38,395 bases of DNA. It comes from Sedimenticola sp. Its GTDB lineage: Bacteria > Pseudomonadota > Gammaproteobacteria > Chromatiales > Chromatiaceae. Below are positions 1-38,395 of this stretch, piece after piece. The notes below the pieces were generated by a model. The model saw only the letters and a list, made by a program, of their open reading frames with translations. It was not told the origin of the DNA and ran no database searches. The number at the start of each line of letters is the position of its first letter. Within the stretch, counting starts at the first letter, position 1. Location of the stretch: positions 1-38,395 of the forward strand of contig JALSSX010000245.1 of the NCBI GenBank assembly GCA_026984055.1, read 5' to 3'. The position numbers were made by a program, and so were the translations under genes.

Positions 1-1
1 T

Positions 2-1417
2 TCCGATTGGATCGCCAATCAGAAGGCGACCTCCTTGTCCGTTTTAGAAATGCATGACGACAAAGTGGGTACGGATTTCCTGAAAAACTACGATCCGAAT
101 ACCCGTGATGTCAGTAACCGTATCGGCCGTGATCCCGTTTTGTGCCAGAAGTGTCATGCGGACAACGTCATTGGCGTATTGATGTCGGCGAAGCATAAAA
201 ACAAGAAAGGCAAAGAGATCATTGTGCCCCCTCTGACCCAAGTGCTGCATACCGCGCACTTGACCAATGCGCCGCTGGTCGATTCGCATGGCCGAACGGG
301 TTCATGCCAGGCATGCCATCCGTCTCACCGCATGGATGGAGCCTTGGACAAAATGTTGATCACCTCCGAGGGCAAGAATGCCTTCGCCGACGGCGACAAC
401 CGCGACTCCAAGGGCTGTTTTGCCGGGCGTGATGTGCATAGCAACCCGAACAAGGACAAGGATGGCGCCGAAACCCCCGAGCACCTGAATGCCATTGGGA
501 AATGGTTGCAGGAGAATGTCACCCAGATCGGCAACGGCAAGCATGGCAAGGGCATGTGGTGCACCAACTGCCACACCCAGTTGTCGCGCGAGCTGTATCA
601 GCGCGACAATCTGACCAACGCGTTCAAGCAGGAAGGCGAGACTATCCGCAACAAGTCCCTGGATGAGATTGCCGCCGCGATCGGTGTGTCGCGTAAGGTG
701 CTCGAGGATCGTTATCTCGATCCGAAGATTGTCTTCAAGGCGGATGGCAAGGTCGATACCCAGCGTTCAGGCGCATTGGACTACTGGCGCAAGGATCGCC
801 TCGTGCCGGATATCGCGGTGATCGCGCTGAAGGGTAATGGCCCTCTGGTGCATAAGGACGAGGATGGTGACATCAACGTCTCGATCCTGTCGGCCAATCC
901 CGCAGTGGACGTGGCGAGTCTCGATCTTCCCGAGGGTGCTACTGGTGCCACCGCGGTACCTTACGATGCGGCTTCACATGGTCGTGACTACTGGTTGGCC
1001 GCTGGCGAACCGCATTGCGCCAACTGCCATGCCGCGCCCTATGTGGAAGGTCAGGGAGGCGTCGCCTTCCCGATTAACCAGCCGGGTAAATACAGCCTGT
1101 CGCGTTACACGAAGGGACATGCCGGCTTGGCTTGCCAGGCTTGCCATCAGTCCATCCATGGTCTGTATCCGGTGACACCCGATCTGGATACCACGACCTA
1201 TGCGCAGGCGGCGATGTATAATCCGGATGGTTCTCATGGGCCGCTGAAATGCCCGGCTTGCCACGTTACCAACGATGATGGCGTTCCGTTCCTGGCGAAA
1301 GCCGATGACGAGGACTACTTCTGGAAAGGCAAGTCGATCCTGCACGATTATGATGCAGCGGTTTCGTGGATGCACGCGAGCGCGCCGGACGAGGGTGGCG
1401 GTATCCCCGAGGAATAA
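2..1417 (+). CDS. Multiheme c-type cytochrome (5' end cut by window edge)
   Basis: Frame is open from base 2 to the stop at 1417. Six CXXCH haem motifs are visible (CQKCH, CQACH, CTNCH, CANCH, CQACH, CPACH). Confidence 0.9.
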   Translation, partial: SDWIANQKATSLSVLEMHDDKVGTDFLKNYDPNTRDVSNRIGRDPVLCQKCHADNVIGVLMSAKHKNKKGKEIIVPPLTQVLHTAHLTNAPLVDSHGRTGSCQACHPSHRMDGALDKMLITSEGKNAFADGDNRDSKGCFAGRDVHSNPNKDKDGAETPEHLNAIGKWLQENVTQIGNGKHGKGMWCTNCHTQLSRELYQRDNLTNAFKQEGETIRNKSLDEIAAAIGVSRKVLEDRYLDPKIVFKADGKVDTQRSGALDYWRKDRLVPDIAVIALKGNGPLVHKDEDGDINVSILSANPAVDVASLDLPEGATGATAVPYDAASHGRDYWLAAGEPHCANCHAAPYVEGQGGVAFPINQPGKYSLSRYTKGHAGLACQACHQSIHGLYPVTPDLDTTTYAQAAMYNPDGSHGPLKCPACHVTNDDGVPFLAKADDEDYFWKGKSILHDYDAAVSWMHASAPDEGGGIPEE

Positions 1418-1467
1418 GTTCAGGAAGATGTTCGTTAAGGCCAAGGATGGCCTGAAGGTGGATTTAG

Positions 1468-1500
1468 AATCAGAGGGTTTGCCCTCTGATTTTTTGTTTT
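1468..1500 (+). terminator. Rho-independent terminator after the cytochrome gene
   Basis: Perfect 10-bp stem AATCAGAGGG / CCCTCTGATT with loop TTTG, followed by a T-rich tract. Confidence 0.85.
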
Positions 1501-1564
1501 TGAGCCTCCAGTTAAGCTTGCCGATAGTGCTGTTTTAACTGGATGTTTCCCGAATCGGGCGCTA

Positions 1565-1673
1565 GGAGCTTGTCGGACTTAGCCGTTTGAAGCGAAAACT
1601 CACGGGATCCTATCAAATATGCTTATCATGCGAGGAGAATAGCCGCGCTATTTGACGAGCATGATAAGCGCAG
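1565..1673. repeat. Hairpin-rich intergenic remnant, possibly a second MITE-like element
   Basis: Outer inverted repeat GCTTATCATGC (1621-1631) / GCATGATAAGC (1659-1669) with inner AATAGC/GCTATT. Left part carries GGAGCTTGTCGGACTTAG. Confidence 0.45.
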
Positions 1674-1832
1674 TTAACCGGTATCCGTCCATGGACTTTT
1701 TCAACGACGGAGCCGGAAAATGCGATTTTCCGGCTCCTTCATTTTCAATGACTTGCCGTCATCGAAAATAGCGGTACATCCCCGTAGCGCACACAGGCCA
1801 TTGAAAAATGCCATTTTTCAATGGCCTCTTAG
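1674..1832 (+). repeat. Multi-hairpin intergenic element, copy A (subfamily 1, left hairpin degenerate)
   Basis: Ends with the 33-nt palindrome AGGCCATTGAAAAATG-C-CATTTTTCAATGGCCT. Colinear with the copies at 28389-28557 (reverse strand) and 31916-32086. Confidence 0.85.
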
Positions 1833-1850
1833 GCACCCAAATTCGCGTTG

Positions 1851-1856
1851 TATAAT
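1851..1856 (+). promoter_or_regulatory. Possible -10 element (TATAAT) upstream of the PPIase gene
   Basis: Exact TATAAT 27 nt before the ATG at 1883, just downstream of repeat copy A. No convincing -35. Confidence 0.35.
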
Positions 1857-1882
1857 CGCCGAACTCACAGGTCATAATATTC

Positions 1883-3157
1883 ATGAAATTGAAACAATTC
1901 TCCCGGCAACTGCTCGTCGCAACGTCGTTGCTGTATTCGTTGGCGTCGGCAGCGAATGTGGAAACCCAGACATTGGCCACGGTAGGCCCTCTACAGGTGA
2001 CTGCCTCGGATCTCGATCGGGCCGTTGCCTCCTCGCCATTTGCCACTCAGTTTGTCACCATGGACGAGTCCGCGCAGGCCTCGCTGCGCGGCGATCTGTT
2101 GCGCCGCCTGGTCAACGCGCGTCTGTTCCTACTTGAGGCCGAACGCCTGAAATTGGGAGACAGTCCGAAGTTCAAGCATGACTCCCAGGTATTTCAGGAT
2201 GGGCTGTTGTATCGGAAATACCTCGTTCACCTGCGTGGTCTGATCCAGCTACCGGCAGATGAATTCGCCGAGATGGCGGAGAATTTTCGCGAGAGTCCTG
2301 ATGCGTTGTCGGCTGCCAAGTCGGCCTACATATCCCGTCGCTACAAAGCGTTGAAACTGGAGACGTTACGTCGCCTCCGCGATCGCTGGCATGTGCGTCT
2401 ACATGAGGATCGCTTGGCGTTGGATGCGCCGGACGATACCTTGGTGATGGAGGGTGATGGTCTGCGAGTGACATTGGCGGATATTGTGTATGACGAAAGC
2501 GGCAAGCGCGCGACCAATCTTGAATGGGTGCGCGATCAGCTCTATCAGCGGGCGGAGGTCGTGTTGTTGGCGAAGGCGGCGGCAGAGCAGGGCGTGGATG
2601 TCTCCGCGCAACTGCGCTCATATGAAAAGGAGCATCTACCCGCGATGTTGCTGGAACGAAAGGTTTCCGAATGGATCCCGAACCAGCAGGTGCTGCGCGA
2701 CTATTATCGCGATCATATGGCTCTGGGACATATCGACGGGCGCCTGCATGTCGGCATGTTGGTGGTGCGCACCCGGGGCGAGGCGGAGGCGCTGCGCAAG
2801 CGTATCCTCGAAGGGGAGAGCCTGTTCAAGCTGGCCGGCAAGTACAGTATCGACCCGTTCGGCCGTTCGCGTAACGGGGATATCGGCTGGGTTTCGGAAA
2901 GCAACGCATTGCCCCAGATCAAGAAGGCGCTGGCTGATTTACCGGACGATCAGGTCAGTGAAATCGTGGAAACCGAGAAGGGCTTTCATCTGTTCACGAT
3001 TCTCGGGCGCCGCATCGGCACGCAGAAGTTGTTCGTCGAGATTCCGGACCGCGTGCGTCAGGCGTATATCGGCGAACGCTTGCGTGATTATGTCGGCGAA
3101 CTGAGCCGAAGGTATCAGGTGGTGTGGAACGTTTTGGAAGACAACAAGGGTAAGTGA
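1883..3157 (+). CDS. Parvulin-type peptidyl-prolyl cis-trans isomerase, exported
   Basis: Signal peptide, then a PpiC-like core (HVGMLVVRTRGEAEALRKRILEGESLFKLAGKYSIDPFGRSRNGDIGWV...ETEKGFHLFTILGRR). Confidence 0.85.
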   Translation: MKLKQFSRQLLVATSLLYSLASAANVETQTLATVGPLQVTASDLDRAVASSPFATQFVTMDESAQASLRGDLLRRLVNARLFLLEAERLKLGDSPKFKHDSQVFQDGLLYRKYLVHLRGLIQLPADEFAEMAENFRESPDALSAAKSAYISRRYKALKLETLRRLRDRWHVRLHEDRLALDAPDDTLVMEGDGLRVTLADIVYDESGKRATNLEWVRDQLYQRAEVVLLAKAAAEQGVDVSAQLRSYEKEHLPAMLLERKVSEWIPNQQVLRDYYRDHMALGHIDGRLHVGMLVVRTRGEAEALRKRILEGESLFKLAGKYSIDPFGRSRNGDIGWVSESNALPQIKKALADLPDDQVSEIVETEKGFHLFTILGRRIGTQKLFVEIPDRVRQAYIGERLRDYVGELSRRYQVVWNVLEDNKGK

Positions 3158-3759
3158 TGATGGTTAAATCCAGGACTGGCGGGTTGCTTCTTGGGTTTGC
3201 GGCCCTTGTCGCCGGCATCGCGTTCGCGAACTGGAAGGCTGGAAAACAGCCCGAAGATACCGATGTGGCGGAAACCGTCATGGCTGTCGATACCACGATG
3301 ACTACCGCCGCAAATCGCACGAACAATGCCTGGGAGATGAATCCCATCGTGTTGCCCGATCTGGATGGGCGGCGCCGAGCCTTGTCGGATTGGAAAGGCA
3401 AGGTGATCATGCTGAATTTCTGGGCGAGTTGGTGCGGTCCCTGTCAGTTTGAGATCAAGGATTTCGTACGCTATCAGCGTGAGTATGGTGGGCGAGGCTT
3501 GCAGATCGTTGGTATTGGCCTGGACGAGACGCGCAAGCTGCGTAATGTGCGCCGGACCCTGGGGATGAACTATCCATCGCTGGTGGTTGATGAATCCCGG
3601 GGTTCCGTATTGATGCGAAAATGGGGAAACCGCTCGGGCATCGTGCCCTATACCATCGTGATCGCGCGCGATGGCCATCTCAAATTCATTCAGCGCGGTC
3701 AGTTCAGCGAGAGCGCCTTCCGCGAGCGTGTCCTGCCGCTGCTGAGTGACGCGGGCTGA
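3154..3759 (+). CDS. TlpA/ResA-like membrane-anchored thioredoxin-fold protein
   Basis: N-terminal hydrophobic anchor and active site NFWASWCGPCQFEI. Overlaps the PPIase stop. Confidence 0.9.
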   Translation: MMMVKSRTGGLLLGFAALVAGIAFANWKAGKQPEDTDVAETVMAVDTTMTTAANRTNNAWEMNPIVLPDLDGRRRALSDWKGKVIMLNFWASWCGPCQFEIKDFVRYQREYGGRGLQIVGIGLDETRKLRNVRRTLGMNYPSLVVDESRGSVLMRKWGNRSGIVPYTIVIARDGHLKFIQRGQFSESAFRERVLPLLSDAG

Positions 3760-3782
3760 ACGGACACCTTACGGAGTCCGCT

Positions 3783-5453
3783 TTGTCAGATCGGGTACGA
3801 TGGGTCGCGGGGGATGTCCCCGGCCGTTGGCGATTGCTCGCTTGGGCGGTCTTGTTCATCTGGCTCCTTCCCGGCCTGCTCGGCCATGAGCCTTGGAAAC
3901 CAGACGAGGCCTACACCTTCGGCCTGGTCAACCACATCATGCGCAGTGGCGATTGGGTGGTGCCGACGCTTGCCGGCGAGCCCTTCATGGAAAAGCCGCC
4001 GTTCTATTTCATTTGCGCGGCCTTCAACGCCAGGGTGTTCCATCCGCTGTTGAGTCTGCCGGATGCGGCTCGCCTGACTTCGGCCTGGTTTCTGCTGTTG
4101 ACCTATTGTTTCGTCGCCTTGAGCGCGCGCCAGTTGTATGGCAAGGGCAGCGGCCTGTATGCGGTACTACTGCTGACCGCAACGCTGGGCTTGGTCGTGC
4201 GTGCTCACCAACTTCTGACCGATATCGCGATGCTGTCTGGTATTGCCATGGCCTTGTATGGCATGGTACTTGCGCGACAGCGCTGGCTTGTCGGCGGTCT
4301 TGCGCTGGGTACTGGCGCGGGGGTCGCGTTTCTCAGTAAGGGCGTGCTTGGCCCGGGGTTGATCGGCTTGGGTGCGCTGCTGCTGCTGGCACATCCAGCC
4401 TGGCGAACGCGAGAATATGCGCTTGCGATGTTGACCGGCACGCTGGCGGTGATGCCATGGCTGCTGATCTGGCCGATCGCGCTCTATCAACGTTCTCCCC
4501 AGTTGTTCGACCAATGGTTCTGGGTAAACAACATCGGTCGCTTTGTCGGCTCTGTGCATTTGGGGCCGCCGGCCACGCCGGGATTCTATCCGCGGACCCT
4601 GCTCTGGGCCGGTCTGCCGACACTGCCGCTGGCGCTTTTTGCCCTTTGGCGCGTCGGTTGGCGTAACGCGCTCGCCGATCCAGTGATGTTTCTGCCTCTG
4701 AGTCAGTTCGCCGTCATGCTCGCGGTATTGTCGCTGGCTGCCGATGCGCGCGCGCTCTATGCCTTGCCGATGTACGTTCCGCTGGCGGTATTGGCCGTGG
4801 CCGGCCTAAGAGGGATGTCGGCGAAAGCGAATCGCCGGATCTCCCTGTTGGCGAACGGCCTGTTCGGTGTGCTGTTACTGTTGCTCTGGGTGGTTTGGCT
4901 GGTGGGTGTCAGTGGCGTTCCCGGTGTGGCTCATGACGCCTTGGCGGTGAAGCACCCCTTGGAAGCGTTGCGCGTCTCGTGGTCGTTGCTGCTGCCGGCA
5001 ATCCTTGCGACTGGCACATGGTTATGGATTACGTTGAAAGCGCCATTGACGGCGCATTTTTCGTTGGCATTGCGCCTGGCCGCTGGCCTGGCCACGAGCT
5101 GGCTGCTGGTGATGACTCTGCTGTTACCGGTAATCGATGCGGAAAAGAGTTACGATGCGATGTGCCGCGGTCTTGCCAAGGCGTTGCCGGCGGCGCATGG
5201 ATGCATCTCCAGTGTGTTGCTCGGGGAACCGCAACGCGCATTGTTCGAATACTATCTCGGCATCCAGACCGTGTCGCGCGCGCCGACTGAGATCGACGAG
5301 CATTGTGACTTGGTTCTCGTGCAGGAACACGATCTCGCTGGTCGGCGTCACGCGGACTTCGGTACGCTGATCTGGCGCGGCCATCGACCGGGCGACGAAC
5401 GCGAAAGCTATGCGCTGTATCGATTCAGCGTCGCTGATTCCGCCAGCGATTGA
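3783..5453 (+). CDS. Glycosyltransferase family 39 / ArnT-like membrane protein
   Basis: Multi-pass membrane protein with N-terminal GHEPWKPDEAYTFGLVNHIMRSGDWVVPTLAGEPFMEKPPFYF. Confidence 0.85.
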   Translation: MSDRVRWVAGDVPGRWRLLAWAVLFIWLLPGLLGHEPWKPDEAYTFGLVNHIMRSGDWVVPTLAGEPFMEKPPFYFICAAFNARVFHPLLSLPDAARLTSAWFLLLTYCFVALSARQLYGKGSGLYAVLLLTATLGLVVRAHQLLTDIAMLSGIAMALYGMVLARQRWLVGGLALGTGAGVAFLSKGVLGPGLIGLGALLLLAHPAWRTREYALAMLTGTLAVMPWLLIWPIALYQRSPQLFDQWFWVNNIGRFVGSVHLGPPATPGFYPRTLLWAGLPTLPLALFALWRVGWRNALADPVMFLPLSQFAVMLAVLSLAADARALYALPMYVPLAVLAVAGLRGMSAKANRRISLLANGLFGVLLLLLWVVWLVGVSGVPGVAHDALAVKHPLEALRVSWSLLLPAILATGTWLWITLKAPLTAHFSLALRLAAGLATSWLLVMTLLLPVIDAEKSYDAMCRGLAKALPAAHGCISSVLLGEPQRALFEYYLGIQTVSRAPTEIDEHCDLVLVQEHDLAGRRHADFGTLIWRGHRPGDERESYALYRFSVADSASD

Positions 5454-7044
5454 CGATGGTGTCGATATCCAGATCCCGCAAGCCATTGCGCCAATGGGCA
5501 TGGAAATCCACATCGTTGCTGTTCGGCGGGGGGACCGGTGGGGTGAATTGCACACGGGTGGGCAAGGGCGCGGCCTCGCCGAGTATCAGGGCCTCGCCAC
5601 GACCAAGTGAACTGAGGGTTTCCGTTAGATCCCGTGTACTCTCCGGGACGAGCTGGCGGATATAGTCCTGGTCGTCAGGATTGGTGACGCGCAGACAGAT
5701 ATAGTTGCCACATTGCGCGAGCACGGTTTCCGATAACTCATGTGGGCGCTGGCTGACGACGACCAAGCTAACACCATACTTCCGGCCTTCCTTAGCGATA
5801 CGTTCCATTGCCCGTCGAGTGCCTTCATACTGACCATGCCGGTCCCGTGGAATATACGCGTGCGCTTCCTCGCAGACCAGCGAGATGGGAAACTCCCGGT
5901 AGTGTGGATTCCAGTAGTTGAATTCGAACGCCAGCCGGCCGATCTGCGCGGAAACCGTCGGGCGTACGTCGAACGGCACCGGACTGAGGTCGATGACGGT
6001 GATCTGCGAGCGTTCCTCGCCGAGTCCGATGAAATCACGCAGCAGATCGGACAGCGTGGACGAATCGGTTCTGCGCGTCGGCTTGAACAGGAAATTGTAG
6101 CGCGCGTCGTTCAGTTTGCTTTGTAGCGTGACCAGGAACTCATCGAATTGGCCGTTCAGCGCACCACGCGATTTGCCGAAATCCAGGGTCTGTTCGTTGG
6201 CTTTCTTGAACGCGAGAAACAACTGGGCAAGTGGGAAATACACCGGTGAGTCGACCGACAGGCGGTCCATCTCCAGGTGTTCGTTGGCCTTCTTTCGTAG
6301 CGAGAACACGGTATCGCGAAGGAAGGCAATCTGTGTCGAGGCGCCTGGATCGTTGCGATCGATCAGCAGGTCGACCAGCTCCGAGTAGGTCAGAAGCCAA
6401 TACGGAATTTCCAGATCCCGGGCGCTGAGATAGCGATAGCTGCCTTCCTCGAAGGCGGACTGCATCTGGCCCTGGTCATCCCGCCAGACATATTCGCCAT
6501 GCAGGTCGAGCAAGACGATATGCGCATTCGGCATGCACCCCAGGGTGCGTTGCAGCAGGCTGGTGACCGTCCAGGATTTTCCCGAACCGGATTGCCCGAG
6601 GATCGCCAGGTGACGACCGTACAGGCGGCCGGGGTGCAGATAGACCGGATGATCGTGCCTGGCCGGCAGTGTGCCGACCTCGAAACCGAGCGGCGCGTAG
6701 ACATCGAACAAGGCGCGCAACTCGGTATCCTCGACGGCATAGACCTTTGCGCCGGTGGTCGGGTAGCGATTGATGCCGGGCGAGAATCTGTCCTCGGCAT
6801 CCAACTGGCCGACCGGCATCAGGGTGACCCTTGTCGTGACCGCGTCGGGATTCTGGCGGCAGTCACGATCGGTATCGTCCGCCATGCTCAATACCGAGGC
6901 CAGCACGCGCAGATTGTTCTGCTGCACGCTGACGAAGGAGCCTAGTCGGCCGATCGACGTGAATTGCCCGTCGGCTGCGCGGCTGAATGCGGCGATCATG
7001 CGGTCGCCGCGAACCTCAATGATCTGGCCGATCAGTGTGCTCAT
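5425..7044 (-). CDS. HerA-like ATPase (DUF87 / HerA barrel)
   Basis: Walker A GQSGSGKSWT, HIVLLDLHGEYVW, SLVCEEAHAYIP. ATG (MSTLIGQI) at 7044 preferred over TTG at 7071. Confidence 0.85.
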   Translation of the reverse strand: MSTLIGQIIEVRGDRMIAAFSRAADGQFTSIGRLGSFVSVQQNNLRVLASVLSMADDTDRDCRQNPDAVTTRVTLMPVGQLDAEDRFSPGINRYPTTGAKVYAVEDTELRALFDVYAPLGFEVGTLPARHDHPVYLHPGRLYGRHLAILGQSGSGKSWTVTSLLQRTLGCMPNAHIVLLDLHGEYVWRDDQGQMQSAFEEGSYRYLSARDLEIPYWLLTYSELVDLLIDRNDPGASTQIAFLRDTVFSLRKKANEHLEMDRLSVDSPVYFPLAQLFLAFKKANEQTLDFGKSRGALNGQFDEFLVTLQSKLNDARYNFLFKPTRRTDSSTLSDLLRDFIGLGEERSQITVIDLSPVPFDVRPTVSAQIGRLAFEFNYWNPHYREFPISLVCEEAHAYIPRDRHGQYEGTRRAMERIAKEGRKYGVSLVVVSQRPHELSETVLAQCGNYICLRVTNPDDQDYIRQLVPESTRDLTETLSSLGRGEALILGEAAPLPTRVQFTPPVPPPNSNDVDFHAHWRNGLRDLDIDTIVNRWRNQRR

Positions 7045-7113
7045 GCTCAGATAATCAGGATTGGCTGCCAATTGTTGCTTCCATTATACATCCGGGTAGA
7101 AAACTTTTCCCTA

Positions 7114-7134
7114 ATTGTTAATTAAATTAACAAT
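7114..7134. promoter_or_regulatory. 21-bp AT-rich perfect palindrome, candidate operator
   Basis: ATTGTTAATT-A-AATTAACAAT in the gap upstream of the HerA-like gene. Confidence 0.4.
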
Positions 7135-7170
7135 ATAGCGATTTATATTCTTGTCGTTTTGAGTATAACC

Positions 7171-7560
7171 CTACTGAACGAAGAATGCTGTGAAATAGAG
7201 CTCTTCGACCAGTTTTTTTCCGGTCAGCTCCTTCAGCGTGTTACGCACAGACTCCAAGGCGGTCTTGCGTAGCGTTTCTTTTCCGACGGGTGTACGCAGG
7301 GTATCGCCGTCTTGTTCGGTCAGCAGCATCAACAGGGTGTGTCGAATCGCTGGTGCGTTTAACTCGATATCGCCGAGTTTGTCGGGCCGTTCTGTCATTA
7401 GCTGCACCTCAACCTTGACATACTGGAGCTTGCCTTTGACGTTGGTGATCAGCGCCGGCTCCAGGGCGTAATAGGCGATCTCGGGCGCGCTATCCTTTTC
7501 ACCGGCGACCGCCAATGTGCCGAGTATCGACAGCAGTCCGAGGAGGATGATTCGCTTCAT
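7171..7560 (-). CDS. FliL-like secreted protein
   Basis: Signal peptide plus FliL-like pattern (YYALEPALITNV...YVKVEVQLM...IRHTLLMLLTEQDGDTLRTPVGKETLRKTALESV). Confidence 0.7.
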   Translation of the reverse strand: MKRIILLGLLSILGTLAVAGEKDSAPEIAYYALEPALITNVKGKLQYVKVEVQLMTERPDKLGDIELNAPAIRHTLLMLLTEQDGDTLRTPVGKETLRKTALESVRNTLKELTGKKLVEELYFTAFFVQ

Positions 7561-7682
7561 GACATCTGATTCCTTCTATTGTGATGAGAATACTGGGAAA
7601 ATGGAGGCGTTGAATTGCTTCAAGGGGTGCTAGCCATGTGGACTTGTCGTTGTAAATCGTTTTTTGCCGAACGGAACAGCTC

Positions 7683-8729
7683 ATGAGCCATGGTCAGGTA
7701 ATGTTCGATCTGCTGGGCTTGACGCTCTCTGCCGAGGAGCGTGAGATGCTGAGGCATCCGGCTGCTGGTGGCGTCATTCTGTTCTCGCGTAACTATGCGT
7801 CTCCCGAGCAGTTGTGTCGGCTGATCGAACAGATACATGAGGCCTCCGCGCACACCTTGATCGCGGTGGATCAGGAAGGCGGTCGGGTGCAGCGTTTTCG
7901 CGAAGGCTTCAGTGGTCTGCCGCCGATGGCTCGTCTTGGCGTCCTATATGACAGCACCCGAGCGCATGCTTTGCACACGGCGACATCCTTGGGCTGGCTG
8001 ATGGCATCGGAACTGCGCGCTGTTGGCGTGGATTTCAGCTTTGCCCCCGTGCTGGATCTGGGCGTGGGAATCAGCGAGGTGATCGGTGACCGCGCATTTC
8101 ACGCCCAACCGATGGCCGTCGCACGCCTCGCCGGCGCCTGGATGAAGGGCATGCACGATGCGGGCATGCCGGCGGTTGGTAAGCATTTTCCGGGGCATGG
8201 CCGGGTGGCTGCGGATTCGCATGTCGACCTGCCTATTGATGATCGCGATCTGGTTGATCTGGAATTCAGCGATCTTCAGCCTTTTCAGATACTCATAGGT
8301 AATGGCCTGGATGCCATCATGCCAGCGCATGTCATCTACGCCCGGGTGGATGACAAGCCGGCGGGTTTCTCGCGTTTTTGGCTGCGCGACGTTCTCCGCC
8401 GACGGATGAACTTTCAGGGTTGCATCTTCAGCGACGACTTGTCGATGGCAGCGGCCAAAACCGCAGGGGGTTTTGCTGAGCGCGCCGAGGCGGCATTGCT
8501 GGCCGGCTGTGACATGGTGCTGGTATGCAACAATCGTGACGCCGCCGTCGAGGTGCTGGACGCGTTGAAGACCCGAGAGGATCCGGTTGCCCAGACCCGC
8601 ATTGCCCGCATGCACGGCCGAGGCCACGTCACGCGGCGATCGCTGCAACAAGACAATCGTTATCCGTTCGCGCTCGCCGAGCTGCGCGCGTTACAGGATC
8701 TGGATGCATTCAAGCTGGAGATGGGCTGA
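7683..8729 (+). CDS. nagZ: Beta-N-acetylhexosaminidase
   Basis: NagZ/GH3 motifs AVDQEGGRVQRFREGFSGLPPMARLG and VGKHFPGHGRVAADSHVDLP. Confidence 0.95.
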   Translation: MSHGQVMFDLLGLTLSAEEREMLRHPAAGGVILFSRNYASPEQLCRLIEQIHEASAHTLIAVDQEGGRVQRFREGFSGLPPMARLGVLYDSTRAHALHTATSLGWLMASELRAVGVDFSFAPVLDLGVGISEVIGDRAFHAQPMAVARLAGAWMKGMHDAGMPAVGKHFPGHGRVAADSHVDLPIDDRDLVDLEFSDLQPFQILIGNGLDAIMPAHVIYARVDDKPAGFSRFWLRDVLRRRMNFQGCIFSDDLSMAAAKTAGGFAERAEAALLAGCDMVLVCNNRDAAVEVLDALKTREDPVAQTRIARMHGRGHVTRRSLQQDNRYPFALAELRALQDLDAFKLEMG

Positions 8730-9295
8730 TGACCGGTATCGAGAAGGACATGCGGCAGGTGCTCGATCGGGCTGACCGGCTGTTCGACCTCGGCGAGACC
8801 GAGGCAGCGATCTCTCGCATGGCTGGAGAGATTACCGAGGATCTGGCCGGTACCGACCCCATCGTGCTGGTGGTGATGAATGGCGGTCTGATCCCCGCCG
8901 GCCATCTGCTGACGCGCCTGGATTTCCCGTTGCGCCTTGATTACATCCATGCAACCCGTTACCGTGGACAGACCCGTGGTGGAACGATGGCTTGGCGAAA
9001 GCGTCACGAACAGCCGCTGGAGGGTCGCACGGTGCTGATCGTCGACGACATCCTTGACGAAGGCGTGACCCTGGCCGAGATCGCCTCCGTGTGCCGTGAG
9101 GAGCGTCCGGCGCGTTTGCTCACCGCCGTGCTGTGCCGCAAACGCCATGCGCGCCATAACGGCTTCCAATGCGACTATATTGGTCTGGAGGTCGATGACC
9201 GGTATGTCTTCGGTTATGGCATGGACTATAAAGGCTACTGGCGTAACGCACCGGGGATCTTTGCCCTGGCGGAAGCAGATCACGCGACCGGTTGA
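8729..9295 (+). CDS. hpt: Hypoxanthine-guanine phosphoribosyltransferase family protein
   Basis: PRPP-binding motif VLIVDDILDEGVTL; start overlaps the nagZ stop. Confidence 0.88.
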   Translation: MTGIEKDMRQVLDRADRLFDLGETEAAISRMAGEITEDLAGTDPIVLVVMNGGLIPAGHLLTRLDFPLRLDYIHATRYRGQTRGGTMAWRKRHEQPLEGRTVLIVDDILDEGVTLAEIASVCREERPARLLTAVLCRKRHARHNGFQCDYIGLEVDDRYVFGYGMDYKGYWRNAPGIFALAEADHATG

Positions 9296-9309
9296 GCATC
9301 CCTCACGAC

Positions 9310-9458
9310 TTAGCAGGCCGTTGAAAAATGGCATTTTTCTCGTCGCAAAGAGGAAATACGATTGCCGCTATGCTCACATATTCCATCACTGATCATGATC
9401 GAAAAGGGTGGAACATCCCTGTCCCACTCGGGTATCTCGATTTTTTGAGATAACCTTA
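9310..9458 (+). repeat. Multi-hairpin intergenic element, copy B (subfamily 2)
   Basis: TTAGCAGGCCGTTGAAAAATGG...GGGTGGAACATCCCTGTCCCACTC...GGGTATCTCGATTTTTTGAGAT; colinear with copy C. Confidence 0.8.
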
Positions 9459-9487
9459 ATGGTGGCGGAGGGGGCGAAGTCTGGCAT

Positions 9488-10579
9488 TTATCGTCTTCCG
9501 TCATCAGGGTTCGATGAATCGATATCATGCGCGTCACGCCCAGCCGCGTCTTGCCGGAATGGGGCGATCGCCGTCAGTGCGTCGCCAGCGCGGGTGAGCA
9601 GATAAGCGAGTTGGAAACGCAGTACCCCCCGGAGACGGTCGCTGAGGGCGAGCTGCGCGGCTAGTTGATGTAGACGCCCATCGCGCGGGGTCGTTGTCAG
9701 TAGGTTCTTCAGTAGATACCTCCGTGCCGCAGAGGGTCGCAGGCGGCGGATAACGTCGTCGAGCCGGGCTTGTGGCCAGCATTGCCCAACGGCGCGTAAC
9801 AGGAGATACAACGGCGCGCGCGCGCCCCATTTCGTGGCTTGCGTTTCGAGTAAGCGCCAATCCGGTTCGGCAAGACAGATCAGTCGCCAGGCGTCCAACA
9901 GCCCGTAGTCGTCGAAACAGCGGTTGCGAGCTGCGTGGATCGCTAGATTCAGCAGAGCATGCTCGCGGCTCGGCATGCGCATTTGGTCGGCTGGATAGGT
10001 CGGATGCGCCTGGCTGGCCCGCCACAGTGCCGCGTGGTCGATTCGATACAGCCCGGGATTGGTCAGGTCGCGATGCAGTTCGACGATGATGCCGGGTTCG
10101 CATCGAGGCCGGTACATACGCTCGAAGAGATCCCGATGCGTCAAGCGTCGACGTGGATCGATCAGCACCACATCGTGGGTTTCCAGCAGCAGGCGTTCGA
10201 TCGCGTCGAAGTCCTCGGCACGCGCCAGCAGGTCGATGTCCACGCTACGTCTCGGCGCATTTTCCTCGTATAGCCAGCCGTTGAACGCCGCGCCCTTCAG
10301 CAGCATGACCTGCTTGCCGGTGCTCGTCAGCCGTTCGCTGAAACGCTTCAGCCAATGGTGACCCATCCGCTGTTCTATGATGGCCCGGGTGGTGAGTTCG
10401 CGCAGTTCGTCAGCGGCAGTGTTTGGCGGCATCCCGCCGTCCGCGAGCAATTTGCGCCACAGTAGTGGCGCCAGGCGTTCGAAATCGGCCAGCGCGCGCC
10501 ACCGTTTCCACCAGTCCGGTGGCGGCGGCGAGGTATCCAGCGGATCGCTGGCGCGGAGCAGGGCATGGTATGGGTTCAC
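9488..10579 (-). CDS. Nucleotidyltransferase family protein (NTP_transf_5-like)
   Basis: MLLKGAAFNGWLYEENAPRRSVDIDLLARAEDFDAIERLL pattern typical of this family. Confidence 0.75.
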   Translation of the reverse strand: MNPYHALLRASDPLDTSPPPPDWWKRWRALADFERLAPLLWRKLLADGGMPPNTAADELRELTTRAIIEQRMGHHWLKRFSERLTSTGKQVMLLKGAAFNGWLYEENAPRRSVDIDLLARAEDFDAIERLLLETHDVVLIDPRRRLTHRDLFERMYRPRCEPGIIVELHRDLTNPGLYRIDHAALWRASQAHPTYPADQMRMPSREHALLNLAIHAARNRCFDDYGLLDAWRLICLAEPDWRLLETQATKWGARAPLYLLLRAVGQCWPQARLDDVIRRLRPSAARRYLLKNLLTTTPRDGRLHQLAAQLALSDRLRGVLRFQLAYLLTRAGDALTAIAPFRQDAAGRDAHDIDSSNPDDGRR

Positions 10580-10655
10580 GCTTTGTTCGTCATGGGTAAA
10601 GGAAGCGGGTGTCTATCCGATAAAGCCAAGGAGGTGATAACAGAGTGAGTATTCC

Positions 10656-11978
10656 ATGTCCGATGCCAAGACCCAGAAGGCGAAGAAAGATGCGCCGACC
10701 GATCGGGTGCTGGTGGTGGAGGACAGTGCCGCGATCCTCAATCTGATTGCCGCGAACATCGAGGAAATCACCGAAGCGCGGGTGATCAAGGCGAAATCAT
10801 TGGCCGATGCCCGGGTTTTGCTCGATCGTTGGCGAGATCGTATCACGTTGGCGGTACTGGATCTCAACCTTGGCGACGCGCCGGACGGTGAGATCGTTGC
10901 CTTGGTGCGAGCGCGCCACATTCCGGTGATCGTGCTGACCGGCACGATGTCTGGCGCCATGCGTGAGCGGGTGATGCGCATGAACGTCGTTGACTATGTG
11001 TACAAGCGGAATGCCAACGAGATCAGCTATGTCGCGAGTCTTGCCAGACGGATACTCGCAAACCGGGGGCAGAAGGTGCTGGTGGTGGACGACACTGCCT
11101 CGTTCCGGGGTTATCTGGCTCATCTGCTGAAGGTGCATCGCTATCGCGTGATCGAGGCGGATGGCGCGATCGCCGCGTTGGACATCCTGGAGGCGCACCC
11201 GGATATTCGTCTGGTGATCACCGACTACAACATGCCGGACATGGATGGCATGGAGCTGGTTTGCCGCATCCGTGAAAAACGCGATCGCACCCGCTTGGCG
11301 ATCATTGGTGTGTCTGGCGATACCGATGCCAGCCTGACGCCGCGCATGTTGAAGGCCGGCGCCAATGATTTTCTGCACAAGCCGTTCCAGGCGGAAGAGT
11401 TCTACTGCCGGATCACCCAGAACATGGATACGCTGGACTATGTCCGGGTGATCCGGGATGCCGCGCAGACCGACTTTCTGACTGGCTTGCATAATCGCAA
11501 CTATCTGTTCGAACATGTCGGAAGGCTGTTCAACAATGCGCAGCGCGGGCATATCGAGATGACCGTTGCGATGTTGGACATCGATCATTTCAAACAGATC
11601 AACGATACGCGCGGGCATGCGGTGGGTGACCTTGCGTTGAAGGCCGTTGCGCGGGCGCTGAAAGCCGAGGCGCGCGATGGTGATCTGTTGGCGCGTGTCG
11701 GTGGCGAGGAATTCTGTGTCGTCGGCGTCAACGTCGGTGATGTGGACGCGATGTTCGAGCGCTACCGTCACGCGGTGGAACGGACCCGCGTGAGCACGGA
11801 CGAAGGTGAGTTCCATGTGACCATCAGCATTGGGATCTGCCAGCAGCCGCAAGATTCCTTCGATGCGATGTTGGCCACAGCCGACGCGGCCCTGTATGTG
11901 GCCAAGCACGGTGGCCGCAACCGCTATGTGATAGCCGATCTGGAGACCCTGGATAGCGAGGCGCAGCCGGCCGCCTGA
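10656..11978 (+). CDS. Response regulator with two receiver domains and a GGDEF domain (probable diguanylate cyclase)
   Basis: Two receiver cores (VLVVEDSAAILN...AVLDLNL; VLVVDDTASFRG...LVITDYNMPDMDGMEL), then DFLTGLHNRNYLFE...RVGGEEFCVV. Confidence 0.93.
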   Translation: MSDAKTQKAKKDAPTDRVLVVEDSAAILNLIAANIEEITEARVIKAKSLADARVLLDRWRDRITLAVLDLNLGDAPDGEIVALVRARHIPVIVLTGTMSGAMRERVMRMNVVDYVYKRNANEISYVASLARRILANRGQKVLVVDDTASFRGYLAHLLKVHRYRVIEADGAIAALDILEAHPDIRLVITDYNMPDMDGMELVCRIREKRDRTRLAIIGVSGDTDASLTPRMLKAGANDFLHKPFQAEEFYCRITQNMDTLDYVRVIRDAAQTDFLTGLHNRNYLFEHVGRLFNNAQRGHIEMTVAMLDIDHFKQINDTRGHAVGDLALKAVARALKAEARDGDLLARVGGEEFCVVGVNVGDVDAMFERYRHAVERTRVSTDEGEFHVTISIGICQQPQDSFDAMLATADAALYVAKHGGRNRYVIADLETLDSEAQPAA

Positions 11979-12021
11979 GTGGCTTCGCGACGCCATCAGC
12001 GTTTCGCGGTAGAATGCGCGC

Positions 12022-13125
12022 ATGTCAGGAAATAGCATTGGAAAACTGTTCACGGTGACCTCGTTCGGCGAGAGTCATGGGATTGCGATCGGTTGCGTGG
12101 TGGATGGCTGTCCGCCCGGCATGGCACTCGACGAGACGGATATCCAACCGGATCTGGATCGCCGTCGCCCGGGCAAGTCCCGCCACACCACCCAGAGACG
12201 CGAGACGGACCAGGTGCAAATCCTCTCTGGCGTGTTCGAGGGTAAGACCACCGGTACGCCGATCGGGCTGGTGATCTTCAACCAGGATCAGCGTTCCAAG
12301 GACTACGCGGATATTGCCGCGAGCTTTCGTCCAGGTCACGCCGATTACGCCTATCAGCAGAAGTACGGCATCCGCGACTATCGTGGTGGCGGACGTTCCA
12401 GCGCGCGCGAGACGGCGATGCGCGTCGCCGCTGGTGCGATCGCGAAGAAATATCTGAAGGAGCGCTATCGCATCCGCGTGCGCGGCTACCTTTCCGCGCT
12501 CGGTCCGATTCGGCCGAGAACTTTCGACTGGGCCGAGGTCGAGCACAATCCGTTCTTCTGCCCGGATGCCGAACGCGTCGCCGAGATGGAAAAGTATATG
12601 GATGAACTGCGCAAGGAGGGCAATTCGGTTGGCGCCGAAATCAGCGTGGTCGCGAACGGCGTGCCCCCGGGACTCGGCGAACCGATCTTCGATCGCCTGG
12701 ATGCCGATATCGCGCACGCTTTGATGAGCATCAACGCTGCGAAGGGCGTGGAGATCGGCGCCGGATTCGAGTCGATCACGCAGAAAGGCACGGAACATCG
12801 CGACCAGATGGGACCGGATGGCTTCGAGACGAACAACGCTGGCGGCGTCCTTGGCGGCATCTCCAGCGGTCAGGACATCGTCGCGCGGGTCGCCTTCAAG
12901 CCGACCTCCAGCATTCGCCTGCCGGGGCATACCGTCGATAAGCAGGGTCAGCCGGCCGAGATCGTCACCAAGGGGCGTCACGACCCCTGCGTCGGCATCC
13001 GCGCGACACCGATCGTCGAGGCGATGCTTGCCATCGTGTTGCTCGATCATGTGTTGCGTCAACGTGGTCAGAATGCCGATGTACAGAGCGAGACGCCGGT
13101 GATTCCGCCTCTCGCCGGGTGCTGA
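12022..13125 (+). CDS. aroC: Chorismate synthase
   Basis: [49 protein letters not shown]. Confidence 0.98.
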
Positions 13126-13145
13126 CGAGCGCCACCGAGCGGGCC

Positions 13146-14285
13146 ATGCCGTACTGGCGGCTATCCGCCTTCTATCTGTTCTACTTCGCGGCACTCGGTA
13201 TCCTGCTGCCGTATTGGAGCCTATATCTGCGCTCACTGGGCTTCGATGCGTTGGCCATTGGTCAGTTGATGGCCGTGATCATGGTCACCAAGCTGATCGC
13301 GCCGAACGTCTGGGGCTGGGTCGCCGATCATACCGGCAGGCGCATCGCGGTGATTCGTCTTGCCTCGTTGTTGTCGTTGCTGGTGTTCTCGGCAATCTTC
13401 CTCGTCGAATCCTTCTGGGCCATCGCGTTGGTGATGGCGCTGTACAGCTTCTTCTGGAATGCGTCGTTGCCGCAGTTCGAGGTTGTCACGCTGAACTGGC
13501 TAGGGCGTGATATACGTCGCTATGGACAGATCCGGCTATGGGGTTCGGTGGGCTTCATCGGCGCAGTCGGCGGTGTCGGCGCATTACTCGATGCCTGGCC
13601 GGCGGGCATCGTGCCTGGCATGCTACTGCTGGTGTTTGCTGGCATTCTGCTGAGCAGCCTGCTGATCTCGGACGGTCCCGGGGCATCCCGGCATGACGAC
13701 AGCCATCCGCCGCTCGGCCGTGTATTGCGTCAGCCGGCGGTGATCGCTTTTCTGATCGTGTGCTTTCTGATGCAGGCTGGGCACGGTGTCTATTACACCT
13801 TTTTCTCGCTGTATCTGACCGATGCCGGCTATTCGAAGGGCGAAACGGGCGCGTTCTGGGCGCTGGGGGTGCTGGCCGAGGTCGGTCTGTTCCTGATCAT
13901 GCACCGCTTGATGGCGCGATTCGACGCGCGTCGGCTGGTGTTGGCCAGCCTGTTGATCGCCGCCGCGCGCTGGCTGCTGATCGGCTGGTTTCCTGGCCTG
14001 TTGGCGCTGGTTGTGATCGTGCAACTGTTGCACGCAGTGACCTTCGGCGTATTCCATGCCGCCGCGATTCATTTGGTGCATGGCTTCTTTCCCGGTCGCC
14101 TCCAGGGCAGGGGCCAGGCTTTGTACAGCAGCCTGTCCTTCGGCGCAGGTGGCGCGTTGGGGAGCCTGGCGGGTGGTTTTCTGTGGGATACACTATCGCC
14201 GTTGGCGGCTTTTGCCGCCGCGAGCGGCGTGTCGCTGATCGCGGCGGGGGTGGTTGCCATCTGGTTACGGCCGGTCCACGTCTGA
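13146..14285 (+). CDS. MFS transporter, HcaT/MFS_1-like
   Basis: 12-TM pattern beginning MPYWRLSAFYLFYFAALGILLPYWSLYLRSLGFDALAIGQL. ATG at 13146 preferred over 13119. Confidence 0.85.
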   Translation: MPYWRLSAFYLFYFAALGILLPYWSLYLRSLGFDALAIGQLMAVIMVTKLIAPNVWGWVADHTGRRIAVIRLASLLSLLVFSAIFLVESFWAIALVMALYSFFWNASLPQFEVVTLNWLGRDIRRYGQIRLWGSVGFIGAVGGVGALLDAWPAGIVPGMLLLVFAGILLSSLLISDGPGASRHDDSHPPLGRVLRQPAVIAFLIVCFLMQAGHGVYYTFFSLYLTDAGYSKGETGAFWALGVLAEVGLFLIMHRLMARFDARRLVLASLLIAAARWLLIGWFPGLLALVVIVQLLHAVTFGVFHAAAIHLVHGFFPGRLQGRGQALYSSLSFGAGGALGSLAGGFLWDTLSPLAAFAAASGVSLIAAGVVAIWLRPVHV

Positions 14286-14287
14286 GA

Positions 14288-15178
14288 TTAATCCTGCTTG
14301 GGTGTTTCGTTTGCCCGTTGCTTGAGCTTTTCAGTGATTTCCTTGTGCATTGGTGTCTGGATATCGGCTTGTTCACGCAGCTCGCCTATCCATTTCCCGA
14401 GTTTTTCCTTCTTCAGCCTGGTCACGATGGTGTCACGCACCTCGGCGAGTTTCGGTGTTGGTAGTTGGCGACTGTCTTGTAGGAGAAAGACGTGCCAACC
14501 GAAATCGCTTTTTACCGGTTCGGGGCTGAATTCGCCTTTCTTCAGCGAGGTGACCGAGGCGCCTGTCGGTCCGGACAGCGCGTCGCTGCCCAGCCAGCCG
14601 AGATCTCCGCCCTCCGCCGCCGAGGGATCACTGGAATAGTGCTTCGCGACATCGGCAAACGACTTGCCAGCCTTCAGCTCGCCGATGGCTCTCTCGGCGC
14701 TTGCCTTATCCTTGGTCAGGATGTGGCTGACATGGTATTCGCTCGCCGGGTGGCCGACATAGATCTCCTGGTAGGCTTGCTCGATTTCGGCGCTCGTCAG
14801 CGGATGTTCCTTCAGGTAGTCGCCGATCATGATCTCCGCCAACGTGTTCATGCGTGTTACATCCAGGGCTGCCGCGACCAGGGGCTTCTGGTCCAGTTTC
14901 AGCTTCTCGGCCTGCTGTGACAGCAGGGCGATGTTGAGTAGCTGGTTGAGTAGGCGTATCTGCTGCTGCTCGCTCATGCCGCGCGCCAGTTCCGGCCGGG
15001 TGCGCGCCTGTTCGCTGCGATAGGCGAAGAATATCTCGTCGGTGATGGGTTTACCGTTGATGATGAGACTGGCGATTTTGTTGGGCTTGGGTGGCGTGGC
15101 GGCGGGACTTGTCTGTTCCGCGCGGGTGGATTGCTGGGTCAATAGCAGGGCGATAAAAGGGATGGCATATCGTTTCAT
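14288..15178 (-). CDS. PpiC/SurA-like peptidylprolyl isomerase, exported
   Basis: [52 protein letters not shown]...[11 protein letters not shown]. Confidence 0.93.
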
Positions 15179-15510
15179 TGTGGGAAGACCTTCTTGTAGG
15201 GTTTGACGGTTACCGATGCATAGACACCGGTGGCGACATAAGGATCCGCGGCGGCCCAGTTTTCCGCGCTTTCCAGATCCGGAAATTCCGCGATGATCGC
15301 GCTGCCGGTGAAGCCGTTCGGGCCAGGATCTTCTGAATCGATCGCGGGTAGCGGGCCGGCGGTCAGCAAGCGGCCCGCGTTTTGTAAATCTTGCAGGCGT
15401 TGTAGGTGGTCGGGACGCGCGGCCAGCCGCGCTTCGAGGCTGCCGGGGGTATCCTCGGCGACGATCAAGTAATACATGAGTGTGTTTCCAGCGGGTTTTG
15501 GGTGGACCAT
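15175..15510 (-). CDS. YciI family protein
   Basis: [67 protein letters not shown]. Confidence 0.88.
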
Positions 15511-15513
15511 GGC

Positions 15514-16074
15514 TCAGTCGCCGGTTTCAGGCTTTTGTTCTTCCGATTCCTCGATGGCATGCCGCATCACCGCCCAGGCGATGGTGAAGGAGAACGCAAG
15601 GGTAAGCCCCATTACGCCGAACAACTTGAAATCGACCCAAATATGTTCCGGGAAATTGAATGCGACATACAGGTTCAAAGCGCCGATGAACAGAAAGAAC
15701 AACGTCGTGGCGAGTGTCAGCTTGACCCACAGCGCGGGAGGTGGCGCGGCGAGATGCCCCATCATGCGTTCCAGCACGTTCTTCTCGCCGATCCACAGGC
15801 TGCCGAGGCAGATCAGCGCAATGATCCAGTTGATCACCGTCGGCTTCCACTTGATGAAGTCTGGGTTGCGGAAGATCAGAGTCATGCCGCCGAGCACCAG
15901 AATCAGGACGAAGGTCCAGAGCGTCATCTTCTCCGGTTTGCCATGACGCGCCCATTGGTAGAGCACTTGCAGACCCGCCACGACGATCGCGGTGGCGGTG
16001 GCGATGTAGATATCGAAGGCTTTGTAGGCGGCGAAGAACAGGATGACCGGGAGAAAATCAAAGAACAGTTTCAC
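15514..16074 (-). CDS. yciB: Septation protein A / inner membrane protein YciB
   Basis: MKLFFDFLPVILFFAAYKAFDIYIATATAI and family-typical downstream sequence. Confidence 0.92.
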   Translation of the reverse strand: MKLFFDFLPVILFFAAYKAFDIYIATATAIVVAGLQVLYQWARHGKPEKMTLWTFVLILVLGGMTLIFRNPDFIKWKPTVINWIIALICLGSLWIGEKNVLERMMGHLAAPPPALWVKLTLATTLFFLFIGALNLYVAFNFPEHIWVDFKLFGVMGLTLAFSFTIAWAVMRHAIEESEEQKPETGD

Positions 16075-16088
16075 GGGATGACGGCTTC

Positions 16089-16841
16089 TCAGTGTAGGAA
16101 TTTTCGGGAATTGACGCGTTCATGGAACTCCTTCACCACGGCGCGGACGTGGTCGGGATAGTCCAGCGTGTCCATCTGCACCATGCCTTCGCGGAAGAAT
16201 TCCGGGGCGTCGGTGGGCAGTTGATCGAGTAGTGATTTGAAGGCTTCACGCATCAGGTTGGGTTGATGGGTGCGGGTCGCGATGATGGCGTGGTTCAATA
16301 CCAGGATGCGCCACGGGCGTTGTGCATTGGTCTGCTCCAGATCCTGCTGGATCTCCATCGCCACCTGGGATTTGATCTCTTCGACCTGTTGATAGAGTAC
16401 GCCAAGATCGGCATGTTCCGTCAATTCGTTGGCCAGTTGCGCCAAGCCGTTGACGACCGGCTCCAGTACGTTGATCTCACCGCCGTGGCGGACGATCCAC
16501 AAGGCGAAAGCGAAGCTCAGCCGTTCGATGCGCTGGGCAGTTTGTTCCAGGCCGTGCCGGCTGGCCAGATGGGAAAATCGCACCAACAGGTTCAAGCCGT
16601 ACTCTCCAAGTTCGCTGATATCAACCAGTTTTTCTCCCCGCCCGCCAGCATCGCGGCTGGTCTGGTCGTGCTCGCAGCGTTGGCAAACATCGACCAACTG
16701 ATAGAAGGCGTCCATCAAAAGATTGACGTGTTGGTGATCGTCGTGGCGTTCGTCTTCTTCCTCGATACGCTCGATCAGCGGTTCGATGGTAGAGAAAAAC
16801 AGGTCGGCGACGCTGTTGATATCGGAGTTGGGCAGGACCAT
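16089..16841 (-). CDS. Conserved hypothetical protein, predicted mostly helical
   Basis: Long ORF in the same strand run as yciB-yciI-ppiC; no recognised family. Confidence 0.65.
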   Translation of the reverse strand: MVLPNSDINSVADLFFSTIEPLIERIEEEDERHDDHQHVNLLMDAFYQLVDVCQRCEHDQTSRDAGGRGEKLVDISELGEYGLNLLVRFSHLASRHGLEQTAQRIERLSFAFALWIVRHGGEINVLEPVVNGLAQLANELTEHADLGVLYQQVEEIKSQVAMEIQQDLEQTNAQRPWRILVLNHAIIATRTHQPNLMREAFKSLLDQLPTDAPEFFREGMVQMDTLDYPDHVRAVVKEFHERVNSRKFLH

Positions 16842-16929
16842 GGCGGCTATTGTAGCAGCCTGCGTTGGGCTTCGTTAGCGTGAAAGCCCCCACCCACCAA
16901 GACAAGCGAATTCCTTGGCCAGTTACCCA

Positions 16930-17127
16930 CTAAAGTGGATCTCGAAAAATGCCTTCCATGGCATTTTTTTCGTCGCTAAGAGAAAATGCGATTTCCGCTT
17001 TGCTCATATTTTCAATCACTTATTGTGGTCGAAAAGGGTGGGACATCCCTGCCCCACTCGGGCATCTCGATTTTTCGAGATGCCCTGGCAGGCCGTTGAA
17101 AAATGCCATTTTTAAACGGCCTGCTAG
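16930..17127 (+). repeat. Multi-hairpin intergenic element, copy C (subfamily 2 plus an extra terminal hairpin)
   Basis: CGAAAAATGCC-TTCCAT-GGCATTTTTTTCG; GTGGGACATCCCTGCCCCAC; GGGCATCTCGA-TTTT-TCGAGATGCCC; then GCAGGCCGTTGAAAAATGCCATTTTTAAACGGCCTGCTAG. Confidence 0.85.
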
Positions 17128-17193
17128 TTCCGCGTTACGCTGGCTGTTATGCTGGACGGGATTCCCGCCGCCGAGTTCTGCGCAATTGACAAT

Positions 17194-19707
17194 ATGGCGA
17201 TAAGCGACAAACTTCCGGATCTGCCGGTGCGCGCGATCCTCATCGAGTTGAGCGAGGCGCTTGGCGAGGCTCATGCGCTGCTGCATGCGCCTCCGGGTTC
17301 GGGCAAGACGACATTGGCGCCGTTGGCTCTGCTGGATGCGCCCTGGTTGGCCGGACGCCGGATATTGATGCTTGAGCCACGGCGTATCGCGGCGCGCGCG
17401 GCGGCGCGACGCATGGCTAGGCTGTTGGGCGAGGCGGCTGGCGAAACGGTGGGTTTTCAGACTCGCTTCGAGCGCCGCGTTTCGGCGCGGACGCGCATCG
17501 AGGTGGTCACCGAGGGCATTCTGACGCACCGCCTGCAACGGGATCCGGCGCTGAAGGGCGTCGCGGTATTGATCTTTGACGAGTTTCACGAACGTAGTTT
17601 GCACGCGGATCTCGCGCTTGCCCTGAGCCGTGACGTGGCCGAAGGTCTGCGCGAGGATCTGCGTATCCTGGTGATGTCGGCGACGTTGGACGATCGGGCC
17701 TTGCAAACCGTGCTGCCGGACGCGCGCCTCATCGCCTGTCGTGGCCGCCAGTACCCTGTTGAGGTCAGCCATCTGACACGACCATCGGATAAGTCATTGG
17801 TCAGACAGGTGGCTGATGCGGTATGGCGCATGCGCGCGGATTCGAAGGCCGATCTGCTGGTTTTTCTGCCGGGGGCGCCGGAGATCCGGCGTGTCGAAAG
17901 GCTGCTTCGCGAGGCGGATGCGGGGTTGTTGATTGTCCCATTGTATGGTGATTTGTCGGGCGAGATGCAGGATCTCGCGCTGTTTCCCGACGCGCAAGGT
18001 CGCCAACGGGTGATTCTGGCGACCGACATCGCCGAAACCAGTCTGACCATCGAGGGTATCGATACGGTGATCGACAGCGGCCTGTGTAAACGGCCTTCCT
18101 TCGATCCGAATCGCGGCATGTCACATCTGCGGACACTTGGCATCTCCCGGGCGTCGGCCGATCAGCGCGCGGGTCGAGCCGGACGTCTCGGTCCGGGCCG
18201 CTGCTTGCGTCTGTGGACGGCGGCTGAACACCGTGCAAGACTGGCGTTCCGGACGGCAGAGATTCTGCATGCCGACCTTGCGCCGCTGGCGTTGGAGTTG
18301 CTGCAATGGGGGGTCACGACACCGGAGGATCTGAGCTGGATCGATCCGCCGCCGCAGGGCGCTTGGCGTCAGGCGATCGACCTGCTCGACCAGCTCGGCG
18401 CGCTGGATGCGAGCGGTCGCCTGAACGCGGAGGGACGCCGCATGGCGCGGCTACCGTTACATCCACGCCTGGCCAGCTTGGTACTGGGCGCGTTGGCATC
18501 CGGGTGTGTCGATGAAGGGGTATTGCTCGCCGCGTTGCTTTCGGAGCGGGATATCCTCTCGCGGGATGGCGGCGGCATGCCGTCGGCCGATCTGGATCTG
18601 CGCCTGCGAGCCTTGCGCCAGGACGGTGCCGGTGGTGATCGCCGAGCCTGCCAGCGGGTGATGCGGGTCGCCGATCAAATCCGCTGCCTGCTCGGGAAAG
18701 CGACGGCGCCCCAAGACCCGCATCAAGACGGTGCGCTCGAATCGGACCCGAGTGGCTTGCTTGCCCGTGCTTTTCCGGACCGTATCGCGCGGCGTCATGC
18801 CGGTGGTCGCTATCGTTTGGTAAACGGGCGCATCGCCGCCGTAGACGACGCGGATCCCTTGATCGCGGAGGATTACCTAGTAGTCGCGGAGTTGGATGGA
18901 GGCGAGCGGGAAGGGCGGATCCAACGTGCCATCGGCATTCATCCGGATGCCATCCGACGGCTGTTTGCGTCTCGCATCGTTACGCGTACAGAAGTACGCT
19001 GGCGGGACGCGGGACAGCGCTTCGATGCGATATACGAAACGCGACTGGGCGAGCTGGTGTTGTCCGGGATTCCGGCAAGCCACTTTCCCGCGCAAGCTGT
19101 CCGCGCATCCTGGCTGACGCGGATTCGGCGACAGGGGCTCTCTTGGTTGCGTTTTAACGAATCACTGGAGCAATGGCTGGCGCGGGTCAACAGCCTGCAT
19201 CATTGGATGCCGGAATCGGATTGGCCGCTGCTGGATGAGCATACGTTGCTGGCGCGCCTGGATGAATGGCTGGGGCCATGGCTGGAAGGCGTGCGCACGC
19301 TGAAGTCTTTGCGCGGGATGGATTTTTCCGGCCTGTTGAAGTCACTATTGGATTGGGATCGGCAGCGGCAACTGGAACGTCTCGCGCCGAGCGCGCTGCG
19401 AGTGCCGAGTGGTTCACGCAAGCGCTTGACATATGCCAGCGACGGATCGCCGCCGGTGTTGCGGGTCAGGCTGCAGGAGATGTTCGGTCTGGAGCAAACG
19501 CCAACAGCATGCGATGGACGGGTCGCGGTGATGATGCATCTGTTGTCGCCGGCTCAGCGACCAGTGCAGCTCACCCGGGATATCGCCGGCTTCTGGGAAC
19601 ATACCTATGCCGAGGTGCGCAAGGATCTGCGTGGGCGCTACCCGAAACACCACTGGCCGGAAGATCCACGCGCCGCGGCGCCGAGCGCACGTGTCAAGCC
19701 CCGTTGA
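17194..19707 (+). CDS. hrpB: ATP-dependent helicase HrpB
   Basis: DEAH-type motifs APPGSGKTTLAPLALL, LIFDEFHERSLHADLAL, RQRVILATDIAETSLTIEGI. Start could also be 17149. Confidence 0.93.
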   Translation: MAISDKLPDLPVRAILIELSEALGEAHALLHAPPGSGKTTLAPLALLDAPWLAGRRILMLEPRRIAARAAARRMARLLGEAAGETVGFQTRFERRVSARTRIEVVTEGILTHRLQRDPALKGVAVLIFDEFHERSLHADLALALSRDVAEGLREDLRILVMSATLDDRALQTVLPDARLIACRGRQYPVEVSHLTRPSDKSLVRQVADAVWRMRADSKADLLVFLPGAPEIRRVERLLREADAGLLIVPLYGDLSGEMQDLALFPDAQGRQRVILATDIAETSLTIEGIDTVIDSGLCKRPSFDPNRGMSHLRTLGISRASADQRAGRAGRLGPGRCLRLWTAAEHRARLAFRTAEILHADLAPLALELLQWGVTTPEDLSWIDPPPQGAWRQAIDLLDQLGALDASGRLNAEGRRMARLPLHPRLASLVLGALASGCVDEGVLLAALLSERDILSRDGGGMPSADLDLRLRALRQDGAGGDRRACQRVMRVADQIRCLLGKATAPQDPHQDGALESDPSGLLARAFPDRIARRHAGGRYRLVNGRIAAVDDADPLIAEDYLVVAELDGGEREGRIQRAIGIHPDAIRRLFASRIVTRTEVRWRDAGQRFDAIYETRLGELVLSGIPASHFPAQAVRASWLTRIRRQGLSWLRFNESLEQWLARVNSLHHWMPESDWPLLDEHTLLARLDEWLGPWLEGVRTLKSLRGMDFSGLLKSLLDWDRQRQLERLAPSALRVPSGSRKRLTYASDGSPPVLRVRLQEMFGLEQTPTACDGRVAVMMHLLSPAQRPVQLTRDIAGFWEHTYAEVRKDLRGRYPKHHWPEDPRAAAPSARVKPR

Positions 19708-21823
19708 AGTCGAAGGTGATGGTGTCGCTGGGATCCTGTAGAAAGTAGCCCTGGATGTAGTTCACGCCGATGGTCCACAGCACCGCCAGGCTGTTGGCAT
19801 CCTCGACCGCCGTTGCGATGGTCTTGATATCGAAAGACTGGGCGAGCTCGTTTGCCGCGCCGAGCTCTTCCTGTTTTTCCTGATTGTCGGCCAGATTGTC
19901 CATGAAATCCGGCGCCAGCTTGACGAAATCGAACTTGATGTGCTTCAGCAGGCCACGTGACTGAGGCGTGCGGCCGAAGTGGTCCAGCGCTACCTGACAC
20001 CGTATCTTGCGCAAGCCCTCGATCAGCTGCTTCGATGCTTGAATGTTGTTTCGTACATCGACTTCTTTCAACTGGAACACGATCCAGGCGCCTTTCGCCT
20101 GACAGTCGCGCAGGCAGTCGCAGACCCACAGCAAGAATTCCTGATCTTGAATCCCCTGCGACGATACGTTCAGGAAAAAGTTGATCTTGCGTCCTTCCTT
20201 GCGTTGCCTGGACAGTTCCTCAATGGCGTTCTTGATCACCCAGCGATCGATCTGACTCATCAGATCGGCGTTTTCAGCGGGTTTCAGGAACTCATCCGGC
20301 ATGATGGTCTGGCCATTCTCGCCGGGGAGGCGCAGCATCACCGCATAGTTTTCCCGGGTATCACCTTGCAGACTGACGATGGGTTGATAGACCAGGCTGA
20401 ATCCATCATTCTCAAGCGCCTGGCGAGTCAGCGCGAGCACGTTGTCGGCTTCCACGCCGAGATCCTCGTTGCCGATGGTCTCCTCGTCGATCAGGCTGTT
20501 GTTGTACACACTGACGCGATTTCCGCCCAACGAACTGGCCGATTCGCAGGCGCGGAACGCAAGGCCGATATATTCGTGGCCGGCGTTGCGCGGATAGTCG
20601 TCACAAGCGACGACGCCTATGCTGCATGTCGGGGCGACAAATCGCTTGGTGTTTTCGAAGATATGTTCCTCGACGGATCGTCTGATCTCTTCGCCCAGGG
20701 ATTCGGTGTCGCCGAGTTCGCGGCCCTTGATCAGGATGCCGAACGAGGAATCGCTGATATGCGCGCAGACCGAGCCGTTGGGCACGAGCGAACGAATGAT
20801 ATCCGAAACCTCGAGGACGACCGAATCCGCCGCCTTGATGCCGGAGATATGGTAGACCTCCTGGACGTTGTCCAGGCTGACGATCATCAGTTGGGTTCGA
20901 TCCCGGTTTGCAGGCGTCAGGCGCACGTCGCATTCCTGAACGAAGGCGTCACGGTTCAACAGGCCTGTATGCAGATCCAAGCGTTGCAGCTCGCGGAGCT
21001 TTTCCTCCAGTTCACTGGTATTGCCTTGATCTCGGATGGTGATCTGGGTACAGGGCTCGCCATCCATGTGCGCAGGGGAGAATTCCATGCGCGCCCGGAA
21101 GGACTTCCCGTTTGCATTTCGGCATTGCGTATCCAGCGGCGTCTCGTCGGCTAGCTTCGGCAAGTAACGCATGAATTTCTTCACCTTTGGCAGCTCATCG
21201 GGTTCGATCAGGTCGAGCAGTGGCACGTCGGCCAGCTCTTCCTCGTCGATATAGCCGAACAGCTGAAGATAGACCGGGTTGGCGCGGATATGCATGCCGT
21301 CATGCACATAGGCGATGGCGTCGCGTGAACATTCCATCAGTGTCGTGCAGCGCAGCTCTGTCGCCGCCAGTTCGTTCCGCGCCTCTTCGAGTTGGCGGCG
21401 CATCATGAGGTTATGGTATTCGCGCCTTACCACATGTTGCAGATGCAGCTTGTTGTCTGGGTTGACGATATCGGCCACGCCCTGACCGATTATCTCGACG
21501 ATAGGGTTTGCCCGATCATCGAGCGCACTCAGGTAGATCAGAATTGCGTCGCTATCCGACTGGCGCAGCGCGCCGATGGTGGCGTGAATGTCGCTGTGAT
21601 CCGAATCGCCGACCGCCAATATCAGGTCGCAGTAGTTGGCGGCGAGTGTGTCGGTGAGTTGTTCCAGATCCTGTATCTGACGGGGATGCACGGCGATGCC
21701 GGCGTTTCGCAACATGCTGGCCAGCTCGTTGACCATGCTCAGGGAGGGGGCGATGACGAGCAATTCGATTGCCTGGTGTTCCGCTGCCAGCTTGCCGCTG
21801 ATGTCTTCCATTCTTGCCGCCAT
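19694..21823 (-). CDS. PAS-GGDEF-EAL protein, FimX-like with degenerate catalytic motifs
   Basis: N-terminal receiver-like region, PAS, GGDEF region with SDSSF in place of GG[DE]EF, EAL region starting VYQPIVSL with AVML in place of EAL. ATG at 21823 preferred; ORF open to 21901. Confidence 0.85.
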   Translation of the reverse strand: MAARMEDISGKLAAEHQAIELLVIAPSLSMVNELASMLRNAGIAVHPRQIQDLEQLTDTLAANYCDLILAVGDSDHSDIHATIGALRQSDSDAILIYLSALDDRANPIVEIIGQGVADIVNPDNKLHLQHVVRREYHNLMMRRQLEEARNELAATELRCTTLMECSRDAIAYVHDGMHIRANPVYLQLFGYIDEEELADVPLLDLIEPDELPKVKKFMRYLPKLADETPLDTQCRNANGKSFRARMEFSPAHMDGEPCTQITIRDQGNTSELEEKLRELQRLDLHTGLLNRDAFVQECDVRLTPANRDRTQLMIVSLDNVQEVYHISGIKAADSVVLEVSDIIRSLVPNGSVCAHISDSSFGILIKGRELGDTESLGEEIRRSVEEHIFENTKRFVAPTCSIGVVACDDYPRNAGHEYIGLAFRACESASSLGGNRVSVYNNSLIDEETIGNEDLGVEADNVLALTRQALENDGFSLVYQPIVSLQGDTRENYAVMLRLPGENGQTIMPDEFLKPAENADLMSQIDRWVIKNAIEELSRQRKEGRKINFFLNVSSQGIQDQEFLLWVCDCLRDCQAKGAWIVFQLKEVDVRNNIQASKQLIEGLRKIRCQVALDHFGRTPQSRGLLKHIKFDFVKLAPDFMDNLADNQEKQEELGAANELAQSFDIKTIATAVEDANSLAVLWTIGVNYIQGYFLQDPSDTITFDFNGA

Positions 21824-22167
21824 AGTCGTTTCTCTGCCTGAGTCGAATAAGCCTTGTTGTCTTGGATGGTGATGTTTTCTGGTGTCGTTGTTCAAGCTCA
21901 AAGTAGGGCGTTAGTTTGTTCCAGTGCGCCACGCTGCGTCAAATCAACGCGGTCGGTTACCGGTGCCTCGTCCGTGGGGACGCCGTGAATACCTCCCTGT
22001 AGGCTTGGCCTCGGGCATCCCGCAGCCGAATCAACGGACACGCACGCCAAAATCCGAGGTTCGACCGTAGGATGGTGATCAAACCCGCTTATGCTGTCAA
22101 TAGTGTTCTTGGAAGCGCGCGGACGGGTAGCTGCCATAAGGCTTGTTTTTACTATCTTGTGACATTG

Positions 22168-24039
22168 CTATAACAAAGCCCAGAGTTGGGAGGCATTGCC
22201 GTCGTCGTTTTCACCGGAGGGCCGGCCTTTATCGGCGTCGTTCGCTGCCTTGCCATTACGGTCGATGCGCTGGTAACCGTAGCGGTTGAACGCCGGCGTG
22301 GATTCCATGAACTGAGTAAGCTTCAAGGTAAACCGCTCGTCTCCGGCATGGACCTCTAGGATACGCGATTCGATCTCGTAGTTCGGTGGTAGCAGCACGC
22401 TGCTGTCCTGGGACGCCGAGGCGATCTCTGGCAGCAGCAGGCCACTGATCGTGCTGCCGCCAGCATTGATGCTGCGTGGCGACAGGCGGGCGGCGGTACA
22501 CATCGGGGCGATGATCTCGATGCCGACATGCAGGCTTTTGCCAGGGTGATTGGTCAGCCAGCGTACCACGGCCACGCTGTAACTTTGCTTCTTTGTCGGC
22601 GACTGGATGCCCAGTAATTCACCGACCTTTATCCGAGGCGCCTTATCTGCAGGCCAGACCAGACAATAACCGGCGGCGCTTTCATTTGCGGATTGGCAGG
22701 TGAAGAGCGGCGAACCGCCCGCCGCCGCGTGGTCGCTGCCGTATTCCGAGGAGCTGGGTTCGCTGTCTGCTTGATGGGTGGTGCTGAAGCTTTCGGAAAA
22801 AAGATCCTCGCCAAGCGGATCGCGCGAATCGAGATCCGTTAGTCCGGAGAGCGACGGATAACGCGTCGTCATGAGGCTGCTGTAATCGTTCTCGACCGTG
22901 TTTTCATCGCTGGCGGTCAGCATCCGATGGATGGTGTTGAGTCCCTTTACCACGTTCAGCTCGAAATGCAACTCGGTACGCACGAAGTTGCGTTCCGAGT
23001 TGCGTAATATGCCGATGATCTGCCGGTAGAGCTGAAGCCGGAAACGGTTACTTTTACGTTGCCCCGGCTGGATCGCGGCAAAACGCTTGCGCAGATGTTG
23101 AACAAAATCGCCGCATTCGAATACCAGGTGATGGCGCGGAACCAGCGCATCGAAGGCTTCGATTGCAGCGGGAGGCGTATCACTCAGCAGATCGACCGCG
23201 TAGCGGATCGTCGCGCCGCTGGCCTTGCCTGGAGGTGGTTCGTGGTTCAATGTGATGTGCTCGGACCACTCGGGAAGCAGACGCATCAAGGCTTGTAATT
23301 GGGCGTTGGTGAGCTGATGCGGGGCGCATATGGAAAGTGTGCAGACCTGTGTGTAGAGATCTTCCAGCGTTGATTCCGTTGTCTGGGCCTTGTTCTCGAT
23401 ACGTACCGGAATCCGGCAGATATTGTTCTGCCAGGCATAGGCGTAGAGTTTGTGCAGCTCTTGCCAGCTACCTTCGGGAGATGCTTCGTAATGCTGCGCG
23501 GATTGCCGATGCACCATGCCGAGATAACACACTGCGCGGTGTAGCGAGACGATCAACAAGGCGTTGTCGAACTGGCGCTGTTGGTTAACCAATTGGCTGA
23601 CGATGATCTTGTAACTCAGGGTCAGTTCGAGGTAGAGCTCGCGGCACAGGATGGCGATCTTGCGATTCTTGCGCGATAGTGGCAAGGCGCTATCGATGTA
23701 GTATTTTTCCAGGTTCGCGACGATATAAGCGACCTCGGGCAGGAAGAGTTCTGCGATCCGCAGACGCGTCTTGGGCAGCATCTCGATGCGGTTGAAATCG
23801 ATGATGGCGTTGAATATCCGACGTGAAACCTCGCCGAGGTTGGCGCGAGGCAGGCGTTCCAACCAGCGGGAACACTTCTTGGCGTCGTTGAGTACGGTTT
23901 CGCGGGGCGCGCGCGATTGCTCTGGCAGGTTGAGGTCAAGTACCGGCCGTTGGTTGCTCTGTGTTTTTCCGCCCTTTCGTCTTATCGATATCATCTGGGT
24001 CGTCTGTTCGCCAGGACGCGGTAGTGGTCTGCCCGGCAC
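22168..24039 (-). CDS. Large conserved protein with C-terminal PilZ-like region
   Basis: 623-aa ORF beside the FimX-like gene. C-terminal NESAAGYCLVWP...VGELLGI...VRWLTNHPGKSLHVGIEI resembles PilZ-type domains. ATG at 23994 also possible. Confidence 0.7.
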   Translation of the reverse strand: MPGRPLPRPGEQTTQMISIRRKGGKTQSNQRPVLDLNLPEQSRAPRETVLNDAKKCSRWLERLPRANLGEVSRRIFNAIIDFNRIEMLPKTRLRIAELFLPEVAYIVANLEKYYIDSALPLSRKNRKIAILCRELYLELTLSYKIIVSQLVNQQRQFDNALLIVSLHRAVCYLGMVHRQSAQHYEASPEGSWQELHKLYAYAWQNNICRIPVRIENKAQTTESTLEDLYTQVCTLSICAPHQLTNAQLQALMRLLPEWSEHITLNHEPPPGKASGATIRYAVDLLSDTPPAAIEAFDALVPRHHLVFECGDFVQHLRKRFAAIQPGQRKSNRFRLQLYRQIIGILRNSERNFVRTELHFELNVVKGLNTIHRMLTASDENTVENDYSSLMTTRYPSLSGLTDLDSRDPLGEDLFSESFSTTHQADSEPSSSEYGSDHAAAGGSPLFTCQSANESAAGYCLVWPADKAPRIKVGELLGIQSPTKKQSYSVAVVRWLTNHPGKSLHVGIEIIAPMCTAARLSPRSINAGGSTISGLLLPEIASASQDSSVLLPPNYEIESRILEVHAGDERFTLKLTQFMESTPAFNRYGYQRIDRNGKAANDADKGRPSGENDDGNASQLWALL

Positions 24040-24270
24040 TCATGCTGAATCAAAGTGCGTCGTTGCTTGATCCCTTATCCAAAATCATAGTGATGAAGCT
24101 TTCCCGGTGCTCCATTGGACAGGACAGGGAAGCAGGCTGGTTGCTCTCCGCCAATAGCTGCGGAACCAGGATATACATGTTATGGGAATATGAAAAATCT
24201 TGTCCGGTATATTACCTTACTTTCATGCGCGTCGCCCAACTTATAGCCGAGATCGGTCAAATGCCGAATT

Positions 24271-24322
24271 TTAGCAGGTCGTTGAAAAAGTCCATGGAAG
24301 GACTTTTTCAACATCCCGTTAG
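24271..24322 (-). repeat. Solo 52-bp copy of the intergenic element (terminal hairpin only)
   Basis: TTAGCAGGTCGTTGAAAAAGTCC-ATGGAA-GGACTTTTTCAACATCCCGTTAG. On the minus strand the loop reads TTCCAT, as in the long copies. Confidence 0.8.
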
Positions 24323-24429
24323 TGCGCGTGCGCGAATGCCGACGTGTGGCCGGCCGTGGCTATATCGAGCGTCCCAGCTTTTTGGGAATCGGGTCTCCGG
24401 GCGTTGGCCGCGACGCTACCGGCAATAGA

Positions 24430-25428
24430 TCAAATCAACGGAGATTTTGCGGTTTCACCACGGAGTTCCCTGACCAGGCGGGGCACCAGATAACCTGGTA
24501 AGCGGTCACGCAACCGGCGGTGGATATCTCGGGCAGTGCTTTCGGTCACGGCGAAATGCGCCGTGCCACTGGCCTTGTCGAGCATATGCAGGTAGTAGGG
24601 CAACACGTCGGCGTGGAATAACCGTTGGCTGAGTTCGGCGAGGATGCCTGCGTCGTCGTTGATCCCGCGCAATAGCACGCTCTGATTCAACAGCGCGTCG
24701 CAACAGCTCCGAAAGGTGTGCAACGCGGCGGTCACATCCGACGCCAGTTCGCGAGGGTGATTGGCATGGACGACCAACACGCTCTTCAGCCGGCCGCGCC
24801 CGAGCAGCTCGGATAGGGCGGCATCCAGCCGATCCGGCAGGACGATCGGCAGGCGGCTGTGGATGCGCAAGGTACGCAGATGCGGAATGGCTTCCAGTAT
24901 CTCGACCAGTTCGGTCAGTCTCGCATTGGAGAGTGTTAGTGGATCGCCGCCGCTGAGGATGATCTCATGGATTTCCGCATGCGCCTCCAGGTAGGCGCGG
25001 ATGGCTGTCAGATCCACATGCTGGTCGCCATACGGGAAATTGCGCCTAAAACAGTAGCGGCAATGGATCGCGCAGGCGCCAGTCATCACTAGCAGGGCAC
25101 GACCGTGGTATTTGTGGATGATACCGGGCTGTGGACTGGCGTTAAGATCGCCGACGGGGTCGGCGCTGAATCCCGCAGCCAGCGTTGTTTCCTCGGCGAC
25201 TGGCAGGATCTGCTTCAACAGCGGATCGTCGATATTTCCCTTTTCGATGCGAGCCAGATAGCCCAACGGCGCGGTCAGGCGAAACAGGCGGTTGGCGTCT
25301 TGCATGCCGGGCAGTCGATCGCGGGGTATCCGGAGGTAGTCCGCGAGCGCGTCCGGATCTCGGATGGCGTCCCGCAACTGTTTCGTCCAGTGGTCGCGCT
25401 GCACGATCCGGTGGCTTCGGGTTATCAT
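24430..25428 (-). CDS. epmB: EF-P beta-lysylation protein (lysine 2,3-aminomutase-like radical SAM)
   Basis: [18 protein letters not shown] radical-SAM motif; divergent neighbour of efp. Confidence 0.95.
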
Positions 25429-25457
25429 TGGCGTTTTTTCCAGATGGTAGTCGAGAT

Positions 25458-26030
25458 ATGGCCAGCTATAGTACCAACGAGTTCCGCGGCGGACTCAAGA
25501 TCATGTTGGACGGTGATCCGTGCAGTATCATCGAGAACGAATTCGTCAAGCCAGGCAAGGGACAGGCGTTCAACCGCGTGAAGATCCGCAACCTGCGTAC
25601 TGGCCGGGTGCTGGAGAAGACCTTTCGTTCCGGTGAATCGGTTGAAGCCGCGGATGTCATGGAGACCCAGCTCCAGTACCTCTATGCCGACGGTGAGTAT
25701 TGGCACTTCATGGATCCCGATACCTATGAACAGGTCGCCGCCGACGAGAGGGCTGTCGGCGATGCGGTGAAATGGATCAAGGAACAAGACGTATGCACTG
25801 TCACGCTGTGGGACGGGGTACCGATCATTGTCGAGCCGCCGAATTTTGTCGTATTGACCATCACCGAGACCGATCCGGGCCTGAAGGGCGACACCTCTGG
25901 CGGTGGCGGCAAGCCGGCGACATTGGAGACTGGCGCGGTGGTGCGCGTGCCGCTATTCGTTCAGACAGGCGACGTGATCAAGGTCGATGCGCGCTCCGGT
26001 GAGTACGTCTCGCGCGCCAAGGATGACTGA
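25458..26030 (+). CDS. efp: Elongation factor P
   Basis: [46 protein letters not shown] with modifiable K34. ORF-track start 25185 is an upstream extension. Confidence 0.98.
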
Positions 26031-26978
26031 CTGGCGCCCCACCGCGAGTCCCGGGGTACTGAAGCGCCGCGCCCGGATGTTGGCCGACATCCGGGCTTTT
26101 TTTGCCGAACGGCATGTGCTGGAGGTGCAGACGCCAGCGCTTTCCGCTCATGGCAATCCCGATCCCGCCATCGCCAGCCTGCGATGCTGGCTGCATGCTC
26201 CCGGCGCTGCGGCGGAAAGCGAATACTTTCTGCATACGTCGCCGGAATTCGCGATGAAACGGCTGCTCGTGGCCGGCAGCGGCGATATTTATCAGATCTG
26301 CCCGGTATTCCGCGATGGCGAGGCCGGCCGTTTCCACAATCCGGAGTTCACCCTGTTGGAATGGTACCGTCTGGGCTTCGACTATCATCATCTGATGGAT
26401 GAGGTGGCCGCATTGCTGCGGGAACTGCTCGCCACCGACCTGCCCGAACATCGGTTCGGCTACCACGATGCCTTCGTCGAATATCTTGATGTGGATCCCG
26501 CGAATCTCGATGCCCCGGCGCTGCGCCGGCTGGCGGCGGATCAGGATCTGGATGTCGATGGACTGGAACTGGATTGCGATGGTTGGCTCAATCTGCTGAT
26601 GAGTCATTGCGTCGAACCGAATTTCCCGCGTGAAACCCTGGTATTCGTCAAGGATTGGCCCGAGTCTCAGGCTTCGCTGGCGCGTCTTCTCCAAAAGGAA
26701 CGGCCGAGCGTTTCGAGCTGTACCTGAACGGCATCGAACTGGCCAACGGTTTCAGCGAACTCCGGGATGTCGATGAGCAACGTCGCCGCTTCGAGCGGGA
26801 CAATCAGCAACGGCGGGCGCGCGGCTTGCCGGTCATGCCGCCGGACGAGGCTTTTCTCGCGGCGCTGGAAGCGGGCTTGCCAGATTGCGCCGGTGTCGCT
26901 GTTGGCGTGGATCGCTTGCTGATGCTGGCGACCGATAGTGAATACCTCGATGATGTCCTGAGCTTCTCGATGCGGTGA
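26023..26978 (+). pseudogene. epmA: EF-P lysine lysyltransferase EpmA/GenX, frameshifted (or sequencing indel)
   Basis: ORF 26023-26727 carries the N-terminal and central EpmA sequence. ORF 26655-26978 carries AERFELYLNGIELANGFSEL...AGVAVGVDRLLML in the -1 frame. Confidence 0.88.
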
Positions 26979-27086
26979 ATGGCCGAATAAGCGGAGCCAT
27001 GTTCGCCCATTGGTTTCGTGTTGACGGGTCCTGGCCCGTCAGCGTGTTGGTGAACAGTCGCGGGCAGGCCATTGGGATCGTGAGCT

Positions 27087-27971
27087 TCATGCCGAATAGC
27101 GCCGGCCTATGGTCTCGCGTACCCGTACCCGGTCGCCGGGTCTCAGGTCATCGCGCCAGACGACACTGTCGGGCGGAAACAGCAGGATCACTGTTGAACC
27201 CATGTTGAAGCGGCCCATCTCTTCGCCGCGTTGCAGGCTGGGTGGCGCGGTGTCCCGATAGCGCCAATGAGTGTTTCGCAGACGCCGTGGGGTCACCGTG
27301 CCGGCCCACACGGTGTCGGTGCTGGAGACGAAGATCGCGCCGACCAGAATCGATGCCATCGGCCCGAAGTCGCTCCGGAACAGATTCACGACGCGCTCGT
27401 TGCGCGCGAACAGGCGTGGCAGCAGGCGGGTGGTGACGGTGTTCACGCTGAACAGCCGGCCGGGTACATGGATCATTTCCGCGAGCACGCCATCGCAGGG
27501 CATGTGCACGCGATGGTAGTCGCTGGGCGACAGGTAGATGGTGACGAAGCGGCCGTCGCGAAATGGCTCGGCCAGCGCGGTATTGCCACCCAGCAGTTCT
27601 TCCAGGGTGTAGGCCATGCCCTTGGCCTGGATCAACTCGCCGTCGCGGATGTCGCCAAGCGCGCTGACCATGCCGTCGGCCGGGCTGACGAGCTCGTCAG
27701 GGTCGTTGCTGAGCGGACGCGCATCGGGCTTCAGCGCGCGGGTGAACAAATGGTTGAAGCTGCGATAGTATGTTGGATCGGTTTCGACCGCTTGGTTCAG
27801 ATCGATGGCATGACGGCGCATGGCATATGTGATCAGGCGACGGCTGAACCATGGCCATTCGCAGCGCGCGATGCTGTGCATCAGGCGCGATAACAGATGT
27901 TGTGGCAGCAACCATTGCAGGATCACGAAGCCGCGATTCCTCCAGCCCAATGGGGGGGATGCTTGGCTCAC
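27087..27971 (-). CDS. psd: Phosphatidylserine decarboxylase
   Basis: SPADGMVSALG, SPSDYHRVHMPCDG, C-terminal FNMGSTVILLFP (GST self-cleavage motif). Confidence 0.96.
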   Translation of the reverse strand: MSQASPPLGWRNRGFVILQWLLPQHLLSRLMHSIARCEWPWFSRRLITYAMRRHAIDLNQAVETDPTYYRSFNHLFTRALKPDARPLSNDPDELVSPADGMVSALGDIRDGELIQAKGMAYTLEELLGGNTALAEPFRDGRFVTIYLSPSDYHRVHMPCDGVLAEMIHVPGRLFSVNTVTTRLLPRLFARNERVVNLFRSDFGPMASILVGAIFVSSTDTVWAGTVTPRRLRNTHWRYRDTAPPSLQRGEEMGRFNMGSTVILLFPPDSVVWRDDLRPGDRVRVRETIGRRYSA

Positions 27972-28453
27972 GGTTGGGTCTTGCGCACCGTGGCGTCGAA
28001 GAAGTTACAGATGCCGTTGTCCATGTGCAGAATCAGCGGCACTTTGTCGCCGGCCTTGAAGCGTTTCTCCGGATCGAACAGCATGATGTGCTTGCCGCCG
28101 GGTTCGAAACGGATTGAACCGCCAGGTGGAATCTCGACATCATCCAGATGGACCATGCGCGAGATGCCATTGTCCTCGACCGTGGCGTGCATCATGCTGG
28201 AACCGAATGCCGGGCTTGTCGCGGCGGTGATATGCACTGGCTTGTCGCTGTTGTTGTGAATGGTCAGATAAGCGGCGAGCACGCGTGCGTTCGGCGGCGC
28301 CTCGCGTATCCACGGACTCTCGATAGTGAGGATGTCGGCATGCCCGGCGACCGCAGCCAGGCTCAGCAGGCAAGCGGGCAGAAAATATCTAACAGGCCGT
28401 TGAAAAATAGCATCTTTCAACGGCCTGTGTGCGGTACAGGGAGGTACCGCCAT
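27968..28453 (-). CDS. PCuAC copper chaperone
   Basis: SPWIREAPPNARVLAAYLTIHNN...HATVEDNGISRMVHLDDVEIPPGGSIRFEPGGKHIMLFDP. Candidate starts are ATG 28453 or TTG 28420, both inside repeat copy D. Confidence 0.88.
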   Translation of the reverse strand: MAVPPCTAHRPLKDAIFQRPVRYFLPACLLSLAAVAGHADILTIESPWIREAPPNARVLAAYLTIHNNSDKPVHITAATSPAFGSSMMHATVEDNGISRMVHLDDVEIPPGGSIRFEPGGKHIMLFDPEKRFKAGDKVPLILHMDNGICNFFDATVRKTQP

Positions 28454-28557
28454 TTTCGATGACTGCAAGTCATTGAAAATAAAGGAGCCGGGGAATCGCA
28501 TTTTCCGGTTCCGTCGTTGAAAAAGTCCACGGAAGGACTTTTTTAACATCCTGCTAA
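28389..28557 (-). repeat. Multi-hairpin intergenic element, copy D (subfamily 1)
   Basis: Reverse complement TTAGCAGGATGTTAAAAAAGTCC...GCGGTACCTCCCTGTACCGC...GGCCGTTGAAAGATGCTATTTTTCAACGGCCTGTTAG is colinear with copy E. Confidence 0.88.
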
Positions 28558-29210
28558 AAAAAGCTGTCATGTGACCACTCCCATTGTTTGACGATCTTCT
28601 TGAAATCGGCGGCGATGGCCTTTGGATCATGCTTGCCCTTGAAGGCCGCGACGAAGTTGCCGTCTGGGTCGATCAGCGAGATATTTGCACTGTGCGCGAC
28701 ATCGTAGTTTTCGCCGCCGTTGGCGTCGTCGCGCAGATAGACGACGAACATCTGCTTCGCCAGTTTGGTCAGCTCCTCGTCGCTGCCGGTTGCGGCGAGA
28801 AATTCGGGGTTGAAGTAGCTGACGAATTCCTTCAACTGCTTCGGTGTATCGCGCTTGGGATCGACCGAGATGAACATGAACTCGGTATTGGCCTGTAGCT
28901 TGGGGTCGTCCGCCAGGCGGTTGTAGACGCGCGCCATGTCGGACAGCGCCATTGGGCAGATGTCCGGGCAATGGGTATAGCCGAAGAACACGAACGACCA
29001 GTGCCCCTTCAGGCTGTGCAGAGTGAACGGCTGGCCATTGAAATCGGTCAGCATGAACGGCTGGATGGCGATGGGCTTTGGCATCATCACCGCGCCGACA
29101 TCGCCGAGATCGGGCTTGGCGAAGTAGTGTCCGGCGAAATAACCGCCGATCAGCGCGACAGCGGCAACGAGAAAAAGCTTCAGGCGGTAGCCAAGGGTAC
29201 GTTTGATCAT
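28554..29210 (-). CDS. SCO1/SenC family copper chaperone
   Basis: FVFFGYTHCPDICPMALSDMARVY (CxxxC) and FISVDPKRDTPKQLKEFVSYF. Stop TAG lies at the end of repeat copy D. Confidence 0.93.
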   Translation of the reverse strand: MIKRTLGYRLKLFLVAAVALIGGYFAGHYFAKPDLGDVGAVMMPKPIAIQPFMLTDFNGQPFTLHSLKGHWSFVFFGYTHCPDICPMALSDMARVYNRLADDPKLQANTEFMFISVDPKRDTPKQLKEFVSYFNPEFLAATGSDEELTKLAKQMFVVYLRDDANGGENYDVAHSANISLIDPDGNFVAAFKGKHDPKAIAADFKKIVKQWEWSHDSFF

Positions 29211-29250
29211 AGTGTCATGAAGCTGAAGGTTGTGGGGGGAAAGGGAACCG

Positions 29251-30081
29251 TCAGGCATCGGTTTCTACCGGCGTATCCGGCCGATTGCCCCAGTCGGACC
29301 AAGCGCCATGATAGCCTTTTACCTCGTGATAGCCAAGGTATTTGAGCAGCACGTAGGTATGCGACGAACGATGATGTGTCTGACAGTAGACCACTGGCTG
29401 GCGGCCGAGTCCGATACCCAGACCCTCCAGCTCGGCGCGAAGTTCCGCCGCATTGCGGAAACGCAGGTTGCGGCGAGGGTCCATGCCACGCTGCCAGTCG
29501 AAATGCAGCGCGCCGGGGATATGTCCGCCACGCTCGGCGTAACGTCGTTCGCCAGTGTATTCCTCGCGCGTGCGGGTGTCGACAAGCACCATCGCCGGAT
29601 TGTCCAGGCGCGCCTTGATGTAGCCGGCGTCGGCGATCGGCGTCGCATCGAAATGTGCATGGAAATCGGCTGGGCGCGGCAATGTCGGCGCGTCGGTCAG
29701 TTTATGGCGCTCACGCGCCCAACTGTGCAGGCCGCCGTTCAGCAGGGCATAGTCGTGGAAGCCGAGGCAGTCTAGCGTCCACAGCAGCCGGCAGGCCTTG
29801 CCGCCGCCCTCGTCGTCATAGGCGATGACCCGCCTGTCGTTGCCGATGCCGGTCGACGACAGAATCCGGACCAAGCTGTCCACATCCGGTAGCAGGCCGC
29901 TGACCGGCTTGCGCTCGGCGACGATCTGAGCGTATTCCAGGAACACCGCGCCGGGGATGTGGTACTGCTGGTGGGTTTTCGCCGATGAGAGATCGACGAC
30001 CAGGATATCGTCGCGATCCAGCCAGCCCTCCAGCGTATCCGGTTCAATCAGCAGCTCGTCACGGTTCGGCCCACTGCTCAC
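29251..30081 (-). CDS. Rhodanese family sulfurtransferase (two rhodanese domains)
   Basis: Active-site region PVVYCQTHHRSSHTYVLLKYLGY. GTG start at 30081 overlaps the upstream TGA. Confidence 0.88.
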   Translation of the reverse strand: MSSGPNRDELLIEPDTLEGWLDRDDILVVDLSSAKTHQQYHIPGAVFLEYAQIVAERKPVSGLLPDVDSLVRILSSTGIGNDRRVIAYDDEGGGKACRLLWTLDCLGFHDYALLNGGLHSWARERHKLTDAPTLPRPADFHAHFDATPIADAGYIKARLDNPAMVLVDTRTREEYTGERRYAERGGHIPGALHFDWQRGMDPRRNLRFRNAAELRAELEGLGIGLGRQPVVYCQTHHRSSHTYVLLKYLGYHEVKGYHGAWSDWGNRPDTPVETDA

Positions 30082-31199
30082 GAGTTCAGCACGTCTTCCA
30101 GCGCGGCCAGACACAGGGCGATGTTGCCGGGGTTGCTGGCGTGGCCCATCAGGCCGATGCGCCAGACCCTGCCGGCCAGATCGCCGAGACCCGCGCCGAT
30201 CTCCAGGTTGTATTCGCCTAGCAGACGGCCGCGCACCGTGGCATCGTCAGCACCGTCTGGGATGGTCACCGCGTTCAATTGCGGCAGGCGTTGATCCTCT
30301 GGCACGATGAAGTTCAGGCCGAGCTTCTCCAGGCCGGCGCGCAGCTTCAGATGGTTGTCGTAATGGCGCTTCCAGGCGTTCTCCAGCCCCTCCTCCTTCA
30401 GCATGATCAAAGCTTCGTGCAAGCCATAGAGCGCGTTGATCGGCGCGGTGTGATGGTAAGCGCGCTTCGCGTTCGTGCCCCAGTAACCCATCACCAGGTT
30501 CAGGTCGAGAAACCAGCTCTGTACCTTGGTCTTGCGGTGTTTCACTTTCTCTAGCGCGCGCTCGCTGAAGCTGATCGGTGACAGCCCGGGCGTGCATGAC
30601 AAACATTTCTGCGTGCCGGAATAGATGGCATCGATATCCCAGCCATCGACCTGAATCTCGGTGCCGCCCAGCGAGGTTACCGCGTCGACGATCACCAGGC
30701 AGTCATGCTTGTGCGCCAGCTCGGTCAGGGTCTTGGCGTCGGACTGTGCGCCGGTGGAGGTCTCGGCATGCACGAAGGCGACGAGGGAGGCGTCCGGGTT
30801 TTCCTCCAGCGCCTGCTCAAGCTTCGCTGGATCGACTGCCTTACCCCAATCGTCGATGACCATGATCGGTGTTGCGCCGCAGCGTTCGACGTTCTCTTTC
30901 ATGCGTCCGCCAAACACGCCATTCTGGCAGACGATGACCTTGTTGCCTGGTTCGACCAGGTTGACGAAACAGGTCTCCATGCCGGCCGAACCTGGCGCTG
31001 AAACCGGCATAGTCAGCGCGTTGTCGGTTTGGAAGGCATACTGCAACAGTGCCTTGACCTCTTCCATCATGTCGACGAAGGCCGGGTCCAGATGGCCGAT
31101 GGTCGGCCGCGACATGGCTTCGAGGATGCGCGGATGAACATCAGAAGGGCCGGGACCCATCAGGGTGCGTAGCGGTGGGTGGAAGGAGTCTGTCTTCAT
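30078..31199 (-). CDS. Class V aminotransferase, alanine-glyoxylate/serine-pyruvate type
   Basis: MGPGPSDVHPRILEAMSRPTIGHLDPAF; PLP-lysine region GTQKCLSCTPGLSPISFS. Confidence 0.93.
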   Translation of the reverse strand: MKTDSFHPPLRTLMGPGPSDVHPRILEAMSRPTIGHLDPAFVDMMEEVKALLQYAFQTDNALTMPVSAPGSAGMETCFVNLVEPGNKVIVCQNGVFGGRMKENVERCGATPIMVIDDWGKAVDPAKLEQALEENPDASLVAFVHAETSTGAQSDAKTLTELAHKHDCLVIVDAVTSLGGTEIQVDGWDIDAIYSGTQKCLSCTPGLSPISFSERALEKVKHRKTKVQSWFLDLNLVMGYWGTNAKRAYHHTAPINALYGLHEALIMLKEEGLENAWKRHYDNHLKLRAGLEKLGLNFIVPEDQRLPQLNAVTIPDGADDATVRGRLLGEYNLEIGAGLGDLAGRVWRIGLMGHASNPGNIALCLAALEDVLNS

Positions 31200-31311
31200 G
31201 GTGGAAAAATCCTGGGTAGATGATGAAAGTCGATGGTCTCATTATATCGCTATCCGGCTTCCGGGTATCTCCTCGCGATGCTCGAGGGTGTTTTCGCTTG
31301 GCAAAAAAACA

Positions 31312-31340
31312 CTTGAAGTTTTTCATGTCGTCCCTATCTA
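31312..31340 (+). promoter_or_regulatory. Candidate sigma-32 (heat-shock) promoter for the Hsp20 gene
   Basis: CTTGAAG - 13 nt - CCCTATCTA about 40 nt upstream of the ATG at 31383; resembles CTTGAAA-N11-15-CCCCATnT. Confidence 0.6.
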
Positions 31341-31382
31341 CGTGTCAACAGACGAACACAGCATGATTCAGGAGACACAGAT

Positions 31383-31805
31383 ATGAGCATGATTCGTTAC
31401 AACCCATGGGATATCTTCGATGCGGTGGAGCGCGCTTTCGTGCCCCAGGGCGTTCAGAACTCGGCTGAAAAACCGGCGAACTGGGTGCCTGTCGTGGATA
31501 TCCGCGAGGAGGAAGACAAATTTGTCATCAGCGCCGATATTCCTGGCGTGAAGCCAGATGACATCGACATCCAGACGGAGAACAAAGTGCTGACGCTGAA
31601 AGGCGAACGCAATATCGAGAACAAGGAAGAAAAGGAAGGCTACATCCGTCGAGAGCGTATCAGCGGTTCCTTCGAGCGCAGTTTCCGCCTGCCGGACGTC
31701 GCCGATCTGGAAAATATCGAGGCGAAATACGAGAATGGTGAACTGCATATCACCGTGCCGAAGCGCAAGGAAGCCGCCGCGCGCAAGATCGAGGTGAAGC
31801 ACTGA
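31383..31805 (+). CDS. Hsp20/alpha-crystallin small heat-shock protein
   Basis: VDIREEEDKFVISADIPGVKPDDIDIQTENKVLTLKGER...SFERSFRLPD...YENGELHITVPKR. Confidence 0.96.
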   Translation: MSMIRYNPWDIFDAVERAFVPQGVQNSAEKPANWVPVVDIREEEDKFVISADIPGVKPDDIDIQTENKVLTLKGERNIENKEEKEGYIRRERISGSFERSFRLPDVADLENIEAKYENGELHITVPKRKEAAARKIEVKH

Positions 31806-31915
31806 TCAATTTCTTTCCCCCGTGATGACAGTGGCGCTACCGGGTAACCGTTGGCGCCGTTTTTCTGCGATATAGGCATGGGAATGCGCGTTGGAATCAC
31901 CGGTTTTCCAGCGCT

Positions 31916-32086
31916 TTAACAGGATGTTGAAAAAGTCCTCCCATGGACTTTTTCAACGACGAAATCGGAAAATGCGATTCCTGGTTCCTTCATTTTCAAT
32001 GACTTGCAGTCATCGAAAATGGCGTACATCCCTGTACCGCACACAGGCCATTGAAAAATGCCATTTTTCAATGGCCTGCCCGCTAA
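31916..32086 (+). repeat. Multi-hairpin intergenic element, copy E (subfamily 1, most complete)
   Basis: TTAACAGGATGTTGAAAAAGTCC-TCCCAT-GGACTTTTTCAAC...ATTTTCAATGACTTGCAGTCATCGAAAAT...GTACATCCCTGTACCGC...33-nt palindrome...GCTAA. Confidence 0.88.
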
Positions 32087-32145
32087 TCTTTACATGATCT
32101 GGGGGCGCGGCGCATCATGAGCGTGAGCGGCGATAAGATTGAAGA

Positions 32146-32559
32146 TCAAAGGCTGGGCTTGCGCCGCAGTGCCTTGGTGCGGCCATGGCGGGTCTTGCTG
32201 TCCATGCGGCGGCGTTGCGAGCCACGTGTCGGCCGGGTCGGCTTGCGCTTCTTTTGCACGCTGTTCGCTGCGAGGATCATCTCGCTCAGACGCGCCAGCG
32301 CGTCGGCGCGATTCTTCTCTTGGGTGCGATGGCGTTGTGCCTTGATGACGATCACGCCATCCTTGCTGATGCGCCGGTCGGCGGATGCCAGCAGGCGTGT
32401 CTTCAGACTTTCCGGCAGCGACGAGGCGCGAATATCGAAACGCAGATGCAACGCGCTGGATACTTTGTTGACGTTCTGGCCGCCAGCGCCCTGGGCGCGG
32501 ATCGCGGAGAATGCCAGTTCGTCCTCAGGGATGCGCAAATGAGGGGATAGGATTAGCAT
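32146..32559 (-). CDS. arfB: Alternative ribosome-rescue factor ArfB (YaeJ)
   Basis: GGQ motif FSAIRAQGAGGQNVNKVSSALHLRFD and basic C-terminal tail. ATG at 32559 (ORF-track start is further upstream). Confidence 0.94.
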   Translation of the reverse strand: MLILSPHLRIPEDELAFSAIRAQGAGGQNVNKVSSALHLRFDIRASSLPESLKTRLLASADRRISKDGVIVIKAQRHRTQEKNRADALARLSEMILAANSVQKKRKPTRPTRGSQRRRMDSKTRHGRTKALRRKPSL

Positions 32560-32623
32560 GGTTGCGGTGGATGATGATGATTCCGGCCATTCTATCGCGA
32601 TATGGCCCGACGGTGGGTATTGG

Positions 32624-33667
32624 ATGAGAGGCGTGAGGAAGGGGCGAATACGGCTGGGCGTCTGCCTGTTTGCCTGTGTGCTACTTGCGGCTTGTGAGCG
32701 TTCGCCCCGGATGTACGAACGCAGCCTGTATGTTTTTGGCACATTGGTCAGCGTCAGCGCCTGGACGTCGGATGAAGCGGCTTTCGACCGGGCCGTCGAC
32801 CAGATCGATCGGCGCTTCCAAAGCATGCATCGGGATTGGCATGCGTGGCGCGGCAATGGGGAACTGGTGCGTCTGAACCAGGCCCTTGCCGCAGGCGAGA
32901 GCATGCGGGTCAGCGATTTCCTGTTGCCGTTGTTGATCCAGGGCAAAGCCTTGTATGACGCCAGCGATGGACTGTTCAATCCGGCGATTGGCCGGCTGAT
33001 CGCGCTGTGGGGATTTCATGACGACGAACCGTCCGGCGGGCTGCCGCCGGATCCCGGTGCGATCGCGAAGCTGGTGGATGCCGCGCCGGGCATGGATGAT
33101 GTGTCCATAGAAGGGCATCGGATTCGCGCCACCAACCCATGGATTGCCCTCGATCTGGGCGCCTATGCCAAGGGCCATGCGCTGAATGTCGCAATTCGCA
33201 TACTGCACGAGCTGGGTATCGACAATGCCATCGTCAACGCAGGTGGTGATCTGTGTGTATCTGGCGGCCATGGTGGACGGCCGTGGCATATCGGCGTGCG
33301 GCATCCACAAGGTGAAGGCGTGATCGCGTCGCTGGATGCGCGCGATGGCGAGTGTGTACTGACCTCGGGTAACTACGAACGCTATCGCGAATACGCAGGT
33401 GTTCGCTACGCGCATATCATCGATCCGCGCAGCGGCTATCCGGTGGCGCACATTGCTTCGGCGACGGTGATCGCGCGCAACGGCGCGCTGGCTGACGCGG
33501 CGGCCACCGCATTGAGCGTTGCCGGGGCGCCGTTGTGGCAGCGTATTGCGGGGCGGATGGGCGTCGACGAGGTGATGCTGGTCGATGGTGACGGTAGGGT
33601 GTATCTGACGCCGGCGATGAAAAGGCGCATCGACCTGACGCCAACGGGTGGCGCGCGCGGCAAGTGA
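32624..33667 (+). CDS. apbE: FAD:protein FMN transferase (ApbE), lipoprotein
   Basis: Lipobox LLAAC; LDLGAYAKGHALN; HIIDPRSGYPV. Confidence 0.93.
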   Translation: MRGVRKGRIRLGVCLFACVLLAACERSPRMYERSLYVFGTLVSVSAWTSDEAAFDRAVDQIDRRFQSMHRDWHAWRGNGELVRLNQALAAGESMRVSDFLLPLLIQGKALYDASDGLFNPAIGRLIALWGFHDDEPSGGLPPDPGAIAKLVDAAPGMDDVSIEGHRIRATNPWIALDLGAYAKGHALNVAIRILHELGIDNAIVNAGGDLCVSGGHGGRPWHIGVRHPQGEGVIASLDARDGECVLTSGNYERYREYAGVRYAHIIDPRSGYPVAHIASATVIARNGALADAAATALSVAGAPLWQRIAGRMGVDEVMLVDGDGRVYLTPAMKRRIDLTPTGGARGK

Positions 33668-33954
33668 ATGAATTGCGGGAAGGAGGGCGTCGCATGATTT
33701 TTCGACGGCTTCGAAAGACCATGCTTATCATCGCGTCATCGCGGCCAGCGAAACATCGGAATGGCCGCGCGCGATGATCCGTAGGCGGCGTGGATATGTT
33801 CTCAACAGATTCTGATATTGAAGCGCGCTGTCGAAACGTCGATCGGTGGGAAAATCTGCCTCAAGCGGCTTGGGGGCGACAATTGCGCTGAAGTCTTTGG
33901 AGCAGCGAGGTGATCGGGGCGCGCAGAAAAAGAAAAAGGCTTAGAAGTATAGTG

Positions 33955-34046
33955 GACCCCAGATTTCGGACAGTAGTTTAAGCTGTCCGGCAAGAATCTG
34001 AGGAACGAGAGAAGCAGTCACGAAACTTCACCGGTGACAGGCGTGA
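33955..34046 (+). mobile_element. Remnant of an IS3-like element end
   Basis: TATAGTGGACCCCAGATTTCGGACAGTAG resembles IS3-family ends (TGGACCCC...CGGACA). Then a degenerate start-like region with NFTGD coding potential. Confidence 0.4.
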
Positions 34047-34252
34047 GAAGGAACGCCGTTTTTCAGTGGAACATACTGGCGTAACCACGCCAGTTTGGTT
34101 TTGCCAAAATCCTCGATGGCCTCCCAGCCATCGGCCCCGCTGGCCATGGCACTGACGGCCAGCACGATAATATCTATCAATTCATGGCATTTGTTGCGGT
34201 CGATGGGAGGGTCTTCCAGCCTAGAAAAGTGTTCGATCAAACAAGCGGTCAT
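34028..34252 (-). pseudogene. N-terminal fragment of an ISAs1-family transposase
   Basis: FSRLEDPPIDRNKCHELIDIIVLAVSAMASGADGWEAIEDFGKTKLAWLRQYVPLKNGVPSH matches the ISAs1/H-repeat N-terminus; coding stops right after PSH. Confidence 0.85.
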
Positions 34253-34456
34253 GAGAATCTCCTGAGTTGCCTTCTCTGGATGATCTCATATCCTCTTGTC
34301 CATGCATGGGTTTATATGCGCTCGCCCTGGCGCGGGGATGCGTCACCATCGACGATAGCCGATGTAAACCATTGTCCATCAAGCGATTCCGCGCAGTATC
34401 GCTGATGGATGAGGGCTCGCAATCAACAGGTCGGGACGATTTGTTCGATTGTTGGC

Positions 34457-35659
34457 TCAATAGTCCCAATTGAGTGCGCCGCCGGTCTGGTATTCGGTTA
34501 CGGTGGTTTCGAAGAAGTTCTTCTCCTTGCGCATGTTGGCTTGTTCGTCCAGCCATGGCAGGGTGCTTTCGGCGCCGGGGAAGGGTTCTTCGTGGTCGAG
34601 TTGTCGGGCGCGGCGGTTGGCGATGAAGCGGAATTGGCCGGTGTGGTCTTCCTTGCTATAGCCGAGGATAGGGTCGCGTAGAATGTAGCCGGCGTAAGCG
34701 GATTCGGCGGCGTCTGCTTCTTCCCACATCTCGCGGACGGCTTTCGGGTCCAGGGTGATCTCTTCTTCCTTGATGATCTGTTTGACGACGCGGATGCCGA
34801 AGGATGCGTGCAAGACTTCATCCCGCATGATGTACTGGAATTGTTCGGCGGTGCCTTTCATCAGGCTGCGACGTTGTAACGCGAAGATTGGGCTGAAGCC
34901 GTTGTAGAACCAGCAGCCTTCGAAGATGCCGCCGAAGAAGGTATAGGCCATGAGGAAGTTTTCCAGCTCGTCGCGGTCGCGTAGATCGATGTCGGCGCGC
35001 AGTACGGAGTTCAGCCGGCGGTTGGCAATCTGGATCTTTTGGTTGATCTCGGGCACGACGCGGTAACGGTTGTAGATTTCGCCTTGGTCGAGCCCGATGG
35101 TTTCGATGCAGTGCTGGTAGGTCCAGGTGTGCAGGGCTTCTTCGTAGACTTGACGGGCCTGGTAGATCTGGAGTTCCGGCGCGCTCATCTTTTCCATCAC
35201 CGCCAGCCCGATGTTGCGCATCGCGAGGATGTCGGAGGTGGTCAGGTAGGAGAGCACATTTTCGTACACATGGCGTTCTTCCAGCGTCATATTGTGCTGG
35301 TAGTCGTGTACGTCCTGGGCCATGTTGATGTCCAATGGCGTCCAATGGTTTTTGTTGGCGTTCAGGAAGTATTCCCAGGCCCAGGGGTATTTGAACGGCG
35401 CCAGTTGGTTGATGTCGGTCAGACCATTGATGACACGCTTGTCTTCAGGCTTGACCGGCTCGATATCGATGCTGGCCTCGGGCGTGGCCGGTGGTGTTGC
35501 CGGATCGGCCTCGATGCTGGGCGGCGTGGGTGGTTCAGTGGTCATCGGCGGCGTGTCTGGCGTGACGTTGGTAGGCGCGGCGGGTGGCGGGCTGGCCGGT
35601 GTCAGGGGGTCGTCCCAATTCAGCATGATCTTTGGCTCCTTCGGTTTGTTGTCGCTCAT
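34457..35659 (-). CDS. nrdB: Ribonucleoside-diphosphate reductase, beta subunit (class I)
   Basis: VYEEALHTWTYQHCIETIG (ligands E/H and radical Tyr spacing) and MRDEVLHASFGIRVV. Proline-rich N-terminal extension. Confidence 0.96.
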   Translation of the reverse strand: MSDNKPKEPKIMLNWDDPLTPASPPPAAPTNVTPDTPPMTTEPPTPPSIEADPATPPATPEASIDIEPVKPEDKRVINGLTDINQLAPFKYPWAWEYFLNANKNHWTPLDINMAQDVHDYQHNMTLEERHVYENVLSYLTTSDILAMRNIGLAVMEKMSAPELQIYQARQVYEEALHTWTYQHCIETIGLDQGEIYNRYRVVPEINQKIQIANRRLNSVLRADIDLRDRDELENFLMAYTFFGGIFEGCWFYNGFSPIFALQRRSLMKGTAEQFQYIMRDEVLHASFGIRVVKQIIKEEEITLDPKAVREMWEEADAAESAYAGYILRDPILGYSKEDHTGQFRFIANRRARQLDHEEPFPGAESTLPWLDEQANMRKEKNFFETTVTEYQTGGALNWDY

Positions 35660-35907
35660 CGTGTTTCTTGACGCTGGTGTTTAAACGCCTGCTTGTGCCT
35701 GGCGGTTCCCGGTGGTATGGCGCGACGGGCGCACCACGGCCACCCTGGCCACCCGCTCCGACCGTGCTGTTGTCGCAAGAATACTGCTGACCACCCCATC
35801 CCGCATTTTTGCTGAAGGCAACACGGGAGACATGCGAACGGGACAAGGCAGTCAGACTTACCTGGCTGGCGCTCACCCACCTTGGTGGAGTCAACGCTTC
35901 GCTTCTG

Positions 35908-38394
35908 TTACTGGCAGGCTTCGCAGTCTGGGTCCAGTATCGAACAGGCCTTGGGCGTGGCCGTTGTCGCCGCGCTTGGCATGCCGCCGGCTCGCGCGGT
36001 CCCGCTGTCCTGGCGCGGGTCGGTCGCGGTTTTTTCCACGCCGGTGGCGCCCATCGAGCGCAGATAGTAGGTGGTCTTCAGACCGCGTACCCAGGCCAGT
36101 TTGTACAGGTTGTCGAGCTTCTTGCCGGAAGGTTCTGCCATGTACAGATTCAATGACTGGCCTTGGTCTATCCATTTCTGGCGGCGCGAGGCGGCCTCGA
36201 CCAGCCAACGCGAGTCCAATTCGAAGGCGGTGGCGTAGAGCGCCTTAAGCTCATCTGGCAGGCGGTCGATGTGTTGTACGCTGCCATCGTAGTATTTCAG
36301 ATCGTTGGCCATTACCTCGTCCCACAGACCGGCGGCTTTCAGGTCATGTACCATATACGGGTTGACTACGGTGAATTCGCCGGACAGATTGGATTTGACG
36401 AACAGGTTCTGATAGGTCGGTTCGATTGATTGGCTGACACCGCAGATGTTCGAGATGGTCGCGGTCGGCGCGATCGCCATGCAGTTGGAGTTGCGCATGC
36501 CGACTGCGCGCACCCGCTGGCGCAGGCTGTCCCAGTCCAGTGTGCGACCGCGATCTTGTTGCAGATACTGGCCGCGTTGCTCGGCGAGGATGTCGATGGA
36601 ATCGATCGGCAGCATGCCCTGGCTCCATAGCGAACCCTCGTAGGTCGGGTAGCGGCCGCGTTCCTCGGCCAGTTGGGTGGAGGCTTGGATCGCGAAGTAG
36701 CTGACAGCCTCCATCGAGTGGTCGGCGAATACCACGGCCTGTTCGGATGCGTAGGGCATGCGCTGCTTGTACAGAGCGTCCTGGAAGCCCATCACGCCGA
36801 GTCCCACCGGTCGATGCCGCAGGTTGGAGTAGCGAGCTTGTGGCACGCTGTAATAGTTGTATTCGATGACGTTGTCGAGCATGCGCATCGCGGTGGTAAC
36901 GGTCTTCTCCAGCTTTTTCAGGTTCAGGCCGCTCTCGTCGACGTGCGCGGCAAGGTTCACCGAACCCAGGTTGCATACTGCGATCTCGTTGTCCGAGGTG
37001 TTCAGCGTGATTTCGGTACACAGGTTGGAGCTGTGCACCATGCCCATGTGCTGCTGTGGCGAACGCAGATTGCAGGGATCCTTGAAGGTGATCCACGGAT
37101 GGCCGGTCTCGAATAGCATGCCGAGCATCTTGCGCCACAGATCCAGCGCCTTCAACATGCGGAATACTTTGATCTCGCCGCGCGCGGCCTTCTCCTCGTA
37201 GGCGATATAGGCCTTCTCGAAGTCCGTGCCGGTCAGGTCGTGCAGATCGGGTGTCTCGTCCGGTGAGAACAGCGTCCAGTCACCTTCCTCGGCGACGCGC
37301 TTCATGAACAGATCGGGTATCCAGTTGGCGGTGTTCATGTCGTGCGTGCGACGTCGTTCGTCACCAGTGTTCTTGCGCAGTTCCAGGAAGTCCTCGATAT
37401 CCAGATGCCAGGTTTCCAGATAGGCGCATACCGCGCCCTTGCGTTTCCCCCCCTGATTCACGGCCACCGCTGTGTCATTGGCCACCTTCAGAAACGGCAC
37501 CACGCCCTGCGATTTGCCGTTGGTTCCCTTGATGTGCGCGCCCATGCCGCGTACTCGTGTCCAGTCGTTGCCGAGGCCGCCGGCGTATTTCGATAGCAGG
37601 GCATTGTCTTTGATCGCACTGTATATGCCGTCCAGATCGTCGGGCACCGAGGTCAGATAGCAGGAACTCAATTGCGGACGCAGGGTGCCGGAGTTGAACA
37701 ATGTCGGCGTGCTGCTCATGAAGTCGAACGACGACAGCAAGCGATAGAACTCGATCGCGCGATTCTCGCGGTCCAGCTCGTTGATCGCCAATCCCATCGC
37801 GACGCGCATGAAGAACGCCTGTGGCAGCTCGATGCGCTTGCTGCCAGAATGAATGAAATAGCGGTCATTCAAGGTTTGCAAGCCAAGATAGGTGAATTGC
37901 AGATCGCGCTTGACCTCCATCGCCGCGGCCAGTTTTTGCAGGTCGTATTGCAAAAGCTGGCTGTCAAGCAGTTCCAGTTCCACCGCCTTGCGCACATAGC
38001 TGGCGAAGTAGGCCGGGTAGACCGTCGCCATCTCGGCCTGGGTGGCGACGCGGGTGTCCAGCCCGAGGAAACCGAGCGCCTCGCGGCGCAAACCATCCAG
38101 CAACAAGCGGGCGGCGACCTGGCTGTAGTTCGGTTCCTTCTCGATCAGGGTGCGTGCGCTCATCACCAATGCCTGGCCGACGTCGTCCTCCTTTACGCCG
38201 TCGAACAGGTTGCGACAGGTGTCTTGTAATATGGCCTCAGCGTCAACCGATTCCAGCCCGGCGCAGGCTTCTTCGACCAGTGAGCGCATGCGCTGGACAT
38301 CCAGTGGTTGCTGGCTGCCATCCTCCAGAGTCACCTTGACCAGTTGCTCTTGTTTCTCGTTTTGCTTGCGCGCCTGTTCGCGTTGCTGGGCGCG
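35908..38394 (-). CDS. nrdA: Ribonucleoside-diphosphate reductase, alpha subunit (5' end cut by window edge)
   Basis: ATP-cone, [49 protein letters not shown]-terminal DCEAC. Frame open to the window end. Confidence 0.97.
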
Positions 38395-38395
38395 C

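Follow-up and report, generated by a model that had tools for sequence, protein, structure and literature searches.

When a repeat lies between two neighbouring genes, does it make their boundary, or was it inserted into a boundary that already existed? This question is raised by copy D of a palindromic repeat in the window, by which we mean the whole stretch of 38,395 nucleotides analysed from Sedimenticola sp. (contig JALSSX010000245.1). On its minus strand the gene order is a rhodanese-domain gene, sco1, PCuAC and psd (Pfam domains Rhodanese, SCO1-SenC 3.4e-42, PCuAC 5.8e-33 and PS_Dcarbxylase), and copy D separates sco1 from the PCuAC signal-peptide core, where the junction reads ...TGGTCACATGACAGCTTTTTTTAG[CAGG...CCTG]TTAGATATTTTC.... 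The first-pass annotation had proposed that the repeat supplies the sco1 stop codon as well as the PCuAC start and was exapted as a gene boundary. The span that it delimited, 28389-28557, is exactly the repeat plus both target-site duplicates (4+161+4 bp). We consider it probable that a MITE was inserted at the TTAG of the sco1 stop, the inherited PCuAC start being kept, the leader growing from 23 to 78 residues and the mature chaperone remaining unchanged. The main features are:

28554..29210, minus strand: sco1 (SCO1/SenC, PF02630, 3.4e-42), intact, stop TAG at 28556-28554; its end WSHDSFF* is homologous to WSHDNFF* of the relative G001
28554..28557, minus strand: left target-site duplication TTAG, seen in the sequence, which holds the sco1 stop TAG
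28393..28553, minus strand: element copy D, MITE-like, palindromic, 161 bp, CAGG...CCTG, 94.4% identity to the consensus
28389..28392, minus strand: right target-site duplication TTAG, seen in the sequence
27968..28570, minus strand: PCuAC, 200 aa when read from the inherited ATG (PF04314, 5.8e-33; copper motif by inspection)

Regarding the repeat itself, the anatomy of copy D is MITE-like, with a YTAR target duplication. The element is small (exactly 161 bp in 33 of the 42 full copies and in 60 of the 77 distinct near-full copies of a larger sample), multi-copy and without a transposase gene. In the genome searched, a draft of 325 contigs, the repeat DNA gave 72 BLAST matches, around 40 near-full copies among them, and 335 first-look candidates, and the translated repeat gave 150 matches scored from 481 candidates; the genome copy number is roughly at least 150, and this abundance is far above chance. 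The ends CAGG...CCTG are common to the aligned copies, palindromes run all through the interior, and the arms TTGAAAAA/TTTTTCAA are found at both ends as terminal inverted repeats. YTAR flanks were found on the left in 34 of the 42 copies and on the right likewise in 34 of 42, and both flanks carry identical 4-mers in 46 of the 77 sampled copies, mostly YTAR, the duplication expected of an IS5-derived element. Therefore, the TAG that had been assigned to the element end belongs to the target-site duplication TTAG. Relatives of the repeat are present in other genomes of the family; searches of phages and plasmids found none, Rfam gave no match to the element and a consensus scan gave no internal promoter. 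An autonomous partner was sought in the genome with PF01609, PF13586 and PF05598, which gave only fragments without the element ends; no transposase linked to the element was found there. One of the six element frames is usually open (27/42 copies), the other five being open in 0, 3, 0, 0 and 1 of 42.

Two ideas about this family were rejected. One was that the element is drawn to stop codons in particular: the 42 full copies have 84 ends, of which 13 adjoin the stop of a frame of at least 80 codons, compared with 11% of the YTAR sites in the same flanks, and thus the adjacency to stop codons is due to the YTAR target motif. The other was a conserved coding peptide, because the synonymous share of the changes between species is close to 0.28, as expected under neutrality, one copy excepted.

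We also noted a second, related repeat type (GGGATCTCGAAAAATTCC...) at window positions 9294-9456 and 16937-17127 and at L045 and L053, which has the internal plan of the element and different arms, and which at times adjoins or fuses with the first type. Many element copies abut another repeat with GGATTTCTCACCGGGTCGC or its reverse complement (L039, L042, L051, L052, L057, L058, L068, L070), and this suggests nested repeat families in the genome. At G031:C13:3411-3551 a diverged element copy with one stop lies within an open frame of 1190 codons.

The main comparator, and the single one at genus level, was G001, a same-genus Sedimenticola sp. MAG (JALVEB010000060.1), in which sco1 and PCuAC adjoin without the repeat (...TGGTCCCATGACAACTTCTTCTAGCCGC...). 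There a TAG ends sco1 (WSHDNFF*), and PCuAC (MTTSSSRLLALGLLTLCSLAARA-DIL) starts at an ATG that precedes the end of this stop by 17 nt. Since this empty site has the homologous ATG and TAG, the sco1 stop and the PCuAC start are older than the repeat. When the window flanks are joined at one TTAG they give MTAFFRYFLPACLLSLAAVAGHA-DIL, with 23 leader residues, the leader length of G001, and no indels relative to it. Such a comparison with a repeat-free relative had been called for in the first-pass annotation, and it divides the claims made there. The sco1 3' end is indeed CAT GAC AGC TTT TTT TAG, and the n-region adjoining the signal core is repeat-derived; however, a repeat-supplied sco1 stop is ruled out by the empty site, because G001 ends sco1 in the same place (WSHDNFF-TAG) and the TAG of the window is part of the duplicated target. 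The two genes are frequently neighbours in more distant relatives too, and the gap from the sco1 stop to mature PCuAC is 46-135 nt in most of them versus 217 nt in the window. Two sources were uninformative: the search for PCuAC in G002 (same genus, 62% complete) gave no matches, and the Sedimenticola sp. contig L101 breaks inside sco1.

A run of seven T is found at the sco1/PCuAC overlap (window 28556-28562, minus strand) and is absent from G001; slippage there could join the reading frames of the two genes.

As had been described, the PCuAC frame is open through the repeat, and the element frame used is the one that is usually open. The element plus one duplicate amount to 165 bp, that is 55 codons, stop-free in this frame, and the 200 aa of PCuAC consist of 23 inherited leader residues, split by 55 insertion-derived residues (78 in total), and 122 mature residues. 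ATG, GTG and TTG are all missing between the repeat and the core RYFLPACLL, for ATG again in agreement with the earlier description. Because there is no start codon downstream of the repeat, any product with the signal core must carry repeat-encoded residues, and the n-region next to the core is repeat-derived whatever start is used. Nevertheless, an exapted gene boundary is unneeded, as the ancestral ATG...TAG overlap is preserved and the repeat has been inserted in frame within the second gene. PCuAC is a single-copy gene in the genome, its copper motif M-H-x10-M-x21-H-x-M is intact by inspection, and its mature part is 84% identical to that of G001 (dN 0.12, dS 1.2), most of this divergence perhaps predating the insertion. 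The rare changes in copy D are 4 synonymous and 2 nonsynonymous versus 29 and 84 in other copies (one-sided Fisher p 0.05, marginal). Because this synonymous excess is marginal and is repeated neither in the two parallel copies described below nor in most interspecific comparisons, which show the neutral ratio, we discounted it as evidence of selection on the translation of the insert.

The course of events that we favour is the following. A non-autonomous, YTAR-preferring MITE landed in the TTAG holding the sco1 stop, 17 nt inside the overlapping PCuAC gene, and sco1 was left unharmed because the target duplication rebuilt its stop; the insertion, its duplication, the open frame and the loss of downstream starts are all visible in the sequences, and G001 shows the empty site. 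The 165 bp added to PCuAC would be read as 55 stop-free codons, and translation from ATG 28570 would yield a precursor in which the signal peptide of 23 residues has become one of 78, its n-region long and positively charged ahead of the old hydrophobic core and the cleavage site. This long leader would still be exported and cleaved, thus leaving the mature chaperone as it was. Against this reading, long n-regions occur in autotransporters but one of 60 residues is unusual in a small periplasmic protein.

The start codon is the point where the readings differ, and the features that bear on it are:

28568..28570, minus strand: inherited PCuAC start ATG, 17 nt before the element, overlapping the sco1 end, with GGGAG upstream; same position as the G001 start
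28547..28549, minus strand: in-frame ATG at the left element edge, 4 nt after the sco1 stop, a possible re-initiation start; no Shine-Dalgarno (SD) match in the sequence
28499..28501, minus strand: in-frame ATG within the element, ranked second among the internal candidates (anti-SD duplex -3.5 kcal/mol, opening cost 12.5 kcal/mol)
28392..28428, minus strand: 17-bp hairpin at the right end of the element, which buries TTG 28420 in the computed structure

The first-pass annotation had listed ATG 28453 and TTG 28420 as starts; both are inside the repeat, as it said, but ATG 28570, 28549 and 28501 had been left out. A further ATG at 28630 is also in the PCuAC frame but lies deep within sco1. With an anti-SD duplex of -6.9 kcal/mol, ATG 28570 is the best of 7 candidates (the others range from +2.2 to -4.2), and 4.5% of random stretches reach -7. 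Its opening cost is also the lowest, 10.4 kcal/mol versus 22.9 for ATG 28453 and 32.0 for TTG 28420; all these figures are model calculations, and ribosomes arriving from upstream would melt the hairpins. On these predictions PCuAC most likely still begins at the inherited, coupled ATG 28570, whereas TTG 28420, with an unpaired probability of 0.00 in the ensemble, the worst accessibility of all candidates and a weak SD match, appears to be the least likely start.

The best rival to the inherited start is termination followed by re-initiation at ATG 28549 (TAR-CAGG-ATG), whereby the element would supply the start and the whole n-region of a 71-aa leader. Coupled restart after termination is a known mechanism, and the position of this ATG 4 nt past the stop is a consequence of the left end CAGGATG of the element at every stop-codon insertion. 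However, it has no SD match (+0.7 kcal/mol), it is costlier to open than ATG 28570, and the inherited start 21 nt upstream of it is intact, so we consider this reading unlikely. Still less probable is a start deeper in the element, at ATG 28501, ATG 28453 or TTG 28420, which would give a leader of 28-55 residues with an n-region wholly derived from the repeat, as was first proposed. The leader from the TTG start (MKDAIFQRPVRYFLPACLLSLAAVAGHA) would have ordinary signal-peptide proportions and the SD of ATG 28501 is modest, but hairpins bury the TTG and ATG 28453, whose SD matches are weak or none, and the inherited start outdoes the deeper ones on SD and accessibility alike.

The in-frame insertion into a leader that overlaps an upstream stop has parallels in the same genome (G000). 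Among 77 near-full copies sampled we picked 40 loci for long open frames through the element, and hence the number of leader insertions is a minimum and gives no rate. We looked for copies whose left duplicate holds the stop of a long upstream frame and which have a start overlapping that frame and located 8-17 nt ahead of the element, an element frame that is open, at least 140 more codons downstream and no starts before the leader core, and three were found: copy D, C114 (L178) and C264 (L181). In the second (G000:C114:9924-10085) the element separates, in frame, the start of gspK (T2SSK by profile) from its prepilin leader, at the gspJ stop; gspJ ends ...VAVPSV*, gspK reads GTGTCTAA[element]CTAAGCGG... 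and the joined flanks give MSKRRRQGGLALPLVLWV. In the third (G000:C264:24933-25094) it is in frame in the leader of a secreted protein, at the CTAG stop of an lpxH-like gene, and the joined flanks give MTFSPSVSGSSSIKLLVACVAMLLTCHGKAADG; the gspJ and LpxH names rest on position and sequence alone. At both loci G001 lacks the element and shows start and stop overlapping, its gspK being MSEFRRQQGLALPLVLW and its counterpart of the secreted protein MSLSRRELLQCLGG..., 50% identical. As in Rickettsia palindromic elements, the insertions are in frame relative to repeat-free orthologs, those of G001 for PCuAC and gspK and a more distant G001 ortholog for the third gene. Against the reading that we prefer, the SD matches of the two parallel cases at their inherited starts are weak (-3.0 and -1.7).

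A similar, independent case was found in G032, of the same family and another genus, where an unrelated multi-copy palindromic repeat is in frame in the PCuAC leader (L034, C64:12651-12804). This repeat is a MITE of 146 bp, flanked by TTAA/TTAA, with around 40 copies scored and a net addition of 150 bp. A strong SD of -7.4 kcal/mol precedes the insert and the joined flanks give MMKIHLLISTMMTLLLFLGMSTAAMADT, but there is also a possible start downstream of the repeat (MMTLLLF..., SD -3.2), and the case, judged from the G032 sequence itself, is less strict than the three of G000.

Other open frames through the element, with products named from their sequences, were rejected as leader insertions because they have their own ATG downstream: L061 thioredoxin-like, L048 DNA ligase-like, L174 ABC transporter-like, L183 LexA-like, and the pilin-like L186 and L188. 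The open frames through element copies that we read in G001 and G031 were no gene fusions.

That the insertion crippled PCuAC, its long leader or hairpins blocking expression or export of what would be a recent pseudogene, is very improbable: the intergenic structure is very stable (z -6.6) and the hairpin 28428-28392 is terminator-like, but the only PCuAC copy of the genome keeps its frame open and its copper motif intact, copy D has 9 differences from the consensus, and is therefore not a brand new insertion, yet no stop or indel, and all three leaders with in-frame copies would need to be dead.

Taking the extended leaders together, we tentatively suggest that export-leader n-regions overlapping an upstream stop may be a general safe harbour for YTAR-targeting MITEs, where the stop would be rebuilt, the leader would gain around 50 residues and export would still work, and that unrelated MITEs may have repeatedly made long signal peptides (PCuAC in two genera, gspK and the secreted protein). 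This suggests a simple survival rule for in-frame MITEs, namely a target motif containing a stop, an upstream stop that restores itself and a leader n-region tolerant of length. With at least 3 such natural fusions in a single genome, and their repeat-free counterparts in a relative, these loci bear on the maximum n-region length of Sec or prepilin leaders. They are also a warning for annotation, since the starts called for genes of this kind, such as TTG 28420, are probably wrong.

In the open-access literature we did not find described the combination of a stop-containing target, a duplication restoring the stop and an extended export leader of the next gene, at three loci. In-frame fusion of MITEs with genes is itself known, above all from the Rickettsia palindromic elements (RPE) and also from QMITEs and intragenic ERIC (PMC10969869, PMC5896051). 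The 4-bp YTAR duplication is shared with the IS5 group, whose target is YTAR (PMC10359306), and its derived MITEs, although no matching transposase was found in this genome. The QMITEs of Coxiella alter or extend proteins in frame, e.g. at the enhC C-terminus (PMC5896051), whereas here the insertion is N-terminal, in a signal peptide, and the upstream stop codon is kept intact. The very long PCuAC leader resembles the extended signal peptides of autotransporters, which are exceptionally long and handled by Sec (PMC2805444); however, PCuAC is no autotransporter and its extension comes from a transposable element. The likeness to RPE is one of behaviour only: these are palindromes of ~150 bp found inserted in frame in protein genes that are unrelated to one another, to which they contribute a peptide encoded by the repeat (PMC10969869), and the family of copy D is likewise palindromic and inserts in frame. 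Unlike in RPE, its one frame is open mostly by default and interspecific changes appear near neutral, and every in-frame case found here concerns an export leader, at a junction where stop and start overlap and with a clear YTAR duplication.

What the first reader, a model, noticed from the sequence alone, without database searches (positions are those of the whole stretch)
31916..32086. Type copy of a serial multi-hairpin intergenic element family (A, B, C, D, E plus one solo)
About 171 bp holds successive hairpins: H1 GTTGAAAAAGTCC/GGACTTTTTCAAC (perfect 13 bp), H2 around AAAATGCGATT, H3 ATTTTCAATGACT/AGTCATCGAAAAT (one mismatch), H4 around CATCCCTG, and H5, a 33-nt perfect palindrome. Ends look like inverted YTARCAGG...CCTGYTAR. 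Related copies lie at 1674-1832, 9310-9458, 16930-17127 and 28389-28557, about one per 7-8 kb. All are intergenic apart from gene ends discussed separately. That density suggests many genomic copies. It could be a MITE/REP-like element, a structured RNA or a 3'-UTR module. I do not know whether the family is catalogued.
Basis: partly seen in the sequence, partly recalled or inferred. Interest (0 to 1): 0.75.

Follow-up and report, generated by a model that had tools for sequence, protein, structure and literature searches.

The report
Jumping repeats carrying CsrA-like RNA hairpins
The stretch is one of roughly 300 copies of a small jumping DNA element that, read from its minus strand, folds into an RNA with two hairpins shaped like the sites bound by the global regulator CsrA, and the same design recurs across many Proteobacteria, so a mobile repeat may be spreading binding sites for a master regulator.

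Summary
The element at 31916-32086 is one of roughly 300 intergenic copies in its genome. Borders are sharp, and left and right YTAR tetramers match in 29 of 36 copies with YTAR at both ends (0 of 10,000 shuffles). It is therefore a MITE, with an IS5-type target. In another genome such elements share end motif and YTAR duplication with a resident IS5-family IS. The parent IS was not found in this genome.

The new part is the core. On the minus strand it folds into four hairpins. Two of them, H4 and H1, carry C-ANGGAN-G or CAGGA(U/C/A)G loops, the published CsrA/RsmA-binding motifs. A covariance model finds the core in 61 of 276 genomes of its class and in about 28 genomes of another class. Stems differ widely, yet 42 of 46 pairs show double changes (622 cells against 169 shuffled). 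Both GGA loops persist in 47 of 52 genomes. G-U outnumbers A-C on that strand. Ends are exchangeable around the same core.

No Rfam match and no described counterpart was found. CsrA binding, transcription and benefit are inferred, not shown. Individual copies decay almost neutrally without orientation bias, so selection seems to act on the spreading lineage.

The parts
31916..31919 (.). Left target-site copy TTAA (YTAR class)
   Evidence: in the family, left and right YTAR are identical in 29 of 36 copies with YTAR on both sides (shuffled mean 17.8, maximum 26 in 10,000)
31920..31934 (+). Left terminal inverted repeat CAGGATGTTGAAAAA
   Evidence: Sharp border in the alignment of 64 copies; partner of CAGGCCATTGAAAAA read from the right end
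31926..31957 (-). H1: 13-bp stem; in the family consensus, minus-strand hexaloop AUGGAA closed by C-G (this copy has AUGGGA); CsrA-type GGA hairpin and right-hand terminal hairpin of the RNA
   Evidence: GGA in the H1 loop in 51 of 52 genomes
31961..31988 (-). H2: A/U-rich upper stem with conserved triloop C-R-C (AAAUCGCAUUU / AAACCACGUUU); ligand unknown
31991..32021 (-). H3: 13-bp stem, strongly covarying
   Evidence: 12 of 13 pairs with double changes
32022..32040 (-). H4: minus strand GUAC-AGGGAU-GUAC, a full match to the SELEX consensus for CsrA (RUACARGGAUGU)
   Evidence: A(2.0 bits) N(0.3) G(1.7) G(1.9) A(2.0) N(0.7); motif described in PMC7652899
32044..32078 (.). H5: terminal palindrome CAGGCCATTGAAAAATGCCATTTTTCAATGGCCTG, right end of the DNA element (5' end of the GGA-strand RNA)
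32083..32086 (.). Right YTAR (CTAA), displaced by CCCG in this copy
28389..28557 (+). Best-preserved copy in the window, opposite orientation (GGA strand = plus); core 28431-28547, 120.8 bits; CTAA duplicated on both sides
1674..1832 (-). Copy A, part of H1 truncated; core 1673-1790, 88.9 bits
16930..17127 (-). Copy of the second subfamily (end GGATCTCGAAAAA; different stems, same GGA loops) joined to a solo H5 palindrome; core 16941-17057
9310..9458 (-). Second-subfamily copy with a mixed left end; core 9320-9427, 62 bits
24272..24322 (+). Solo H1 hairpin (CCAUGGAAGG loop on the plus strand) with TTAG on both sides

Best explanation
This is a non-autonomous, IS5-type miniature transposon (MITE) of about 160 bp. 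Its cargo is a structured RNA module encoded on the minus strand of this copy. In the order of transcription the RNA is H5 (terminal hairpin), H4, H3, H2, H1. H4 and H1 present the CsrA/RsmA recognition loop (C-ANGGAN-G or C-AGGAN-G), with H3 and H2 as structural spacers between them. An IS5-family transposase acting in trans moves the element into YTAR sites and leaves a 4-bp duplication. When a copy lies in a transcript in the right orientation, the RNA should capture a CsrA dimer. Hundreds of copies would then form a dispersed sink for CsrA, or place nearby transcripts under Csr control. Shown here: the MITE anatomy and target duplication, the conserved RNA fold, strand preference, loop signature, breadth, and exchange of ends around one core. 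Inferred: that CsrA is the ligand, that the copies are transcribed, and that this helps the element or its host. Because single copies decay almost neutrally, I think selection acts on the source copies that spread, for example by making insertions tolerable or regulated, and not on each insertion.
For: MITE: sharp borders and duplicated YTAR; 599 end matches against 0 control; near-identical copies with duplicated YTAR in a closed genome. In that genome five copies of an IS5-family IS (NF033581, E=1e-105) have related ends and YTAR flanks. IS5 targets YTAR (PMC10359306). RNA: 42 of 46 pairs have double changes; 622 cells against 169 shuffled; covariation score 0.665 against 0.197 shuffled and about 0.1 slid. 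An alignment of relatives found by DNA similarity gave 62 against 21.6. Strand: G-U 41 against A-C 14 (p=0.0004); fold energy lower on the GGA strand in 42 of 52 (p=3e-6). Loops: both GGA in 47 of 52 genomes, none on the other strand; the H4 profile is A-N-G-G-A-N closed by C-G; 0 of 151 other hairpins in this genome have CANGGANG. Motif definitions: PMC7652899. csrA is present in this genome. Cargo conserved while ends change: in G133, two end types frame the same core.
Against: No binding or expression data. No orientation bias relative to genes: tandem contexts 20 same to 29 opposite, and 14 to 17 in other genomes, so no systematic cis role. Copies in this genome show no extra purifying selection at the A/GGA sites (0.035 against 0.044, p=0.41). 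The stems are longer than most SELEX winners (four or fewer pairs), and the two GGA loops lie about 90 nt apart in sequence, beyond the 63-nt bridging limit reported for CsrA, unless H3 and H2 fold up between them. The covariance model was trained on sequences with GGA loops, so it may under-sample copies without them. No promoter within the element was recognised. The parent IS was not found in this genome.
Confidence: 0.6

Rival explanations
1. A MITE whose hairpins work at the DNA level: the GGA strand folds as single-stranded DNA and the loops are read by a transposase or a host DNA factor during transposition; the likeness to CsrA sites is coincidental.
For: G-T is better tolerated than A-C in DNA hairpins too, so the strand asymmetry fits. 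Selection seems to act on spreading copies only. The H1 and H5 stems overlap the terminal repeats. Solo H1 and solo H5 hairpins bear YTAR on both sides.
Against: The YTAR duplications point to ordinary double-strand cut-and-paste by an IS5-type enzyme. The GGA loops are internal and persist when the ends change type. Base by base the loop profile is that of the CsrA/RsmE site, variable Ns included. The bias to the G-rich, leading-like strand is not significant (31 of 49).
Confidence: 0.2
2. A structured 3'-UTR or read-through RNA module (mRNA stabiliser, RNase target or attenuator) whose GGA loops serve another RNA-binding protein or none.
For: Strong RNA-type covariation. In tandem gene pairs the copy lies nearer the 3' end of the upstream gene in 35 of 49 cases. 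The H2 triloop C-R-C is conserved as well, which hints at a second ligand.
Against: No orientation preference relative to the upstream gene. The only tool-recognised terminator-like site is no more than shuffles give. The hexaloop fits CsrA precisely.
Confidence: 0.12
3. A REP/BIME-type family moved by a RAYT (Y1 HUH) transposase.
For: Abundant intergenic palindromes.
Against: No Y1_Tnp match in the genome, while the controls respond. Target duplications of 4 bp are not made by HUH enzymes (established knowledge).
Confidence: 0.02

Closest known systems
CsrB/CsrC and RsmX/Y/Z regulatory RNAs
   Same: Hairpin loops with ANGGAN or CAGGA(U/A/C)G that capture CsrA/RsmA dimers (PMC7652899)
   Different: Those are few-copy sRNA genes. 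This is a mobile intergenic repeat in hundreds of copies with two GGA loops. No Rfam family matches
TwoAYGGAY (RF01731) and Bacillaceae-1 (RF01690) RNA motifs
   Same: Two CsrA-motif hairpins in one conserved RNA of unknown function (PMC4333381)
   Different: Proposed there as CsrA-binding sRNAs of Clostridia and of Bacillales/Lactobacillales. Not found by cmscan here. The passages read do not describe them as transposable
IS5-family MITEs
   Same: Short, no gene, inverted ends, YTAR duplication, related ends on a resident IS5-family IS in other genomes
   Different: Carries a conserved, covarying RNA core that outlives changes of the ends
Correia elements, P. fluorescens intergenic repeats, REP/BIME
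   Same: Abundant intergenic palindromic repeats; some P. fluorescens families are MITE-like (PMC2718517)
   Different: No RAYT gene here. No CsrA-type loops were found described for them in the held library. Correia ends (from memory) differ

Membership tests
MITE of IS5 type | Short multicopy element without a transposase gene | tested here: met
   About 160 bp; several hundred copies; no predicted gene spans the 88 copies
MITE of IS5 type | Terminal inverted repeats | tested here: met
   CAGG..GTTGAAAAA at both ends
MITE of IS5 type | YTAR 4-bp target duplication | tested here: met
   29 of 36 identical, 0 of 10,000 shuffles as high; perfect in several G144 copies
MITE of IS5 type | Autonomous IS with the same ends in the same genome | tested here: inconclusive
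   Related ends with an IS5-family transposase in G144 and G106; not found in this fragmented assembly
CsrA/RsmA-binding RNA | GGA in the loop of short hairpins, ANGGAN or CAGGAN | tested here: met
   Both loops in 47 of 52 genomes; profile
CsrA/RsmA-binding RNA | RNA-level structural constraint on the GGA strand | tested here: met
   Covariation, G-U over A-C, lower energy
CsrA/RsmA-binding RNA | Host encodes CsrA | tested here: met
   One csrA, E=1.6e-24; common in the class, so weak evidence
CsrA/RsmA-binding RNA | Binds CsrA; is transcribed | not testable with these tools
   Needs protein and RNA work
CsrB/RsmZ sRNA families, TwoAYGGAY, any Rfam family | Covariance-model match | tested here: not met
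   No match at gathering score in the window or in 12 distant loci; nothing relevant at E up to 10
REP/BIME with RAYT | Y1 (RAYT) transposase in the genome | tested here: not met
   No PF01797 match; controls respond

The most novel reading that the evidence does not exclude
A class of transposable elements, spread over at least two classes of Proteobacteria, carries a dedicated CsrA/RsmA-binding RNA as cargo, keeps it while swapping transposon ends, and so disperses hundreds of sites for a global regulator through each host genome: a mobile CsrA sponge.
Probability: 0.5. Interest if true: 0.9.

Novelty: new variant of a known kind. Interest (0 to 1): 0.78.

Why it matters
CsrA is a global post-transcriptional regulator, thought to be titrated by a few dedicated sRNAs. 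A mobile repeat that scatters hundreds of near-ideal CsrA sites would change how the CsrA budget of such bacteria is understood. It would also show how transposons can wire genes into a regulon. It explains a widespread set of multi-hairpin intergenic repeats that is not in Rfam, and gives a directly testable question: does CsrA bind them?

Tried and rejected
REP/RAYT: no Y1 transposase. IS1380 (PF13701): absent from this genome; ends of relatives' copies do not match. IS1182 or other DDE copies in this genome: only fragments without these ends. Known RNA family: none. Plasmid, phage or E. coli homologues: none at DNA level, one consensus searched. Cis 3'-UTR role: no orientation bias. Replication-strand bias: 31 of 49, not significant. 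Selection on single copies: not seen. Clean empty site in a Sedimenticola relative: the element is absent, but a different ~885-bp insert occupies the gap, so not decisive. A scan of viral contigs failed twice on the server. Literature on CsrA plus repeats or MITEs gave no description; the library lacks most subscription papers and preprints, so novelty is not proven.

Full report
What is there. The window is contig C245 of a 3.16-Mb, 325-contig assembly. A neighbouring Hsp20 is 94% identical to a Sedimenticola sp. MAG. The element lies between convergent genes, Hsp20 (31383-31805, +) and an RF-1-domain protein (32146-32559, -).

Family in this genome. I fetched 733 kb and found 64 near-full copies, aligned. 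The borders are CAGGATGTTGAAAAAGTCC ... CATTTTTCAAYGGCCTG, with YTAR directly outside. Among 36 copies with YTAR on both sides, 29 have the same tetramer left and right (shuffled mean 17.8, never 29 in 10,000). That is a target-site duplication. A covariance model finds 88 cores of at least about 55 bits, none inside a predicted gene. A second subfamily (16930 and others) has ends GGATCTCGAAAAA and different stems, but the same loop letters.

The core is an RNA, read from the minus strand. On that strand H4 reads GGUAC-AGGGAU-GUACC and H1 reads AAGUCC-AUGGAA-GGACUU in the family consensus. A recent review (PMC7652899) gives the SELEX consensus for CsrA as RUACARGGAUGU, usually a six-base loop with AC and GU pairing at its base. 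It gives the structural consensus as an ANGGAN hexaloop with variable Ns, and the CsrB repeat as CAGGA(U/A/C)G. H4 matches the first two; H1 matches the second or, in many other genomes, the third.

Breadth. DNA search found relatives in the same genus and family, and partial matches in other families of the class. I built a model of the H4-H1 core from 15 sequences that DNA search had brought in. It then hit 61 of 276 genomes of at least 90% completeness in the class. In a draw of 398 genomes of the phylum it hit 33, of which about 28 belong to another class. In the latter the stems are almost wholly different, for example GCAGGCC-AUGGAU-GGCCUGC for H4.

Covariation. In 56 distinct copies 42 of 46 pairs have changes on both sides, 622 cells against 169 in shuffles, covariation 0.665 against 0.197, and about 0.1 when partners are slid. 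That alignment was fitted to the model and so leans to it. The first alignment, made by MAFFT, already gave 62 against 21.6.

Strand. With pairing scored symmetrically, one copy per locus, G-U outnumbers A-C by 41 to 14 on the GGA strand. In this genome's consensus two pairs are nearly fixed as G-U on that strand, one in H3 and one in H2. The GGA strand folds better in 42 of 52 genomes.

Loops. GGA is in the H4 loop in 48 and in the H1 loop in 51 of 52 genomes, both in 47. Information per site in H4 is A 2.0, N 0.3, G 1.7, G 1.9, A 2.0, N 0.7 bits, closed by C 1.6 and G 1.8. Among 151 other perfect hairpins of this genome none has CANGGANG and 14 have GGA. The model had seen GGA loops in training, so absolute frequencies may be inflated. 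The stem changes are not affected by that.

Mobility and ends. In the closed genome G144 about 14 nearly identical copies sit between YTAR-type duplications. The same genome has five copies of an IS5-family IS with related ends and YTAR flanks. In G133 the same core is framed by two end types, CAG..GTTGAAAAA and GGAATCTCTGA. The H1 stem changes with the end and the GGA loop stays. In L137 and L149 a third end type, GAGGGTGTCGCAAA, appears with what look like 5-bp duplications. The core is thus conserved more than the ends, which argues that it is cargo with a function and not filler.

What does not fit a simple sponge or cis-regulator. Copies show no orientation bias relative to genes. In this genome single copies drift about 4% from consensus with no extra protection of the A/GGA sites. 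Selection therefore seems to act on the copies that spread. The loops may help the element itself, for example by recruiting CsrA to read-through RNA and softening the effect of insertions, or they may be needed in transposition (the DNA-level rival). A host effect by total dose remains possible.

Membership. It passes the tests for an IS5-type MITE except that no parent IS was found in this broken assembly. It passes the sequence and structure tests for a CsrA-binding RNA, but binding and expression were not testable. It matches no Rfam family and has no RAYT. It works like a CsrA-binding RNA carried on a MITE. It is not a member of CsrB, RsmZ or TwoAYGGAY by model match.

Confidence. MITE 0.95; conserved RNA-type structure on the minus strand 0.85; CsrA as ligand about 0.65; a regulatory consequence in the cell about 0.5.

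Noticed in passing
Own-genome copies, e.g. L065:6637, L089:6471, L082:13887 flanks: Another repeat family with the end CCCGGATTTCTCACC abuts these elements at the YTAR junction (GGTGAGAAATCCGGG|CTAG|CAGG), suggesting a second MITE family with the same target preference or mutual insertion.
   Followed up: no
H2 in all copies (window 31961-31988): The H2 apex AAAUCRCAUUU with triloop C-R-C is nearly as conserved as the GGA loops across two classes; its ligand is unknown.
   Followed up: partly
L142, L211 (G053:C1:2569152-2569517): Three cores stand in tandem every 124 bp, which would make a six-GGA RNA resembling a dedicated CsrA-sequestering sRNA.
   Followed up: no
G019 (several contigs): About thirty short fragments of an IS1380-type transposase (DDE_Tnp_1_4), some in regular direct repeats of about 284 bp, look like a separate MITE or tandem array.
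   Followed up: no
L009:2773-3659 versus window 31867-32145: At the orthologous site of the type copy a related MAG lacks the element but carries an unrelated ~885-bp insert; this intergenic gap may be an insertion hot spot.
   Followed up: partly
window 16930-17127 and 24272-24322: Solo terminal hairpins (H5 alone, H1 alone) occur joined to other copies or alone between YTAR repeats, so single hairpins may themselves be mobile.
   Followed up: partly
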